From an uncultured Verrucomicrobiota bacterium (GTDB lineage Bacteria; Verrucomicrobiota; Kiritimatiellia; Kiritimatiellales; Tichowtungiaceae): DNA of 64,000 bases. The DNA lies in contig CAIKGD010000042.1 in assembly GCA_903826865.1 (NCBI GenBank), forward strand, positions 1-64,000, in the 5' to 3' direction. A program made the translations under genes and the position numbers. Under the pieces are notes generated by a model. It was not told where the DNA came from and did not search any database. It worked only from the letters and a program-made list of their open reading frames with translations. Positions 1 through 64,000 of the stretch are shown piece after piece; positions within the stretch are counted from its first letter, which is position 1; every line of letters starts with the position of its first letter.

Positions 1-1303
1 CCAGTTCGGCCAGCGTCTTGCCGGTGGCCAGCGACTCTTTCACCAGCACGGCGACTTTATCATAGCCCAGCACCGGATTCAGAATCGTCGGCAGTCCGGC
101 GCTGTTTTCAAAATATTTCCGGCAGACTTCTTCGTTGGCGGTGATGCCGCTCACGCATTTTTTATCCAGCGCATCGCAGACCTTCGTTAGAATCCGCAGC
201 GACTTGACGATGTTGGTGCCGACCAGCGGCATATGCGTATTCAGCTCCAGCTGACCGGCGGCGCAGCCCATCGAAACCGCCGCGTCATTACCGACCACCT
301 GCAGACAGGCCATATTAGCGGCTTCACAGATACTCGGATTAATCTTGCCCGGCATAATCGACGAACCCGGTTCGACCGGCGGCAGATTGATTTCGCCGAA
401 GCCGGTGTTCGGGCCGGAGGCGAGCAGGCGCAGGTCGTTGACGATCTTATTCAAATCCAGTGCCAGTATCTTCAGCGCGCCGGAGAAAGCGCCGAGGTCG
501 GAAAGGAACTGCGTAATCTCAATGCCGTTCACGGCGGCGCGGTATTCCTGTCCCGTCGCCTGATTCAGCGCCTTGATGATTTCCGCACGGAACGCGGCGG
601 GCGTATTGACGCCGGTGCCGATCGCGTTGCCGCCGATGCCCAGTTCGTGCAGATCAAAACAGGCGCAGGCGATCCGGCGTTCGGCTTTACGCAGAGCCTG
701 AGCCCACGCGGCAAACTCCTGACCGAGCGTTACCGGTACGGCGTCCTGCAAATGGGTGCGGCCGGTTTTCCAAACCTTGGAGAATTCTTTGGCTTTTTTA
801 TCCAGCGCTGCGATCAGATTTTCCAGCGTCTGGAAAAGCAGGCCGGACAATTCAATCGCCGCGACGCGGATCGCCGACGGAAAAACATTGTTGGTGGACT
901 CGCCCATGTTCACGTCGTCATTCGGATGCACGGTTTTACGGTCGCCGCGCTTTCCGCCGAGCGCTTCGGCGGCGAGGTTGCCCAGCACTTCGTTGACGTT
1001 CATGTTGCTCGACGTACCGGAACCGGCCTGAAAGACATCGATTGGGAACTGGTCGTTAAACTTGCCGCTCAGCACTTCGCCGCAGGCGGCGGCGATGGCG
1101 ACCGCCTTTTCGTGCGGAAGCAGACCGAGCTGGGCGTTGGCGGCGGCGCAGGCCTGTTTCAGCTGAACAATCGCATAGATCAGTTCCAGCGGAAGCTTCT
1201 CGCCCGCCATGTGGAAATTTTCAATCGACCGGCAGGTATGCACGCCGTAAATCGCGTCATCCGGTACATTCAGCTCGCCAAGGGAATCTTTTTCTTTTCT
1301 CAT
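1..1303 (-). CDS. Class II fumarase/aspartase superfamily lyase, C-terminus cut by window edge
   Basis: The reverse strand reads MRKEKDSLGELNVPDDAIYG from an ATG at 1303 with AAAGG a few bases upstream, and stays open to base 1. The three superfamily signatures are present: GSGTSSNMNVNE, GRTHLQDAVPVTLGQEF, and the catalytic-loop signature GSSIMPGKINP. These enzymes add or remove water or ammonia across fumarate in the cytoplasm as homotetramers. Family assignment is split: SGTSSNMN, the PGKINP loop and NPVLGYDK look like fumarase C, while THLQDAVP, AGQLELN and GITANEEVC look like aspartate ammonia-lyase. I cannot decide between fumarate hydratase and aspartase. It is not an aromatic amino acid lyase (no Ala-Ser-Gly MIO motif). 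It is transcribed away from the four-helix-bundle gene. Confidence 0.88.
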   Translation of the reverse strand, partial: MRKEKDSLGELNVPDDAIYGVHTCRSIENFHMAGEKLPLELIYAIVQLKQACAAANAQLGLLPHEKAVAIAAACGEVLSGKFNDQFPIDVFQAGSGTSSNMNVNEVLGNLAAEALGGKRGDRKTVHPNDDVNMGESTNNVFPSAIRVAAIELSGLLFQTLENLIAALDKKAKEFSKVWKTGRTHLQDAVPVTLGQEFAAWAQALRKAERRIACACFDLHELGIGGNAIGTGVNTPAAFRAEIIKALNQATGQEYRAAVNGIEITQFLSDLGAFSGALKILALDLNKIVNDLRLLASGPNTGFGEINLPPVEPGSSIMPGKINPSICEAANMACLQVVGNDAAVSMGCAAGQLELNTHMPLVGTNIVKSLRILTKVCDALDKKCVSGITANEEVCRKYFENSAGLPTILNPVLGYDKVAVLVKESLATGKTLAEL

Positions 1304-1390
1304 GCGCAACCTTTTAGCGGGTTCCGGCGGATTTTGACACCAAAAAACTTCATGGTTTGCCCGTCTTGTTCAGAATATTTTACCGTACAC

Positions 1391-1419
1391 TTGCAAAGTC
1401 TGTTTCGGTTAGTTAAAAC
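1391..1419 (+). promoter_or_regulatory. Possible sigma70-like promoter for the four-helix-bundle gene
   Basis: In the 140-base divergent gap, TTGCAA (1391-1396) is followed after 17 bases by TAAAAC (1414-1419), 25 bases before the chosen start codon at 1444. The match to the consensus is only partial, so this is a weak call from spacing and hexamers alone. Confidence 0.3.
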
Positions 1420-1443
1420 AGGCTTAGAGTGAAAGGGGATACC

Positions 1444-2196
1444 ATGGCAAAAATACGACCCAGCGGCGGCTACCGGGAGACATGCAGTTTTCAAACTTCG
1501 ACCCTGATCTATGATGCCACCGTCTGGTTTTGCGAAAAGTTTATCGATCCGCGATCCCGCACGGCAGATCAAATGGTGCAGGCCGCCCGCTCCGGACGGC
1601 AGAATATCGCCGAAGGCAGCCGCGCCGCCGCAACCTCTTCACAAACTGAACTCCGGCTGGTGAACGTCGCCCGCGCCAGCCTTGAAGAACTCCTGCTCGA
1701 CTACGAAGATTTTCTGCGCCACCGCCGCCTCGCACAGTGGGCCCCCGACAGCACCGAAGCGCTGGCCGTACGCAATGTCCCCCGTGACTTCCGCGATCAG
1801 TCAGATTCGTCCAATTTGTCGGATATGTCCGATCAAGAACGCTGGAATCTCTATTCCCGCTGGCTGGAGCACGCCGACTCTGCTGTGCGGGCCAACGCTC
1901 TGATCTGCCTGATTAACCAGGCCAATTACCTGCTCGACCAGCAGATTGCCGCGCTCGAAAAGCAGTTTATCGAAGGCGGCGGCTACAGCGAACAGCTCGC
2001 CACTCAGCGGTTGGCCCATCGGGCCAATAAGAAAAACAATCCGTCCGATCAGCCAAATTCATCGGCTCAAATTCCGGCCTGCCCGAAATGCGGAAAACCA
2101 ACGGTGCTGCGCACTGCGAAGAGCGGCAAAACCGCCGGCAAACAGTTCTGGGGCTGCACCGGCTATCCCGACTGCAAAGGAGTCGTTAACATTTGA
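1444..2196 (+). CDS. Four-helix-bundle (S23-like) protein with C-terminal zinc-ribbon suffix
   Basis: A 250-residue protein. The first ~115 residues match the S23/four-helix-bundle family once known as 23S rRNA intervening-sequence proteins, with the typical stretch SGRQNIAEGSRAAATSS and alternating amphipathic helices. A second helical region follows. The last ~40 residues form a topoisomerase-type C4 zinc ribbon with CPKC and GCTGYPDC. I take this to be the class annotated as 'four helix bundle suffix domain' proteins; their role is unknown, although the zinc ribbon suggests nucleic-acid binding. The ATG at 1444 is preferred over an in-frame GTG at 1429 because AAAGGGG sits five bases upstream of the ATG. 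It stands alone between divergent and unrelated genes. Confidence 0.8.
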   Translation: MAKIRPSGGYRETCSFQTSTLIYDATVWFCEKFIDPRSRTADQMVQAARSGRQNIAEGSRAAATSSQTELRLVNVARASLEELLLDYEDFLRHRRLAQWAPDSTEALAVRNVPRDFRDQSDSSNLSDMSDQERWNLYSRWLEHADSAVRANALICLINQANYLLDQQIAALEKQFIEGGGYSEQLATQRLAHRANKKNNPSDQPNSSAQIPACPKCGKPTVLRTAKSGKTAGKQFWGCTGYPDCKGVVNI

Positions 2197-2298
2197 CGAA
2201 CCCGTCCAATCGGGCGAATTCGTCCTCCAAACCGATGACACCGGACACTCCTGCGAGCCTCACTTAAGCCTGATGGTGAAGACTGCTGGCTGCTGCGA

Positions 2299-2449
2299 TT
2301 CCAAAATTGCCGTTTCACTGCTTTGCATCCGCAAAGCCGCTTTCGCCTGTCGGCTCAGGTCATTACCGGCCCATTTCTACATTTTTAATATTAAACATTG
2401 ACATTGAAATACTGAAACATTAATTCTTAAAAAACGAAAGGGCGCGCGT
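2299..2449 (+). repeat. Leader region, copy A, duplicated upstream of both glycosidase-like genes
   Basis: This ~150-base segment reappears nearly unchanged at 4693-4843, directly before the second gene copy and at the same distance (2394 bases). It includes the same TTGACA-containing AT-rich stretch and the same GAAAGGG ribosome binding site. Upstream of 2299 the similarity stops. It therefore marks the left border of the duplicated unit and probably holds the shared promoter. Between 2197 and 2299 I see nothing recognisable. Confidence 0.8.
2398..2426 (+). promoter_or_regulatory. Possible promoter of glycosidase-like gene A
   Basis: A perfect -35 hexamer TTGACA (2398-2403) is followed by 17 bases and then TAATTC, a poor -10. 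The equivalent site before copy B keeps TTGACA but has TAGCTC. The -35 and spacing are convincing and the -10 is not, so a different sigma factor or start point is possible. Confidence 0.3.
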
Positions 2450-4372
2450 ATGTATAGAAAAGTAAAAAGTATTATTCTGTTCTGTTCTGTTTGTTGTTTA
2501 TTTATCCCTGATCTGTTTGCTGTGAAGCTGGACACAGCGTTTTGGATCGCGGGATCATTCGGAGGGGTGTTTGACGAAGCCACCGTTCGAACAATTGCAA
2601 AAACTTCATCTGACTGGATTGTGCTCAACTTCCCGACCAATGGTCCCACCGATGCTGTATCTGAGTATTGCATGAAGACTAATATTGCGAGGATCAGAGC
2701 GGTAAAATCGTCTCTACGCGTGCTTAACTACTGCCATAAAACGGTAGGCGTGGAGGGTCCCCGGATTACCTGGTCCACGTTAGATGAAGATAATTTCTAC
2801 AACAAGCCGAGAGTTCAATATCCAGTGGGAACTTTTATTGTCAATAATGATGGCGACCAATACGGTGATTTTTCGAATACGACCTACACCACCTGGTTTA
2901 TCGGCCGGGTTACAAATATGATCTACAAAATGAACGCAGACGGAGTCGCATTTGATCTGTCTATGCATCGTGATCCGTTTACCGCCGGCCTTCTGAACCC
3001 CAAGGCCGTTGCTGAAGGCGCATGGCGTACCAATTATATTAAGGGCTTTGACAGAGCTACCAGCAATGTGCATACCTGCGCAAACAGCAACAATGGAACC
3101 AACAACATTGTCATCTACAACGGGCTTCATTATGCACGGGGGTCAGATGGCTCCTCTCCGGATCCATACCTATGGGCGCAGTGTCAGGTACATTTGATGT
3201 CGAATTACGCTGACGGAGCAATCTTTGAGTATTTCGGGTGCCGCGAATATGGAAATGTCGGCAGCAAGTATTTGGTTACTAACAGTTTCGAGGAGATTCT
3301 GACTCAGGTGAATATGATGACTAACATGAACGCACTCGGAAAGCGTTTGATGGTGTTTGGACGGGGGAAAACAAGCTACGTTGATTACCAGGAGGATTAT
3401 AAATGGCAGCAGTACCTGTTAGGCTGCTATCTGCTGGGTGCATTCAATAATCACTCTTTCAAATACATCTCTTCTTTTCAGGCTACGCCGTCGGGCGGAC
3501 GAAGCGATGGTCTTGACCAGTACGCCGATCAATTTTATGTGCCGGCGAACTATCTCGGAAGTGCGGGGGCTTACTCTAAAATAACATCGCCTTCCACCTC
3601 ATCGGGTCTTTATACCCGGGTCTTCGCCACAGGCAGGGTATTGGTTCATCCGCATGACAGCCCGTGGGCATCAAGGACATATACCAATACAAAGGGCATA
3701 ACGATGTACGACCGGATTGGAAACACATACGCTAACAACACCGCTGTGACTTTGCCGAGAGGAACCGCAGTATTGCTGACGGACGATATACTTTCTTCAA
3801 ACGGTGTCGGACGGTATATTGACTTTGACTGGACCAACAGCGCCGGGAAACACCCGGTTGAGATGTGGTCTAATGCTGTATTTGACGACAATCGCCTCCT
3901 TAGATGTTCAACAGCACCGGAATGGATGCACGATCTGATGATCTTTCCGGTTAAGCACTATGTTCATCAGGACGATCTGCGTATCCGGGCGTGTTTCAGG
4001 GATACTAATGCAACGATTCTGGCTCTTTGCGAGGTGGATGATTCACAGGGGACGAACAACTATGTTGTCTTCACGATCAAATCAGGGACTTCGCTGGGAT
4101 CAACTGTGACAACTAATTCAAGACCTATATTCCGGACACCGACGAATTCCCTTGTAGTTCCCTATATTCCCGGAGCGATTTGCACCAACACGACCTCCTA
4201 TCACTCCCTCGAAATTAATGCTGACGACCGGTTCGATTCAGTTGCAAACCGGTACACCTACAGACGCTGGGTATTCATACGTATCATTGGTAACGTGACT
4301 ATCAATTACATCCTAGTCGGCGACAGCACCAATCAATATCTTGATAAAGATTATTATTACGATGGTCAGTAA
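2450..4372 (+). CDS. Secreted TIM-barrel glycoside-hydrolase-like protein, tandem copy A
   Basis: A 640-residue protein with an N-terminal signal peptide (hydrophobic stretch ending near PDLFA, residue ~24). The body resembles the hypothetical glycoside-hydrolase-like families of the GHL15 type: a barrel with DGVAFDLSMHRD, then NIVIYNGL, ADGAIFEYFG, KRLMVFGRG, the late-barrel segment YLLGCYLLGAFNN, and the tail motif YTRVFATGRVLVHPHDS, which matches the 'gkVLVNP' element of these families. The last ~200 residues look like beta-sandwich. An acidic residue in DGVAFD is a plausible catalytic position. Substrate is unknown. GAAAGGG lies upstream of the ATG, and a strong terminator follows. Copy B downstream is a close paralogue. 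Family call is moderately sure; enzymatic activity is inferred. Confidence 0.65.
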   Translation: MYRKVKSIILFCSVCCLFIPDLFAVKLDTAFWIAGSFGGVFDEATVRTIAKTSSDWIVLNFPTNGPTDAVSEYCMKTNIARIRAVKSSLRVLNYCHKTVGVEGPRITWSTLDEDNFYNKPRVQYPVGTFIVNNDGDQYGDFSNTTYTTWFIGRVTNMIYKMNADGVAFDLSMHRDPFTAGLLNPKAVAEGAWRTNYIKGFDRATSNVHTCANSNNGTNNIVIYNGLHYARGSDGSSPDPYLWAQCQVHLMSNYADGAIFEYFGCREYGNVGSKYLVTNSFEEILTQVNMMTNMNALGKRLMVFGRGKTSYVDYQEDYKWQQYLLGCYLLGAFNNHSFKYISSFQATPSGGRSDGLDQYADQFYVPANYLGSAGAYSKITSPSTSSGLYTRVFATGRVLVHPHDSPWASRTYTNTKGITMYDRIGNTYANNTAVTLPRGTAVLLTDDILSSNGVGRYIDFDWTNSAGKHPVEMWSNAVFDDNRLLRCSTAPEWMHDLMIFPVKHYVHQDDLRIRACFRDTNATILALCEVDDSQGTNNYVVFTIKSGTSLGSTVTTNSRPIFRTPTNSLVVPYIPGAICTNTTSYHSLEINADDRFDSVANRYTYRRWVFIRIIGNVTINYILVGDSTNQYLDKDYYYDGQ

Positions 4373-4378
4373 TACTTA

Positions 4379-4418
4379 AAAATATCCCGGACGCGCTTCG
4401 CTCCGGGATATTTTTTTT
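4379..4418 (+). terminator. Rho-independent terminator after glycosidase-like gene A
   Basis: An 11-bp stem AATATCCCGGA / TCCGGGATATT around a short loop is followed by a run of T, seven bases after the stop codon. The same hairpin with a different loop follows copy B, so the terminator was duplicated with the gene. Confidence 0.9.
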
Positions 4419-4510
4419 AAGTGATCGGATATCGCCTATTCAGGAGGCGCTCCGCCTTTCATGTTTACTGAACCCGGTTCCTTGCAACGTAAACACCGAA
4501 ATTTCTTAGG

Positions 4511-4564
4511 TGCGGCAGGCATCCGTGCCTGCCTTTTATGCGCAGGCAGGGATGCCTGCGCCAC
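4511..4564. repeat. REP-like double palindrome
   Basis: Two neighbouring imperfect palindromes (GGCAGGCATCCGTGCCTGCC and the GCAGGCAGGGATGCCTGC type) end in GCGCCAC. The layout matches the elements at 8587, 9304, 9907 and 10558, although this copy has diverged most in its left arm. It lies in the 471-base gap between the two glycosidase-like genes. Confidence 0.75.
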
Positions 4565-4600
4565 GTTATGGTATCGCCGCCATTCTGGCGGCCTTGTCTA

Positions 4601-4679
4601 AAAGGTGGAACGTGCCGTCCCGGCGCGTTTCCTGCTGTGGGGACAAATAAAGCGTGCTCGGCGATCACGCTCCACCTTT
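4601..4679. repeat. Second type of inverted repeat between the tandem genes
   Basis: Outer arms AAAGGTGGA and TCCACCTTT enclose a GC-rich centre with further partial symmetry (CGTG ... CACG). It does not share the GCAGACG core of the REP family. A small hairpin (GCCGCCATTCTGGCGGC) precedes it. No gene was found in this gap. Confidence 0.5.
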
Positions 4680-4692
4680 GCGAACGGCGGAA

Positions 4693-4843
4693 TTCTAAGA
4701 TTGCCGTTCCGCTGCTTTGCATTCGCAAAGCCGTTTTCGCCTGTCGGCTCAGGTCATTACCGGCCCATTTTTACATTTTTAATATTAAACATTGACATTG
4801 AAATACTGAAACATTAGCTCTTAAAAAACGAAAGGGCGTGAGT
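4693..4843 (+). repeat. Leader region, copy B
   Basis: This is the near-identical partner of 2299-2449, located immediately upstream of the second glycosidase-like gene. It carries the same TTGACA and GAAAGGG elements and sharply loses similarity to its left, where the REP-like repeats lie. Confidence 0.8.
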
Positions 4844-6778
4844 ATGTATAGAAGAGTAAAAAGTATTATTCTGTTCTGTTCGGTCTGTTGTTTATTTATC
4901 CCAGATCTGTTTGCTGTGAAACTGGACACAGCGTTCTGGATCGCAGGGTCATCCGGAGGAGTGTTTGACGAAGCCACCGTTCGAATAATGGCAAAAAATT
5001 CAACGGACTGGATTGTACTCAACTTCCCGACCAATGGTCCCGGCGGAGATCCTACGTATTGCATGAAGAGTAATCAGGCGAGAATCAGGGCAGTAAAATC
5101 TTCTTTGAGAACGCTTAACTACTGCAATAAAACTTTAGGGGGAGTCGATAATGGACGGATTAGCTGGTCCACGTTGGATAATTTCACCAACCAGCCGAGA
5201 GTTCGATATCCGGGAACCACTCTTGTTATCACTGCTGATGGTGAAACCTTCGGTGATTTTTCGAATACGACCTACACCACCTGGTTCATCGGCCGGGTTA
5301 CAAATATGATCTATAAAATGAACGCAGATGGAGTCGCATTCGATATGTCTATGCATCGTGATCCGTTTACCGCTGGCCTTCTGAACCCCAAGGCAGTTGC
5401 TGAAGGCGCATGGCGCACCAATTATATTAAGGGCTTTGACAGAGCTACCAGCAATGTGCATACCTGCGCAAACAGCCGCAACCCTGCAACCAACAACATT
5501 GTCATCTACAACGGGCTTACTTATGTGCGGGGGCCAAATAACGGCCCTCCGGATACATATCAATGGATGCAGTGTCAGCAACATTTGCTGTCAAATTACG
5601 CTGACGGAGCAATCTTTGAGTTTTTCGGATGTCGTGATTATTCGAATGATGATGGTGCCACCTATTCTATGACTACGAATAGTTTCGCAGAGATTGTGAC
5701 TCAGGTGGATGCGATGACTAATATGAATGCGCACGGAAAACGTCTGATGGTGTTCGGACGGGGGAAAAGAACGTACGTTGATTATCAAGAGGATTACAAG
5801 TGGCAGCAGTACCTGTTCGGCTGCTATTTACTGGGTGCATTCAACAATCACTCTTTCAAATATATCTCTTCTTTTCAGACAACGCCGTCGGGACGAAGCG
5901 AGGGTCTTGATCAGTACGCCGATCAATTTTATGTGCCGGCGAACTATCTTGGAAGTGCGGAGCCGTACTCTAAAATTACATCACCTTCCAGCTCGTCGGG
6001 TCTTTATACCCGGGTCTTCGCCGCAGGCAGGGTATTGGTTAACCCGCATGACAGCTCGGGATCAAAGACATACAAAAATACTAATGGCATTACGATGTAC
6101 GACCGGATTGGAAACACCTACGCTAACAATGCGACGGTGAATTTGGCGCAAGGAACCGCTGTATTGCTGCTGGACAACAAGCTTTCTTCCAACAATATCG
6201 GCCGGTATATTGATTTTACCTGGACCAATAGCGCCGGAAGAAACCCGGTTGAGATGTGGTCTAATGCTGTAGTTAACGCCCAGACCAACCTTTATTGCTC
6301 TGCAGGAGCACCGGAATGGATGCATGACCTGATGATCTTTCCGGTTAAGCATTATCTCCATCAGGACGGTCTGATGATCCGGGCGCATTTCAGGAACACC
6401 GCCGCAAAAGTTCTAGTCCTCTGTGAGGTGGATGACACTAATAAAGTGAACGACTATGTTGTCTTCACGATCGAGTACGGTACCTCCCCGCCGGGATCAA
6501 CTGTGACAACTGATTCACGAATTATATTCCGGTCACCGTCGACTTCTCTTGTAGCTCCCTATATTCCCGGAGCGATATGCACCGACACGACCTCCTTTCA
6601 GAGCCTCAACATTAACGCCGGAGATCGGTTTGCGACGCTGACGGGTTCAAATACGAATAGATATACCTACAAGCGCTGGGTGTTTATACGTATCCTCGGT
6701 GACGTGACGATTGATCACATTACAGTAGGCACCAACAAGTATTATTATGATGAAGATTATTATTACGATGGTCCGTAA
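4844..6778 (+). CDS. Secreted TIM-barrel glycoside-hydrolase-like protein, tandem copy B
   Basis: A 644-residue paralogue of the gene at 2450; in the first 66 residues only six differ by eye. It keeps the signal peptide, DGVAFDMSMHRD, NIVIYNGL, DGAIFEFFG, KRLMVFGRG and YTRVFAAGRVLVNPHDS elements. Differences cluster in loops, with small insertions and deletions (for example around residues 70 and 250) and a slightly longer C-terminal part. That pattern suggests both copies are maintained as proteins rather than one decaying. The ATG at 4844 is chosen over GTG 4838 because it aligns with copy A and with the ribosome binding site. Substrate is unknown. Confidence 0.65.
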   Translation: MYRRVKSIILFCSVCCLFIPDLFAVKLDTAFWIAGSSGGVFDEATVRIMAKNSTDWIVLNFPTNGPGGDPTYCMKSNQARIRAVKSSLRTLNYCNKTLGGVDNGRISWSTLDNFTNQPRVRYPGTTLVITADGETFGDFSNTTYTTWFIGRVTNMIYKMNADGVAFDMSMHRDPFTAGLLNPKAVAEGAWRTNYIKGFDRATSNVHTCANSRNPATNNIVIYNGLTYVRGPNNGPPDTYQWMQCQQHLLSNYADGAIFEFFGCRDYSNDDGATYSMTTNSFAEIVTQVDAMTNMNAHGKRLMVFGRGKRTYVDYQEDYKWQQYLFGCYLLGAFNNHSFKYISSFQTTPSGRSEGLDQYADQFYVPANYLGSAEPYSKITSPSSSSGLYTRVFAAGRVLVNPHDSSGSKTYKNTNGITMYDRIGNTYANNATVNLAQGTAVLLLDNKLSSNNIGRYIDFTWTNSAGRNPVEMWSNAVVNAQTNLYCSAGAPEWMHDLMIFPVKHYLHQDGLMIRAHFRNTAAKVLVLCEVDDTNKVNDYVVFTIEYGTSPPGSTVTTDSRIIFRSPSTSLVAPYIPGAICTDTTSFQSLNINAGDRFATLTGSNTNRYTYKRWVFIRILGDVTIDHITVGTNKYYYDEDYYYDGP

Positions 6779-6785
6779 TGACTGA

Positions 6786-6824
6786 AAAATATCCCGGATG
6801 CACTCTGCTCCGGGATATTTTTTT
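6786..6824 (+). terminator. Rho-independent terminator after glycosidase-like gene B
   Basis: Stem AATATCCCGGA / TCCGGGATATT with a changed loop and a T run, eight bases after the stop codon. It is homologous to the hairpin at 4379 and marks the right border of the duplicated unit. recN ends just beyond it from the opposite strand. Confidence 0.9.
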
Positions 6825-6841
6825 AAGTGAGTGGAACGGGT

Positions 6842-8524
6842 TCAGTCCGATATTTTAATATTTTTATTCTGCAACAACTCCTGCGCATGGCGGAGGGTGA
6901 CTTTGGTTAAATCTTTTCCGCCGAGCATGCGGGCGATTTCTTCGGTGCGGGCGGCACCGGTCAGCGGGGAAATCTGAGTGAAGGTGCGGCCGTCCTGTAC
7001 CCGTTTGGCGACAGCGAAGTGCGTACCGCCGCAGACGGCGACCTGTGGAAGATGCGTGATGGCGATGACCTGGTGTGTTTGGCCGACCTGCGCCAGCTTG
7101 TCGCCGACGGCGTTGGCGATTTCACCGCCGACGTTGGCGTCGATTTCATCAAAGACGAGCAGGGGAATCCGGTCGTGCCGCGCCAGTACGGCTTTGACGG
7201 CCAGCATGACGCGCGAAATTTCGCCGCTGGAAGCAATCGCCCTCAGCGGGCGCATGGATTCGCCGGCGTTGGGTGCGAAACCGAATTCAATTTCGTCCAG
7301 ACCGGATGCACCGGGTTCTTCGGCATCCAGCAGTTGCACTTCAAAGAGTCCGTGTTCGAAGCCGAGGTCGCGCAGTTCACCGGTAATGGCGTCGGCCAGT
7401 TCGCCGGCAACTTTCTGCCGCTTTTTACGCAGGGTTCGTCCGGCTTTTTCGGTGTCGGTCAGCGCGGCGGCGCGGTTAGTTTCAACGGCGGCGCGCTGTT
7501 CGTCACGGCTCTGCAAATCTTTGAGCCGCGCTTTCCACTCGTCGAGTTTGACGAGGACTTCCAGAACCGTCGGGGCGTACTTACGTTTGCAACTGCGATA
7601 AAGCGCAAGGCGTTCGTCGAGAAACTGCAACCGTTCCGGTCCGGCGCTGATTTCTTCGACGGCGCGTTGAATCACTGCGGAAACTTCCTGTGCGGTGCGC
7701 GCCGCGCCTTCGAGTTCTTCGGCCCAAGCTTCGGCCTCGGGAATATATTTGGCCAGCTGCGTGCAGGCTTTGCGCGCGGCGGAAAGGCTTTCCATGGCGG
7801 AATACTCGGCTTCGGTCAGTCCGCCGACCGCGGTTTGCGCCAGTTCGAGAATGTTCTGCGCATTGGCGATCTGTTCGTGTTCCTGCTGAACCGCCGTTTC
7901 GTCCTCTTCTGAAATTTTCGCCTCTTCGATTTCTTTGACGCGCCAGCCGAGCAGGTCGATCTGTTCGGCCAGACCGGAGTTATCGAGATTGGAAAGTTCC
8001 TGCAGCCGTTTTTCCAGTGTCTGGAATGTTTTGTATTTCTCCTGATAGGCCGCGCGCTCCGCCGACAGATGGCCGAAAGCGTCGAGGATGTCCATCTGCG
8101 CTTCCGTTTTCAGCAGCGACTGGTGGTCGTACGGGCCGTGCATATCGACCAGCAGGTCGCCGAGCGATTTGAGGACGGGCAGGGTGACCGGCGAGTCGTT
8201 GATCAGATTTTTCGAGCTGCTCTCGGTAATGGTGCGGCGGATCACCAGCGTTCCGTCCTCGCAGGGCGGCAGGCCGACGTTATCCAGCGCGGTGTTGACG
8301 GCCGACGGGTCGGCCAGTTCAAAAACCGCTTCGATATTGCAGGTCGTCTCGCCGGTGCGGATGAGCGACTTATCCGCCCGTTCGCCGAGTACCAGCCGCA
8401 GCGCGCCGATCAGGAGCGATTTCCCGGCGCCGGTTTCACCGGTAATGACGTTGAGCCCGTTTTCAAACGAGACGGCAAGGCTGTCCACCAGCGCCAGATT
8501 GCGGATATTCAGACGGCTCAGCAT
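6842..8524 (-). CDS. recN: DNA repair protein RecN
   Basis: A 560-residue SMC-like ATPase of normal family length. The N-terminus has the RecN opening LSRLNIRNLALVDSL and the Walker A motif GETGAGKS (29-36). A long helical middle (about 150-350) forms the coiled coil. The C-terminal half has the ABC signature region SSGEISRVMLAVK and Walker B LLVFDEIDANVGG, followed by the H-loop ITHLPQVA. RecN acts in the cytoplasm on double-strand breaks, holding DNA ends together for RecA-dependent repair. It is the last gene of a leftward run behind folE, separated from it by a REP-like repeat. Confidence 0.97.
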   Translation of the reverse strand: MLSRLNIRNLALVDSLAVSFENGLNVITGETGAGKSLLIGALRLVLGERADKSLIRTGETTCNIEAVFELADPSAVNTALDNVGLPPCEDGTLVIRRTITESSSKNLINDSPVTLPVLKSLGDLLVDMHGPYDHQSLLKTEAQMDILDAFGHLSAERAAYQEKYKTFQTLEKRLQELSNLDNSGLAEQIDLLGWRVKEIEEAKISEEDETAVQQEHEQIANAQNILELAQTAVGGLTEAEYSAMESLSAARKACTQLAKYIPEAEAWAEELEGAARTAQEVSAVIQRAVEEISAGPERLQFLDERLALYRSCKRKYAPTVLEVLVKLDEWKARLKDLQSRDEQRAAVETNRAAALTDTEKAGRTLRKKRQKVAGELADAITGELRDLGFEHGLFEVQLLDAEEPGASGLDEIEFGFAPNAGESMRPLRAIASSGEISRVMLAVKAVLARHDRIPLLVFDEIDANVGGEIANAVGDKLAQVGQTHQVIAITHLPQVAVCGGTHFAVAKRVQDGRTFTQISPLTGAARTEEIARMLGGKDLTKVTLRHAQELLQNKNIKISD

Positions 8525-8586
8525 ACGAGGCGCATCTTTCCAGTTTCAGCCTGTTCCGACAAGCGGGAAACAGAATCATACTTTCT

Positions 8587-8642
8587 GTGGCGCAGGCGCC
8601 CCCGCCTGCGAAAAGGGATGGCAGACGGGGCGTCTGCCCCAC
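8587..8642. repeat. REP-like double palindrome between folE and recN
   Basis: GTGGCGCAGGCGCCCCCGCC... and ...GGCAGACGGGGCGTCTGCCCCAC form two imperfect hairpins with a short A-rich spacer, bounded by GTGG and CCAC. Same family as 9304, 9907 and 10558. Confidence 0.85.
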
Positions 8643-8654
8643 ACAACAGCAACA

Positions 8655-9203
8655 TTAGCCGATCGTGCCGATCAGCCGGAGGAACTCGGTGCGGGTCGCC
8701 AGTTGCGAGCGGAACGTGCCGTGCATCGCCGAGGTGATCATCTTGGAGTTCTGTTTTTCGACGCCGCGCATCATCATACAGAGGTGCTGCGCTTCGATCA
8801 CCACACCGACGCCCTGCGCGCCGGTTTTTTCCATGATGGTGTTGGCAATCTGATCGGTCAGCCGTTCCTGAATCTGGAGGCGGCGGGCGAAGACATCCAC
8901 CACGCGGGCCAGTTTGCTCACGCCGATCACTTTCTTTTCCGGAATGTAGCCGATATGGCACTTGCCGATAAACGGAAGCATGTGGTGCTCGCAGAGGCTG
9001 TAAACTTCGATGTCCTTGACGATCACCATGTGGCTGTCTTCGGCTTCGAAAAAAGCGCCGTTCAGCACGTCATCAATATTCTGGTGATAGCCCTGTGTCA
9101 GAAATTTGTAGGACTCCGCCACGCGCGCCGGTGTGCCTTTCAGCCCTTCGCGCTCCGGATTTTCGCCCAGTTCAACCAGCAGTTTGTGAATCAGCTCTTC
9201 CAT
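8655..9203 (-). CDS. folE: GTP cyclohydrolase I
   Basis: A 182-residue enzyme that converts GTP to 7,8-dihydroneopterin triphosphate, the first step of folate (or related pterin) synthesis. Zinc ligands are visible in [10 protein letters not shown] and in QHLCMMMRG, and the family core [24 protein letters not shown] and RLQIQERLT is intact. The ATG at 9203 is chosen because GGGAG lies eight bases upstream; a longer frame from a TTG at 9242 lacks such a site. It is followed by a REP-like repeat and then recN in the same direction. Confidence 0.97.
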
Positions 9204-9303
9204 GGCGTTGCTCCCGTTTAAATCGTGTGCGGAGTGTTCCAAGGTTTAGGGCAAACCGCAATGGTTTTTTGTGAACAAGGCACTTGCGTGGTACTGCTAT
9301 GTT

Positions 9304-9356
9304 GTGGGGCAGACGCCCTCGTCTGCCATTTGTTCGCAGGCAGGGGCTCCTGCCAC
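9304..9356. repeat. REP-like double palindrome between the CCA-adding enzyme gene and folE
   Basis: GTGGGGCAGACGCCCTCGTC... followed by a T-rich spacer and CGCAGGCAGGGGCTCCTGCCAC. It ends three bases from the stop codon of the CCA-adding enzyme gene. Confidence 0.88.
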
Positions 9357-9358
9357 AT

Positions 9359-11392
9359 TTAGACCAACTGTGCTTTCAGCCAGTCGAGAAGGGCGGTACG
9401 GTCTTCAAAGCGGGTTTCGAGCTGGGCGTCATAAGCGAGCTGGATCAGTTCGCCCATGCGCGAACCGGGCGCGACGCCGAGTTCCTGCAGGTCTTTGCCG
9501 GTAATCCATCGTTCGGGCAGGATCGGTTCGCTCTTCATCGCCTCGGCTTTTTCGAGCAGGAACTGGTAGTTGTCGAGCAGGCGGTGACTGCCGGCGCAGT
9601 CAAGGCGGTGCAGTTCGAGTTCGAGATCAAAGGTTTCGGCGCCCATCAGTTTGCGCAGGGTGGATTTATTCATTTTCTGCACGTCTTTGAAACGCATGTG
9701 GCGGTCAATCGCGGTGACGATCTGCCGGATTTCTTTTACCGGCAGTTTTAAACGGCGCAGAATTTCTTCGGCCATCTCGGCGCTTTTGCGGTCGTGTCCG
9801 TGGAACCGCAGGCGGTCTGCGGCGAGTACCGCCGTGGCCGGTTTTCCGATATCGTGAAGAAGGGCCGTATAAGCCAGCAGTTTTTTGAAATTGTCTGGTT
9901 TTGATGGTGGGGCAGACGCCCTCGTCTGCCATTTTTCCGCAGGCGAGGGCGCCTGCGCCACCGGTTTTTCCGCAGGCGAGGGCGTCTGCGCCACCGGTTT
10001 TTCCGCAGACGAGGGCGTCTGCGCCACAAAGAGAGAATACTCATCATTTTTCAAATGAGCTTTTTCCGGGTTGCCCTGAATGTAACGTATAAAGTTCTCA
10101 AGATGAGATTGGCTTCTGACGATGTGGTCAAATGATTCGTCCAACCAGAAAGGCCCGATCCGGTTTAACAGCCGGTTTATTTTTCTTGCAGAGATACTTT
10201 TCCAGGTTCGCACAAGATTACTGAGATCAACATTCTCATAAGGTGCTGTCAGTATGTGAACATGGTTGGGCATGATGACATAAGCCAGCAGCTCATATTG
10301 AATACCGTTTTCATGAAGTAACGTGCTTTCCAACAGAGCACGGCAGCGACTGTTTCTCAAATGACATTCCCCATATCCTTGATCCAATGCCGCTTCCTTT
10401 TCTTCGGTAAATTTCAATTCCTGCTGTTTTGAAATCGGGAGCGAGTCGTTTGTTCTGAATGTGATGAAATAGATTCGGTTCTGTTGCTGCCAATGAGGCA
10501 GTCGGCGGTGAGTTCTGTGGATTTCTCCATCCAGTGATCGGAAGGGGGAGTTTTCTGCAGGGCAGACGCCCTCGTCTGCTGTTTTTCCGCAGGCGGGGGT
10601 GCCTGCGCCACAGTTTTTCATGAGATTGAGCATGAGAACAGTATGTTCAAAGACGTCGCCTTCGGGATGAAACTGCGGCGGCTGTTCCTGTCCGATCATC
10701 GGAAGAATTTCAGGGATGATGAACTTCATCAGACCGAGTTCAACCAGTTCGCGCAGGGCATCGCCGGGCCGGATGCTTTCGGTGAGGGTGCGCGAAAATT
10801 CGTTTTCGATGCGCTCGGCACTGATTTTTGCGAGATCCGGCGCATGCTTTTGAATCGCGGCGCGGGTGGCGGGTTCGATCGTAAAGCCGAGCGTATGCGC
10901 AAAGCGTACGGCACGCAGCATGCGCAGATGGTCTTCGGCAAAACGCTTTTCCGGCTCGCCAATGGCGCGGATTATTTTTTTCTGCAGGTCTTCCTGACCG
11001 CCGACGTAGTCGATAACTTTTTTTTCGACCGGATCATAGAACATTCCGTTGACGGTAAAGTCGCGGCGTTTGGCGTCTTCTTCGGCACCGCAGAAGTGGA
11101 TGGAGTCGGGACGGCGTCCGTCCTGGTAGCCGCTGTCGGCGCGGAAAGTGGCGACCTCGGTTCCGGTGCCGTCCTGCACGACGACGATGACGCCGAATGC
11201 CTTGCCGACCGCGACAGTTTTCGGAAAGAGCGCTTCGATCTGATCAGGAGTGGCGCTGGTGGCCACATCATAGTCTTTGGCTTCGCGTCCGAGCAGTTTG
11301 TCGCGCACAGAGCCGCCCGCGAAGAAGGCGGTAAAACCTGCCTTGCGGATTTGCTTCAGAATTTCCAACGCGGTATGCTCACTGCTGTCCAT
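9359..11392 (-). CDS. CCA-adding enzyme (tRNA nucleotidyltransferase/poly(A) polymerase family) with an in-frame RAYT insertion
   Basis: Residues 1-260 are a normal class II nucleotidyltransferase: the GGSVRD motif (26-31), the catalytic DYD (40-42), RRDFTVNGM and RFAEDHLRMLRAVRF. Residues 498-677 are the rest of the HD domain (LLHDIGKPAT, HD at 513-514) and tail. Between them lie ~237 foreign residues that split the HD domain after its first histidine (FEHTVLML, H250): a REP-derived stretch, a RAYT transposase domain (HUH motif MPNHVHIL, catalytic-type Tyr in RYIQGNPEKA) and three 11-residue REP-encoded repeats. The frame is never broken, giving 677 codons instead of the ~440 expected. The nucleotidyltransferase adds or repairs the CCA end of tRNA and is normally essential, so the fusion is probably tolerated; whether the HD domain still folds is unknown. 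Confidence 0.9.
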   Translation of the reverse strand: MDSSEHTALEILKQIRKAGFTAFFAGGSVRDKLLGREAKDYDVATSATPDQIEALFPKTVAVGKAFGVIVVVQDGTGTEVATFRADSGYQDGRRPDSIHFCGAEEDAKRRDFTVNGMFYDPVEKKVIDYVGGQEDLQKKIIRAIGEPEKRFAEDHLRMLRAVRFAHTLGFTIEPATRAAIQKHAPDLAKISAERIENEFSRTLTESIRPGDALRELVELGLMKFIIPEILPMIGQEQPPQFHPEGDVFEHTVLMLNLMKNCGAGTPACGKTADEGVCPAENSPFRSLDGEIHRTHRRLPHWQQQNRIYFITFRTNDSLPISKQQELKFTEEKEAALDQGYGECHLRNSRCRALLESTLLHENGIQYELLAYVIMPNHVHILTAPYENVDLSNLVRTWKSISARKINRLLNRIGPFWLDESFDHIVRSQSHLENFIRYIQGNPEKAHLKNDEYSLFVAQTPSSAEKPVAQTPSPAEKPVAQAPSPAEKWQTRASAPPSKPDNFKKLLAYTALLHDIGKPATAVLAADRLRFHGHDRKSAEMAEEILRRLKLPVKEIRQIVTAIDRHMRFKDVQKMNKSTLRKLMGAETFDLELELHRLDCAGSHRLLDNYQFLLEKAEAMKSEPILPERWITGKDLQELGVAPGSRMGELIQLAYDAQLETRFEDRTALLDWLKAQLV
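9907..10027. repeat. REP array with two extra 33-base units, translated in frame
   Basis: One full double palindrome (9907-9961) is followed by two 33-base direct repeats (9962-9994, 9995-10027), each starting CGGTTTTTCCGCAG and ending GTCTGCGCCAC. Because 33 is a multiple of three, the host frame is kept and the array encodes VAQTPSSAEKP, VAQTPSPAEKP and VAQAPSPAEKW on the minus strand. It forms the 3' flank of the RAYT insertion. Confidence 0.9.
10028..10557 (-). mobile_element. RAYT (REP-associated tyrosine transposase, Y1/HUH family) embedded in the CCA-adding enzyme gene
   Basis: On the minus strand, within the 677-residue frame, residues ~281-452 carry the RAYT hallmarks: RRLPHWQQQNRIYFITFR, YVIMPNHVHIL with the HUH pair H377/H379, GPFWLDESFDHIVRS, and FIRYIQGNPEKA with the presumed catalytic Tyr437. 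It is bounded on both sides by REP-like palindromes (9907-10027 and 10558-10611), the single-stranded substrates such enzymes are known to act on. The whole foreign block spans about 9901-10613. No in-frame ATG is present at its expected N-terminus, so it is probably made only as part of the fusion or from a non-ATG start. Confidence 0.9.
10558..10611. repeat. REP-like double palindrome at the 5' flank of the embedded RAYT
   Basis: CAGGGCAGACGCCCTCGTCTG, a T-rich spacer, and CGCAGGCGGGGGTGCCTGCG CCAC. It is translated as CGAGTPACGKTADEGVCPA on the minus strand and joins the first half of the CCA-adding enzyme (…MLNLMKN) to the RAYT domain. Confidence 0.9.
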
Positions 11393-11418
11393 AAGTGCAG
11401 TGAGTCTGGAGTGAACCT

Positions 11419-12627
11419 ATGAAAAAGTTAATCCTTTTCTCTCTACTTCTTGCGGCGGCCCTGACGGGTGCCGCCCAGACGACAAATGCGCCGTGGGCTG
11501 AAAGCCTGCAAAAGTTCAACATCGCTTATACCGGTTCGGGCTACATGGATACTGCCGCCTTCACCGAGTTTCTTGACCGCGCCGAGGGTGGACATCCGTC
11601 ACAAAGCTTTTATGAACGCTTTTCGGAGGATCCGGTGGTGTTTTTTAAACAGTGGGGACTTTGGCGTACGTTGCTTTTAATTTTACTTGGCGGGCTGGCG
11701 CTGAACCTGACGCCGTGCGTGCTGCCGATGATTCCGGTCAACATCGCGATTATCGGGGCGGGAGCGCAGGCGGAATCGCGCCGCAAAGGTTTCGCGCTGG
11801 GCTCAGTCTACGGGCTGGGTATTACGGTGGTGTACGGCATTCTGGGTCTGGCTGTGGTGCTGGGCGGTGCACGCTTCGGCGCGCTGAACGCCAGTCCGTG
11901 GTTTAATCTCGGCATTGCGGTTGTATTTCTGATTTTATCGCTTTCAATGTTTGGTGTGCTGCATATCGACCTTTCCCGTTTTCAGAGCGGTCTGGGCGGC
12001 ACGCAGTTCAAGAGCAGGTTCGCTACCGCGTTTGTTATGGGCGGGATTGCTGCGCTGCTGGCCGGTGCATGTGTGGCTCCGGTGGTAATCGCGGTGCTGC
12101 TGCTGGCCGGAAATCTGTACGCGCTTGGAGTGCATGCCGGACTGGTGTTGCCGTTTGTGCTCGGACTGGGCATGGCGCTGCCGTGGCCGTTTGCCGGCGC
12201 AGGACTTTCGTTCCTGCCGAAACCCGGCGCGTGGATGGAATGGGTAAAACGAGGATTTGGCCTGTTGATTCTAATGTTCGCTGTTTACTACGGACTGCTG
12301 GCCGCGCGCCTGCTGAAAACTCCTGTAATGTCGCCGGTCAGCGGAGAACAGTTGGTGAATAGCGCCGTTGGCCTTCGTGACGCATTAGACGAAGCGTATG
12401 CCGCCCGCCAGCCGGTCTTTATCGATTTCTGGGCTGACTGGTGCAAGAACTGCCACGCGATGGATGCGACCACTTTCACCAGCCCGGAAGTTAAAAAGCG
12501 GCTGGCGAAATACAAGGTGATCAAATTTGATGCCTCCAAGTATGACGAATCGCCGGCGAAAGAGACACTCGACCGGTTCAAAGTGGTCGGCCTGCCCACC
12601 TATGTCATCATGGAACCCGTAAGGTGA
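11419..12627 (+). CDS. DsbD-like thiol:disulfide interchange protein, C-terminus possibly frameshifted
   Basis: A 402-residue protein with a signal peptide, a short periplasmic stretch (no recognisable DsbD alpha domain), an eight-helix membrane domain with the two conserved cysteines in NLTPCVLPM (C100) and AGACVAPVV (C218), and a thioredoxin-like C-terminal domain with WCKNC (C342/C345). Such proteins pass electrons from cytoplasmic thioredoxin to periplasmic thiol proteins, for example for disulfide isomerisation or cytochrome c maturation. The frame stops right after GLPTYVIMEPVR, which in this family is usually followed by another ~20-40 residues. The +2 frame continues with RKVKKQPPAERYRRKPPEF. 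A single-base indel near 12618 is therefore possible, though the thioredoxin fold is almost complete. Start at ATG 11419, overlapping nothing. Confidence 0.85.
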   Translation: MKKLILFSLLLAAALTGAAQTTNAPWAESLQKFNIAYTGSGYMDTAAFTEFLDRAEGGHPSQSFYERFSEDPVVFFKQWGLWRTLLLILLGGLALNLTPCVLPMIPVNIAIIGAGAQAESRRKGFALGSVYGLGITVVYGILGLAVVLGGARFGALNASPWFNLGIAVVFLILSLSMFGVLHIDLSRFQSGLGGTQFKSRFATAFVMGGIAALLAGACVAPVVIAVLLLAGNLYALGVHAGLVLPFVLGLGMALPWPFAGAGLSFLPKPGAWMEWVKRGFGLLILMFAVYYGLLAARLLKTPVMSPVSGEQLVNSAVGLRDALDEAYAARQPVFIDFWADWCKNCHAMDATTFTSPEVKKRLAKYKVIKFDASKYDESPAKETLDRFKVVGLPTYVIMEPVR

Positions 12628-12729
12628 AGAAACAACCGCCCGCCGAGCGGTACAGACGAAAACCGCCGGAATTTATTCAATATTTGCATACTTCCGAAAA
12701 CGGCTGGATTCAAGCTTGCCAAGGGCCGG

Positions 12730-12763
12730 GGCGGACTCTAGCATGTCCGCCTTCGTGTTTTTT
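12730..12763 (+). terminator. Rho-independent terminator after the dsbD-like gene
   Basis: GGCGGAC (12730-12736), eight-base loop, GTCCGCC (12745-12751), then a T-rich stretch ending TTTTTT. Lies 100 bases after the annotated stop codon and before yajC. Confidence 0.7.
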
Positions 12764-12786
12764 GTGAAAAAGTAAGGGAGAAAAGT

Positions 12787-13137
12787 ATGTTTTTACAGAC
12801 AATCGCTATGGCTCCGCCTCCGGGCGCAAACGGTCAGCCCGGACAGTCCTCGCCGGTATTCACCATCGGTTGGATGGTCTTTATGGTCGCTATCTTCTAT
12901 TTCGTGATGATCCGCCCGCAGCGGCGCCGCGAAAAAGAGCGGCGGACCCTGATTGCCGCAGTTAAAAGCGGTGACCGCGTACTGCTTACCAGCGGTATTA
13001 TCGGTGAGGTTGCCAATGTGAAGGAAAAAACACTGATTGTGCGCGTCGCTGAAAAAACAAAAATTGAAGTGCTTAAGAGCGCCGTTTCGCAGGTGCTTGA
13101 AGAGAAGGGGGAACTCCCTTCTGAGGTAAAAGCTTAA
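12787..13137 (+). CDS. yajC: Sec translocase accessory subunit YajC
   Basis: A 116-residue protein with one N-terminal transmembrane helix (about residues 27-43) followed by the family signature YFVMIRPQRRREKE and a basic, hydrophilic domain with GDRVLLTSGIIGEV. YajC binds the SecDF complex at the inner membrane and assists protein export. AGGGAG lies just upstream of the start codon. secDF follows after 19 bases, the usual yajC-secD order. Confidence 0.96.
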   Translation: MFLQTIAMAPPPGANGQPGQSSPVFTIGWMVFMVAIFYFVMIRPQRRREKERRTLIAAVKSGDRVLLTSGIIGEVANVKEKTLIVRVAEKTKIEVLKSAVSQVLEEKGELPSEVKA

Positions 13138-13156
13138 ATCGCCGGAATTTTGATCT

Positions 13157-15637
13157 ATGAACAAAAGTACAATGTGGAAGTGGCTGGTACTGATCGCACT
13201 GACCGCGTGGTCGCTGGCGCTGGTGACCCCATTTAAAGAAAAAGTGAAACTCGGTCTCGACCTCAAGGGCGGAACGAGTTTCACCGTTGAAGTGGATCAA
13301 AATGAAGTCCGCAAACAGATGTTGGAGGGCGATGCCAAGCTCGAAGGCAGCGCGCTTGATTCCGCAGTTCAGGAGGCGGTTAAAAAGACGCAAGGTGTAG
13401 CGCTGGAAGTTATCCGCAGCCGCGTGGACGGACTTGGTATTGCCGAGCCGGAAATCTATCCGCTGCTTAACGACCGCATCGTTATCCGTCTGCCGGGCGT
13501 GGATGCGGTTAAGCGCACCGAGGCCAAAAACTCCATTCAAAGTGTGGCCTTCCTTGAATTCCGTCTGGTGCATGCCGAGAGCGATGCCTGGGTGAACGAA
13601 CTGTTTACCGCCGGCCTGACGCCGCCCGGCTTCAGCCTGGTGCGGGTTGGTAATGATCCATGCTATGTCCGCGACCGCAAAGCGCTTGAGGATAAAGCTC
13701 TGGACCGTGTGTTCTGGGAAAATCTGAAAAAATTCGGCACCAAACGCGGGGCTGAGTTCATGCTCGAAAAAGATTCTTTAAAGGACGGCTCCACGGTCTA
13801 CAGGCCGGTATATATCGAAGTGCGCAAACAGCTCACCGGTTCGGCTCTTAAAGACGCCCGGGTTGACTACGATCAGATTAACCGCCCCTACATTTCACTT
13901 TCTTTCAATAAGACCGGAGCCGAGCGCTTCGGCAAAGTCACCGCCGCCTATGCGCCGCGCGGCGAAAACAATCTGAACAGCGACACCGGCCGCCGCCTCG
14001 CCATCATTCTCGACGGACGACTTTATTCCGCGCCGACTATTCAGGATGCGATTTACAGCGGCAACGCCCAGATCACCGGTTCGTTCACCGTGGATGAATG
14101 CACCCGTCTGGTCAATGTGCTGCGCGCCGGTGCATTGCCTGCGCCGGTGACCATTATTGAAGAACGTACAGTTGATCCGTCGCTCGGCAAAGACTCCATT
14201 GACAGCGGAATGCGCGCTTCAGTTTACGGAAGCATCGCCGTATTTGTTTTTATGGCCGGTTATTATTTTCTGGCCGGGATTATCGCGAATGTTTCACTGC
14301 TGCTGGTGATTATCCTGCTGCCGTTCGGCATGTGGTTTTCCTCCGGTCTGCTCAGCCTGTTCTCAGCCGGAGCCGGCGCAATGGCCGGTCTGCCTGTGCT
14401 GACGATGCCCGGTATCGCCGGTATTGCGCTTACTATCGGTATGGCGGTGGACGCCAACGTGCTGATTTATGAACGCATGAGGGAAGAGCTGGAAGCAGGC
14501 AAAGCGCTGCGCAATGCGATCTCGGCCGGTTACGACAAAGCCTTCAGCGCTATTTTTGACTCCAATCTTACCACGCTGCTGACGGCCGTTATTCTTTTTT
14601 GGCAGGGCTCCGGTCCGGTGCGCGGCTTTGCCGTCACGCTGACGGCTGGTATTCTCGTCAGTATGCTCGTGGTTCTTGTCTTCACCCGCCTGCTTCTCAA
14701 TCTGGTGGCCGACAAGACCAGTCTGAAAACCATTAAGATGATGCAGGTTTTCAAAAATCCGCACTTCGATTTCCTCGGTAAACGCGCCTGGGTTATCGGA
14801 ATTTCCGTCGCCGTGATTGTCGGAACCTGGGCTGTTTTCCTTAAAAAGGGGCAGGATAATTTCGGGGTGGATTTCACCGGAGGAACTTCGATCACCTTTG
14901 CCTTTAACGAAAAGCAGCCGGTTGATGCGGTGCGTGCCGCTTTGGATAAGGCTGGAGTGACCGATGCCCGGATTCAGTATCAGAGCGAGCTCGATCCGAC
15001 GGCCAAAGGCGCTGAAACACTGGAAGTCAAGGTGAGCGGACAGAACGGGGATGAGGTTGTTCGCATCATTGAGTCTGCTTTCGGCAAGAGCGGTTATCAC
15101 AGTCTGCAAGCCAACATCGTCGGGCCGCAGATCGGTTCCGAACTGAAGAAAAGCGGCATGATTGCACTGATTCTTTCGCTAGTCGGCATTATCATTTATC
15201 TGGCATTCCGGTTTGAATTCGGCTTTGCAACGGGCGCAGTTGTGGCCGTGGTGCATGACGTGATCATTACCATCGGCATCTACTGTCTGTTCGGGCGCCA
15301 GCTCAGTCTGACAACCGTCGCAGCTTTACTGACCATCATCGGGTATTCGGTCAACGATACCATCGTGGTTTTCGACCGTATCCGTGAAGACCTCCGGGTG
15401 TCGCATGGCAAACCGTATGTTGAAGTGGCCAATCTCAGTATCAATAGAACACTGAGTCGCACCTTGCTGACTGGTGTTTCGACCCAGTTGACCATCATCT
15501 CACTGATGATTTTCGGCGGCGGTGACATCAGCGATTTTGCGCTCGTACTGTTCATCGGTATTGCGGTTGGAACCTTTTCTTCAATCTACATCGCCACACC
15601 GGTGGCGCTGCTCTGGCACAAAGAAGAAAAAGCGTAG
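13157..15637 (+). CDS. secDF: Fused protein translocase subunit SecDF
   Basis: An 826-residue fusion of SecD and SecF. The SecD half opens with a transmembrane helix and LGLDLKGGTSFTVEV, followed by the large periplasmic P1 region and a six-helix RND bundle (VLRAGALPAP, IALTIGMAVDANVLIYERMREEL). The SecF half begins near residue 530 with its own first helix, NFGVDFTGGTSITF, and a second RND bundle ending ...TIIGYSVNDTIVVFDRIRED. The complex uses the proton or sodium gradient to complete export of preproteins through SecYEG. Fusion is common in several phyla. It follows yajC closely and is probably cotranscribed with it. Confidence 0.97.
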   Translation: MNKSTMWKWLVLIALTAWSLALVTPFKEKVKLGLDLKGGTSFTVEVDQNEVRKQMLEGDAKLEGSALDSAVQEAVKKTQGVALEVIRSRVDGLGIAEPEIYPLLNDRIVIRLPGVDAVKRTEAKNSIQSVAFLEFRLVHAESDAWVNELFTAGLTPPGFSLVRVGNDPCYVRDRKALEDKALDRVFWENLKKFGTKRGAEFMLEKDSLKDGSTVYRPVYIEVRKQLTGSALKDARVDYDQINRPYISLSFNKTGAERFGKVTAAYAPRGENNLNSDTGRRLAIILDGRLYSAPTIQDAIYSGNAQITGSFTVDECTRLVNVLRAGALPAPVTIIEERTVDPSLGKDSIDSGMRASVYGSIAVFVFMAGYYFLAGIIANVSLLLVIILLPFGMWFSSGLLSLFSAGAGAMAGLPVLTMPGIAGIALTIGMAVDANVLIYERMREELEAGKALRNAISAGYDKAFSAIFDSNLTTLLTAVILFWQGSGPVRGFAVTLTAGILVSMLVVLVFTRLLLNLVADKTSLKTIKMMQVFKNPHFDFLGKRAWVIGISVAVIVGTWAVFLKKGQDNFGVDFTGGTSITFAFNEKQPVDAVRAALDKAGVTDARIQYQSELDPTAKGAETLEVKVSGQNGDEVVRIIESAFGKSGYHSLQANIVGPQIGSELKKSGMIALILSLVGIIIYLAFRFEFGFATGAVVAVVHDVIITIGIYCLFGRQLSLTTVAALLTIIGYSVNDTIVVFDRIREDLRVSHGKPYVEVANLSINRTLSRTLLTGVSTQLTIISLMIFGGGDISDFALVLFIGIAVGTFSSIYIATPVALLWHKEEKA

Positions 15638-15718
15638 GGAGAAGGATGAATTATGGACTATGAATTATGAAGCGAGTCATTTTCATGGTTCATAGTTCAC
15701 CTTTCATAATTCTCTCCC
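15638..15718. repeat. Imperfect inverted repeat filling the secDF-recJ gap
   Basis: The whole 81-base gap is nearly self-complementary: GGGAGAAGGATGAATTATGG and ACTATGAATTATGAA on the left pair with TTCATGGTTCATAGTTC and TTTCATAATTCTCTCCC on the right. It could act as an RNA hairpin or be a relic of a short mobile repeat. There is no T run, so it is not a typical terminator. The ribosome binding site of recJ would lie inside the right arm. Confidence 0.55.
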
Positions 15719-17425
15719 ATGTCCAAGCACTGGAAATTTAAGCCGTGCGACGAAGCACTGACTGAACAGCTTTTCCGTGGATTGGAAAATCTGCCGAAGC
15801 CGCTCGCGGCGCTGCTTGCCCAGCGCGGTTGTAAAACGGCCGCAGAGGCCGGGCTGTTCATGAATCCCGCGCTCTCCACCTTGAGTGATCCCTTTGAACT
15901 GCCCGATATGGATAAAGCCGCCGCGCGCATCCGCCGTGCGCTCGCTGCCGGAGAAAAAATAACCGTTTTCGGCGATTATGACGTGGACGGTGTTTGCAGT
16001 ACCGTCCTGCTGGTGCGGGTTCTTCGCGAACTCGGCGGCAATGTCTCTGCCTATATCCCGAGCCGGTTTGACGATGGCTACGGTCTTTCGTCTGACGCGC
16101 TGGCCGCCTGCCTGGCCGAACATAAACCGTCACTGATCGTCACGGTTGACTGCGGTACCAACTCCGTCGAGGCCGTTGAAAAGGCCCGTGCCGGCGGCGT
16201 GGATGTCGTCATTACAGATCATCACGAACCGGACGCACAGCTCGCGCATGCCGTTGCTGTGGTGAATCCAAAACTGACACCCGGTCATCCGGGACGTATT
16301 CTCGCCGGTGCAGGTGTTGCATTTAAACTCTGTCATGCGCTCATTAAAGGCGGACGCGACAGCGGTTGTGCGGTTTCAGCTTCCATTGATCTCAAGAAGT
16401 ATCTCGATTTTGTCGCTGTCGCCACGGTCACGGATATGGTGCCGCTGCTCGGCGAAAACCGCGTGCTGGTGCGCGGCGGGTTGCTGGCCTTGGAAAATTC
16501 GTGCTGGGCGGGCTGGAATGCGCTAAAAAAACTGGCGGGCATGACCGGTAAAGTCGAAACGTGGCACGCCGGTTTTGCTCTCGGGCCGCGCATTAACGCT
16601 GCCGGGCGGGTGGGGCGTCCCGATGCCGCACTCGAACTGCTGCTGACCGATCTGCCGGCGCGTGCCGATGAACTCGCACAGCTGCTCGACAGCGCCAACC
16701 GTGAGCGGCAGGCCATCGAAAAAGATATTGTCCGCGATGCCATTGAAGAGATCGATTCCTACTTTGATGAAACTAAAAACTTCGGCCTCGTCATCGCCCG
16801 TGAAGGGTGGCACACCGGCGTCATCGGAATTGTCGCTTCACGCCTGACCTCCCGCTATGGACGTCCCGTTGCTGTAATCGGGATGGACGGTGAACGCGGG
16901 CGCGGCTCCTGCCGCAGCATTGATGCATTCAACATTCTTGACGGACTCAATGTCTGTTCCGGTCTGTTAAAGCAGTTCGGCGGACACGCCATGGCTGCCG
17001 GACTTGATATCGAAGAACGGAATCTTGAAGCCTTTAAAATCCGTTTTAACGAAGCCGCCATCGCGCAACTTCAATCCGCCGACTTGCGGCCTGTGCTCGA
17101 GATCGACCGTGCCGTTACGCTTGACGAAACTGATGAGGCACTGATGGACGGGCTTAAACGCACCGGTCCCTTTGGTCAGGATAATCCGGAGCCGGTCTGG
17201 GCCGTTTGCGGGGTAAAAGCTATAGACAGCCGAATTCTTAAGGAAAAGCATCTCAAGCTGACGCTTTCGGACGGAAAAACGCAGCGTGAGGCGATCGGCT
17301 TTAATCTGGCTGAAAAACTGCCGGCCGGACTGATTGATATAGCTTTCACGTTGCAGGAAAATGTCTGGAACGGCCGAACGACTCTCCAGCTCAATATCCG
17401 CGATCTTCGTCCGGCGACGCCGTAA
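15719..17425 (+). CDS. recJ: Single-stranded-DNA-specific exonuclease RecJ
   Basis: A 568-residue DHH-family nuclease of standard length. Motifs are intact: FGDYDVDGVCSTVLL (motif I), TVDCGTNSVEA, VVITDHHEPD (the DHH motif), NPKL, and the DHHA1-type GGHAMAAG at about 422. RecJ degrades single-stranded DNA 5' to 3' in the cytoplasm in recombination, mismatch and base-excision repair. The C-terminal OB-like domain (QREAIGFNLAEKL) is present. Follows secDF after the 81-base inverted repeat. Confidence 0.96.
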   Translation: MSKHWKFKPCDEALTEQLFRGLENLPKPLAALLAQRGCKTAAEAGLFMNPALSTLSDPFELPDMDKAAARIRRALAAGEKITVFGDYDVDGVCSTVLLVRVLRELGGNVSAYIPSRFDDGYGLSSDALAACLAEHKPSLIVTVDCGTNSVEAVEKARAGGVDVVITDHHEPDAQLAHAVAVVNPKLTPGHPGRILAGAGVAFKLCHALIKGGRDSGCAVSASIDLKKYLDFVAVATVTDMVPLLGENRVLVRGGLLALENSCWAGWNALKKLAGMTGKVETWHAGFALGPRINAAGRVGRPDAALELLLTDLPARADELAQLLDSANRERQAIEKDIVRDAIEEIDSYFDETKNFGLVIAREGWHTGVIGIVASRLTSRYGRPVAVIGMDGERGRGSCRSIDAFNILDGLNVCSGLLKQFGGHAMAAGLDIEERNLEAFKIRFNEAAIAQLQSADLRPVLEIDRAVTLDETDEALMDGLKRTGPFGQDNPEPVWAVCGVKAIDSRILKEKHLKLTLSDGKTQREAIGFNLAEKLPAGLIDIAFTLQENVWNGRTTLQLNIRDLRPATP

Positions 17426-17458
17426 AATCTCTTCGCGGTTTCCGTTTCCTTCTGCTAA

Positions 17459-18214
17459 ATGTATTCCCGCATGATGCAACGATACAAATTGACGATTGCC
17501 TACGACGGCACGAATTATGCCGGTTGGCAGGTGCAGCCGGGTAAAACGACGGTGCAGGGCGAAATCGAGCGCGCGATTGAGCAACTGACCGGCAGGCATG
17601 TCCGCATTCATCATTCGGGCCGCACCGATTCAGGGGTTCATGCCAAAGGGCAGGTTGCCCATTTTGATTTAAAAGAACCTGTGGACATCGGCCGGTTTAT
17701 CAACGGGGTGAATGCGATGCTGGAGTCCGATGTGCGCATCATGAAACTCGAAAAGGTCCGGGCGGACTTCAACGCCCGCTATGACGCCGTCAGCAAAGAA
17801 TACCGCTACTTTATCTGGAACGGCCATGCCGTTCCGCCGGAACTGCGGCTCTACCGCCTGCACGAACGGCGCAAACTGAATATTGCGGCGATGTGCAAAG
17901 CGGCGGAACAGCTGGTCGGCAAACACGACTTCGCGGCTTTCACCGCCAATCCGCAGCGCGAAATTGAAGGCACCGTAAAAACCATCCGCAAACTGACAGT
18001 CAGCCGTACACGGGCAGGGGATGTGACCATCTGCGTGACCGGCGAGGGCTTCCTTTACAAAATGGTACGCAGTATTACCGGATTTCTTTTGCGCGTGGGG
18101 ATCGGTGAACTGACACCTGAAGACACCAGGCGTTTTTTAAAGACCGGTGTGCGAACCAATGAAGTGCCAACCGTCCGTGCTCTCGGTCTCTTTCTCTGGC
18201 GCGTGGACTATTGA
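17459..18214 (+). CDS. truA: tRNA pseudouridine(38-40) synthase TruA
   Basis: About 250 residues. The N-terminus YKLTIAYDGTNYAGWQVQPG and the catalytic-Asp motif HHSGRTDSGVHAKGQ are typical, as is the C-terminal MVRSITGFLLRVG. The enzyme isomerises uridines 38-40 in the tRNA anticodon stem. The start could be ATG 17459, 17471 or 17474; the last gives MQRYKLTIAYDG, the usual family N-terminus, but none has a clear ribosome binding site. It lies 33 bases after recJ and may share its transcript. Confidence 0.96.
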   Translation: MYSRMMQRYKLTIAYDGTNYAGWQVQPGKTTVQGEIERAIEQLTGRHVRIHHSGRTDSGVHAKGQVAHFDLKEPVDIGRFINGVNAMLESDVRIMKLEKVRADFNARYDAVSKEYRYFIWNGHAVPPELRLYRLHERRKLNIAAMCKAAEQLVGKHDFAAFTANPQREIEGTVKTIRKLTVSRTRAGDVTICVTGEGFLYKMVRSITGFLLRVGIGELTPEDTRRFLKTGVRTNEVPTVRALGLFLWRVDY

Positions 18215-18295
18215 TTTTTCCATCCGTATTTTGGTCAGAAGACTGTTGCCAATTAACGAATCGATCGATTAGATATCTGCAACAAGGAGGCGTTT

Positions 18296-18481
18296 ATGAA
18301 AAAGACATTGGTTCTGTTGGCATTGCTGGCTGTTTCCAGCGGTTGTGTGGCTACGCATACAGTTCGCGAAGTAACGGTTCAAAAAGATGCGGATGGCAAA
18401 GTGATCAAGACCGAATGCATTGAACGTCAGGAACAGCGCTGTTTGGCCAAGCGGGCTCACTTTAAAATTCTGCCGGAGTGA
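18296..18481 (+). CDS. Small lipoprotein of unknown function
   Basis: Only 61 residues: a lipoprotein signal with lipobox VSSGC (Cys17), then a short polar segment, TVREVTVQKDADGKVIKTEC, and a basic C-terminus. A strong AAGGAGG lies upstream. I do not recognise the family. It is expected to be anchored in the inner or outer membrane. Confidence 0.65.
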   Translation: MKKTLVLLALLAVSSGCVATHTVREVTVQKDADGKVIKTECIERQEQRCLAKRAHFKILPE

Positions 18482-18562
18482 TGAACCTGATTTGGTCGGG
18501 GAACGGCTTCTATAATCGTGATTTATCTTTGTCAAAAACCGGCGTTCAGCTAAATTCTGAGA

Positions 18563-18835
18563 ATGAAAAATTCAGCATGGTTTATAATGGTGTTAGCGGT
18601 TGCGATTGCGCTGCCCGGGTGCAGGAAGAAAGAAGAAAAACCTGTCGCAGACGAAAAGCCGGCGCAGTCAGTCAAGCAAGACCTGAAAGCGGTTTCGGAA
18701 AGTGCCGGCAAGGCTGCTGCGGATTTCAAAACCACAGCCGATGAGGCGGCCCGCGAAGCAGGCAAAGCCTTTCAGGATTTTAAATCACGGGTCGACGGTG
18801 CTGTCAGCAAAGCAAAAAAGGATCTGGAAAAATAA
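18563..18835 (+). CDS. Small lipoprotein with an amphipathic helical tail
   Basis: 90 residues: a lipoprotein signal with lipobox ALPGC (Cys20), a short charged linker (RKKEEKPVADEKPA), then one long Ala/Lys/Asp-rich amphipathic helix in which AAxxFK-type spacing repeats (KAAADFKTTADEAAREAG). This resembles YtxH- or LEA-like helical proteins but I cannot assign a family. The GAGA before the ATG is a weak ribosome site. It is unlike the flanking enzymes and may be a surface or periplasmic structural protein. Confidence 0.6.
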   Translation: MKNSAWFIMVLAVAIALPGCRKKEEKPVADEKPAQSVKQDLKAVSESAGKAAADFKTTADEAAREAGKAFQDFKSRVDGAVSKAKKDLEK

Positions 18836-18876
18836 CCTTTCAGCCGTCCGGAATCCCTGTCACTTCCGAGCAGTAA

Positions 18877-20028
18877 ATGAAGTATGACGTCATTATTGTC
18901 GGCGCGGGAGCGAGCGGGGTTCCCGCTGCAGCGGCTGCAGCGCGGTGCGGTGCGCGGGTTCTTCTGCTTGAACAGTGTGCAGAGCCGGGCGGCCTCATGA
19001 CTGCCGGACTGGGGTTTCCTGTCTGCGGACTTTTTAAAAATGACATCACCCGTCCGCCGGAACTGCTCAACGGCGGACTTCCAGAAGAGTTTTATGCAGC
19101 GGTTTGCAAAGAAGATCGCGACCCGGTGGTGGCGATGGGACGCGTTTATGTCTGCCGGTGTTCTACCGGCCTTTTCCGCCGGATTTTCCGGCGCTGGATG
19201 GAAAATATCAACCTGACTTTTATTTCGCAGGTGACCGGAATAGAGGTTGACACTGCCGCAGGTAAAATTGAGACGCTTCGGTTCCGTACCGCCGGTGGTG
19301 AGGAACAGACGGTTTTTCCGGGGCAGGTTATCGACTGCACAGGACATGGTTCTGTGATTCAACTGAGCGGAGCCGGGCGGATTGTGCCATCTGCTCTGCC
19401 GCTGGCCGGGTTTGCCGTGCGATTGAAAGGTGTCGGACCGGACGATCTCCTGCCGGTCAAGGTTCCGTTTCTTCTACGCAAGGCCGCCGGCGAAGGAAGT
19501 CTGCCGGACTGGTGCGCGTTTACATTTTTTTCATACGGATTGCCGGGCAGCGGTGAAGCGTTTTTAAAGTTCAGTCCGCCAGCCGCCATGACAGCGGAGC
19601 AGGCCGCCGGAACTGCAAGCCGGGCATTAACCTTTTTACAGGAAGGCCTTCCGGCGTTCCAAACTTCAGAAACGGTCGAAACTTCGCCGGCTGTTCTGCA
19701 GCGCGAAGGTTCCCGGCTCCAAGGTGAATATGTGCTGTGCGAGGAAGACATCCGTGCCTGCCGACGGTTCGAGGATGATGCCGTGCGCGGCGGGTGGCCG
19801 ATGGAGTACTGGGATCCTGAAAAAGGACCGCAGTATATTTTTGCCGAAGAGGGCGGTTCTTACGGCATTCCGGGTCGTTGCCTGCATTCAGTTAATGTGC
19901 ATAATCTTTGGGCTGCGGGGCGCTGTATCTCAGCCACTTCGGGGGCGCTCTCTTCAGCGCGGGTGATCGGAACAGCCATGGCAACCGGCGAAGCCGCCGG
20001 AAAGGCCGCCGCAGGGAGCTTTAAATGA
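18877..20028 (+). CDS. FAD-dependent oxidoreductase (PF12831-like)
   Basis: 383 residues with an N-terminal dinucleotide-binding motif VGAGASGVPAAAAAARCGARVLLLEQ (the first glycine-rich turn is GAGASG), an EPGGLMTAGLG segment, and a C-terminal FAD-binding end AAGRCISATSGALSSARVIG. This is the pattern of the 'FAD-dependent oxidoreductase' family that includes heterodisulfide-reductase-like flavoproteins. The reaction is unknown. Its stop overlaps the start of the following acyl ligase (ATGA), which suggests they act together, for example on the same carboxylic acid. I take it as the left part of the polyketide/lipid cluster on that basis. Confidence 0.8.
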   Translation: MKYDVIIVGAGASGVPAAAAAARCGARVLLLEQCAEPGGLMTAGLGFPVCGLFKNDITRPPELLNGGLPEEFYAAVCKEDRDPVVAMGRVYVCRCSTGLFRRIFRRWMENINLTFISQVTGIEVDTAAGKIETLRFRTAGGEEQTVFPGQVIDCTGHGSVIQLSGAGRIVPSALPLAGFAVRLKGVGPDDLLPVKVPFLLRKAAGEGSLPDWCAFTFFSYGLPGSGEAFLKFSPPAAMTAEQAAGTASRALTFLQEGLPAFQTSETVETSPAVLQREGSRLQGEYVLCEEDIRACRRFEDDAVRGGWPMEYWDPEKGPQYIFAEEGGSYGIPGRCLHSVNVHNLWAAGRCISATSGALSSARVIGTAMATGEAAGKAAAGSFK

Positions 20029-21440
20029 ATATTGTTGAGGTTATCCGCAGGGAGACTGCCGGGCTTCCGGCAAACAAGATTGCTGTGCGCACCGAAGCGG
20101 GGGCGCTGTCATATGCGGAGCTTTTTCGTGCTGTGGATACCGCTGCCGGTTTTCTGAGAAAGCAGGGAGTCGGCCGCTGTGCACGGATCGGCCTGGCATT
20201 TCCGGACGGTACAGATTACATCATCCTGAGTCTGGCCGTTCTTTCGCTCGATGCCGTGCTGGTGCCGGTGCCTGTTTCCTGCTCACGTGAAATCGCGGCG
20301 GACATGCTGGAAAAAACAGCCGCCGGTTTTTTGATCAGTCCCGAGGATATGCTGGCCTCCGGTGCAATCTGGATGGACGCAGATTGTCTGCCTGTCCATA
20401 GAGGATTTTTCCTGACACGCTGCGCTCCGTCCGTTCCGCTGCCGGAGGAGTTCACGGATATGAAGCCGGCCTTTATCCGTTTTTCGTCCGGCACAACCGG
20501 CCAAAGCAAAGGTGTGCTGTTAACCCATCCGGCTATCATAGAGCGGACGGATGCAGCTGATCAGGCGCTGAATATTACATCGCAGGATACCATTCTCTGG
20601 GTGCTTTCGATGAGTTTTCATTTTGTTGTGTCCATTTTGCTGTTTCTGCGGCGGGGAGCCGCAATCTGGCTGTGCAGTGAATCGTTTCCTTTTTCATTTC
20701 TTTCTGCTGTCAGGCGCGGCGGCGGCACGTTTGTCTACGCCACTCCGTTTCATTACCGTACGCTCATCGATTCCCGGGCACTGGATACCGAAGCGCTGAA
20801 GGGAGTGCGGATGGCGGTTTCTACCGCCATGAAACTGTCGCCGGAAATTGCAGATGCGTTTCGTAAAAAGTTTGGATTCGGATTAACCGAGGCGTACGGG
20901 ATCATTGAAGTGGGACTGCCTTTCGTCAATGCAGCCGGTGCTAAGCCGGAAGGATCCGTCGGCCGGGCACTGCCGGGGTTCGAACTGAAAATCCGGAGCG
21001 CGGATGCCCATGGGGCGGGTGAGGTGCTGTTACGCGGGCCGGGCATGTACTCCGCCTATCTCTCTCCCTGGCAGCCAAGGCCGCCGGAGGAATGGTTTGC
21101 AACCGGCGACACCGGCTGTCTGGATCAGGAAGGTTTTCTCTATCTGCTTGGCCGCTCAAAAGATGTTATAAATTTTGCCGGGATGAAGGTTTTTCCTTAT
21201 GAGGTTGAGGCTGTACTGGATGCGTGTCCGGGAGTGCGGGCAGCGAGAGTTTATGCGGAGGAGCACCCGCACTATGGACAGCTGCCCTGCGCGCAAATCG
21301 AAGCAGAGGACGGGGTGACCGCCGACGAAGTGCTGCGGCACTGCTACAGCCATCTGGTCAGCTACAAAGTACCGAAAAAAATTGAAATCGTCCCTGAGCT
21401 TGAGCGAACGGCCAGCGGAAAAATCAAGAGAACAGCGTGA
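20025..21440 (+). CDS. Acyl-CoA/acyl-ACP ligase (ANL superfamily, AMP-forming)
   Basis: 471 residues. Core motifs: FSSGTTGQSKGVLLTHPA (A3), LTEAYGIIE (A5), WFATGDTGCLDQEGFLYLLGRSKD (A7-A8) and ERTASGKIKRTA with the catalytic lysine (A10). It activates a carboxylic acid as an acyl adenylate and loads it on CoA or a carrier protein. In aryl-polyene clusters a ligase of this superfamily activates the starter acid, so it may do so here. It is translationally coupled to the flavoprotein and converges with the zinc-ribbon gene after one base. The N-terminal domain is a little shorter than in long-chain fatty acyl-CoA synthetases. Confidence 0.88.
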   Translation: MNIVEVIRRETAGLPANKIAVRTEAGALSYAELFRAVDTAAGFLRKQGVGRCARIGLAFPDGTDYIILSLAVLSLDAVLVPVPVSCSREIAADMLEKTAAGFLISPEDMLASGAIWMDADCLPVHRGFFLTRCAPSVPLPEEFTDMKPAFIRFSSGTTGQSKGVLLTHPAIIERTDAADQALNITSQDTILWVLSMSFHFVVSILLFLRRGAAIWLCSESFPFSFLSAVRRGGGTFVYATPFHYRTLIDSRALDTEALKGVRMAVSTAMKLSPEIADAFRKKFGFGLTEAYGIIEVGLPFVNAAGAKPEGSVGRALPGFELKIRSADAHGAGEVLLRGPGMYSAYLSPWQPRPPEEWFATGDTGCLDQEGFLYLLGRSKDVINFAGMKVFPYEVEAVLDACPGVRAARVYAEEHPHYGQLPCAQIEAEDGVTADEVLRHCYSHLVSYKVPKKIEIVPELERTASGKIKRTA

Positions 21441-21441
21441 T

Positions 21442-21690
21442 TTAACGCCGATAGGTCAGCAGTTCCTCTTCAGAAATTCTGACCAGCTTTTTTGCAAAAC
21501 AGCGGGGACAGCGCGTGCCGGTCATGTCTTCGCGGGAACGCAGCAGTTTGCCGCACCGGCCGCAACGCCACGGCGAACCGTTTTCTTTATTGTCGAGGTC
21601 ATCCGCATGAGCGGAGAGACTGCCCGTGAGCAGCAGACCGGCCACGGTTCCGCCGGTCAGAATTAACATTTTCCGTCGCGTCGTTTTCAT
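21442..21690 (-). CDS. Small Tat-exported zinc-ribbon protein
   Basis: 82 residues. The N-terminus MKTTRRKMLILTGGTVAGLL has a twin-arginine motif and a hydrophobic core ending at SAHA. The mature part carries two CxxC pairs (WRCGRCGKLL and GTRCPRCFAKK), a probable zinc ribbon. Being folded around a metal before export would explain use of the Tat route. Function unknown. It is convergent with the acyl ligase and lies downstream of the MipA-like gene in the leftward block. Confidence 0.65.
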   Translation of the reverse strand: MKTTRRKMLILTGGTVAGLLLTGSLSAHADDLDNKENGSPWRCGRCGKLLRSREDMTGTRCPRCFAKKLVRISEEELLTYRR

Positions 21691-21755
21691 GGCCGCGAGG
21701 CTACCATGCGCGCCTGGAAGCAGCTATTTAAATTGTGTGTCGGCAGAAAGTTTTT

Positions 21756-22622
21756 TTACCGCGAAACTTTTTTTTCGGAGCGGTAGATGTTCCAGATAAG
21801 CGCACAGCCGATGATATGGTTGTTTTCGGTTTTGACGAGCGGGCTGTCGTTATATACAGCACCGGAAATATTGTCCCAGCGGTAATAGGCCCCGATTGAC
21901 CAGCTGTCTGAAATTTTCTTTGAAACGTCCATGGAAAAGCTGAAGCCGGCGTAGCCGCCGTCGGCGCGGTAGGCCGGGCGCGATGCCGTGGCATAAACCG
22001 GCTCAACATCATAGAAGTAGCTGTTGTAATTCTGATCCGCGAAGTCGATTCCGGCGCTGACGCCAAGCGACACGCCTTGATCGTGCAACCATGTGCGATT
22101 CCGGTAGATGGTCTTGAGCCCGCCTGACAGTCCCTGATAGTCCATATTCAAATCACCGGTATCCACGGAAATCGCAGCGCGGGCTGCCGCCGTGATAAAA
22201 AACGGATCCTGATTTTTACGGTCACTGATAAAATATTGAAGCATCGGCCCGAACTCGATGATCGCTCCCAGATCCGGCATGCCCTGACGGGCTTTGTTAT
22301 CTTCATCAACCGGCGGATTCCCGCTCAGTGACAGACCTGTCTCAATGCGGTCATTTTCCCAGAAAACGCCTTTAAACCCCTCGCGATCCGCTTTGAAAAT
22401 TTTTCCGCGATAGATGAGATACGGCACTGGAAGAACATAGAGACGGTATTCGTCTGACCCGCGATAGTGCGGAAGCCTTGCTGCACCGGTGAAGAGCCCG
22501 ACTTCCCATAACGGGCGGGCAAACGGGTCGTTTTGCGAATCAGTCATTTTATCGGCCTGTGCAGTGGTGGTTCCTGCGATGAGTAACAAAACGGAGAGTT
22601 TTCTGATGGCAGAATTTTTCAT
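21756..22622 (-). CDS. MipA/OmpV family outer membrane protein
   Basis: 288 residues with a signal peptide (cleavage near TTAQA) and a beta-barrel. Family features: WEVGLFTGAARLPHYRGSDEYR near the N-terminus, PVPYLIYRG, alternating aromatic/hydrophobic strands, and DSWSIGAYYRWDNISGAVYNDSPLV near the C-terminus, as in MipA/OmpV. The chosen ATG at 22622 has AGGAAAA upstream; the ATT at 22628 is not used. It overlaps the ketosynthase stop region by only a few bases and may be cotranscribed with it, so it could be the barrel through which the product or its lipid passes, but that is inference. Confidence 0.8.
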   Translation of the reverse strand: MKNSAIRKLSVLLLIAGTTTAQADKMTDSQNDPFARPLWEVGLFTGAARLPHYRGSDEYRLYVLPVPYLIYRGKIFKADREGFKGVFWENDRIETGLSLSGNPPVDEDNKARQGMPDLGAIIEFGPMLQYFISDRKNQDPFFITAAARAAISVDTGDLNMDYQGLSGGLKTIYRNRTWLHDQGVSLGVSAGIDFADQNYNSYFYDVEPVYATASRPAYRADGGYAGFSFSMDVSKKISDSWSIGAYYRWDNISGAVYNDSPLVKTENNHIIGCALIWNIYRSEKKVSR

Positions 22623-22624
22623 AA

Positions 22625-23845
22625 TCAAATTTTCCTGCAGGCCAGCGCGGCGTTAATGCCGCCGAAGGCAAAACTGTTTTTAATGATGGTGTTGACCGGT
22701 TTGTGCAAAGGCGTCAATACATGCTGAATTCCTGCGCAAGCCGGATCGATATTTTCAAGGTTGAGCGTTGGATAAATAATATTCTGCTCCATCATTTTCA
22801 GCGCAGCAATCAGTTCAATGGCCCCGGACGCACCGAGGGTGTGTCCCATATATCCTTTGAGACTGCTGACCGGAACCCGGTCGCCGAAAATTCCGCGAAC
22901 AGCATCGGCTTCTTCTATATCGCCGTGCAGTGTGGCAGTGGCATGCGCGCTGATATAATCTACTTCACCGGCCTGCAAATGACTGTCCGTCAGCACGTCG
23001 CGCAGGCAGCGGACCATGGCTTGCGCATCGGATTGACTGACATGAACACCGCTTGCACAGGTGTTATAGCCGAGGATTTCCGCATAAATTTTTGCACCGC
23101 GTGCGACGGCACGGTCGTAGTCTTCCAGTATAAGGATTCCTCCGCCTTCGCCGCAGACCAGGCCGTCGCGATCGCGGTCGAACGGACGCGGGGTTTTTTT
23201 TGGCGACTCATTGAATTTGGTTGAAGTGGCGTAGAGCACATCAAACGATCCGGTCACCGTGGGATGAAGTTCCTCTGCCCCGCCGCAAAGTACGCAATCC
23301 TGACGTCCGGCACGAATCAGATCGAAGCCTGTTCCAACCGCCTGCAGTCCTGATGCGCAGGCGGCGGAGGTTGCCAGAACGGTTCCGCAGATTCCCATGT
23401 ATTGGGAAATGTTCATGGCGGCGGTATGCGAAACGCACTGGAAAAATTTCATAGAAGTCAGATTACTCAGATCGCGTGCCGGAAGCATCTGTTCGAAGGT
23501 TTCGTTGATACTGCCCGCGCTGCCCATGGTAGAGCCGACTACGCAACCGGTGCGTCCGCCGGTCAATTCTTCGCTGCTCATTCCTGCATCTGCAACAGCC
23601 TGTTCTGCGGCCAGCACGGCGAAGACGGCCAGTCGTCCCATCGAACGGCGGTTTTGGCGCGGAATTTTTTTCTCGTCCACCGGTTGCGCCGGGGCTGCAA
23701 CCAGCGAACGCAACCCTTTGTAGGCCGTCCAGCCTTCCATGTATTGGACGGCGCTGGTTCCGGCTGCGAGGCTGCCCATCAGTGCCGACACACTGTTGCC
23801 CAGCGGACTGATGACACCCATACCGGTTATAACGACTCGTTTCAT
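22625..23845 (-). CDS. Beta-ketoacyl-ACP synthase (KAS II-like), active site intact
   Basis: 406 residues of thiolase fold. Catalytic residues are present: Cys163 in TSAACASG, His301 in ISAHATATLHGD, His335 in GYMGHTLGASG with Lys330. It condenses malonyl-ACP with an acyl chain. It has no chain-length-factor partner next to it, unlike the two pairs further right; in aryl-polyene clusters a standalone ketosynthase of this kind is the one called ApeR. An exceptionally strong ribosome binding site, GAGGTGATCC, precedes the ATG, and it follows the CrtI-like gene after four bases. Part of the leftward KR-desaturase-KS operon. Confidence 0.95.
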   Translation of the reverse strand: MKRVVITGMGVISPLGNSVSALMGSLAAGTSAVQYMEGWTAYKGLRSLVAAPAQPVDEKKIPRQNRRSMGRLAVFAVLAAEQAVADAGMSSEELTGGRTGCVVGSTMGSAGSINETFEQMLPARDLSNLTSMKFFQCVSHTAAMNISQYMGICGTVLATSAACASGLQAVGTGFDLIRAGRQDCVLCGGAEELHPTVTGSFDVLYATSTKFNESPKKTPRPFDRDRDGLVCGEGGGILILEDYDRAVARGAKIYAEILGYNTCASGVHVSQSDAQAMVRCLRDVLTDSHLQAGEVDYISAHATATLHGDIEEADAVRGIFGDRVPVSSLKGYMGHTLGASGAIELIAALKMMEQNIIYPTLNLENIDPACAGIQHVLTPLHKPVNTIIKNSFAFGGINAALACRKI

Positions 23846-23849
23846 AGGA

Positions 23850-25349
23850 TCACCTCAACCGTTCACAAATCAGATCGTTGAATTTTATTTTGTCCACCAC
23901 GGCACGCGTGACGATAAAGGAAGACATCATTGCACCGACAATGCCCGGCAGCAACGAGCTTTGACCGGCCAGATACAAATTCCTCACCGGAAGCTTTCCG
24001 ATCAAATTAAACTGACCGGTTTTTTGCCGGATGCCGTAGGCCGAGCCGTCCGGAGAGTTCAGATAATCGCGGAAGGTCAGCGTTGAGGCAGAGTCCACTG
24101 CTTTGAACGTTCCGTTCTGTCCGGCATAAAAGGCATTCACCCGTTCACGGATGCGACCCGTTTTACGCGCTTTGTAGGCATAATATTCCGGAGAGCGATG
24201 GCCGACTGTCGAACGGGACCAGGCGACGGTCTCCTGAGGGAAACAGGGCTCAAATGCGCTGACCGTCTGCACGTTTTTCCCGTTCACGGTTTCGATGTTG
24301 CGGATAATCACCAGTGCGGAATCGCCCGGCTGTTCCGGATCGAGCATCCGGTTGGTGTCTGTGTGCGGCAAGAGCGAAACCATGCTGTTGTCCATCGCTG
24401 CGTGCGGCACTTCAAAAACGCCAAAGACGGAAAAAAAGCCTGCGGAAGGCTCGAATGAATTAACCCGGTTTACAAAAGCGGGGCGCATGAACTCGGCGGG
24501 AATCAGTTTGAGCGCTTCCTGCGGGTGGATGGTTAGAATAGCGGACTCAAAAGAAACCGTTTCACCGGAACTAAGCAGAAAACGGCCGGCCTGACCGTTT
24601 TGGATATCCAGACATTGAATCACGGAAACCCCGCAGCGGAGTTCGACGCCCAGCTTGGAAAAAGCCTGTTTGAAAGCCCGGATAAACGCTTCGCCGCCGT
24701 TCTTCACCCGGGCCACTGACTGATAAAGCCCCTGACACATGCGGGCGTGGTTGGCAAAAGATATTTCAACTGGAGCCGAGCCGTAGCACATCGAGAATCC
24801 GCTCAGCAACGCCTTTAACTGCTGATTTTCCGTCAGGCGATCAAGTACAGTCTGAAAACTGAGATAGTCTTCATCCAGCAGTTCCATCGGTGCGTTGATC
24901 TGCCGGATATCCATCGTTCGCGTCTGGTGGCAGACTTGATTTACCAGATTGAAATAGTTTTCGATCGCAGCGTGCTCTGCGGGGAAATAGTGCTGAAGCT
25001 GCGCCTTCAACCGGGACTCGCCGGCCGGAAAATCGAAAACCTCACCGGTCTGCTCGAAAACAAACCGGTTGGCGTGTTCTTCAGTCAGAAACACCGGCTC
25101 GATGTCTTCGCGCAATCCAAGCACCGTCAACATGTCATAGAGCAGACCGCCGTCCGAAAACCCGCCGGTGAAATGGAATCCGGTATCGAAAGGAATGCCG
25201 CCGGTCCGGAAGCGGGCCATGCTGCCGCCCGGAACCGGGGCTTTTTCCAGCACCAGAACTTTTTTACCGTTCATGGCCAGCAGCAGGGCAGCCGTCATGC
25301 CGCTGATTCCGCTGCCGACCACCACATGATTATAGTCTGCTTTTTCCAT
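23850..25349 (-). CDS. Phytoene-desaturase-like FAD oxidoreductase (CrtI family)
   Basis: 499 residues. N-terminal FAD motif VVVGSGISGMTAALLLAMNGKKVLVLEK followed by PGGSMARFRTGG and FDTGFHFTGG, the usual CrtI/CrtO-type opening; the C-terminal VRNLYLAGQSSLLPGIVGAMMS closes the FAD site. CrtI-like enzymes add, remove or isomerise double bonds in long lipophilic chains. None of the other genes for carotenoid synthesis is present in the window, so the substrate is more likely the ACP- or lipid-bound chain made by this cluster. It sits between the ketoreductase and the ketosynthase with overlapping or 4-base junctions. CrtI-like genes also occur among the candidate ladderane genes of anammox bacteria. 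Confidence 0.9.
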   Translation of the reverse strand: MEKADYNHVVVGSGISGMTAALLLAMNGKKVLVLEKAPVPGGSMARFRTGGIPFDTGFHFTGGFSDGGLLYDMLTVLGLREDIEPVFLTEEHANRFVFEQTGEVFDFPAGESRLKAQLQHYFPAEHAAIENYFNLVNQVCHQTRTMDIRQINAPMELLDEDYLSFQTVLDRLTENQQLKALLSGFSMCYGSAPVEISFANHARMCQGLYQSVARVKNGGEAFIRAFKQAFSKLGVELRCGVSVIQCLDIQNGQAGRFLLSSGETVSFESAILTIHPQEALKLIPAEFMRPAFVNRVNSFEPSAGFFSVFGVFEVPHAAMDNSMVSLLPHTDTNRMLDPEQPGDSALVIIRNIETVNGKNVQTVSAFEPCFPQETVAWSRSTVGHRSPEYYAYKARKTGRIRERVNAFYAGQNGTFKAVDSASTLTFRDYLNSPDGSAYGIRQKTGQFNLIGKLPVRNLYLAGQSSLLPGIVGAMMSSFIVTRAVVDKIKFNDLICERLR

Positions 25350-26068
25350 TAGATGGCCAGACCGCCGTTTACGCTGATGACCTGCCCGTGAATATAGGAC
25401 TGCTCATCGCTGCACAGAAAATTCACTGTGGCAGCCACGTCGTCCACCGAACCGAAGCGGTTGAGCGGAATCAGCGGCAGCACTTTATCTTTTGGGATTT
25501 CGGTCGTCATGCCGGTTTCAATAATGCCGGGGGAGACGGCATTCACAAAAATGTTTTTGCGGCCCACTTCACGTGCAAGCGCCTTCACGGCGCCGATCAG
25601 TCCGGCCTTGGAAGCAGAATAATTCACCTGCCCGGCCTGACCGATTTCTCCGGAGGTGGAGGAGATCGCAATGATTTTGCCGCGCTTCTCACGCATCATC
25701 GGGAAAAGCACCATCTTGGTGACATTATAAAACCCGTCCAGATTGGTACGCAGGACGGCATCCCATTCCGGCTTGGTCATCCAGACCATCAGATTGTCGC
25801 GCGCGATGCCGGCATTATAGATGAGAACGTCCGGAACCTGTTTGTCACAACGGGTTTCGAGCGCAGCGCGCACGGCTTCATAATCAGCGACATCAAAACT
25901 CAAGACCTCGCATGCGCGACCCAGCGCTTTAATTTCTGATTGTACTGTTTGCGCTGCTTCAAGGTTGCGGTTACAGGTCAGCCAGATGTCGAATCCCGAC
26001 TTAGCCAGCCTCAGCGCAATGGCCCGTCCGATGCCCCGGCTCCCCCCTATAATTAAAGCGATTTTCAT
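25349..26068 (-). CDS. 3-ketoacyl-ACP reductase (FabG-like SDR)
   Basis: A 239-residue short-chain dehydrogenase. Cofactor motif GGSRGIG (8-14), NAG (86-88 region), catalytic Asn109, Ser137, Tyr150 and Lys154 (YSASK), and the PGIIETGM loop. It would reduce 3-ketoacyl-ACP to 3-hydroxyacyl-ACP with NADPH, the KR step of the cluster. The ATG at 26068 (MKIALIIGGSRG) fits the family; the longer frame from TTG 26104 adds residues with no family match. Its stop overlaps the start of the CrtI-like gene (TAATG). First gene of the leftward KR-desaturase-KS-MipA run. Confidence 0.93.
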   Translation of the reverse strand: MKIALIIGGSRGIGRAIALRLAKSGFDIWLTCNRNLEAAQTVQSEIKALGRACEVLSFDVADYEAVRAALETRCDKQVPDVLIYNAGIARDNLMVWMTKPEWDAVLRTNLDGFYNVTKMVLFPMMREKRGKIIAISSTSGEIGQAGQVNYSASKAGLIGAVKALAREVGRKNIFVNAVSPGIIETGMTTEIPKDKVLPLIPLNRFGSVDDVAATVNFLCSDEQSYIHGQVISVNGGLAI

Positions 26069-26142
26069 GCGGCCAATAAGCTCACAACAGCTCTTTAAAT
26101 TCAACTACATACTGCCGGAGTGTCCAATCACAGTGAAAGTAT

Positions 26143-27024
26143 TTATTGTGTGGTATCAGAGCTTGCCGATGTACTTGCCGGCGGACTGATCCTTGCAGGT
26201 TCGGGCAGTGTGGCAGAACGAATGCGGCCCGCAATGTGACCGGGAATTACTCCTCCGGCCATGGCGGCATAGTTCCAGGGAAACAACAGCCAATCTCCGA
26301 TATTGGAGCCCACATAAGTGCCGTAAGCCGGATAGAGCGTGTTGTATCCCGTTTTTTGATTCTGCAAAGACCCCTCTGTGCGCAGGTAGCCCAGCGCATC
26401 CCGCGTGGCAAGAGCTTCCGGATACAGGTTAAAGAACGGAAGCATGTAGGCGAAGGCGTACGTGCCTTTGCAGGTCCGGCGGCCAAAGTCTTTGGCATGA
26501 CCCGCCTCGTGCAGAGCCACTGCCGGAATGTCGGAATAGAGGTTGATCGTATTGCTGTAAGGATTGTAGTTGTCTCCGCCGAAGAACCGGCCCGGCATGA
26601 TGGTGTAATACACCCAGTTGATCATGCCGAGCGTGTAGCGCCAGCCCGCGCCCACAGCCTCATTATGCAGTGTGCGTTGCAATTCACCGCCTACATTGCA
26701 GGAATTGATCCGCACTTTCACATCTTTCAGACCATTGGTCTGCAAGTACGCCCGCAGGATGTCTTCGGTCTCCTTGGAAAACCGGTGACTATCCACCCGG
26801 GTATTCCAGAGAATGAGTTTGGCATAAAGACTATCGGGCCAGAACCAGCCGGAAGCATCCAGAAATTTGTTAGGCGCGCCCTGTACAATCTGTTCCTCAT
26901 TTGTCTGCAGCGGTACCAAATTATGGTAATCATCTGTACGGCCGTACCGGTACGGCAGATTTGCGCATCCGGTGAGGAATAACGCCCCGGTAATTCCTGC
27001 CAGCAGCAGTCCTTTAATTTTCAT
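26143..27024 (-). CDS. Lipoprotein with a HEAGH zinc-metallopeptidase motif
   Basis: 293 residues: lipobox LTGC (Cys20), a domain starting SGWFWPDSLYAKLILWN, and LHEAGHAKDFGR with the HExxH motif at H172-E173-H176. Glu203 in YPEALATRDA could be the third zinc ligand. The spacing to it is like gluzincin peptidases. C-terminally there is a hydrophobic stretch WLLFPWNYAAMAGG and a Pro/Ser-rich tail. I do not recognise a named family. It is a separate leftward transcription unit at the edge of the 2-hydroxyacyl-CoA dehydratase block, divergent from it; its role in the cluster, if any, is unknown. Confidence 0.65.
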   Translation of the reverse strand: MKIKGLLLAGITGALFLTGCANLPYRYGRTDDYHNLVPLQTNEEQIVQGAPNKFLDASGWFWPDSLYAKLILWNTRVDSHRFSKETEDILRAYLQTNGLKDVKVRINSCNVGGELQRTLHNEAVGAGWRYTLGMINWVYYTIMPGRFFGGDNYNPYSNTINLYSDIPAVALHEAGHAKDFGRRTCKGTYAFAYMLPFFNLYPEALATRDALGYLRTEGSLQNQKTGYNTLYPAYGTYVGSNIGDWLLFPWNYAAMAGGVIPGHIAGRIRSATLPEPARISPPASTSASSDTTQ

Positions 27025-27136
27025 TTACGAACGTTACTATCCCTCGCCGTGACTTATCAAGTTGCATGTGTGTTCATGCGGCAGGCAAAAAACGTCAGTC
27101 TTGCCGCAGACGGTTCTTTTTGAAACCATTTGTCCA

Positions 27137-28081
27137 ATGTTCGGAAAACTGAAGAAAGCGTCTAACGGTAAACTGCTGGAGCCCCGCACCATCGGGATTC
27201 CCCGTGCGCTGCTTTACTACCTTTATCCGGGACTTTGGGAGACGTTTCTCAAAGAGCTTGGTATGCAGGTTACGGTTTCCGCCCCCGGCACGCGCAAAAC
27301 AATCGAACAGGCCGGACTGATCTCAGAGTCGGAGCACTGCCTTCCGGTCAAACTGTTCGATGCACATCTGGCTGAGCTGGCCGGTCTGGTGGAACTTATT
27401 TTTGTGCCGCGCATCCTTTCGACGCTTCCCGGTCATATTGCCTGTCCGAAACTCGGGGCTTTGCCGGACTGTGCGCGTGCACAATGTCCCGGTGGAATTA
27501 CAATTATCACGGTGGATATCAACGAGAACCGAACCCCGCTGACTGAATCCATGGCGCAACTGGGACGGCTGTTGAATGCAGATGAAACGGTAATTCATCA
27601 GGCTACAGAACGTGCGCTGTCGGCGTTGCGCAGGGCGCGTGCCGTTCCGACAGCACCGCGCAAACCGGATGCACTTAATTTTCTGGTGATCGGCCATCCC
27701 TATAATTTGCACGATAGTTATCTGTCCGGCCCGATTCTTCAGAAAATTGAATCGCTGGGTGTCAACGCAGAGCTGGTCTCGTTCGCAGACCGCACGGCAC
27801 TGCCGGAACCGGTCAAATGGGACACATGCAGCATCATGCACGACCGGCTGCAGCGGCTGGTTCCGTCAGAATGGGATGGCGTCATTCATCTCAGTTCGTT
27901 CAACTGCGGATGTGATTCCATCGTCAGCACGCTGTATCAGGAAGTGTTGCGCGAAAAAGAAATACCCTGCATGACGCTGGTGCTTGACGAACACGCGGGG
28001 CAGGCCGGTGTAGACACAAGGCTCGAAGCCTTCGTGGATTCAATTAAGGATCAGCATGAGCATGCCGCAACTTGCCATTGA
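27137..28081 (+). CDS. Acyl-CoA dehydratase activase-related protein (DUF2229-like)
   Basis: About 314 residues from ATG 27137. The opening TIGIPRALLYYLYPGLWETF and SESEHCLPVKLFDAHLAEL are characteristic of the domain that, in large fused acyl-CoA dehydratase activases, follows the ATPase part. Cysteines lie in SEHC, HIACPKLGALPDCARAQC and FNCGCDS, possible iron-sulfur ligands. The C-terminal DEHAGQAGVDTRLEAFVD closely parallels DEHTSQVGLVTRLEAFVD at the end of the next gene, so the two proteins look like paralogous subunits. An in-frame ATG at 27062 would add residues that do not match the family; neither start has a good ribosome site. Overlaps the next gene by 26 bases. Confidence 0.75.
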   Translation: MFGKLKKASNGKLLEPRTIGIPRALLYYLYPGLWETFLKELGMQVTVSAPGTRKTIEQAGLISESEHCLPVKLFDAHLAELAGLVELIFVPRILSTLPGHIACPKLGALPDCARAQCPGGITIITVDINENRTPLTESMAQLGRLLNADETVIHQATERALSALRRARAVPTAPRKPDALNFLVIGHPYNLHDSYLSGPILQKIESLGVNAELVSFADRTALPEPVKWDTCSIMHDRLQRLVPSEWDGVIHLSSFNCGCDSIVSTLYQEVLREKEIPCMTLVLDEHAGQAGVDTRLEAFVDSIKDQHEHAATCH

Positions 28082-29135
28082 GCCCTGGGGCAACTATTCA
28101 CTGGCACTGGCCGCCTCGGTGGAATGCCTGCATGTCCGGCCGTGGACGCACACCTGCACCACGCCGGAAATTCTTAAACTGGGCGTTGAAGCTTCGCCGG
28201 AGTTCAGCTGCCTTTCTTTCAAGGTCACGACCGGTCATTTTATTAAAGCCGCCATGGAAGGGGTGGAATACGGCGTAATGGTCAACAGTCAGGGGCCGTG
28301 CCGGTTGCGGTATTACCGCATGCTTCAGCAGAAACTGCTTAAAGAACGCGGCTTCAATCTTTTTATTTTCGGCCTGGGCTATGACGGGATCAAGCCGCCG
28401 CTCATCCGGCATTTTAATCCGACGATGAATGACTTTTTGCGCTGCTGCTTCCGGGCCCGGCTGAAAGTTGTCACGATTGATGAACTTGAAACAGCCGCCT
28501 GGACGAAGCGGGCGGTGGAGTTGCGCGCCGGTGACACGACAAGAGCGATGAATGCCTGCATTAAGGATTTGGATCAGGCCCGCACGGTACCGGAAATCAA
28601 GGCATTCCGGAAGACGATCCCGGCCCGGTTTAATCAGATATCTGTTGATGTGAACCGCCGCCCGCTGAAAGTAGCGCTGCTGGGTGAAGCGACGATCCTG
28701 CGGAACAGTTTTCTCAATCAGAACCTCGAGGAGATTCTGGGGGGACTCGGCGTAGAAGTGCGTAATTTTTTTCTGCTCGGCGAAGAAATGCGCAATATTT
28801 TTAACATCGGAACGGGAAGTAAATACGGGTGGAAAGCGATGCGCAAGCTGGCGAAACCCTATTTGGGAACGCCGGTGGGCGGCCACGCGCTGGCGTCCGT
28901 TGCCCACACTCTTCGCTGTGCGCAGGACGGCTATGACGGCGTGATCCATGTTGCTCCCGCCGGGTGCATGCCGGAAATCAGCGTCCGGCCTATTCTGCGC
29001 AAAATCAGTCAGGATAAGGATATTCCGGTATTTGAATGTTCGTTCGATGAACACACCAGTCAGGTCGGACTGGTGACACGGCTGGAAGCGTTCGTCGACG
29101 TTTTGTACGATCGGAAAACTAAAAAGGAACTATGA
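28056..29135 (+). CDS. 2-hydroxyacyl-CoA dehydratase family subunit
   Basis: 359 residues with NSQGPCRLRYYRMLQ, HVAPAGCMPEISV and FECSFDEHTSQVG, the cysteine-bearing signatures of the HgdB/BcrB-type family. Family members carry an iron-sulfur cluster and, after ATP-driven one-electron activation, either eliminate water from 2-hydroxyacyl-CoA by a ketyl radical or reduce an aromatic acyl-CoA. It lies between the DUF2229-like gene and the activase with overlapping reading frames, a three-gene arrangement that mirrors the domain order of the fused giant activases. Which substrate it reduces is unknown. Confidence 0.82.
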   Translation: MSMPQLAIEPWGNYSLALAASVECLHVRPWTHTCTTPEILKLGVEASPEFSCLSFKVTTGHFIKAAMEGVEYGVMVNSQGPCRLRYYRMLQQKLLKERGFNLFIFGLGYDGIKPPLIRHFNPTMNDFLRCCFRARLKVVTIDELETAAWTKRAVELRAGDTTRAMNACIKDLDQARTVPEIKAFRKTIPARFNQISVDVNRRPLKVALLGEATILRNSFLNQNLEEILGGLGVEVRNFFLLGEEMRNIFNIGTGSKYGWKAMRKLAKPYLGTPVGGHALASVAHTLRCAQDGYDGVIHVAPAGCMPEISVRPILRKISQDKDIPVFECSFDEHTSQVGLVTRLEAFVDVLYDRKTKKEL

Positions 29136-30100
29136 AGACAACCGGTTATCTTGGTTTGGATGTGGGCTCTATCAGCACCAATCTGGTAGTGATGAATCCG
29201 CAGAATGAAGTGCTGTTTGAAACCTACAGCCGGGTAGGGGGTAATCCGATTTCGTCGGTGCAGCAGGCGCTGCTGAATGCGCAGGCGGCATTGGGCGAGG
29301 ACATTCAGATTGCCGGGGTCTGCACGACCGGCAGCGGCCGCAATCTGATCGGTGCGGTAGTGGGTGCAGATGTCATCAAAAATGAAATCAGCACACACGC
29401 CCGGGCAGCGATACACCTGCATCCGGATGTGCAGACGATTTTTGAAATCGGCGGGCAGGACAGCAAAGTCACGCTGGTACGCGACGGCGTGGTCGTGGAC
29501 TTTGCCATGAATCTGGTCTGCGCCGCCGGCACCGGCAGTTTTCTGGATTCGCAAGCCATTCGGCTCGGCATCACTGTTCCGGATCTGAGCGCCAAGGCCG
29601 TTCTGTCGACCGCGCCCACCAGTATTGCCGGACGCTGCACGGTCTTTGCCGAATCCGACATGATTCACAAACAGCAGACCGGCCACCGGCAGGAAGATAT
29701 TCTCATGGGGCTGTGTCATGCCATGGTGCGCAACTTTCTCAGCAACGTCTGCGCGGGCAAAGAAATCCGCGCGCCGATTGTGCTGCAGGGCGGCGTTAGC
29801 GCCAATCTGGGAATCCGGCGGGCTTTCAGCGAGATCTTAAAAATTGAACCGGTCATTCCGAAACACCACATGGTCATGGGCGCTTACGGTGCGGCTCTTA
29901 TTGCGTCAAAAGCCGGCATCAAACAGACCCGTTTTCGCGGCTACGAACTTTGCGTGCGAACCATTCTTACACAAAGCTTTGGCTGCACCGACTGCCCGAA
30001 CCTGTGCGAAGTGGTGGAAATACTGGATGCCGGCCAGTTGATCAGCCGCAGCGGCGGACGCTGCCGCAAGTGGGACGGGGACATGACCCCGCGTCAGTAA
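29132..30100 (+). CDS. Acyl-CoA dehydratase activase (BadF/BadG/BcrA/BcrD/HgdC family ATPase)
   Basis: 322 residues of the ASKHA ATPase fold: GLDVGSISTNLVV, EIGGQDSKVTLV, and the two cysteines that in the HgdC homodimer hold a single [4Fe-4S] cluster, here C130 (NLVCAAGTG) and C169 (AGRCTVFAESDM). ATP hydrolysis drives electron transfer to the dehydratase. The C-terminus adds FGCTDCPNLCEVV (C284, C287, C291), a CxxCxxxC extension seen in large activases but absent from minimal HgdC. Its ATG overlaps the preceding gene, so the trio is one operon. No electron-donor ferredoxin gene is adjacent. Confidence 0.93.
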   Translation: MKTTGYLGLDVGSISTNLVVMNPQNEVLFETYSRVGGNPISSVQQALLNAQAALGEDIQIAGVCTTGSGRNLIGAVVGADVIKNEISTHARAAIHLHPDVQTIFEIGGQDSKVTLVRDGVVVDFAMNLVCAAGTGSFLDSQAIRLGITVPDLSAKAVLSTAPTSIAGRCTVFAESDMIHKQQTGHRQEDILMGLCHAMVRNFLSNVCAGKEIRAPIVLQGGVSANLGIRRAFSEILKIEPVIPKHHMVMGAYGAALIASKAGIKQTRFRGYELCVRTILTQSFGCTDCPNLCEVVEILDAGQLISRSGGRCRKWDGDMTPRQ

Positions 30101-30163
30101 ACAGGAATCCAGAATCCGGAATCTTTTCCGTCCGATCCACTTCTTGAACAGCCAGTCGGCCTG

Positions 30164-30967
30164 TCATCTGTTGGGCGGCGGAAGACGCACGGCTTCCGCG
30201 ACCCGGATGATTTCTTCCGGGCTGGAACAGAACGGTTTGTCCGGTACGGAAAATCCGGCGCGGCGTGCTTCTTCAACCAGTATGTGCAGGTATTCCGTCA
30301 TATGTCTGGCGGTATACGGATTGATGTCATGAAAGTTGATAACGGCGCAGGTAACAGTGTGCGGGTCGGCGGTTGCACGCAGCTTTTTCAGCGCTTTGCA
30401 GATATTGGAGCGCCGCCGCAAACTTCCATTAAAGCCGTAAATAACTCCGTCTTTGGCCCGGACGTTTGCCATGAGCAGTTCAAGACCCAGCTCATCATAA
30501 ATTGTACGCGTGCGGATATTGCAGGCACCGAACGGAGGTCGTACGAATTGCGGTGCAGAGCCGGTGATCGTGCGAATGACTTCCTGTGCCTGCCGGAGTT
30601 CGGGAATTAATTCATCGTCGGGTTGTTTAATGTGGGCGACATGACCTCTGGGTGAAACACTGTGAATACCCAGCGCATGACCCTGTTCGTGGGCGTAACG
30701 CATGATGTCGCGGCCACGGGGCGTTCCTCCGCCGCGCGGGTGTTCAGTTTGAACAAAAAAGAGGGCTTTGATGTTCGGCTGAATGTCATTCGTTGCCAGC
30801 TGATTGATAATGGCGAGTGTCGGATTATATTTCTCACGGATACTCGGCCCGTCATCGAAGGTGACCAGAAAATATATCTGCGGGGTGGTGGCAGATTGTT
30901 GCAGTCCGGGTTCCGGCGTGCGACAGGCCGTCAACAGGAGCAGTGTAATAGCCATAATACGTTTCAT
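30164..30967 (-). CDS. Polysaccharide deacetylase-like (NodB homology) lipoprotein
   Basis: 267 residues from ATG 30967. Lipobox LTAC (Cys15), then the NodB motifs: VTFDDGPS (motif 1, metal-binding Asp), ALGIHSVSPRGH (motif 2), and FVRPPFGACN (motif 3). Such enzymes remove N- or O-acetyl groups from sugars or peptidoglycan in the periplasm. The gene overlaps the stop of the upstream B12 radical SAM gene, so it is cotranscribed with it, and might modify a sugar head group. Convergent with the activase. Confidence 0.85.
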   Translation of the reverse strand: MKRIMAITLLLLTACRTPEPGLQQSATTPQIYFLVTFDDGPSIREKYNPTLAIINQLATNDIQPNIKALFFVQTEHPRGGGTPRGRDIMRYAHEQGHALGIHSVSPRGHVAHIKQPDDELIPELRQAQEVIRTITGSAPQFVRPPFGACNIRTRTIYDELGLELLMANVRAKDGVIYGFNGSLRRRSNICKALKKLRATADPHTVTCAVINFHDINPYTARHMTEYLHILVEEARRAGFSVPDKPFCSSPEEIIRVAEAVRLPPPNR

Positions 30968-32418
30968 AAGCTGCAACCCTCATCCTGTCCCAGCCGCCGG
31001 TTGCTGGAGGCAAACCGCAGAAAACTCCCGCAACTCAGCCAGAAACGTTTCCAGCTGTCGGGTGATCTCCAGATCATGGATGCATAGCCCGCAAGAACGC
31101 GGGGACGCATAAAGTGTCGCTTATAAAAAGCGGTGAAAAGGCGTTCCAGCTGTTCGCGCGTCATGCCGTTGGGAATAAATTGGAAATGCATACAGTCGAG
31201 TTTCGGCCAGTCTTCGTCAAAGGTGCCGAGTTCGCGGATGTTGGTGTAGAGCGGCGCGCCGGGAAACGGGGTGAATTTGGCCAGGTTGATGTCGTCAATC
31301 GGCAGGGTGAAAACATAATCCATGCTCCGCTGAATACTGGCTTCGGTTTCACCGGGCAGACCCATCATAAGCAGACCTTTCATCCGGATGCCGGCGCGCT
31401 TGATCATGCGGATGCGTTCGGCGAGCAGATCAAGATCCGGCCGCTGACGGTGCTGCGCCAGCAGGGCCGGGTCGCCGCTTTCAATTCCGAGGCTGATCAT
31501 CCAGCAGCCTGAAGCTTTCATCAGGCGGAGCAGTTCTTGGTCGAGATGTTCGGCCCGTGCGGCGCAGTTATAGGTGATACCCAGCCGGAGTTTAATCAGC
31601 TCCCGGGCAAATTTTTCCACCCGCTGGCGGTTGAAGGTGAATTGATCGTCGTAAAAATTAATATGCCGCACGCCGAACCTTTCCTTTAAATGCCGGACAT
31701 GGGCGATCATGTAATCGGCTGAGTTGAACCGGAAGGTCGCGCCGAACACCGAGCGGTCGCAATAGGAGCAGGCGTACGGACAGCCGCGGCTGGAGACACA
31801 GCTGGAGTTCGGTGCGCGCGGATAATTGAAGATCGGCAGCGTGTAGGCTGAAGGATAGCCGTCCAGCTTTTCATAGGCGGGGAAGGGGAGGCTGTCGAGT
31901 TCGAGCAGGGTTTTGCGTCGGCCGGTAAATTGAGGGTTGCCTTCGGCATCGCGCCAGATGAGTCCCTGCATGGATTCCGGCTGCTCCCAGCCTCCGGCCG
32001 CCAGTTCGGCAAACGTCTCTTCGCCTTCGCCGACTACTCCGAAGTCCACTGCCGGATAGCCGCGCAACGCCTCAGCTTTCAACGCTGAGACATGCGGACC
32101 GCCCATAACTGTTTTAATGGACGGCAGCAGCGACTTGGCCCATTCAGCCATGCTGACTCCGTCGAGAAAACTGGACGTGGTGCAACTTAACCCAAGCAAG
32201 ACGGGGCGCTGGTTTTGTATAATCTGCCGGATGCGGTTTTTAGAATCAGGCTTGGCATAACAATCTACGATCATCGTTTCAAAACCTTTTTGATCCAGCC
32301 ACGCCGCGAGGCTGGCCAGTCCGATGGGCGGCATAATGTTGGTCATCCGGGCGACATCATGGACAGCGGCAGAGGCCGTATAGCCCAGCGGATGAACCAG
32401 AAGAATATGTTTTGCCAT
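30964..32418 (-). CDS. B12-binding-domain radical SAM protein 1
   Basis: 484 residues from ATG 32418. N-terminal Rossmann-like cobalamin-binding domain (HILLVHPLGYT…, VMGGPHVSALKAEAL, FGVVGEGEETFAEL) without the DxHxxG motif, then a radical SAM core with CPYACSYC, NFYDDQFTFN and LLMMGLPGETEASIQ, and a C-terminal DUF4080/4070-like extension. Such enzymes use SAM, a [4Fe-4S] cluster and usually cobalamin for methylation, cyclisation or rearrangement of unactivated carbons. The longer frame to 32670 has no family match. It pairs with the deacetylase gene (4-base overlap) on the minus strand, divergent from the HemN-like gene. Confidence 0.88.
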   Translation of the reverse strand: MAKHILLVHPLGYTASAAVHDVARMTNIMPPIGLASLAAWLDQKGFETMIVDCYAKPDSKNRIRQIIQNQRPVLLGLSCTTSSFLDGVSMAEWAKSLLPSIKTVMGGPHVSALKAEALRGYPAVDFGVVGEGEETFAELAAGGWEQPESMQGLIWRDAEGNPQFTGRRKTLLELDSLPFPAYEKLDGYPSAYTLPIFNYPRAPNSSCVSSRGCPYACSYCDRSVFGATFRFNSADYMIAHVRHLKERFGVRHINFYDDQFTFNRQRVEKFARELIKLRLGITYNCAARAEHLDQELLRLMKASGCWMISLGIESGDPALLAQHRQRPDLDLLAERIRMIKRAGIRMKGLLMMGLPGETEASIQRSMDYVFTLPIDDINLAKFTPFPGAPLYTNIRELGTFDEDWPKLDCMHFQFIPNGMTREQLERLFTAFYKRHFMRPRVLAGYASMIWRSPDSWKRFWLSCGSFLRFASSNRRLGQDEGCSL

Positions 32419-32722
32419 AGTGCTAACGTGTTTGTTGGTGATTCGTAAAACAGTCATCCAGAGTCTATCGGCAGAGACGCGGAGTGCAAGCCGGAAGGGA
32501 TTGTATGATACGCATGATTGATGCAACCGTAACTCTCCGGCCTCGCCGCCATGCAGAACTTTGGAGATTTGTAACGGCGGCGGGTCAACACGCTTGCATT
32601 TACAGAGCTGATCTGTCACAGATGTTTCAACACTGAAATGTTCCGGAATTAGTCGCAGGGATTCGTGCACACAGCACCGGAAAAGCGGCTTTTATCCTTC
32701 AAGCAGGGGCAAGGTTGACCGT
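32419..32722. promoter_or_regulatory. Divergent regulatory gap between two radical SAM genes
   Basis: Three hundred bases with no gene between two divergently transcribed radical SAM genes, so promoters for both should lie here. I see no B12 riboswitch consensus, operator palindrome or convincing -35/-10 pair. The only candidate is TTGCAT near 32601, which I do not trust. The upstream parts of the longer minus-strand frame are not coding. Confidence 0.3.
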
Positions 32723-34087
32723 ATGGAAGAAAATAAAATACTGAACATCATAAAAAAGGAACTTTTCCACGGTCAGGCGGATTATACAAAAAACCAGCCG
32801 GATCTGTTTATTCCTCACCGGTTTAAAATACTTGCACCATCGCAGGCAGGCCGCTTTGTTGAAGAAGTAAAAGCGAGTTTGATCGAAAAGGAAATTTTGG
32901 TGTATGTCCACCTTCCGTTCTGCTTTACCGAATGTTTATTCTGTAATTCCTTTCCGCATAAAGCCGATGAGAAAATCCAAAAGGATTATTTAAACAGTCT
33001 GCTGAAAGAGATTGAGCTGTTGAAAAGCCGCGGGGTGTTTGAGGGCAAGAAAGCTAAATGTATCTATTTTGGCGGCGGCACGCCCACATCATTCTCCAAC
33101 AGCGACCTGAAACTAATTTTGGATACCATCTCCGCCAGTATCGATCTGTCTGACGGGTGCAGCATAAATTCTGAAGCACATCCGTTCACGCTCTCGGATC
33201 GGAATAGAATACGGGAATTGAGGGCGATCGGAATCAACCGGTTAAGTATCGGCTGCCAGACCTTCGACCAGCAGGTGCTGCAACTGTGTAACAGAAAAAA
33301 TTCCGAGGTACAGATTGAGAGAGTGGTCAAGGATGCACAGGATGCCGGTATATCCATCAACATTGATATGATGACGGGATTGCCCGGACAAACCATGGAG
33401 AGTGTAAAAAGGGATCTTGAAATACTGGAAGGTATACGCCCTGACGCGGTTGAATATATCCGGCACGAGATAGTGAATCCGCTCATTATCAGCCATTATA
33501 AAAACCATCCCGAACTAATTATTGACCACGCCACGCTTTTTCAAATGGTGTGCATGACTCAGGAATGGATGAGCGCCAATGGATATGAACAGAACGGACG
33601 ATTTACGGATGATAAGCAGTGGGGTTATCGCTATCATTGGCTGAAAGAAATGCCCATCATTGCAATTGGATCCCGGGCCCGGTCGTACACCAGAACGATT
33701 TGCTACGACAAACATGAAGAACTTTCCGTGTATTCAAATATTATCAGAAAAGGGGAACTTCCGATCGGCCGGTATATTTACCTTACGCCCAGAGAGCAGA
33801 TGTACCGGTCCCTTTTGCTGGGTATTCAATTAAAAAAAGGCATGGATATTAGGCTGTTCCGCGACCGGTTTTCTGCGGATCCCCTTGATGTTTTTGCTTC
33901 ACTGTTTTCAACGCTCAGCGCATATGGATGTCTCCAGCAGGAAGCCGGAGCCATAAACCTGACGAAATACGGTGCGTATTTTGTTGAAGATGTCTGTGAC
34001 TACATCATTGATGCGGTATTAAAAGAGGAGTCAGGTGCTCTTATACGAACGCCTCATTCAGAGGGAAAGATATCTTCAAGGCTGTGA
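32723..34087 (+). CDS. HemN/HemW-like radical SAM protein
   Basis: 454 residues. VYVHLPFCFTECLFCNSFP gives the CxxxCxxC cluster motif, with YFGGGTPTSF, SIGCQTFD and IDMMTGLPGQTMESV following as in the coproporphyrinogen dehydrogenase-like branch. The C-terminal HemN-type domain is present. The HemN/HemW relatives include haem oxidases, haem chaperones and methyltransferases such as the NosN/jadomycin type, so the reaction is open. AAGG upstream of ATG 32723. It heads the long rightward run, 124 bases before an ACP gene. No haem pathway neighbour suggests it serves the cluster rather than haem synthesis. Confidence 0.85.
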   Translation: MEENKILNIIKKELFHGQADYTKNQPDLFIPHRFKILAPSQAGRFVEEVKASLIEKEILVYVHLPFCFTECLFCNSFPHKADEKIQKDYLNSLLKEIELLKSRGVFEGKKAKCIYFGGGTPTSFSNSDLKLILDTISASIDLSDGCSINSEAHPFTLSDRNRIRELRAIGINRLSIGCQTFDQQVLQLCNRKNSEVQIERVVKDAQDAGISINIDMMTGLPGQTMESVKRDLEILEGIRPDAVEYIRHEIVNPLIISHYKNHPELIIDHATLFQMVCMTQEWMSANGYEQNGRFTDDKQWGYRYHWLKEMPIIAIGSRARSYTRTICYDKHEELSVYSNIIRKGELPIGRYIYLTPREQMYRSLLLGIQLKKGMDIRLFRDRFSADPLDVFASLFSTLSAYGCLQQEAGAINLTKYGAYFVEDVCDYIIDAVLKEESGALIRTPHSEGKISSRL

Positions 34088-34211
34088 GGCTTATACCCTG
34101 ACATGCTTACCGGATGGGCGATACTTTGAGGCTGGTTTTTTCCTTTGGTATTGCTCCATTTTCGAATATCAAATACTCTCCAATACGTAGTTTTCAAAAG
34201 GACAACACCGT

Positions 34212-34463
34212 ATGCAGAAAGAAGAAATCATCGCACTGGTCAATGAGGTTTTTGTCGAAGATTTTGAAATGGAACCTGCTCAATTGACCCCGGAAGCCCA
34301 CATCTTTGCCGAGCTGGGGCTGGACAGTCTGGATACGGTGGATTTAATTGTGGCGTTGCAGAAAAAGTTCGGTGTAACGATCCGTGGCGATGAGCGGATC
34401 CGGGAAATCCGCACCCTGAATGATTTGTACGAGTTTATTCTAAGTATCCGGCCTGCCGAATAG
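34212..34463 (+). CDS. Acyl carrier protein 1
   Basis: 83 residues, acidic, four-helix ACP fold with the phosphopantetheine site GLDSLDTVDL (Ser39). It carries the growing chain. First of three ACPs in the cluster and followed after 11 bases by the acyltransferase. The other two differ clearly in sequence (51726, 54786), so they probably serve different steps. Confidence 0.93.
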   Translation: MQKEEIIALVNEVFVEDFEMEPAQLTPEAHIFAELGLDSLDTVDLIVALQKKFGVTIRGDERIREIRTLNDLYEFILSIRPAE

Positions 34464-34474
34464 GGCGTCGCCGC

Positions 34475-35224
34475 ATGAAGCCGCTTTTCCAGAAAATTAT
34501 TCTCAACAGCACCTTCTACCTGCTGTTTTTTGCGGTAACACCTGTCTTGGTTCCGTTGCTGGCTCTGGCGGTTGCGGTGCGTGCTCCGTTTATCTCCCAC
34601 CGCGCGGCCATGCATCATTTCCGGCAGCTGATCAAGGTGTACGGGAAAATTATTCTTTCTTTTGCCTGCCCGCTGGTGCGGGTTAAATACGAAGAAAGCC
34701 TCGTCCCGCCGCCCGCCGCCTGTCTGTATGTCTGCAATCACCGCTCCGCCTCCGATCCATTCCTGATGGCATTTCTCCCGGGTGAGATCGTTCAATGGGT
34801 CAATACATGGCCCTTTCGCCTGCCTGTTCTCGGAATATTTGCCCGCTGGGCGGGCTATCTCAGCGTGAAGGAAATGCCCCCCGAAGATGCCATGGCCCGC
34901 AGTGCTAAACTGCTTGCGCAGGGCGTTTCGATTGCCGCATTTCCGGAAGGAACCCGATCCGGCAGCCGTGAAATGGGGCCTTTTCACGGACTGGTTTTCC
35001 GCCTGGCACTGCAGACCGGCGCGCCTATTGTTCCGGTTTGTCTTGCAGGTAATGAGCATATTCCTCATAAAGGATCACCTGTGCTGAACCCCGGAATTAT
35101 TCGAATACGGACGCTTCCGGCGCTGACGCAGAATGATTATCAGGGATTCAGCCCGTTTAAACTGAAGCGGGTTGTACACGAACAGATCAGCGGAGAACTT
35201 AAACGGATGGAAGGGGCAGAATGA
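34475..35224 (+). CDS. Lysophospholipid acyltransferase (PlsC family)
   Basis: 249 residues: an N-terminal membrane helix (about 12-34), the NHRSASDPF motif (N88-H89, Asp94) and FPEGTRSGS (156-161). It transfers acyl chains from ACP or CoA to a lipid alcohol at the inner membrane. In APE clusters an acyltransferase of this family (ApeD in the E. coli/Vibrio nomenclature, as I recall it) anchors the chain to a lipid. The stop overlaps the next start by 4 bases (ATGA). Confidence 0.92.
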   Translation: MKPLFQKIILNSTFYLLFFAVTPVLVPLLALAVAVRAPFISHRAAMHHFRQLIKVYGKIILSFACPLVRVKYEESLVPPPAACLYVCNHRSASDPFLMAFLPGEIVQWVNTWPFRLPVLGIFARWAGYLSVKEMPPEDAMARSAKLLAQGVSIAAFPEGTRSGSREMGPFHGLVFRLALQTGAPIVPVCLAGNEHIPHKGSPVLNPGIIRIRTLPALTQNDYQGFSPFKLKRVVHEQISGELKRMEGAE

Positions 35225-36507
35225 TAGCGAAAAACCAGACGCTTGCTTTCCAGCCGCCTGAAAAAACAGCCGCTGTTCAGCAGGAATTGCTGCGGGCGCA
35301 TGTGGTGTACTGCAAGGAACATTCGCCGTATTACCAGCGGCTGCTTAAAACCTGCGATCCCGCCTCTGTTACGCTGGAATCTCTGGCGGAACTTCCGCTG
35401 ACGGATAAAGCCGAACTGGCACGGTGCAATCCTGATTTTCTGGCTGCTTCCCGCGATAAAATCGTGGATATCGTTTTTTCCTCCGGAACCACCGGTCAGC
35501 CGGTGCAGATGATGTACACGGCCAGCGATTTACAACGTCTGGCGTACAATGAAATGCTGGCATTCACCGCTTGCGGAATCCGCCCCGACGACACCATTCT
35601 GCTGACCTGCACTCTGGACCGTTGCTTCATTGCCGGGCTGGCCTATTTTTCCGGCGGCTGCGAGCTGGGCGCGGCTATGATCCGTAACGGGCATGGCACA
35701 CTGGAAAGTCACGAGGCCGTCATCCGTAAAACCAATCCGACGGTGCTGGTTGGCGTTCCCTCTTTTCTGCGCAAACTGGGTGCCTATCTGGAAGAGCGCG
35801 GCATGGATGTCACTGCGCTGTCTGTGAAAAAGCTGGTTTGTATCGGCGAGCCCGTACGCAAGGCCGATATGACGCTTTCAAAGCTCGGTGCTGATCTGGA
35901 AGTGCAGTGGGGTGCAAACGTTTTTTCAACCTATGCCTCCTCCGAAACCATCACCACCTTTTGTGAATGTACGGCTCAGCAGGGCGGCCATCTGCATCCG
36001 GATCTTGGAATTGTGGAGATTATAGACGGAACGGGCCGTTCGCTTCCGCCGGGCGAACCGGGCGAAGTGGTTGTGACGCCGCTGCAAATGGAAGGAATGC
36101 CGCTGCTTCGTTTTAAAACCGGCGATATTTCCTTCCTGCTCACAGAGCCTTGCTGTTGCGGGCGCAATACGCCGCGGCTCGGGCCGATTATCGGACGTAA
36201 AAATCAGATGATGAAAGTGCAGGGCACCACCCTCTATCCGCCGGCGGTTTTCGCGGCACTCGATGAATTGACCGGCGTTTGCGAATACTGTCTGATCGTG
36301 CAAAACAGCCATGAGCTTTCCGACCGGTTGATTCTGCATCTTGCGCTGACACCGGACGCGGACGATCTGGAGGCGATAAAACGGTTTCTTCAGGCCCGGT
36401 TACGTGTTACACCGTCCATTGTGCTGAAAACAGAAGAGGAGCTTCGCCAGACCGTATTTCCTTCGGGATCCCGGAAGCCGGTTCGCTTTATTGACCAAAG
36501 AGGTTAA
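35221..36507 (+). CDS. Phenylacetate-CoA ligase-like adenylate-forming enzyme (PaaK family)
   Basis: 428 residues. FSSGTTGQPVQMMYT (86-100), STYASSETIT, VVVTPLQMEGMPLLRFKTGD and GRKNQMMKVQGTTLYPPA follow the PaaK pattern, including the C-terminal cap. PaaK homologues activate aromatic or other small acids with ATP. In this cluster it is a second ligase beside that at 20025, so two acyl acids may be activated, one possibly as an aromatic starter. No aromatic ammonia-lyase gene is present in the window to make such a starter. Coupled to the acyltransferase and three bases from the fusion gene. Confidence 0.9.
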   Translation: MIAKNQTLAFQPPEKTAAVQQELLRAHVVYCKEHSPYYQRLLKTCDPASVTLESLAELPLTDKAELARCNPDFLAASRDKIVDIVFSSGTTGQPVQMMYTASDLQRLAYNEMLAFTACGIRPDDTILLTCTLDRCFIAGLAYFSGGCELGAAMIRNGHGTLESHEAVIRKTNPTVLVGVPSFLRKLGAYLEERGMDVTALSVKKLVCIGEPVRKADMTLSKLGADLEVQWGANVFSTYASSETITTFCECTAQQGGHLHPDLGIVEIIDGTGRSLPPGEPGEVVVTPLQMEGMPLLRFKTGDISFLLTEPCCCGRNTPRLGPIIGRKNQMMKVQGTTLYPPAVFAALDELTGVCEYCLIVQNSHELSDRLILHLALTPDADDLEAIKRFLQARLRVTPSIVLKTEEELRQTVFPSGSRKPVRFIDQRG

Positions 36508-36509
36508 CC

Positions 36510-37985
36510 ATGTCGTGTCATTCTTTTTGTGAAGAATCCGGATTCAGTCTCGAAGAAATCAGAGCGGTCGCTGCGGCGGGCCGTCTGCTGACGATGGAAG
36601 TCGAGTTTTCCCAGCTGTGCAACTTCCGCTGCCCGTACTGCTATCTGGAAAAACATCCTGAAGAAGAACTCACCTCGGATGAATCCCGCGATCTGATCCT
36701 GCAAGGGCGTGAGCTGGGTGTACGCACCATCATCATCCTCGGCGGCGAACCGATGATCTATCCGCGCATTCTGGAAAAAATCCGTTTTATCCGTTTGCTG
36801 GGCATGGATGTTGAAATGTTTACCAATGGCAGCAACATGACGGTTGAGAACGCCCGCGAACTGGCCGCACTCGACGTCAAAGTGGTTCTGAAAATGAATA
36901 CGATGAATCCGGAAAAGCAAAACGAGTTGTGCGGTATGCCGGATGCCCACCGGATTATTCAGGATGCGTTCAACCATCTCAAACTGGCCGGTTATGGCGA
37001 AGGCGGCAAGCCGCTGGCCGTCAGTTCAGTCATCACCAGTGATAATATCGAAGAACTTCCGGCCATGTGGCGCTGGCTGCGCGGTCAGCAGATTGATCCT
37101 TACTTTGAAATGATCACGCCGCAGGGTTCGGCGGTGGAAAATGCCTGGCTATATGTCGATTCTAAGCGGGTTGAAAAACTTTTTGAGGCAATCCGGCAGA
37201 TCGACCGGCTTGAGTTTAACCGCAACTGGGAGGCTCAGCCGCCGCTGGTGGGCGCGACCTGTCTGCGCCATCAGTTTTCCTGCTACGTGAATGCCTTCGG
37301 CGATGTGATGCCGTGTGTCGGCGTCAATCTGCCGGTCGGTAATATCCGCAAAAACCGTCTCGCCGATATCCTGCGCGACAGCGAGGTGATTCAGGATTTG
37401 CGGAAATATCAAACCACCATCAAAGGTCCGTGCGCCGCCTGTGAAAAAAATGAAGCCTGCTACGGCTGCCGCGGCGCGGCCTATCAGATGACCGGCGACT
37501 ATCTTGCCTCCGATCCGCTCTGCTGGAAGAGCCTTGACCGCCAGAACGAAATTGACCGCCTGCCGATGCCCGCCGCCGGCCTTATTCCTCAACGCGCACC
37601 GATGAAAATGGTTGATACACTGATTTCCGTCGGGGAGCGCACCGCAGAAGTCGAAACAGTCATTGTAAAAGAAAATCCATTTTTGGACGAAAATCAGGCT
37701 TTGGAATCCGCCGCCTTCATGGAAATTATTGCACAGGCCGCCGCCGCCCATAACGGATTCCGGACGAGGCACCTTGCTGCCCGTCCGGAAGGATTTTTGC
37801 TTGGTGCCCGGCAGTTGAAAATCTCCGGCACGGCGCGGTGCGGCGACCGGTTGCGCACAACGGTTTATAAAGAAGCCAGACTGGGCGACTTCGGCGTAAT
37901 CAAAGGCGCGGTTTTCAATGGCGATCAATGCATTGCGCAAGGTGAAATCAAGGTGTTTCACAAAGGGCCGGAGGCTGAATCATGA
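36510..37985 (+). CDS. Radical SAM/SPASM protein fused to an APE-type (COG4706-like) dehydratase
   Basis: 491 residues in two parts. Residues 1-350: radical SAM core with CNFRCPYC (C37, C41, C44) and GGEP (78-81), and a SPASM-type C-terminal cluster set (C251, C258, C269, C308, C311, C317, C320, C338; GCRGAAYQMTGDYLASDPLCW). Residues ~357-485: hotdog fold starting GLIPQRAPMKMVDTLISVG and including NPFLDENQALESAAFMEIIAQAAAAHNG, the pattern of ApeP/COG4706 3-hydroxyacyl-ACP dehydratases. Two details: the HR of the usual PHRxPM is QR here, and the acidic residue that lines up with the FabZ catalytic Glu (E405) is kept. A single protein that does radical chemistry and belongs to the polyene reductive loop. 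Stop overlaps LolA start (ATGA). Confidence 0.88.
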   Translation: MSCHSFCEESGFSLEEIRAVAAAGRLLTMEVEFSQLCNFRCPYCYLEKHPEEELTSDESRDLILQGRELGVRTIIILGGEPMIYPRILEKIRFIRLLGMDVEMFTNGSNMTVENARELAALDVKVVLKMNTMNPEKQNELCGMPDAHRIIQDAFNHLKLAGYGEGGKPLAVSSVITSDNIEELPAMWRWLRGQQIDPYFEMITPQGSAVENAWLYVDSKRVEKLFEAIRQIDRLEFNRNWEAQPPLVGATCLRHQFSCYVNAFGDVMPCVGVNLPVGNIRKNRLADILRDSEVIQDLRKYQTTIKGPCAACEKNEACYGCRGAAYQMTGDYLASDPLCWKSLDRQNEIDRLPMPAAGLIPQRAPMKMVDTLISVGERTAEVETVIVKENPFLDENQALESAAFMEIIAQAAAAHNGFRTRHLAARPEGFLLGARQLKISGTARCGDRLRTTVYKEARLGDFGVIKGAVFNGDQCIAQGEIKVFHKGPEAES

Positions 37986-38638
37986 AGCCGTCTGTTCTTC
38001 CAATGATTGGAATCTTTTGCTGTGCGCTGAGCGTATTCGGCGGAGAAAGCTCCAATAGCTGGAAAAATGCCGCCGCCCTGTTCCAGACTTTGGAAAAAAA
38101 CTTTTCAACCATTCAGACCGTCCAGACAAAATTTACCGAGGAAAAGAAACTGAAAATTTTTGACCGGGTCGTCCGGCTGGAAGGCCGTCTGGCGCTGGAA
38201 TCCTCCGGCCGTCTGGCCTGGCGCGTTGATACGCCTATCCAGTATGTACTGGTGCTGAAAGACGACGCGGCTTTTCAATGGGATGAAGAAACCCGCAAGG
38301 TTCAGCGCCTTCCGTTTTCCGGAAACCCTGTTTTTGAAACCGTTATTGCGCAGATCCAGTGCTGGTTTTCCGGACGCTTCGCGGCGCTGGAGTCGGATTA
38401 TGATTTGCAGGTATTGAGCGAAATGCCGCCCCGGCTGGTTTTCAGGCCGCGTACCGACCGGATGGTCGCCAAAGCCATCCGGCAGGTTACGGTATCCATT
38501 CGCGAAGATCAGCGTTATGTGGAGCAGATTGTTATTGAAGATGTGAGCGGAGATCTGACCACTATCCTGTTCCACGATACCGTGCTTAATGCGCCGTTGA
38601 ATGCGGACTGCTGGGAGGTTGCGCCCCGTGAGCAGTGA
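37982..38638 (+). CDS. LolA-like outer-membrane lipoprotein carrier protein
   Basis: 218 residues with a signal peptide and the LolA-type core: FQTLEKNFSTIQTVQTKFTEEK, KLKIFDRVVRLEGRLALESSGRLAWRV and LVFRPRTDR. APE and related clusters carry a LolA relative that moves the polyene lipid across the periplasm. Overlaps the preceding fusion gene by 4 bases and the exporter gene by 11 bases. Confidence 0.88.
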   Translation: MKPSVLPMIGIFCCALSVFGGESSNSWKNAAALFQTLEKNFSTIQTVQTKFTEEKKLKIFDRVVRLEGRLALESSGRLAWRVDTPIQYVLVLKDDAAFQWDEETRKVQRLPFSGNPVFETVIAQIQCWFSGRFAALESDYDLQVLSEMPPRLVFRPRTDRMVAKAIRQVTVSIREDQRYVEQIVIEDVSGDLTTILFHDTVLNAPLNADCWEVAPREQ

Positions 38639-41006
38639 CCGGTTTTCCGCAACGCTTCTTTTCCTGCAGCGGCACAAACGTTTTTTTTTCGCGTCTGTGA
38701 TCGGACTGCTGCTGCTTTCGGCGGTAGGTGCCTTTACGGTTCCGCTGCAGCATTCGCTGCTTCTTATGCTGCCCAAAGGCAGTGAATCCCGCCGGATGAT
38801 CCGGTTTCTCGAAGATCTGGATTTTTCCGGAAAGGTTATCCTTTCGATCTCTCAACGTGACGAAACGCTTTCCCGTGCTGAGTTTCTGGCGCAGGTGGAT
38901 GCTTTCGCCGGTGCGCTGAAACCGCCGCTGGTGACAAAAGTCATCAGCCGGATGGATGACCGGCAGATGATCAGCGACCTGCAGTTCTTCCTCCAGCAGA
39001 CTCCGGGGCTTCTGGGCGCCGACGATTTCCAAACTTTGGAAAAAGAGATCACGCCCGGCGGTGTGGAGCAGATTTTGCGCAGCAAGTATCTTCAGTTGAT
39101 GAAGCCCGAAGGCTCTTTTGTTTCTGAAATGATCCGCCGCGATCCGCTGGATATTCAAACCCGGCAGATTGACCGCATCCGGCAGCTTTCCTCCTCGTTC
39201 GGCTACACCATGAAAATCGAGGATCAGCACATTTTCAGCGCCGACGGAAAAAACCTGCTGCTGATTCTGGAAACGCCGGTCCGGTTCACGGATTCTAAGG
39301 GTTCCCGCGAACTGATGGATTATCTTGATCGAAATCAAAAACAATATATTTCGCCGGCCATTCAAGTGGACACGGTCTGCGCCCATTTGCACAGTCTGGG
39401 TAATGAAGCGGTGATCAAGCGCGATATTGGCTGGACCTTATCGATCACTGCTGTCGCTTTTATCCTGCTGTTTCTGCTCTACTTCAAAGACCTGCGGGCC
39501 GGACTTATTTTTGCCATTCCGTTCGCCGGGGTGCTGGTGGCGATCAATCCATCGGCGCTTTTCATGGGCGCTCTTTCACCGATGATTCTTGGATTCGGCT
39601 CGGTTCTGGCCGGTGTTTCCGTGGATTACGGCATTCATGTATATATTGCCGTGCGGCGCGGGGAATCCGCGATTGCCGCCGTGCGGGCGATTATTCGTCC
39701 GCTGGTGCTCGGCGCGCTGACGACCTCTGCCGTCTTTACCGGTTTTTTCTTCACCCGTATCGATGGTTATCAGCAACTGGCCTGTCTGGCTTTGATCAGT
39801 ATTCTGGTGGCGCTGGCTGCGGCCATGTTTGTTCTGCCGCTGCTGATCAAGCCGGCCAAAAAAACGGAAATCCGCCGCCTGATACGCTTTCCGGTACTCC
39901 CGCCACGTTTGACTGCTGCTGTTTTTATGCTCCTGATGCTTGTGAGCATTCCGCTTGCGATGCGGATCAAATTTGACGGCGACATCGCCCGGCTTGACGG
40001 TTCCGGACGAAAGGTTTTTGAAACCGAAGAGCGTTTCCGCACCATATGGGGCGGCGGCGAAATGGGATTGGCTATTCTTTCGGTTTCCGGCCCGGATTAT
40101 GAAAACGCGCTGGAACAGAACGACCGGTTTTACAATGCCGCAGTCCGGCAGACCGGACGTGAATCGCTGTCGAGTTTCAGCACCGTCTGGAAGTCTGCGG
40201 CGCAGCGGGCCGAAAACGCCAATCGGTGGAAACAGTTTTGGGATTCCGGAAAGAAGGATACGCTGCAACAGCTGCTGACCGAAAAGGGCCGGGCCTTCGG
40301 GTTTGCCGACAATGCGTTTAAACCGTTTTTTGAACAGCTTGAGGTGCCGTTCATTCCGGCAGAGAAGCCTTCTGGCAATTTACTTTTCGATCAGTTGCAG
40401 ACGCGTTTTGTGCAGCAAAAAAACGGTATTACGCAGGTATTCACCTTTTTTCCCGACACCCCGGAAATGGTTTCCGCCATCACTCCGCTGGCGGAACAGA
40501 CTCCCGGCGCTCAACTGGTTTCCCGCCGTACGCTTTCTCTGAGTTTGAAGACCGATTACACCGCCGAGATGGCGCGAATCACAGCCATAGCGGCGGTGCT
40601 TATGCTGACCGTTACTTTTCTGATGCTGAAGAATGTACGGATGGCGCTGATTGCGCTGGCACCGGCCAGTGCCGGAGTGATGGGTATGCTGGCCGTCATG
40701 GGTCTGCTGCACATTGATATGAATGTAGTTAATCTCATCGCCGCCGTCGTGGTGGTCGGTCTCTGCATTGATTACGGAATTTTCTATACCTATGCCCATG
40801 TACGCAGCCTTGATGCCGGAACATCGGAAGCCATCGCGCTTTCAGCCGGAGCCACACTGCTGGATGCCTGCGCGCTCCTTTTTGCACGCCATCCGGCGCT
40901 GTTTTCAATCGGGCTGACGCTCGTGAGCGGCGTATTGGCAGGCTACCTGACCGCGCTGCTGGCGGTTCCGGCACTTTGCCGTGTTTTTCTGGGAGAACGC
41001 CGATGA
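38628..41006 (+). CDS. MMPL/RND-family lipid exporter
   Basis: About 792 residues of RND-superfamily topology: one helix, a large periplasmic loop, then five helices, all repeated (SITAVAFILLFLLYF…, then LMLTVTFLMLKNVRMAL…). APE clusters use an 'exporter' of this kind to pass the polyene lipid to the periplasm. GTG 38628 is preferred: GGGAGG sits about nine bases upstream, whereas the ATG at 38601 lies inside lolA without such a site. Translationally coupled with the DUF3261-like lipoprotein (ATGA). Confidence 0.92.
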   Translation: MSSDRFSATLLFLQRHKRFFFASVIGLLLLSAVGAFTVPLQHSLLLMLPKGSESRRMIRFLEDLDFSGKVILSISQRDETLSRAEFLAQVDAFAGALKPPLVTKVISRMDDRQMISDLQFFLQQTPGLLGADDFQTLEKEITPGGVEQILRSKYLQLMKPEGSFVSEMIRRDPLDIQTRQIDRIRQLSSSFGYTMKIEDQHIFSADGKNLLLILETPVRFTDSKGSRELMDYLDRNQKQYISPAIQVDTVCAHLHSLGNEAVIKRDIGWTLSITAVAFILLFLLYFKDLRAGLIFAIPFAGVLVAINPSALFMGALSPMILGFGSVLAGVSVDYGIHVYIAVRRGESAIAAVRAIIRPLVLGALTTSAVFTGFFFTRIDGYQQLACLALISILVALAAAMFVLPLLIKPAKKTEIRRLIRFPVLPPRLTAAVFMLLMLVSIPLAMRIKFDGDIARLDGSGRKVFETEERFRTIWGGGEMGLAILSVSGPDYENALEQNDRFYNAAVRQTGRESLSSFSTVWKSAAQRAENANRWKQFWDSGKKDTLQQLLTEKGRAFGFADNAFKPFFEQLEVPFIPAEKPSGNLLFDQLQTRFVQQKNGITQVFTFFPDTPEMVSAITPLAEQTPGAQLVSRRTLSLSLKTDYTAEMARITAIAAVLMLTVTFLMLKNVRMALIALAPASAGVMGMLAVMGLLHIDMNVVNLIAAVVVVGLCIDYGIFYTYAHVRSLDAGTSEAIALSAGATLLDACALLFARHPALFSIGLTLVSGVLAGYLTALLAVPALCRVFLGERR

Positions 41007-41680
41007 AGCCGTCTGTTTTGATTCTTCTGTCTGCCTTCGTTTTTGCGGGCTGCACCTCCGTTCCGTTTAAAACCGTGCCGCAAATTGCACCGGGAACCAA
41101 TTCCGCCGAAACAGTTCGCGCTGCTTTTGCCTGCACGCAGGATTCAAACTATGAGGCGTTGCAGAGTGTAGTATTTCAAATGTTCGGGCGGAAAATGACC
41201 GGGCTGGGCTATTTTTCGGTTGATACGGAAACTTCGACTTTCGCGCTTTCCTGCATGACGCCGATGGGTATGAAGCTGTTTGATATTCAAGGGCAGGGCG
41301 ATGCGGTGAAAGCTGTTTTTGCATTGCCGCAGTTCGGGCAAAAAGAAAACCTGGCCCGCGCGGTCGGCCTGGATTTAAAACGCACCTATTTTAACAATAT
41401 TCCGTCGGAAAGTGCCGAAATCCGCCGGGAAAAGCATCGGTTTATCTTTGTTCAGCGGCAGGCGGACGGACGGACGGAATATGATTTCGGCGGGCCGGAG
41501 CAGTTTCTTCTCGAAAAACGTTTTTATGAGGGGAGAAAACTGGTTTGCCGTATCAGGTACTATGAATATGAACCGCAGGACGGTTTTTTCTATCCGCGCG
41601 GGATCGTGCTGGACAACCGGAAATATCATTACCGGTTGATTCTGCGTCTGAAGTCCGTGTATCCTGCGTCTGCTAAGTGA
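41003..41680 (+). CDS. DUF3261-like lipoprotein
   Basis: 225 residues from ATG 41003: lipobox VFAGC (Cys16), then a beta-rich domain with LQSVVFQMFGRKMTGLGYFSVD and FALSCMTPMGMKLFDI. This fits the DUF3261 family that follows LolA and the MMPL exporter in APE clusters. Its function is unproven; the place in the operon suggests an outer-membrane acceptor of the product. Eight bases are shared with the previous frame at the start. Confidence 0.75.
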   Translation: MKPSVLILLSAFVFAGCTSVPFKTVPQIAPGTNSAETVRAAFACTQDSNYEALQSVVFQMFGRKMTGLGYFSVDTETSTFALSCMTPMGMKLFDIQGQGDAVKAVFALPQFGQKENLARAVGLDLKRTYFNNIPSESAEIRREKHRFIFVQRQADGRTEYDFGGPEQFLLEKRFYEGRKLVCRIRYYEYEPQDGFFYPRGIVLDNRKYHYRLILRLKSVYPASAK

Positions 41681-41723
41681 ATCGGATGTGCATTGGTCGA
41701 AAATCAACACGAAAGGGAGCGGT

Positions 41724-42263
41724 ATGAAGAGAGCAGTTATGTTTATGACAGGAATAGTGGTGGCGGGTCTGATGCAGGGGTGCGCCACGAATGTCACTAA
41801 ACCGTCGGCGGCCCCGAAACCCGCTGTGGTACGGTTTGGCACATTTTCAAATGTCGTCTTGGAACCGGTAGTTTTTGCTGAGCCGTTTACCGCAGCAGGA
41901 CCTAATCAAACGGCAGCAAAAAAGATCAATGAACTGTTAATGGATCAGTTGGCCCGTGTTTTCCCTGATATGAATTCTGCCGGAAAGAAAGTTGGTAATA
42001 CACTGATTATCAAACCGGTGATTAAAGATATTAGATTTGTCAATAAAAAGGCGCGCACCTACGGAGGGGCGATGGCTGGTAGTTCGGCAATTCTGATGGA
42101 AATAACCTATCTTGAAAAAGAAACTCAAGCTGTAGTTGCCCGCGTCGAATTTTATGATTATGCCTCTGCTTTTGCCGGCAACATTAGTGTAGGTAAATCA
42201 GATATCAAAATGCTCTCGAATATTGTAACACAGATCGTCAATTACAGCAGCGCCAATCGGTAA
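41724..42263 (+). CDS. Lipoprotein, DUF4410-like
   Basis: 179 residues from ATG 41724 (AAAGGGAG upstream). Lipobox MQGC (Cys20), then NVVLEPVVFAEPFTAAG, NELLMDQLARVFPD and LIIKPVIKDIRFVNK, resembling DUF4410 proteins. No function known. It sits between the export genes and the second dehydratase, 43 bases after the DUF3261-like gene. Confidence 0.55.
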   Translation: MKRAVMFMTGIVVAGLMQGCATNVTKPSAAPKPAVVRFGTFSNVVLEPVVFAEPFTAAGPNQTAAKKINELLMDQLARVFPDMNSAGKKVGNTLIIKPVIKDIRFVNKKARTYGGAMAGSSAILMEITYLEKETQAVVARVEFYDYASAFAGNISVGKSDIKMLSNIVTQIVNYSSANR

Positions 42264-42446
42264 CGGATTTTAATCAGGTTCGTTTGTGCTAGCCTTCGTC
42301 TGAATCAAAACGGAAGATTTGGATGAAGGATACGTTTGAATGCGCGGGCTGACTTTTCCGCCAAGGTTGAGAAAGGTTATGGACTGGTCAGGAAAGTCGT
42401 ACCTGTAATCTAGTAACTTCCAACGATTGAAAATGAACCGATTTTT

Positions 42447-42794
42447 ATGCGAGATGAGATAAAAAAGCAGATGAAGATTCTTTCGCAAACGGCGGAGTCG
42501 GTTGCGGGGGAATTCTGCTTCAGCGAAACCTTTTCCGGGTTCCAGGGCCATTTTCCGGAGCAGCCGATTTTGCCGGGAGTCTGTCTGATTCAGGCTGTAC
42601 TGGTGCTGGCGGAGTCTTTATGCAACGCCAAGCCCGTTTTACAGGAAATCGTTTCGGCCAAATTTTTTGCGGTGGTCAAACCGGACTCTCCGGTGCAGAT
42701 CAACTGCACACTGGAAAACGGAACACTGAAAGCCGCTGTTTCCTGTGAAGCCGGTCGTGTGGCCGAAATTAAACTGAAGGTGAGCTGTGCGTAA
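42447..42794 (+). CDS. FabA/FabZ-type 3-hydroxyacyl-ACP dehydratase-like hotdog protein
   Basis: 115 residues. GHFPEQPILPGVCLIQA carries the FabA/FabZ motif (His35). The position that is Glu in FabZ (…EAMAQ) or Asp in FabA is Gln49 here, so the catalytic acid may be missing or supplied otherwise. ApeI-like proteins of APE clusters share this hotdog domain. It lies after a 183-base gap and overlaps the thioesterase start by eight bases. Confidence 0.85.
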   Translation: MRDEIKKQMKILSQTAESVAGEFCFSETFSGFQGHFPEQPILPGVCLIQAVLVLAESLCNAKPVLQEIVSAKFFAVVKPDSPVQINCTLENGTLKAAVSCEAGRVAEIKLKVSCA

Positions 42795-43254
42795 AAAAAG
42801 TTATTTTAAAGAGGAGCCGGGAGCTCCTGCGCCATGGACATATTCCGTGCAGCGCCGCGCCCGCTTCGGCGAAGTGGACGCTATGGCGGTAATGTGGCAC
42901 GGTCATTACGCGATTCTGTTTGAGGAAGCTTCCACCGAGTTGCGCCGCGAGTGCGGACTCACCTATGAAGCATTTTTTGAGGCAGGCCTGCGTGCACCGG
43001 TGGTACAGCTGCATGTGGATTATCATCATTCGCTTTTTCTTGATAAACTTTTCACCATCACCGCCGCGCTGGTCTGGACCGAAGCGGCGCGTCTGAATAT
43101 CACCTATGAAATCCGGCGTGACGACGGCATACTCGCCGCATCGGGCTACACCGTCCAGCTTTTCACCTCTGCCGCTACCGGCGAAACCTGTTTCACGGTG
43201 CCGGAACTGCTGCAACGCTGCCATGAACGATGGAAGGCGCGCGAAACCGCATGA
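42787..43254 (+). CDS. Acyl-CoA/ACP thioesterase, 4HBT (YbgC/FadM-like) family
   Basis: 155 residues, hotdog fold. RARFGEVDAMAVMWHGHYAILFEEA carries the catalytic Asp31, and VQLHVDYHHSLFL the following strand. It releases acyl chains from ACP or CoA. APE clusters contain such a gene (ApeK). Start is GTG 42787 overlapping the dehydratase gene; the stop overlaps the next ketosynthase start (ATGA). Confidence 0.9.
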   Translation: MRKKSYFKEEPGAPAPWTYSVQRRARFGEVDAMAVMWHGHYAILFEEASTELRRECGLTYEAFFEAGLRAPVVQLHVDYHHSLFLDKLFTITAALVWTEAARLNITYEIRRDDGILAASGYTVQLFTSAATGETCFTVPELLQRCHERWKARETA

Positions 43255-44387
43255 TCAACGTGGTCGCCACAGCGTATGATCTGATTACGCCCTACGGCGA
43301 CGGTCTGGAGCCGTGCTGGTCCGGTCTGCGTTCGAGTGTTTCGGCGCTTACCCGTGTGGATCGTTTTGAAGCGTCGGCATTCCAAAGTCAACTGGCCGGA
43401 ACGGTTCCGGGATTGAGCTACCGTCAGGGGCCGTCACTGGTTTTCCAGCTGCTGGAAAAACTTTTCAAATCGTCCGGGGTAAATATTCCGGCAGATGCAC
43501 GTCTTTTGCTGGCGACGACGACGGGCGAAGTCGATCTGCTGGAACAGGCCGTACTTTCCAATTCCGGTTCTGCGCAGGAAAGCGGACTGGTGCGGCTGCT
43601 CGAAAAAACGCGCGCGCTGTGCGGCGTGCAGGACAGCGGTACGATTATTTCGTCGGCCTGTACTTCTTCAGCCGCTGCGATTGCTCTGGGGGCATCCGCT
43701 ATCCGCGAGGGCGAGTGCGATTGCGTGCTGGTGGCGGCGTGCGACGCTGTGACCGAGTTTGTCTTTGCCGGGTTTTCCTCGCTGATGGCGCTTGATCCGG
43801 AAGGTGCGCGTCCCTTTGATGCCAACCGGAAAGGGCTGAGCGTCGGGGAGGGGGCCGGTTATCTGCTTTTGATGAGCGAGGAACGCGCCCGCCGCGAAAA
43901 ACGTCCGATCCTTGGAACTGTTACCGGCTGGGGACTGAGCAATGACGCTAATCATATGACCGGTCCGTCGCGCGACGGCACCGGTCTTGCGCGGGCAGTC
44001 CGCACCGCGTTGCGGCTGGCGGAAACGGACGAAAAAGAGATCGGCTTTATTTGTGCACACGGAACCGGCACCTCTTATAACGACACGATGGAACTGCTGG
44101 CCTTTCAATCGCTGTTTTCATCGCCGCGTCCGCTGTTTTCCGTGAAGGGCGGCACGGGCCATACAATGGGTGCGGCCGGTTTAATTGAAACCATTCTGAC
44201 CTTTCAGTGTCTTCATGAACATTGCGTGCTGCCGACGGTCCGGTTGCAGCAGCCGGATGAACAGGCCAAAGGGTGGGTTTCGGCAGAGGCGGTTCCGATG
44301 GCGGCGCGGACGGCTCTGTCGACTAATGCCGGATTCGGCGGCGTGAACGCCGCACTGGTTCTGACGGCTGCAGGGAGCGATTCATGA
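43251..44387 (+). CDS. Beta-ketoacyl synthase, partner of the downstream CLF-like protein (pair 1)
   Basis: 378 residues from ATG 43251. Catalytic residues intact: Cys137 in SSACTSSAAAI, His270 in CAHGTGTSYND, His304 in GTGHTMGAAG. It condenses malonyl-ACP units. Its place immediately before a short CLF-like protein fits the ApeO/ApeC pair of aryl-polyene biosynthesis, which form a heterodimer. The last bases overlap the CLF-like gene. Confidence 0.94.
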   Translation: MINVVATAYDLITPYGDGLEPCWSGLRSSVSALTRVDRFEASAFQSQLAGTVPGLSYRQGPSLVFQLLEKLFKSSGVNIPADARLLLATTTGEVDLLEQAVLSNSGSAQESGLVRLLEKTRALCGVQDSGTIISSACTSSAAAIALGASAIREGECDCVLVAACDAVTEFVFAGFSSLMALDPEGARPFDANRKGLSVGEGAGYLLLMSEERARREKRPILGTVTGWGLSNDANHMTGPSRDGTGLARAVRTALRLAETDEKEIGFICAHGTGTSYNDTMELLAFQSLFSSPRPLFSVKGGTGHTMGAAGLIETILTFQCLHEHCVLPTVRLQQPDEQAKGWVSAEAVPMAARTALSTNAGFGGVNAALVLTAAGSDS

Positions 44388-45049
44388 TTGCCGTGCAGGG
44401 CATAGGCTGGCTGGATGCAACGGCGTACGGACGAATCCGTCAGAGCTTTTCAACGTCTTATGCGGAACATACGGAACTGCATGCGCTGGGCAGAAGCGAG
44501 GGCTTGTTTAAATATCCGGTGAAAAATTTCGGTCGTTTCGAACCGTTGACCCAGAGGGTCTGCTGTATCACGGCATTGGCTTTGCAGGATGCGGGAATCG
44601 AATATGCTGAAGGCCGGCGGCTGGATATCGGCCTGCTCGGCACTAACGGGACAGGCTGTCTGGAGTCTAACCTTAATTATTTTAAGGATTATGTAGACGG
44701 GGGCCGAACCTTGTCGCGCGCCAACCTTTTCATTTATACTTTGCCCTCCAGTCCGCTGGCGGAAGCCGCAGTGCACTTTGGGCTGCAAGGGCCGCAGCTC
44801 TACATGCGGGCTGCAAAGGAAACAATGACACCGTTGATGCAGCGGACCGCAGGAATGATCCGGCGCGGCGAAGCGGAAAAAATGCTGGTTTACCGGCTTG
44901 GCGCGGTCTCGGGTCTTTGTATGGTTCTCGGTGAGACAGCCCGTCCGGTTTGTTCACTGGAGCAGGCGATTGCTATCGATGAAGGGGCCAAGGACGGCAG
45001 GACGCGAATTGAAGATTTAAAAAAGGCGGCGGAACACAATGAAAATTAA
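44384..45049 (+). CDS. Ketosynthase chain-length-factor-like protein (short, no active-site Cys; pair 1)
   Basis: 221 residues that align with the N-terminal half of ketosynthases only: VCCITALALQDAGIEYAEG…, DIGLLGTNGTG, then SSPLAEAAVHFGLQGPQLYMRAAKETM. At the site where ketosynthases have the Cys nucleophile this protein has Ala (YMRAAKETM). The length fits the short 'ketoacyl-synthase N-terminal-like' family (PF13723-like) of APE clusters rather than truncation. Probably the chain-length or dimer partner of 43251. The next gene starts within it. Confidence 0.78.
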   Translation: MIAVQGIGWLDATAYGRIRQSFSTSYAEHTELHALGRSEGLFKYPVKNFGRFEPLTQRVCCITALALQDAGIEYAEGRRLDIGLLGTNGTGCLESNLNYFKDYVDGGRTLSRANLFIYTLPSSPLAEAAVHFGLQGPQLYMRAAKETMTPLMQRTAGMIRRGEAEKMLVYRLGAVSGLCMVLGETARPVCSLEQAIAIDEGAKDGRTRIEDLKKAAEHNEN

Positions 45050-46298
45050 ACTGATTTATCCCAAATGGCCGAAAATGCCTAATCAACCCCGGTTTCACCT
45101 GCCTCCGCACGGCCCGGTCTGCTTCGCGGCGACAGTGCCTGCCGAGGTCAAAATTTCTTTCACGGATGAACATGTTCAGACGCTTGATTTTAACGAATCC
45201 GCCGACCTGATCATGATTTCCTGCATGCTGACGTGTCAGATTCCGCGTGGCTGGGAAATCGCCGACACCTATCGCAGGATGGGTAAAAAAGTGATCATGG
45301 GCGGCATCGCGGTTAACCTCCACGCGGAAGAATCCATGACGCACGCCGACTCCGTGTTTCTCGGTGAAGCCGAAGGCCGGACGGAGCAGGTGTTGCTTGA
45401 TTTTGAGCGGGGTGTGCTGAAGCCGGTTTATGATTTCCGGAATGACTTTCCGGATACCGCGCTGATCAAACCGGCGCGGCGCGACATCCTGGATCGCGAA
45501 CTGTATAACTATCGCGGTGTGCAGATGGTTGATCTGGTGCATGCCTCGCGGGGCTGCCGGTTTAAATGTTTTCCGTGCTGCACACCCTATCTCGGCGGAT
45601 GCAAATTCCGGCCGCGACCGATTGAAAACGTGATCGAGGAAATGGCGGGAATTAGTAACAACCGCCTGTTTGTCGTCGACAACTCGCTGGCGCAGGACGA
45701 TCAGTGGGAAAAGGATTTGTTCAAGGCGATGATTCCGCTGAAGAAAAAATGGGTGTCGCACCCGATTAAAGATGATCCTGAAATTCTCGATCTCGCGGCT
45801 GAAGCAGGATGCTGGTACGTCTATCAGGCGATTGTTGACACTTCGGAGGTGATCCGTCAGCGCATCCAGCGTTACAAAGAACGCGGCATTGGTGTCGAAG
45901 GTACCATTATCCTGGGCACAGATGATCAGGATGTGGATTCCATCAAGCGGCTGGTCGATTTTCTGAAGGAAGAGGAACTTGATCTGGCCGAGTTCACCAT
46001 TCTGACGCCGTTTCCGCACACCCCGATCCGTGAGCAGATGCTGAAAGACGGGCGGGTTCTTCATAACGACTGGATCCGCTATACCGGCGCTGAAACGGTA
46101 TTTAAGCCGGCCCGGATGTCAGTCGATGAACTGGACACCATGCACCAGTATGCGTGGGATGAATTCTACGGACCGGGCGGCAAAGAGCTGGCCATGGGCA
46201 AGCTTTACATGTCGGTCATTCAAAAAGAAATTGCCGACGGAACCTATAAATCGCCCCGCCTCCGCCGTGAGGGCTGGAAAAGTGAGCGAAGGAAATGA
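45039..46298 (+). CDS. B12-binding-domain radical SAM protein 2
   Basis: 419 residues. A short N-terminal cobalamin-type domain (IKLIYPKWPKM, LIMISCMLTCQIPRGWEIA, KVIMGGIAVNLHAEE, VFLGEAEG) then the radical SAM core with CRFKCFPCC at the cluster motif and RDILDRELYNYRGVQMVDL before it. C-terminal extension FKPARMSVDELD. Reaction unknown. The ATG overlaps the CLF-like gene, so it belongs to the ketosynthase operon. Downstream the operon is interrupted by an S23-like gene. Confidence 0.9.
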   Translation: MKIKLIYPKWPKMPNQPRFHLPPHGPVCFAATVPAEVKISFTDEHVQTLDFNESADLIMISCMLTCQIPRGWEIADTYRRMGKKVIMGGIAVNLHAEESMTHADSVFLGEAEGRTEQVLLDFERGVLKPVYDFRNDFPDTALIKPARRDILDRELYNYRGVQMVDLVHASRGCRFKCFPCCTPYLGGCKFRPRPIENVIEEMAGISNNRLFVVDNSLAQDDQWEKDLFKAMIPLKKKWVSHPIKDDPEILDLAAEAGCWYVYQAIVDTSEVIRQRIQRYKERGIGVEGTIILGTDDQDVDSIKRLVDFLKEEELDLAEFTILTPFPHTPIREQMLKDGRVLHNDWIRYTGAETVFKPARMSVDELDTMHQYAWDEFYGPGGKELAMGKLYMSVIQKEIADGTYKSPRLRREGWKSERRK

Positions 46299-46368
46299 TC
46301 CGCGATACGGGACGCGAGATGCGGGGAATGAGATGCGGATTGCGTGATGCAGAATTGGGAGATGTGCG

Positions 46369-46776
46369 ATGAGTTACAGAAATTTAGAAATATGGCAGTT
46401 GTCCAGAACACTGACTATCGACATACACCAGATGACACTGCAAAAACTCCCGAATTTTGAAATGTTCGAAGCGGGCTCGCAAATTCGCCGGGCAACGAAG
46501 TCGACAAGATACAATATTGTTGAAGGCTATGGGCGGCGACGCTATAAGCATGATTTCATACGGTTTCTTACCTACGCTCACTCATCGTGCGATGAAACCA
46601 TTGACCATTTAGAGACGCTTTTTGAAACAAAATCTCTTTCTGATGAATCCCTTTATCGCCACTTGCACGATGACCTTAATGTCCTCGGCAGCAAACTGAA
46701 TCGTTTCATTCAAAGTGTTGACGCGAATCATCTCTCAGTAAAAGAAGAGTCCGTTAATTACGAGGTGGAGTCATGA
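46369..46776 (+). CDS. Four-helix-bundle (S23-like) protein, inserted in the operon
   Basis: 135 residues: [21 protein letters not shown] at the N-terminus, [19 protein letters not shown] and [19 protein letters not shown], the S23/four-helix-bundle family. It is unrelated to lipid synthesis and is preceded by a degenerate, repetitive stretch (46300-46368, GATGCGG-type words). Its stop overlaps the ATG of the next radical SAM gene. It may have entered as a small mobile cassette; another member of the family lies at 1444. Confidence 0.85.
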
Positions 46777-48173
46777 GTTCCGGCTCCTGTCTCTCGCATC
46801 CTGAATCCCGGATCCCGGATCCCTTCAAAATCCTGCTGATATCCGCCAACATCGCTACTTCTCCATATCCTGTTTTTCCGATCGGGATGAGCGTGATCGC
46901 CGCTGCGCTGCGTGCTGCCGGGCACGACGTGGAGCTTTTCGACTTTTTGCAGGAGGGCTGTTCGCTGAAACGGCTGCAGGAAGCCGTCACGAAGACGGAG
47001 CCGCGACTTATCGGTGTTTCAATCCGCAATATTGACAATGTAAATGCGGCGCATGAACAGCGCTATATTGACGGTGTCGCCGGAATCGTACAGGCCGTTA
47101 AAGCAGTCAGCGCTGCACCGGTCATACTGGGTGGTTCCGGTTTCTCGCTAATACCTGAAGAAATTTTAAAACGCACCGGCGGCGACTTCGGCATCGTGGG
47201 CGAGGGCGAAGTTCTGCTTTGTTCGTTTGTTGAAAATGCCGCACGCGGTGAGTTTCCCGAAGAACGGATTTTGCGCGCGCCGCTTCAGTTGCAGCAGGAC
47301 GGAATCCCCTCGGCGCATTACGAATCGAAGATTCTCGATTACTATCTGAAAAACGGAAACATGGTTTCCATCCAAACCAAGCGCGGTTGCAATAAGCATT
47401 GTGTTTACTGCTCTTATCCGGTGCTTGAAGGGCGCGACCTGCGCATCCGCAACCCGGCGGATGTAGTGGACGACATCGAGCGGCTTGTGAAGGCGCATGC
47501 GGCAAAATACATCTTTTTCGTGGACTCTGTCTTTAACGACTCCGAAGGTCAGTACCGCGAACTGATCCGCGAAATGCATCGCCGTAAAGTTTTAATCCCG
47601 TGGACAGCCTTTTTCACTCCGGACAGTAAACTGGATGATGCGATGATGGCACTGATGAAAGAAACGGGGCTGCACTCGGCTGAAGTCGGAGCGGATGCCT
47701 CTACGGACATCACGTTGAAGGCGATGGGAAAAGATTTTCTATTTGCGGACGTAACGGCCTTCAACGAGCTGTTCATCCGGCATGGAGTGACAACGGCTCA
47801 TTACTACATGTTCGGGGGCCCCGGCGAAACTCCTGAAACGGTTGAACAGGGCATCAATAATATTCGCGGCCTGCGGCAAACCGCCAATTTTATGTTTTCA
47901 GGTATTCGCATTTTGCCAAACACGCCGCTGTTCCGGCTTGCGCTGCGCGAAGGGCTGATCAAAGAAGGTCAGGATATGCTGGAACCGGTTTATTATTTTT
48001 CGCCGGCGATTGACCGCGTCTGGCTTGATAAAACGCTGGCGGAGCGCTTTGCCGACCGCTTTAACTGTGTTTTTCCGCCGGATGCGCTGGATGCAAAACT
48101 GCAGCTGCTGCACAAGCTTGGATACAGCGGAACCATGTATGACTTTTTAATCAAGGGCGGCGCGCATAAGTGA
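46773..48173 (+). CDS. B12-binding-domain radical SAM protein 3
   Basis: 466 residues. Cobalamin-type domain ([62 protein letters not shown]) and radical SAM core with CNKHCVYC and [14 protein letters not shown]. The first ~17 residues ([16 protein letters not shown]) look like translated low-complexity DNA next to the S23-like insertion, so the original start was probably near residue 18 and the present start codon was supplied by the insertion. The GTG of the next gene overlaps the stop. Confidence 0.9.
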
Positions 48174-49339
48174 ACGGCTTGTTTAAGCAAAAAGTCTGGT
48201 GCGTCATTCCCGTTTACAACAACGGCACGACGGTTGAGTCCGTGGCGTTGAAATGCCGGCAGCAGCTTGACCATGTGCTGGTTGTTGATGACGGCAGCAC
48301 CGATATCGATATCGCCGGGCTTTTTGCGGATACCGGCATTGAAGTACTGCACCACGAAACAAATCGCGGCAAGGGAGCCGCTTTGCTCTCCGCGCTTTCC
48401 TATGTCCGGGAAAAGGGCGCGCAGTGGATGATCTGTATTGATGCCGACGGTCAGCATCATCCCGAAGATATCCCGGCTTTTCTGCCGCTGATGGAGCAAT
48501 CGCCATCCAGCATCATTATCGGTGCCCGCAATTTTTCGACGGCCAATGTGCCGGGCGGAAGCCGTTTCGGGCGTCAGTTTTCCAATTTCTGGATCAAGCT
48601 GGAATGCGGTGTACGCATCTCCGATTCTCAAAGCGGTTTCCGCGCCTATCCGGTGGACTACCTGACCCGGATGAAATTCCGCGGAGACCGGTATGATTTT
48701 GAGGTCGAGGTTCTGACGAAAGCCGTCTGGTACGGGTTGTCGCTTCAAGAGGTTCCTGTGCAGGTCACCTACGCACCGAAAGGCGAACGGATCAGTCACT
48801 TTCATCAGTGGAAAGACAATGCACGTTTGACTCATCGTCACGGCATGCTCATCAGCAGGCGGCTGCTTCCGTGGCCGCATAAAAAACTGGTCAGGCCGGA
48901 ACACGACTTCAGAGAACTGCTTCGTCATCCGCTTCGTTTTTTAATCCGGCTGCTTAAAGAAAGTGCTGCGCCCACCGAACTCGGCCTTTCTGCCGGCGTC
49001 GGTATTCTGCTGGGCACACTGCCGCTGATCGGGGCTCATACAGTTTCCATTTTATATGTGACTACCCGGCTGAGCCTCAACCGGACTCTGGCGCTGGTGA
49101 TTCAAAATGTCTGCACACCGCCGTTTGTTCCGGTCGCTTGCATTACATTGGGGTATTTCATGCGCCACGGCAGCTCACCGATGCTTGTCGATCTGAGTAA
49201 AACGGCTTTGCATGAATATCTTTTCGACTGGCTGCTGGGGTCACTGGTTCTTGCTCCCGTACTCGCTGTTTTTGCCGGTGTGCTTGTATTCCGGCTGGCT
49301 GTCATGCTGCAAAAGAAAGAAGCGGGGACTGCCGCATGA
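48170..49339 (+). CDS. GT2-family glycosyltransferase with DUF2062 membrane domain
   Basis: 389 residues. Residues 8-230: GT-A fold with VIPVYNNG, LVVDDGSTD, ICIDADGQHHPEDIPAF (the DxD site) and GFRAYPVDYL. C-terminal ~255-380: DUF2062 membrane domain (GVGILLGTLPLIGAHT…). APE clusters encode a glycosyltransferase/acyltransferase fusion (ApeJ); here it seems split into this gene and the next, coupled by an ATGA overlap. It may add the sugar head group. GTG start. Confidence 0.88.
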   Translation: MNGLFKQKVWCVIPVYNNGTTVESVALKCRQQLDHVLVVDDGSTDIDIAGLFADTGIEVLHHETNRGKGAALLSALSYVREKGAQWMICIDADGQHHPEDIPAFLPLMEQSPSSIIIGARNFSTANVPGGSRFGRQFSNFWIKLECGVRISDSQSGFRAYPVDYLTRMKFRGDRYDFEVEVLTKAVWYGLSLQEVPVQVTYAPKGERISHFHQWKDNARLTHRHGMLISRRLLPWPHKKLVRPEHDFRELLRHPLRFLIRLLKESAAPTELGLSAGVGILLGTLPLIGAHTVSILYVTTRLSLNRTLALVIQNVCTPPFVPVACITLGYFMRHGSSPMLVDLSKTALHEYLFDWLLGSLVLAPVLAVFAGVLVFRLAVMLQKKEAGTAA

Positions 49340-50253
49340 CCGCAACGCGAAAAATTCAGACAAAGCGCCGCGGCAACCGGCCCGGCATCTGGTTTTTTAA
49401 AACCGCCTTGCGGTTTACCGGACTGCGCGGAGCCTACGGGTTGCTCTACTTTGTCTGCGCTTATTATCTGTTTTTTGACCGCACTGCCGTCCGTGCAGCG
49501 AAAGCCTACATTGTGCGGCGTTTCCCTGCGCAGTTTTACCTTGCACGGCAGTTCACCATTTACCGTCTTTTTGTTGAACAGGGGAAGAACCTGATTGACC
49601 GCCATGCCATGCTTACCGGGGCGCACCAATTTGATCTTCAGATTAACGGTTTCGAAAAAATCCCAAGAGAAGCAGGCAAGGGATTTATTCTGCTGACCTC
49701 TCACCTTGGCAACTGGCAGATTGTGATGCCGGCCTTGCAGCAGATGAACCGCACCGTCCATTTGCTCATGCGGCCCGAAGATAATGCCGCGCTGCAAGAG
49801 GTTATGCAGGTAGATGCCGAAAGTTCGCACCTTAAAGTTATTTCACCGGAACAGCATCTGGGCGGCGTGGTGGAAATGATGCAGGCGCTGGAACGAGGAG
49901 ATGTGGTCAGCATCATGGGTGATCGCACCTATCAGGCCGACGGCGTTGCGGTTTATTTTCTGGGCGAACAGGCGTTTTTCCCCTATTCCGCCTTTCAGCT
50001 GGCCGCTTCGGCAGGCTGTCCTCTGGTCATTCTGCTTTCCGCTAAAACAGGAAAAAACCGCTATACGGCGGATATACCGGACGTGCTTTATCCGGTCTGG
50101 ATACAACGAGATAAAAAACGCGAGCAGATGCGGGGCTGGGTGCAAAAATATGCGCTGGTGCTCGAAGCCTATCTGCGAGAACATCCGTTGCAATATTTCA
50201 TTTTTCATGATCTATGGGAAGAAGCCCGCCAGCAGCAAAAGGCATCTGAATGA
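49336..50253 (+). CDS. LpxL/HtrB-like lipid A-type acyltransferase
   Basis: 305 residues of the LpxL/LpxM family: an N-terminal membrane helix (LRGAYGLLYFVCAYYLFF), LLTSHLGNWQIVMPALQQM, and VSIMGDRTYQADGVAV. In the HX4(D/E) active-site motif the acid is Gln here (HLGNWQ), a departure from textbook LpxL. Likely transfers an acyl chain in the inner membrane. Coupled to the GT2 gene and to the following radical SAM gene by 4-base overlaps. Confidence 0.85.
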   Translation: MTATRKIQTKRRGNRPGIWFFKTALRFTGLRGAYGLLYFVCAYYLFFDRTAVRAAKAYIVRRFPAQFYLARQFTIYRLFVEQGKNLIDRHAMLTGAHQFDLQINGFEKIPREAGKGFILLTSHLGNWQIVMPALQQMNRTVHLLMRPEDNAALQEVMQVDAESSHLKVISPEQHLGGVVEMMQALERGDVVSIMGDRTYQADGVAVYFLGEQAFFPYSAFQLAASAGCPLVILLSAKTGKNRYTADIPDVLYPVWIQRDKKREQMRGWVQKYALVLEAYLREHPLQYFIFHDLWEEARQQQKASE

Positions 50254-51683
50254 AAATTCTTTTAGTCAGGCCCCATCTCTATCTGACCATTGCTAAACGG
50301 TTTCACGCCTTTCTCCGGCTGGAGCCGCTGGATCTCGAACTGACAGCGGCAGGCGTGCCGGCCGGTCATGAAGTTCATATCCTGGATTTAACGCTGGAAC
50401 GTAATCCGGTCCGGGCTTTTGACAAAAAAATTGCATCCTTTTCTCCCGATCTGCTCGGCTTTGGCGGTTATTCCAGTCAGGCGCAACATGTGAAGCAACT
50501 CGCCATGCGGGCCAAGGCCGCCCTCCCGGATATCCTCATCGTGGCCGGCGGAGTGCATGCCACCATTGCGCCGGAGGATTTCAAACAGTCAGAAAGTTTT
50601 GATGCAGTGATTCGCGGGGACGGGGTTTCGGCCATGGAACAGCTGGTTAATACGCTGGCGTCAGGTGAACCGCTGCCGGAATCGGAATATATTATTCCAA
50701 TCCGCTCCGAAAATTTTGATGCATTGACGGCCGCCCCGCCGCCCTGTCTGAATGAACGCTGTCTGAAAACACGTCCGCGCCGTGATCTGATTAATCCGGA
50801 AAACTACTTTTGTGTTTGCGGCGGCGCGCGCGGCGAAAGGCTTAAAACACTCTTTCCGCCCGTTGCCAGTATGCGTACCAGTGTGGGCTGTCCGCACCGG
50901 TGCAGCTTTTGCGTAGTTCATTTTCTGGCCAATGGAAAATATCTGCAACGCGCACCGGAAGAGGTGGTAGATGAAATCGAATCGCTGGAACAGGAACATA
51001 TCTACTTTGTGGATGATGAAATGTTCATCAATCCTAAGCGGGCGCAGGCGATTGCCGAACTGCTGCTGTCACGCGGCGTGAAGAAAAAATATATCAGCTG
51101 GGCACGCAGCGATACCATTTGCGCCGATCCGGAGGTTTTTAAGCTTTGGAAACAGGCCGGTCTCGAAACGCTTTATGTCGGTTTGGAATCACTGGAAGAA
51201 AACTATCTGCAGGATTACAACAAAGGGGTTTCGCCCTCCGTCAACCGCCGGGCCGTGGAGGTACTGCGCGAGCTGGATATCGGTTTGCATGCGGCGTTCA
51301 TCGTAAACCCGGATTTTGCCGCGCAGGATTTTATCAATCTGCGTAAAAGCATGAATTTTGCCGCTCCGGCTGAAATCACCTTTACCGTGCTTTCACCATC
51401 GCCGGGAACCGCTATGTTTGAGGAGAATAAAGACCGGTTTATCTGCGACGATCCGTATCTTTTTTATGACTGCATGCACACGCTGCTGCCCACCCGCCTG
51501 CCACTCAATCAGTTTTACCGTTATTTTTCTCTGCTGTATCTTTTCGCGTTCCGCCAGAACCCCTGGCGGGCGAAAAAGATAAAAGTTCCGCTGAGAGATT
51601 TGCTGCGGCTGATAGCCGGGGGGTGCCGCTGCGGCTGGACCTTGCGTCATATTTATAAAGATTATGACCGCAGGCTTTGGTAA
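50250..51683 (+). CDS. B12-binding-domain radical SAM protein 4
   Basis: 477 residues: cobalamin-type domain (MKILLVRPHLYLTIAKRF, LDLELTAAGVPAGHEVHILD, LGFGGYSSQAQHVKQL, VAGGVHATIAPEDF) and radical SAM core with CPHRCSFC and IYFVDDEMFINPKRAQ. A C-terminal basic segment RQNPWRAKKIKVPLRDLLRLIAGG follows. Closest in layout to BchE/HpnR-type enzymes of membrane lipid or pigment modification, but no specific reaction can be read off. Ends 42 bases before ACP 2. Confidence 0.9.
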   Translation: MKILLVRPHLYLTIAKRFHAFLRLEPLDLELTAAGVPAGHEVHILDLTLERNPVRAFDKKIASFSPDLLGFGGYSSQAQHVKQLAMRAKAALPDILIVAGGVHATIAPEDFKQSESFDAVIRGDGVSAMEQLVNTLASGEPLPESEYIIPIRSENFDALTAAPPPCLNERCLKTRPRRDLINPENYFCVCGGARGERLKTLFPPVASMRTSVGCPHRCSFCVVHFLANGKYLQRAPEEVVDEIESLEQEHIYFVDDEMFINPKRAQAIAELLLSRGVKKKYISWARSDTICADPEVFKLWKQAGLETLYVGLESLEENYLQDYNKGVSPSVNRRAVEVLRELDIGLHAAFIVNPDFAAQDFINLRKSMNFAAPAEITFTVLSPSPGTAMFEENKDRFICDDPYLFYDCMHTLLPTRLPLNQFYRYFSLLYLFAFRQNPWRAKKIKVPLRDLLRLIAGGCRCGWTLRHIYKDYDRRLW

Positions 51684-51725
51684 GGTTCCTCCCATTGATT
51701 ACGGATTTTAGAAAAGGAGTTCATT

Positions 51726-52010
51726 ATGTCAGAAGCGAATAAAGAGGCCAAACTGGCCGAAATCAGAGAAAAGCTTAAGCGGCTGCTGGTCGAGCAGCTT
51801 TCGCTGGAGGATGTTGCGCCGGCGGACATCACTGATGATGGCGAGCTGTTCGGCGACGGACTGGGGCTTGATTCACTGGATGCCGTTGAAATTGTGGTGC
51901 TGCTGCAGCGCAACTTCGGCCTCGAAGTGAAGGATATGGAACAAAGCCGTGAAATATTCCGCACCGTGAATTCACTGGCTGAATACGTCTACAGCAAAAC
52001 CTGCGTCTAA
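51726..52010 (+). CDS. Acyl carrier protein 2
   Basis: 94 residues; phosphopantetheine site LGLDSLDAVEI (Ser50). GGAG precedes the ATG. It directly precedes ketosynthase/CLF pair 2 and probably feeds it. Confidence 0.92.
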   Translation: MSEANKEAKLAEIREKLKRLLVEQLSLEDVAPADITDDGELFGDGLGLDSLDAVEIVVLLQRNFGLEVKDMEQSREIFRTVNSLAEYVYSKTCV

Positions 52011-52022
52011 GCCCGGTCTGCT

Positions 52023-53201
52023 ATGAATTCCGGCCCCATTTTAATAACAGGGATGGGCGTTATTTCAGCGGCCGGCACGGGGCTGGAGGCGTCGCTCCGG
52101 TCAATGGCCGCCGGTGAGCGTAATGTCGGGCCGCTGACGTTGTTTGAGTCGCCGGTTAAACTGCCGGTCTTCGAGGTGCGCGGGCTTCCTCCCCGTCAAA
52201 CGCCGGGCCGCATGCGGACGATGGATTTACTGGAGCCGGCTCTGAATGAAGCCCTCGCGGCGGCACACCTGTCCAGCAGTTCAGGTTTACGGATTGGTGT
52301 GGCACTCGGCACGACCGTTGCCTGTCAGCTTAACGATCTCGACTTCTATTCCACCTGGCGGGAAAAACATTCCGCTCCGCTCGCTTCGGTGGATGGTTAT
52401 CTGAACGGGAATCTGGCTGAAGCCGTTGCCGCACGGCTCGGCGCCGGCGGGCCGGCGCTGGTGGTGGTCAATGCCTGCTCATCCGGAACCGACGCCATCA
52501 GCGCGGCGATGAGCTGGCTGAAGGCCGGACTGTGCGATCTGGCCATTGCCGGCGGCGCGGACGAACTGAACCGTATTCCACTGGCCGGATTTAAAGCGCT
52601 GGGTGTTGCCAGCGATGAACCTTGTGCGCCGTTCGATGCCGACCGCAAAGGACTTAATCTCGGCGAAGGTGCCGGTGTACTGGTTCTCGAAACAGCCGCC
52701 GGCGCGGCGCGGCGCGGCGTACAGTCGCCGTTGCGGGTCTGCGGCTACGGCTCGTCGAGCGATGCCTATCACCTGACCGCACCGCATCCGGAAGGCGAGG
52801 GACTGATTCGTGCTGTTAATGCGGCGCTGCAGCAGGCCGGCATCCAGCCTTCGGATATTGCGTTTGTCAACGCGCACGGAACATCTACGCCCGACAACGA
52901 CAAAGTGGAAGGCCGTGTTTTGCAGAAAATTTTCGGGCAGGGTATCAAGGTGCTTTCCACCAAAGGCTATACCGGCCATACGCTGGGTGCGGCAGGCGGC
53001 ATCGAAGCGGTGTTTACCGCCGCAGGACTTTCCAATGGCTGGATACCGGGCAGCGCCGGTTTCCAAACTCTGGACGCGGAGATCGGATTTTGTCCAACTC
53101 TTGGAAATACAAAAATTTCCGGACATTATGCGCTTTCCACTTCGCTCGCTTTCGGCGGAAATAATACGGCGCTGGTCATCGGTCTGGAGGAACCGGCATG
53201 A
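52023..53201 (+). CDS. Beta-ketoacyl synthase of pair 2
   Basis: 392 residues. Catalytic residues intact: Cys152 in VNACSSGTDA, His285 in VNAHGTSTPDND, His319 in YTGHTLGAAGG. Follows ACP 2 after 12 bases and overlaps the CLF-like gene by 4 bases. With 53198 it makes a second ketosynthase-CLF couple distinct from 43251/44384. Confidence 0.94.
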   Translation: MNSGPILITGMGVISAAGTGLEASLRSMAAGERNVGPLTLFESPVKLPVFEVRGLPPRQTPGRMRTMDLLEPALNEALAAAHLSSSSGLRIGVALGTTVACQLNDLDFYSTWREKHSAPLASVDGYLNGNLAEAVAARLGAGGPALVVVNACSSGTDAISAAMSWLKAGLCDLAIAGGADELNRIPLAGFKALGVASDEPCAPFDADRKGLNLGEGAGVLVLETAAGAARRGVQSPLRVCGYGSSSDAYHLTAPHPEGEGLIRAVNAALQQAGIQPSDIAFVNAHGTSTPDNDKVEGRVLQKIFGQGIKVLSTKGYTGHTLGAAGGIEAVFTAAGLSNGWIPGSAGFQTLDAEIGFCPTLGNTKISGHYALSTSLAFGGNNTALVIGLEEPA

Positions 53202-54217
53202 AAATTTGCGGAACCGGAACCGTTTGTGCGCACGGACGCGGAATGGCTGCGCTGGAATCGGTCCTGACGTCCGGTGCAGTTCCTCCGTCGCAGATTGCCG
53301 TTCCGTTCCGGGATGTTCCGTTTCCGGTTTATGCAGTGGCTCCGGAGATACTGAAAGACCGTACGGTCCTGGGTGAAATGCGCCGTGCCGACCGGTTTTC
53401 GAAAATGGCGACACTGGCCGCTTATGACGCAATGGCGGAGAGTGGCGCAACCCTCGAAAACCCTGAACGGGTGGGAATTATTTTCGCTACTGCTTTCGGC
53501 CCGCACAACACAACCTTCAGTTTTCTCGACGACATTCTGAATTACGGTGATGCCGGGGTCTCACCGACCATTTTTTCAAATTCGGTTCACAACGCGGCGG
53601 TTTCGTATATTTCACACACGCTGAAAATCAAAGGGCCGACCTGGACGATTACCAGTTTTCACGATCCGTTTCAGCAGGCGCTTTTGCTGGCGCAGGTCTG
53701 GCTGGACGAGGGACGTTGCGATCAGGTACTGGTCGGTGCCGGTGACGAATGCGGCATGGTGCTGAACTATGTCTGTTCGCAGAAGCTGGCAATTGCCGAA
53801 ACCGCCGCTCAGATGCGTCCGTTTTTTAATACCGCCGGTCCGGCGGTTATTCCGGGCGAATTGTCCGTATTTTTTCTGCTTTCACGCGACACAAGCGGAG
53901 GCGTTCAGATTATCCTCCGGCAGAAGGATTTACCTGCACCGGACTTGCTGATAGTTGATTTTGAGAGTCGGCAGCTCGATCTGCGTTCGGCGCAGATTCC
54001 AACCGGCTGCTGGTCGCATCTGATTGGAGCGACTCCGGTTTCAACCGCCTTCAGTTGCGCTGTTGCCGGCTTGATGCTTCAGCGGCAGAAAGTGTACTGT
54101 GCCGGAAATCTGCTGAACGGATACGGCGGAATAAACAGTGATTTTTTGTCCGTCCGGTTGCAGCGGATCGAATGCAACGGAAAAATCGGTTTGTATAAAT
54201 TGGAGGAGGCGGTATGA
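53198..54217 (+). CDS. Ketosynthase-like chain-length factor (no active-site Cys; pair 2)
   Basis: 339 residues, thiolase fold with VGIIFATAFGPHNTTFSF, TIFSNSVHNAAVSYIS and the active-site region TWTITSFHDPFQQALLLAQ, where ketosynthases have ACSSG; here no Cys, so no condensation activity by itself. The C-terminal half is degenerate (no HGT or GHT motifs). It fits a CLF that pairs with 52023 and sets chain length. Stop overlaps the next start. Confidence 0.82.
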   Translation: MKICGTGTVCAHGRGMAALESVLTSGAVPPSQIAVPFRDVPFPVYAVAPEILKDRTVLGEMRRADRFSKMATLAAYDAMAESGATLENPERVGIIFATAFGPHNTTFSFLDDILNYGDAGVSPTIFSNSVHNAAVSYISHTLKIKGPTWTITSFHDPFQQALLLAQVWLDEGRCDQVLVGAGDECGMVLNYVCSQKLAIAETAAQMRPFFNTAGPAVIPGELSVFFLLSRDTSGGVQIILRQKDLPAPDLLIVDFESRQLDLRSAQIPTGCWSHLIGATPVSTAFSCAVAGLMLQRQKVYCAGNLLNGYGGINSDFLSVRLQRIECNGKIGLYKLEEAV

Positions 54218-54771
54218 AAAAATATATGTCGTTTGGATTGGCGATGTTGTTTGCGGCGCTGTTTGTGACTGTGGCACAGGCGGAAGTGGTCAGCGGAAAA
54301 TCCTATTATACCCGGGTCAATATCTGGTACCAGGTACCGGAAAGAATTTTCTCAACCAATTATCACGTCGGTTCCATTCTGCCGGCCGGTTCGCTGATCA
54401 AAGCGGTTAAAGTCGGCAAGGATTATATTCTGTTCAGCGACGAGAAAGGGATCACCTACAAGATCACTTACATGGCGCAACACAGCACCGGCACGATGGC
54501 CTCTTTTTTAGCAGCCACTTTTTCGGAAGAGAATATTCTGGCGGGCGAGGAATACAAAAAACTCTCTGAAATGGAGAAGGGAAATATTTCCAAGGGGATT
54601 ATTGCAGAAGGCATGAGTAAACCTGCTGTGCTTATGGCGTATGGTTATCCGCCATCCCACCGTACTCAGTCAACGGATATGAATGCCTGGACCTACTGGG
54701 AAAACCGTTTTGTAACAAAGCTCGTCACCTTCAGTCCTGACAGCGGCTTGGTGACACAGATTTCACGATAA
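54214..54771 (+). CDS. Periplasmic protein with BamE-like C-terminal motif
   Basis: 185 residues. Signal peptide ending VAQA. A beta-rich middle (VVSGKSYYTRVNIWYQVPE) and C-terminus ISKGIIAEGMSKPAVLMAYGYPPSH…WENRFVTKLVTFSP, which resembles the SmpA/BamE fold ('GMskeeVlaalGyP'). Role unknown; possibly assists outer-membrane placement of the product. It sits between CLF 2 and ACP 3 in the same operon. Confidence 0.6.
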   Translation: MKKYMSFGLAMLFAALFVTVAQAEVVSGKSYYTRVNIWYQVPERIFSTNYHVGSILPAGSLIKAVKVGKDYILFSDEKGITYKITYMAQHSTGTMASFLAATFSEENILAGEEYKKLSEMEKGNISKGIIAEGMSKPAVLMAYGYPPSHRTQSTDMNAWTYWENRFVTKLVTFSPDSGLVTQISR

Positions 54772-54785
54772 AGGACTTCCAGATA

Positions 54786-55034
54786 ATGACCAATCAATCC
54801 GTACAACAACAGCTGGTGCAACGGGTCGCGAGTATTCTTTCTGTTAATTCTGACGTTGTGGATGCAAAGGCCCCGCTGCATACGCTCGGGCTGGACTCGA
54901 TGCGGCTGGTTGAAATTCTGGTGTTCGTTGAAAAGCAGTTCGGGATAGACCTGATGGATTCCAATCTTACGCGTGAAAACATCTATACCATCGAAGCACT
55001 CGCCCGTACGGTTGAGGGTAGAAAAAAAACGTGA
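54786..55034 (+). CDS. Acyl carrier protein 3
   Basis: 82 residues; site LGLDSMRLVEI (Ser38), the DSM variant. It overlaps the condensation-like gene by 4 bases, so ACP 3 is probably the donor for that enzyme rather than for chain building. Confidence 0.9.
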   Translation: MTNQSVQQQLVQRVASILSVNSDVVDAKAPLHTLGLDSMRLVEILVFVEKQFGIDLMDSNLTRENIYTIEALARTVEGRKKT

Positions 55035-56341
55035 GCCGTTTTCGTTATCTCAACGGAATTGACTGGGTCATTACCGGTCTGGGCCGCTCCCTGCACCGGA
55101 CGACCGGTTGCGGGAACTGGTCGCAGCTTGTGCTGGAACTGGATGGAAAACTGGATTTCGAGGCCTTCCGTTCTGCTGTGCAGCGTTACGCATCCGCTTT
55201 TCCTGTTTTGCATGGACGGGCTGTTCGCGGCTGGCAGTTGGCACCTGTCTGGAAAATGCCGGTCCATAGACAACCGGCTTATGTCCCTGTTGAACGACAT
55301 ATTTTTCCGGATGATGTTTCTTTAAATATCATTATTGAACAGCTCGGACGATGTGTAGCGGTTGCGCCGGGAACTCCCGGCCGTTACATCGGATTTAACG
55401 TGTTTTACACAGCGCAGAAAACCTTTCTGGCTTTCCGGTTTGATCACCGCCTTTTTGATGCCCGCGGAGCCGAACTTTTCATACAAGGACTATTACGTTA
55501 TTTCAGCGACGGAACAGCGGAACCGCCTCCTCTTTCTTACGTTTCGCCGGAAAAACCGCAGTTACGTCCATGGGTAAAAAAGTTTGTGTCAGGCCGGCAT
55601 GTTGTCCGCATGCTTCACCATCAGCGGCATACAGCGGCCCCATTTCATCTTGATGCCGGTTTGCCGGCCGATTCATATTTCCGGTTCACCCTGATTCCGC
55701 TCAGTAAACCGGAGTCGGATGAGCTGACCAGCCGCGCCTATGAGCAGGCGGGCTATCTCATGCTGACACCGTGGCTGGCGGCCCGCATGACGGATGCGCT
55801 GGGTAAAGTGCTTGAGGCACCGGGACGTTCGCTTGGCGGATACGTCATTCCCTGTTCGGCCGACCTGCGGGCCGATTCAGCGGAAAAAATGTTTTTTAAT
55901 CATGTTGCCTTTATCTGCCTGTGCCGCCCGGCAGGGGAAGGTACAGCTGAGGAATGGCCGCAGCGGTTTGCCCGGCAGTTTTTTGAACAGGTGCGGATGG
56001 ATATGCCGCGGCATTTTGAGAATGCCTGGAAACTGGCCCGCATCACACCGGCAGCATTGTTTGGTAAACTGCTGGGCGGTTCGCTGAAAAGCTTTGCCGG
56101 AACTTTCAGTATGGCCAGTGTCGGCGACGGCCTTTCGGTCATTCAGTCTGTTGCGGGACTTTCCGTGAAGAACGCCTTTCATATGCCGCTGGTTCCGCCG
56201 GCACCGGGACTGGGATTTTTTGCCAATACATTTGCCGGCAGATTGAATTTCTGCCTCACGTCTTACAGCCGGCTGCTGAGTGATGAAGAACATACTGAAC
56301 TGGCCGAATTGCTGAAACGCGAGCTGTTGAGTCAAACTTGA
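55031..56341 (+). CDS. Condensation-like (CoA-/carrier-dependent) acyltransferase
   Basis: 436 residues of the NRPS-condensation/PapA/chloramphenicol-acetyltransferase superfamily. The N-terminal half reads LDFEAFRSAVQRYASAFPVLHGR then FRFDHRLFDARGAELF, with His139 and Asp143 of the HxxxD motif; the second half has GYVIPCSADLRAD and ends before a terminator. These enzymes join an acyl chain on a carrier to an amine or alcohol. With its private ACP 3 it could attach the finished chain to its acceptor. Last gene of the operon. Confidence 0.75.
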   Translation: MSRFRYLNGIDWVITGLGRSLHRTTGCGNWSQLVLELDGKLDFEAFRSAVQRYASAFPVLHGRAVRGWQLAPVWKMPVHRQPAYVPVERHIFPDDVSLNIIIEQLGRCVAVAPGTPGRYIGFNVFYTAQKTFLAFRFDHRLFDARGAELFIQGLLRYFSDGTAEPPPLSYVSPEKPQLRPWVKKFVSGRHVVRMLHHQRHTAAPFHLDAGLPADSYFRFTLIPLSKPESDELTSRAYEQAGYLMLTPWLAARMTDALGKVLEAPGRSLGGYVIPCSADLRADSAEKMFFNHVAFICLCRPAGEGTAEEWPQRFARQFFEQVRMDMPRHFENAWKLARITPAALFGKLLGGSLKSFAGTFSMASVGDGLSVIQSVAGLSVKNAFHMPLVPPAPGLGFFANTFAGRLNFCLTSYSRLLSDEEHTELAELLKRELLSQT

Positions 56342-56378
56342 CGGCCGGGGCAGGGCCGTCATTATGTTTTCTTCTTGT
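56340..56378 (+). terminator. Probable terminator closing the big operon
   Basis: GACGGCC (56340-56346), GGGGCAG loop, GGCCGTC (56354-56360), then ATTATGTTTTC. The stem is good and the T tract is moderate. It overlaps the stop codon of the condensation-like gene. Confidence 0.6.
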
Positions 56379-56455
56379 TTTGAAAAGGCTTCGTTCTCAG
56401 AATGTTCTCGAAATTCTGGTCGTCGCATCCGTAAAAATTCATGGGAGGATACAGT

Positions 56456-56944
56456 ATGAAAAATGTGTGGTTGATGCTGACAGTCGCGCTGGCACTGGTT
56501 GCCGGTATTCAAACCGTCTCTGCTGAAGAACCGGCACCCCTGTCGCCCGGTATGCTCAGTTTCTTTAATCCCGCTCAGGTTCCGGCGGAAAATTATGATG
56601 TGGGCGGGCTGCGTCTGGGCGTTTTGTACGGCAAGTGCAGAAATCTGACCGGGCTGGATGTCGGTTGTGTCAATCAGGCAGCCGGCAATGAAACCGGACT
56701 GGCAGTTGGTCTGGTGAATTATGTCGAAAAGGATTTTACCGGGCTGCAGATCGGGGCCGTGAATATCGCTTACCGGGTGCACGCGCTGCAAATCGGTCTT
56801 TTCAATGGTGCCGACGATGTTGCCGGTATCCAGATCGGGCTGATAAATAATACCCGTATTATGCGGGGCTTTCAGGTCGGCCTGATTAATGTGATTCAAA
56901 ATAACGATCTTTCGTTTATGCCGGTCTTTAACTGCTTTTTCTAA
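56456..56944 (+). CDS. Secreted GLxxGxxN-repeat protein (LA_2272-type surface repeats)
   Basis: 162 residues from ATG 56456 (GGGAGG upstream). Signal peptide ending TVSA, then at least five ~21-residue repeats of the form G-L-x-[IVL]-G-x-[IVL]-N (GLDVGCVN, GLAVGLVN, GLQIGAVN, ALQIGLFN, GIQIGLIN, GFQVGLIN), a right-handed beta-helix-like pattern. Surface or periplasmic; role unknown. The next gene follows after 15 bases. Confidence 0.7.
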   Translation: MKNVWLMLTVALALVAGIQTVSAEEPAPLSPGMLSFFNPAQVPAENYDVGGLRLGVLYGKCRNLTGLDVGCVNQAAGNETGLAVGLVNYVEKDFTGLQIGAVNIAYRVHALQIGLFNGADDVAGIQIGLINNTRIMRGFQVGLINVIQNNDLSFMPVFNCFF

Positions 56945-56959
56945 ACACAAAGGAGCCTC

Positions 56960-58186
56960 ATGAACACCAAAAGAAATCTCATTGCTGCTGTTTGCCTGAC
57001 GGGTGCTGTTGTATTTGCTCAAAATGCCGCAACCGTTTCTCAGCCTGTTGATTCCGCCGAACTGCAGGCCTTCAAAAATCAGGTTCAGGCCGCCAATCCC
57101 GATATGAAGGTTGTTTCGGTTAATGCTGTTCGCGAAGCCACGCTGGTATCCGTGCCGAATCCGAAAATCGCCATCTTTGTCAAAAACCAAACCAAGGTCG
57201 CCGGAATGGACGATATGGTTGACGGCGTTCGCGACCGCATTTCAGCTGAGCTGGCCGGAGCCGGGATGATTGTGCTGGATCAGGCCGAGATCGCCTCCGG
57301 CTTTAACCGTTTTAAAGTGACTACGGCGGAAGAGCGCGCCGGACTGATTGATGGCGTTTTTACCGGCGGTTCGACCGTGCGCGTTGCCCAGATGCTGGGT
57401 GCGGACTATGTCATGGTGGCTTCCATTATTTCGGCTGACCGTGCGGCACTTATGGTGAGCGGCAGGCAGATGATGAGCTTTACGCTTCGTATGACGGTTA
57501 AAGTTAATGAAGCGGTGCAGGGTTCGTCAGTTTATGGCGATAACTGGACACGCAAGTATCCGGTAACAGCGGAAAATGCTGCCGGTACCGACGCCAGCGT
57601 CTATTACAACGATCTGCTGGATGACTGGGCGAAAGAGACCGGAGAAAAAATAGCTGAAAAATCAAAAACCTGGCGGCGCGTTGAAGCGGCTCCGGTTCAG
57701 CTGGTGAGCTTTTCGGCCAGCACAACCATTGACGAACTGATTAAGGGGCTTGAATCGGGCGTGCGCGCTCCGAATGAACTGCTCGACGAAATGCGCCGCA
57801 TCGTCGGTGGTGCCACGGTGCAAATTGACGGAGCAACGGCCGGATCTTCCCCGGGAACTTTTCAGGTTGCTCCGGGAATGCATCAGTTGCGCATCTCGCG
57901 TCAATGGATGAAGGACTGGCAGCAGACGGTCAACATCCAGAACGGAAGTAATTTCAGAGTTGCGCTGGAACTTTCCGATGCCGGTTTACAGCGCTTCCAC
58001 TCGTTGGAAAAAATGAGAGCGCAAATTGCCAGGGACTACGCTGACGCGATGGCGCTCAAAGGGGTGAAAGTCAATTTTGACACGGCTGCATGGCGCGATG
58101 TCTCCATCGGCAACAAAGGCAGCGAGATCAATCTGGAGAAAAAAGAAATCCAGCAGCAGGGTTTAATCAACGCTGCCGGACAGTAA
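56960..58186 (+). CDS. Exported protein with CsgG-like and PEGA domains
   Basis: 408 residues. Signal peptide (about 1-20, ending VFA), a CsgG-like domain (NPKIAIFVKNQTKVAGMDDM…, LGADYVMVASIISADR), and a PEGA domain at about 293-345 (VQIDGATAGSSPGTFQVAPGMHQLRISRQ). Both domains are frequent in surface and envelope assembly proteins of diderm bacteria. It starts the block with the COG3014-like and LpoB-like lipoproteins. Confidence 0.65.
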   Translation: MNTKRNLIAAVCLTGAVVFAQNAATVSQPVDSAELQAFKNQVQAANPDMKVVSVNAVREATLVSVPNPKIAIFVKNQTKVAGMDDMVDGVRDRISAELAGAGMIVLDQAEIASGFNRFKVTTAEERAGLIDGVFTGGSTVRVAQMLGADYVMVASIISADRAALMVSGRQMMSFTLRMTVKVNEAVQGSSVYGDNWTRKYPVTAENAAGTDASVYYNDLLDDWAKETGEKIAEKSKTWRRVEAAPVQLVSFSASTTIDELIKGLESGVRAPNELLDEMRRIVGGATVQIDGATAGSSPGTFQVAPGMHQLRISRQWMKDWQQTVNIQNGSNFRVALELSDAGLQRFHSLEKMRAQIARDYADAMALKGVKVNFDTAAWRDVSIGNKGSEINLEKKEIQQQGLINAAGQ

Positions 58187-58192
58187 TCACCC

Positions 58193-59674
58193 ATGAGGCC
58201 GACTTTTACACCGGTTAGAAGCGACGCTGGATTGCTGCTTGTGTGCATGCTCCTGCTGACAGCAGGTTGCGCTACGCACAGCAGGAATGCCGGTTCGGCC
58301 ATTGCCCGGCTTAAAGCCGGCGATACGGCATCGGCCTTACTGTGGTCGGAAAAGCTGAAACAAAGCACCTTCAGTAAAGACCTCGGCTGTCTGGAAAGCG
58401 GACGCGTAAAAATGCTGTCCGGCGATTTCACAGGCAGCCGGGCCGATTTTGCGGCGGCTATTGATAAAGTTCTCGCGAAAACAGAAACCGGACCGGCCAT
58501 CCGGATGGGTTCGGTGGGTTCAACCGTTGCCGCTTCAACCGTTACCGACGATACGTTGCGTACATACGAGCTTTCGCCGTACGAAATTATTCAATTGCTG
58601 CATTATCAGACGTTGAACTACCTGTTCAGCGGTGATCCCGAAGGTGCCGGTGTTGAAATGCGCCGTACCGTGTTTGCGCAGGATGCGATTGCCGAAAAAT
58701 ACTCCAAGGAAATTGCGAAAGCGCAGGCAAACGCCCGCGCCAAACAGGCTCAGGCGATGGAAACGGTTCAGGCTAAAATGGAGACGATGAGGCCGGCGCT
58801 GGAAAGAGTCAGCAGTTCCTATGAAAACGGCATGGCCTGGTATTTCTGCGGACTGGTGTTTGAAAAGCAGGGCGATGCCGCCAACGCCGCTCTCAGTTAC
58901 CGCAAAGCAGGGGAGCTGGCACCGGGGAATAGCTGCATACGGAAGGATTTTCTGCGGCTGCTCCGCACGCAGGATCAACAGGCTTTTGCTGACCTGGTTC
59001 GGCAGTATCATGTGGATGTTAAGAGTCTGACGCGCGAATCCACCGAAATTGTAGTGCTCTATGAGGAGGCGCTGATCTCTGAGCGGCAAACCGTCAAAAT
59101 TCCTATTCCGATTCCTGATTTTAACGGGGCGGTAACGCTGGTGTCGGTCGATTTTCCCTTTTACAACGATCCAGCCTATATGCCGGTACCGCTTGCTATT
59201 GCAGATGGCGGAACGAATCTCGGAGTCACTGAACCGGCAGTTTATCTCCAATCGCTGGCCTATCGCGACCTGAAAGACAAGTTGCCCGGCGTGGTTGTCC
59301 GTAATGTGACGCGAGCGGTAACTAAAGTCGCCGCGCAGCAGGCGGCCAACACCCGGAACGATGAGTTGGTGAAAATCGGTATGATGGCAATTAATGCGGC
59401 TGCCTCGATTGCCAGCACGGCAGACACCCGCGCGTGGTATTCGATCCCGATGGTAACGCATTTGTACCGCGGGCCGCTTTCTGCCGGAACGCACATGCTG
59501 CAATGCCGCAACCCGGCCACTGGTGCTGCATTCTCAATTCCAGTCACAGTTACCGCCGGTGAAACGCGGCTGGTATGGATTGCCGACACCGGCGGTATGG
59601 CTGCTGCGGCGACCGCTTCATTATCAGGGAAAGGGTTGCCTCCGACCTATCAGCAGTTTAATAATCCATTTTGA
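58193..59674 (+). CDS. COG3014-like TPR lipoprotein
   Basis: 493 residues: lipobox LLTAGC (Cys26), helical repeats (ARLKAGDTASALLWSEKLKQ, NGMAWYFCGLVFEKQGDAANAALSYRKAGEL) and a beta-rich end. In several Gram-negatives a COG3014 protein is found with YcfL- and LpoB-like lipoproteins, the same grouping as here. Function is not established. Six bases after the PEGA gene. Confidence 0.7.
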   Translation: MRPTFTPVRSDAGLLLVCMLLLTAGCATHSRNAGSAIARLKAGDTASALLWSEKLKQSTFSKDLGCLESGRVKMLSGDFTGSRADFAAAIDKVLAKTETGPAIRMGSVGSTVAASTVTDDTLRTYELSPYEIIQLLHYQTLNYLFSGDPEGAGVEMRRTVFAQDAIAEKYSKEIAKAQANARAKQAQAMETVQAKMETMRPALERVSSSYENGMAWYFCGLVFEKQGDAANAALSYRKAGELAPGNSCIRKDFLRLLRTQDQQAFADLVRQYHVDVKSLTRESTEIVVLYEEALISERQTVKIPIPIPDFNGAVTLVSVDFPFYNDPAYMPVPLAIADGGTNLGVTEPAVYLQSLAYRDLKDKLPGVVVRNVTRAVTKVAAQQAANTRNDELVKIGMMAINAAASIASTADTRAWYSIPMVTHLYRGPLSAGTHMLQCRNPATGAAFSIPVTVTAGETRLVWIADTGGMAAAATASLSGKGLPPTYQQFNNPF

Positions 59675-59744
59675 ACAAACGTGGTGCCGGGTTCCAATGA
59701 AAGGAACCGGCGGGTATTAGCAAAGGGAGCAGGAGTCCTGTATT

Positions 59745-60167
59745 ATGAAAATATCAAAAAATATCATCACCGCCGCGCTGCTGACCGCCGGCGTCACCGG
59801 CCTCTATGGTTGCCGGAATACTTCCGGAACAGTTGTGAAGACGGATCATCTGACCGGAACATCCTCCATTATTGAAGAAAATGGACGTTTGGCGCATCAG
59901 GTGGACGTAGTTAACATCGCTTACGATGAAGTGAACGGCCTCAAACGGGCTCATATCACGATGCAATCCAACCGTAACCGCCGGTTGCGTGTGGATTACC
60001 GCATCTGCTGGTTTGATATTAACGGCATGGAAATAGACCCGCAGACAAAAACCTACCGCAATCAGATTCTTGAAGGACGCGATACCGTGACGGTTACGGG
60101 CGTTGCCAACTCACCGGCGGCGGTTTCTTCCAAACTTCGGATTCGTGAAACATCTCAGGCTGAATAA
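59745..60167 (+). CDS. YcfL-like lipoprotein (DUF1425)
   Basis: 140 residues with lipobox LYGC (Cys23) and RAHITMQSNRNRRLRVDYRICWFDINGMEI, the YcfL/DUF1425 pattern. Envelope lipoprotein of unknown function, usually next to lpoB, as here. Confidence 0.75.
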   Translation: MKISKNIITAALLTAGVTGLYGCRNTSGTVVKTDHLTGTSSIIEENGRLAHQVDVVNIAYDEVNGLKRAHITMQSNRNRRLRVDYRICWFDINGMEIDPQTKTYRNQILEGRDTVTVTGVANSPAAVSSKLRIRETSQAE

Positions 60168-60185
60168 TAGAAAGGATAAATGCAT

Positions 60186-60788
60186 ATGAAAAAATCAGTT
60201 TTCCCGTTGGGTCTGTTGTGCGGTGCAATGATTTTAAGCGGATGCGCTACCAGAATTTCTGAAGTGCCGCTCGACCGCACGGCCGCTACCACCAGAATTG
60301 AACCGCAGGATATCCGCCGCACCGTCGAGAAGATGGTGGAATCACTGCTCGTTGCACCGGGCGTTAAGGAGTTTGTCAGCGGACGCCGTCCCGTACTGGA
60401 TGTCGAACCGATGCAAAACCGTACCACCCAGCACATTGACATGGCCAGTCTGACCGAATCAGTGCGCATGCAGCTTCTCCGGTCGGGAATGTTCCGGTTC
60501 GTGGATCGTTCATCTACCGGAACGGCGGCAGTTGATGTCGAGCGCATTAACCAGGAAAATCAACTGGGTCTGGTTGACGCCTCCAAGGCCGTGAAAGCAG
60601 GCCATCAGACCGCGCTGGATATGTATCTGACCGGCACGCTGTCGGAAATTAAGAACGTGACGGGCCGTACGACCGACCAGTACTACAAATTCTCTATGTC
60701 CCTGAAAGATCTCAAGACCGGAGAACTCGTCTGGGCGGACGAACAGGAAATCCGCAAAGCCAGCACCCGTCCTGTTGTAGGCTGGTAA
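60186..60788 (+). CDS. LpoB-like penicillin-binding protein activator lipoprotein
   Basis: 200 residues: lipobox LSGC (Cys19), VEPMQNRTTQHIDMASLTESVRMQLLRSGMFRFVD, and DMYLTGTLSEIKN…YYKFSMSLKDLKTGELVWADEQEIRK, which match LpoB. LpoB activates PBP1b from the outer membrane. ATG 60186 is preferred to 60180, which is too close to AAAGGA. Followed by a strong terminator. Confidence 0.85.
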   Translation: MKKSVFPLGLLCGAMILSGCATRISEVPLDRTAATTRIEPQDIRRTVEKMVESLLVAPGVKEFVSGRRPVLDVEPMQNRTTQHIDMASLTESVRMQLLRSGMFRFVDRSSTGTAAVDVERINQENQLGLVDASKAVKAGHQTALDMYLTGTLSEIKNVTGRTTDQYYKFSMSLKDLKTGELVWADEQEIRKASTRPVVGW

Positions 60789-60809
60789 GCACTTGCCGCT
60801 TACTTTGCG

Positions 60810-60842
60810 AACCCGTTCCGGAATTCCGGAGCGGGTTTTTTA
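60810..60842 (+). terminator. Rho-independent terminator after the lpoB-like gene
   Basis: A 12-bp stem AACCCGTTCCGG / CCGGAGCGGGTT (one G-T pair) with an AATT loop and a T run. Confidence 0.92.
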
Positions 60843-60927
60843 TATGCTCCGGCAAATAAACCTGCTCTTCTTGCTTTTTGAGGGCGGGTTAGGTAGCTTC
60901 TTCGCTCACATTTTTACAGGGAAGAAT

Positions 60928-61602
60928 ATGCCGAAAATTGAAATTATGCCGTCGATTCTGGCGGCCGATATGGGAAATCTGGAAGCCGCCATCCGCCAGT
61001 GCGAAAACGCGGGTGCCGACCAGATTCATATGGATATCATGGACGGAGTTTTTGTGCCGAATATCAGTATGGGGCCTGCTGTTGTTGCTATGGCCGACCG
61101 CGTGACCGCTCTGCCGATGGATGTGCATCTGATGCTTCTTCAGCCGCAAAATCACCTTAAGGCTTTCGCCAAGGCCGGTTCAGACACCATTCTGATTCAC
61201 ATCGAAGCCGACTGCGATGTTGAGGATACACTTAAAAAAATCCGCGCGCTCGGCTGCAAAAGCGGAATCACTGTGAATCCGCCGACGCCGGTTGAATCCA
61301 TTTTCCGCTGTTTGGAAAAAGGGCTGGCCGATGAGGTGCTCATCATGTCAGTAAACCCCGGTTTCGGCGGCCAGAAATACATTGCGGAAGCCGAAGCCAA
61401 AGTGGCGGCTGTCCGCCGCCGCTGGCCGGATATGATGATCTCCATTGACGGCGGCATTGATCTCGAAACCGTAAAGCCGGCCGCCGCGCACGGGGCCAAT
61501 CTGTTTGTGGCCGGCACATCACTTTTTAAAGCGCCGGATATGAAGAAAGCCGTCGCAACCATGCGTGCGAATGCCGCAGCCGCCTATTGTTCAAAACTCT
61601 GA
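60928..61602 (+). CDS. rpe: Ribulose-phosphate 3-epimerase
   Basis: 224 residues; PSILAADMGNL at the N-terminus, HMDIMDGVFVPNIS (metal ligands), VDVHLM-type strand (MDVHLMLLQP), SVNPGFGGQKYI and SIDGGI. It interconverts ribulose-5-P and xylulose-5-P in the pentose phosphate pathway. ATG 60928 with AGGGAAG upstream; the longer frame runs through the terminator and is rejected. Confidence 0.97.
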   Translation: MPKIEIMPSILAADMGNLEAAIRQCENAGADQIHMDIMDGVFVPNISMGPAVVAMADRVTALPMDVHLMLLQPQNHLKAFAKAGSDTILIHIEADCDVEDTLKKIRALGCKSGITVNPPTPVESIFRCLEKGLADEVLIMSVNPGFGGQKYIAEAEAKVAAVRRRWPDMMISIDGGIDLETVKPAAAHGANLFVAGTSLFKAPDMKKAVATMRANAAAAYCSKL

Positions 61603-61624
61603 AATTCTGAATCGAAAATCTAAA

Positions 61625-63430
61625 ATGACTGATCTCTCCCGCATCCGCAATTTTTGCATCATCGCCCATATTGACCACGGCAAGTCCACGCTGGCCGACC
61701 GCATCCTTCAACTGACCGGCACCATTGAAGACCGCAAGATGAAGGAGCAGGTGCTCGACGCGATGGATCTGGAGCGTGAACGCGGTATTACCATCAAGGC
61801 GCATCCGGTCGCGATGAAGTACACCGCCAAAGACGGCCAACTTTATTCGTTCAATCTGATCGATACCCCCGGCCACGTGGACTTTTCCTATGAAGTTTCC
61901 CGCAGTCTTCAGGCCTGTGAAGGAGCTATTCTGGTGGTGGATGCCGCACAAGGCGTCGAAGCACAGACGGTCTCTAATGCCTTTCTGGCCGCTGAACATA
62001 ACCTGACCATTGTGCCTGTCCTGAATAAAGTCGAACTGCCCAATGCTCAGCCGGAGGTGGTGGCACGCCAAATCGAGGAACTGCTGGCCATTGATGCAAC
62101 GAACTGCCTGGAAGTAAGTGCCAAAACGGGGAAGGGCGTCGCAGAACTGCTCGAGGCCGTTGTAGCGCGCATCCCTCCGCCGAAACCATCAGAGGACGAT
62201 GCGGTGCGCGGGCTTGTTTTTGACTCAAAATATGACGCTTTTCGCGGCGTAGTAGTTTATATGCGTCTGTTCAGCGGGAATCTAAAAGCCGGTGAAAAAG
62301 TGCGCATGATGAGCACCGGACTTGAGTATGAAATCAAGGAAGTGGGAGTTTTTACGCCGGACATGGAAGTCCGCAAGGAACTGACCGAAGGCTCCGTCGG
62401 CTATGTAATCGCCAATATCAAGGACTCGTCTGAAATCCAGATCGGGGACACTCTTACAACCGTTCGTAATCCGTCTTCGACCGCTTTGCCCGGCTTTAAG
62501 GAAATCCACCCGATGGTTTTTGCCGGTATCTATCCGATCGAAACCAGCGACTACGAAAAACTCGGCAAGAGCCTTGATAAGCTGCGCCTTAATGATGCGG
62601 CTTTTTCCTACCAGTCGGAATCCTCGGTGGCGCTCGGTTTCGGTTTTCGATGTGGATTCCTCGGTCTGCTTCATATGGAAATTGTGCAGGAACGGCTGCG
62701 CCGCGAATTCGATCTGGATATCATCGCTTCCTATCCGAATGTTATTTACCGGGTGCAGCTCAAAAGCGGCAAGATGATTGAAGTCGATAATCCGACCTAC
62801 CTGCCGGATCCGACGGTTATTGAGACGATGGAAGAGCCGTTTATCAAAGCCACCATCATCACGCCGACTGTTTGTCTGGGTGAAATGATGAAGCTGGTGA
62901 TGGAAAAACGCGGCGAGATCACGCATACCGACTCGATTGATGCCCAGCGCGTCATGCTCACCTGCGATCTGCCGCTCAATGAAGTGCTGATTGATTTCTA
63001 CGACCGTCTTAAGAGTCTCAGCCGCGGCTACGCTTCGATGGATTACGAGTACGCCGACTACCGCCTGTCGGATCTCGTCAAGATGGACATCATGATTCAC
63101 AGCGAACCGGTTGATGCCTTTTCATCCATTGTGCACCGCTCCAAAGCGGTATCGCGCGGACGCCAGATGTGCGAATCTCTGAAAGAGGTTATTCCGAAGC
63201 AGGCGTTCTCTGTCGCTATTCAGGCGGCGCTCGGCGGAAAAATCATTGCCCGTGAAACCATTCAGGCCTACCGCAAAGATGTGACGGCCAAGTGCTACGG
63301 CGGTGATATTTCCCGTAAACGCAAACTGCTCGAGCGCCAGAAAGAAGGCAAAAAGAAAATGAAGAGCATCGGCAAAGTGAATATTCCCCAGGAAGCGTTC
63401 ATTGCGGTACTCAAAACCAAGCAGGAATAA
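61625..63430 (+). CDS. lepA: Elongation factor 4 (LepA) GTPase
   Basis: 601 residues, the family length. G1 AHIDHGKSTL, G3 DTPGHVDFSYEV, G4 NKVEL, and the LepA-specific C-terminal domain (GGDISRKRKLLERQKEGKKKMK). It back-translocates or aids ribosomes under ionic stress. ATG 61625 (MTDLSRIRNFCIIAHIDHG) is chosen; 61565 lies inside rpe. Confidence 0.97.
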   Translation: MTDLSRIRNFCIIAHIDHGKSTLADRILQLTGTIEDRKMKEQVLDAMDLERERGITIKAHPVAMKYTAKDGQLYSFNLIDTPGHVDFSYEVSRSLQACEGAILVVDAAQGVEAQTVSNAFLAAEHNLTIVPVLNKVELPNAQPEVVARQIEELLAIDATNCLEVSAKTGKGVAELLEAVVARIPPPKPSEDDAVRGLVFDSKYDAFRGVVVYMRLFSGNLKAGEKVRMMSTGLEYEIKEVGVFTPDMEVRKELTEGSVGYVIANIKDSSEIQIGDTLTTVRNPSSTALPGFKEIHPMVFAGIYPIETSDYEKLGKSLDKLRLNDAAFSYQSESSVALGFGFRCGFLGLLHMEIVQERLRREFDLDIIASYPNVIYRVQLKSGKMIEVDNPTYLPDPTVIETMEEPFIKATIITPTVCLGEMMKLVMEKRGEITHTDSIDAQRVMLTCDLPLNEVLIDFYDRLKSLSRGYASMDYEYADYRLSDLVKMDIMIHSEPVDAFSSIVHRSKAVSRGRQMCESLKEVIPKQAFSVAIQAALGGKIIARETIQAYRKDVTAKCYGGDISRKRKLLERQKEGKKKMKSIGKVNIPQEAFIAVLKTKQE

Positions 63431-63433
63431 TCG

Positions 63434-64000
63434 ATGAATATTTTTAAAATCCGTAAAGCGCGCAAAGAGCTCAAAGAAGTCCTGCACTACGCCAAACATA
63501 TCCGGCACATGCATGAGGACATTGCCGGTCCGAACGCGCTCGAACAGCTTCACGCACAGGAAAAAGCTGCCCGCGAAGTACGCAAAGGAACGGCAAGTGA
63601 TCTTATGGAAACGGCCGGCGAAGCCGTTGTCAAGGCGTGCGAAAAAGTCGCACCGCCGCGCCGCCACCCCAAAGTGCGCGAAAATGTCGAAGTACTTTTC
63701 GTTGCTGTCGCTGCCGCCATGGCCATCCGCGCTTACTTTTTCCAGCCGTTTAAAATCCCGACCGGCTCCATGCAACCCACGCTGTACGGAATTACGATTA
63801 AAGAAGAACCGGTGATCAAATCCGGCAATCCGCTGGCTTATGCCGAAAATCTGATTCTTTTCGGCGAGCGCTTCCGGACGGTTAGCGCAAAAGCCGACGG
63901 ACGCATCCGGACAACCATGGGTGCCGATGGACTGCCGCGGCTTTATGGGCAGGATAATTCCGACGAAACCAGCACTATTTATATCGGCAGCGTACCGCAT
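63434..64000 (+). CDS. lepB: Signal peptidase I, 3' end beyond the window
   Basis: At least 189 codons are open from ATG 63434 to the window edge. A long N-terminal helical region precedes the membrane helix VEVLFVAVAAAMAIRAYFF, followed by FKIPTGSMQPTLYG with the catalytic Ser. Cleaves signal peptides at the inner membrane. lepA-lepB is a common gene pair; the start is four bases after lepA. Confidence 0.9.
   Translation, partial: MNIFKIRKARKELKEVLHYAKHIRHMHEDIAGPNALEQLHAQEKAAREVRKGTASDLMETAGEAVVKACEKVAPPRRHPKVRENVEVLFVAVAAAMAIRAYFFQPFKIPTGSMQPTLYGITIKEEPVIKSGNPLAYAENLILFGERFRTVSAKADGRIRTTMGADGLPRLYGQDNSDETSTIYIGSVPH

Follow-up and report, generated by a model that had tools for sequence, protein, structure and literature searches.

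The gene encoding the CCA-adding enzyme (cca) of an uncultured Verrucomicrobiota bacterium contains, in the orientation and reading frame of the host gene, an entire RAYT transposase bordered by REPs. Comparison with related genomes and with other host genes suggests, as the best reading, that this arrangement represents a recurrent life style of REP-linked transposases and no freak fusion. The gene lies in a stretch of 64,000 nucleotides, hereafter the window, from a draft genome (G000) of 2.64 Mb that is 98% complete and consists of 88 contigs.

The cca frame occupies window positions 9359–11392 on the minus strand, encodes 677 aa and contains no internal stop codon. Pfam matches divide the product into PolyA_pol (residues 22–142), PolyA_pol_RNAbd (169–229), Y1_Tnp (364–440) and HD (501–572), and NCBIfam assigns the N-terminal part to CCA tRNA nucleotidyltransferase and residues 347–447 to REP_Tyr_transpos. 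The ends of the product, with their PolyA_pol, RNA-binding, HD and C-terminal matches, are those of a class II CCA-adding enzyme, and the middle is a Y1 HUH transposase. The host N-terminal part, delimited by Pfam and alignment (residues 1–260; 10613–11392, minus strand), comprises the nucleotidyltransferase head, the RNA-binding domain and the first HD helices; the host C-terminal part, delimited by Pfam and motifs (9359–9900, minus strand), comprises the HD pair (LLHDIG, 9845–9862) and the C-terminal domain. Motifs of a class II nucleotidyltransferase are preserved, as is the HD pair (GGSVRD, DYD, RRDFTVNG, EDHLRMLRA and LLHDIG), and by these motifs the interrupted gene would encode a functional CCA-adding enzyme. 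The host codon positions are under strong constraint. No second intact cca was found in the genome; the sole paralogue (C48, L002) exceeds the cut-off score for pcnB and is clearly a pcnB gene. No tRNA genes were found in the window. In a model of the full-length fusion, the insert loop sits between predicted helices 247–259 and 500–514, and the REP-coded linkers around the RAYT are predicted to be disordered (pLDDT <50); the host part of this model is of low confidence (pTM 0.43), and use of the model below is therefore limited to the RAYT fold and the linker disorder. Relatives of cca, sought in viral contigs to deepen the alignment for the model, were not found there.

Alignment with the empty-site genes of close relatives places the start of the insert directly behind Asn260, at 10612, and its end at about 9901. 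It begins with a REP of two hairpins (10560–10611, translated CGAGTPACGKTADEGVCPA), followed by the RAYT coding region (10025–10540), which has neither a start nor a stop codon of its own and contains the HUH motif MPNHVH (residues 374–379; 10256–10273) and the tyrosine motif RYIQGNP (Tyr437; 10067–10087). Two further REP hairpin units (9966–10028, translated VAQTPSSAEKP VAQTPSPAEKP) and a full REP with a double hairpin and GTGG/CCAC feet (9907–9961) make up the C-terminal side; all these elements are on the minus strand. The REP units adjoining the RAYT are oriented towards it with opposite feet; on the N-terminal side the foot is degenerate. Two intergenic REPs of the same family lie directly downstream of cca (9306–9354) and between recN and folE (8587–8642). 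The REPs fold much better than shuffled sequence (z −4.0 to −5.3). Nine intact copies are open in all six frames, which for the copies taken one by one is not unusual given their base composition. The preliminary description had placed an insertion with flanking REPs and a RAYT with HUH and tyrosine motifs at about 9901–10613, in host orientation and frame, free of stop codons and splitting the HD domain. The mapping agrees with it on every count: hairpins stand on both sides, the motifs are intact, a single minus-strand frame runs through, and the insert lies in the HD loop with LLHD of the HD pair preserved beyond it.

The RAYT matches Pfam Y1_Tnp over the cut-off and NCBIfam REP_Tyr_transpos with an E-value of 2.7e-19 and 69.5 bits, below that family's own cut-off of 80. 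A sequence search of solved structures gave no match. Its AF2 model (pLDDT 89) has as its best solved match the E. coli TnpA_REP-REP complex (4ER8; Z 13.8, rmsd 2.6, 133 residues), and the domain is accordingly predicted to fold like E. coli TnpA_REP. The residues H377/H379 and Tyr437 are invariant in alignments of 30 and 46 sequences. By its motifs, sequence family, predicted fold and inverted, dispersed REP flanks, the element qualifies as a RAYT. It lacks one trait, a start and a stop that would make it an independent gene; described RAYTs usually have them, but the catalytic definition of the family does not depend on them.

The site of the insert was compared among relatives, most of which are represented by metagenome bins. 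A RAYT is present at one codon site in four of the 13 readable cca genes of the genus (G000, G010, G007 and G012), where the filled sites hold 245–311 aa. Seven species of the genus have an empty site that reads LMLNLMKN-PSRV-LAYTVLLHDVGKP or close to it, G003 has 30 aa consisting of a REP only, and G009 has a 20-aa linker. The sister family adds five species (G473, G479, G483, G465 and G477) with a RAYT at the identical site, bringing the architecture to nine genomes in total, and G441 with a REP-only scar. Carriers differ in the length and sequence of the linkers around the RAYT. Other families also have long cca frames (G468, G466, G499, G316 and G431), which were considered as further carriers; they contain no insert at the site and were therefore left out of the count. 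The G477 insert (L311) is 494 aa long and consists of the RAYT followed by tandem repeats of the C-terminal stretch and REP peptides, all in frame.

Two RAYT lineages occupy the cca site, lineage A in G000 and G010 and lineage B in G007 and G012. The RAYTs are 69% identical within each pair; between G000 and G007 they are only 42% identical, compared with 82% for the cca host genes. One insert inherited by simple vertical descent does not explain these identities well, and they appear to be better explained by two arrivals at one codon site or by allele transfer. The host gene tree is weakly resolved and the RAYT quartet is not significantly rejected (AU p 0.11). Host gene topology was therefore discarded as proof of independent insertion, the case for which is based on the 42% and 82% identities together with the differing REP families. 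Movement of the RAYT gene itself and recombination of whole cca alleles both fit these data.

The distribution of the REPs was determined in 14 genomes, several of them incomplete and four of them carriers. The family of lineage A (GTGGCGCAGGCG...) has 13 matches in G000, 12 in G010, 1 in G012 and 0 in the other eleven genomes, and the lineage B family (GTGGAGCAGACAC...) is represented 30 times in G007, 23 times in G012 and 0–4 times elsewhere; reversed-pattern controls gave 0 or 1 matches. Four of the 13 family-A matches in G000 fall in cca, and without the cca copies the counts are 9 (G000), 8 (G010), 23 (G007) and 18 (G012). No family-A REPs were found near the other three Y1 transposases of G000, which are divergent ORFs (L050, L052 and L053, on C55, C7 and C9); REP-like matches near L053 were set aside as chance. 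Since REP dispersal follows the embedded lineage, it provides the strongest indication that the RAYT, though start-less, is expressed and acts in trans, and the cca-embedded RAYT apparently still spreads its repeats. A degenerate family-A hairpin with two mismatches is also present in the window at 4541–4564.

REPs are also found in frame inside other genes of G000, namely at two places in alaS (C41: 55385–55434 and 55718–55767; L003/L005/L006) and in leuS (L013, C37:20581–20630), pabB (L012, C85:5558–5607) and an RlmI-like rRNA methyltransferase gene (L011, C68:15597). Both alaS sites carry REPs of differing families in G000, G003, G013 and G007, and the alaS region holds family A copies in G010 and family B copies in G007. 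In G001 the alaS sites and the cca site are empty, which marks the REPs at these places as in-frame insertions. The priA gene of G000 (L325, C12:26800–30500) contains a short in-frame scar, SNVEAAGMPLPP, which retains both edges of the G013/G010 insert and no RAYT, and which probably resulted from in-frame loss of an embedded RAYT. The priA RAYTs of G003–G005 contain a nested in-frame peptide coded by a REP; in L083 (G003) and L082 (G005) it sits between the N-terminal part and the HUH motif.

With the fusion as query, the genus yielded embedded RAYTs in priA of seven species, in xseA of three, in hypF of two and in a B12 radical-SAM gene. Of 150 RAYT matches listed for the phylum (388 genomes), 55 lie in frames of at least 440 aa and 87 in frames shorter than 300 aa, embedding rates that are biased upward by a query profile built from embedded RAYTs and by the choice of 56 embedded loci that were fetched for their long frames. 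Chance long frames were considered and rejected, as the matches split into two size groups and many of the cases checked have Pfam host domains flanking the RAYT. Hosts confirmed by Pfam are LeuS, ValS, CarB, MetH, PriA, XseA, HypF and RarA, as well as Eco57I-type and MmeI-type methylases, HsdR, glycosyltransferases and others. Embedded RAYTs occur in seven phyla (Verrucomicrobiota, Pseudomonadota, Bacteroidota, Ignavibacteriota, Chloroflexota, Methylomirabilota and Planctomycetota), and one carrier, Flavobacterium branchiophilum NBRC 15030, with its RAYT in an Eco57I-type gene, is in culture. Embedded and free-standing forms intermingle in a phylogeny of 122 RAYTs, with 17 changes between the two compared with a shuffled mean of 36; at least five of these changes are forced by well-supported branches. 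RAYTs of one host gene usually cluster, even across genera, families or phyla. Like cca, priA has two RAYT lineages in the same place, and the Eco57I-type methylases have several distinct lineages, seemingly at one place.

To explain these observations, we propose that a non-splicing, intein-like RAYT uses the translation of an essential gene and still moves REPs in trans, which we consider probable in view of the open frame, the intact motifs, the recurrence, the empty and scar alleles, the purifying selection described below and the match between REPs and RAYT lineages. A REP-RAYT-REP element would have entered the single cca gene, in its orientation and frame, at the loop that joins two helices of the HD domain. 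With neither a start nor a stop codon, the RAYT would be produced solely as an inner domain of the CCA-adding enzyme, to which flexible linkers encoded by the REPs would tether it. The fused RAYT would keep its catalytic site and would cut and rejoin cognate REP hairpins as single strands, so that REPs could spread through the genome and would be found in frame where they landed and survived in coding sequence. Residence in an essential gene would supply free transcription and translation and would make most deletions or frameshifts of the RAYT harmful to the host. The cca loop would then be one of several preferred tolerant sites, along with those in priA, xseA, leuS, valS, carB, metH, restriction-modification genes and others, which would be filled repeatedly by different RAYT lineages with the residence and recurrence of inteins and without splicing. 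We infer, in this scheme, that the insert is translated, that the fused RAYT is active, that the RAYT itself is mobile and that selection works as described.

The alternative that survives best, unlikely as it appears, is that the RAYT is released as a separate protein by internal initiation or by proteolysis of the linkers, with cca serving as a mere docking place. The predicted disorder of the linkers makes cleavage into a free RAYT easy to imagine, and 29 of 65 embedded RAYTs have an ATG, GTG or TTG within 5–30 codons upstream of the core. The window gene, however, contains none of these three codons between host Met258 and the RAYT core, and an ATG at 5–30 codons upstream is much rarer in embedded than in free-standing RAYTs (9 of 65 vs 38 of 47; Fisher p 8e-13). 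Moreover, embedded RAYTs have also lost the stop codon, a loss that a separate gene would not need, and their frame continues through REP peptides into the host.

If frame were kept only by the essentiality of cca, the insert could instead be an inert passenger, a harmless translated domain or scar in a tolerant loop, and keeping the frame would by itself require no RAYT function. The REP-only in-frame scars in cca of G003 and in alaS (twice), leuS, pabB and the RlmI-like methyltransferase gene of G000 are in line with such tolerance. HUH is present in all embedded RAYTs aligned, and Tyr is replaced, by His, in a single one, the priA RAYT of G004; some copies may thus be dying. We nevertheless judge an inert passenger improbable, since the RAYT core is constrained as a protein. 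Between G000 and G010, differences by codon position are 0.244/0.160/0.506 in the core and 0.216/0.196/0.176 in the right-hand REP linker, and 14 pairs of embedded RAYTs have dN of 0.13–0.56 with dS mostly above 1.4 or saturated. Judged by these substitution patterns, embedded RAYTs evolve under protein-like purifying selection and the right-hand linker does not; a mere open frame would not slow changes at first and second positions. The invariance of the catalytic residues in 46 aligned RAYTs and the dispersal of cognate REPs only where the embedded lineage is present also count against an inert passenger.

Purifying selection, together with occupation of the same site across two families, could also mean that the host has co-opted the RAYT domain for a useful DNA-binding or regulatory property of cca, priA, leuS, metH and other products, and free-standing RAYTs have indeed been described as domesticated transposases (PMC8266576). 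Such co-option seems about as doubtful as a passenger: seven close relatives without the insert have an otherwise normal cca, the host genes share nothing obvious, and the residues for DNA cleavage are kept. Removal of the insert before or during translation, by RNA splicing, protein splicing or ribosome hopping, would be compatible with the strong hairpins at both ends and is nonetheless very improbable, given that no Hint or intein domain is found among the Pfam and NCBIfam matches of the product, that the embedded cases examined stay open in frame, a property that an intron or a bypassed stretch could do without, and that the linkers differ in length and sequence among carriers. An assembly or binning artefact or a decaying cca copy, conceivable for a draft of 88 contigs whose relatives are mostly bins, is for practical purposes refuted by the identical architecture and site in nine genomes, the single cca of a 98% complete genome, its strongly constrained host codon positions and an embedded case in a cultured Flavobacterium.

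Inteins with homing endonucleases are in-frame parasites of conserved genes, with recurrent sites, empty and filled alleles and differing lineages at each site. The intein-like character suggested by the preliminary description stands as regards residence, since RAYTs sit at one cca site in many species, other alleles of that site are empty, and more than one lineage has occupied it. It does not extend to mechanism: inteins splice, whereas the cca insert has an open frame and no intein or Hint domain; the host enzyme would have to work with the insert present, and in place of a homing endonuclease the insert encodes a single-strand HUH enzyme. The same description had proposed that a mobile element had become a translated loop of a normally essential enzyme and that the RAYT might be expressed with no start codon of its own; the relatives, the codon-level selection and the missing start codons favor both, translation being presumed. 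Its view of the case as very unusual gives way to recurrence in the genus, the sister family, other host genes and seven phyla. The broad class, the fixed sites in many host genes and the tracking of the embedded RAYT lineage by REP dispersal go beyond it.

Known RAYT/TnpA_REP systems (REPtrons) resemble the window element in the HUH motif with one Tyr, the TnpA_REP fold, the inverted REP flanks with a GTGG "double foot", the single copy and REP numbers that follow the RAYT. Described RAYTs are free-standing with their own start and stop; the window RAYT lacks both and shares the reading frame of an unrelated gene that surrounds it. In the literature RAYTs generally figure as domesticated, immobile, free-standing genes with no evidence of mobility (PMC6006769, PMC8266576). 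In subclass 2.4 RAYTs, REPs with GT[AG]G...C[TC]AC double feet occur in frame within the tnpA_REP gene itself (PMC6006769); a possible link to this subclass (RAYT group 4) is suggested by two traits, the double foot of the G000 REPs and the REP peptide in the priA RAYTs of G003–G005. Stop-free in-frame intragenic REPs/RPE in conserved proteins have been reported from Opitutus terrae, Rickettsia conorii, Xanthomonas and others, including Verrucomicrobia (PMC3733652), and the alaS, leuS, pabB and RlmI-like cases of G000 are of the same kind. Those known inserts encode at most 82 aa and no enzyme, in contrast to the whole transposase found inside the host protein here. IS200/IS605 transposases have a related Y1 HUH fold (Z about 12–13), but the best match of the window RAYT is TnpA_REP, and REPs replace the IS ends. 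In-frame REPs are thus already known; in-frame RAYTs within host genes appear to be new, no description of them having been found in the open-access literature, to which the search was confined.

We lean towards regarding the embedded RAYTs as an undescribed class of HUH transposases, start-less and non-splicing, that occupy fixed loops of restriction-modification and essential genes in seven or more phyla. They would be expressed as internal domains of host enzymes, from which they would move their REPs and might also transfer themselves to the corresponding site in related genomes. A codon site that is filled in some species, empty in others and scarred in yet others, and that houses distinct RAYT lineages in similar host genes, offers natural test material for RAYT mobility, and embedding suggests a route by which a transposase could become hard to delete without splicing. 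A whole catalytic domain appears to be tolerated inside tRNA and replication enzymes, and long genes annotated as cca, priA or leuS may hide an unnoticed transposase.

RAYTs in restriction genes recur in Verrucomicrobiota, Bacteroidota, Ignavibacteriota, Methylomirabilota and Pseudomonadota. They include type IIG (Eco57I-like) loci (L217, L239, L240, L116, L134 and L173) and HsdR loci (L220, L129, L224 and L133), and type IIG and HsdR genes may carry RAYTs between phyla.
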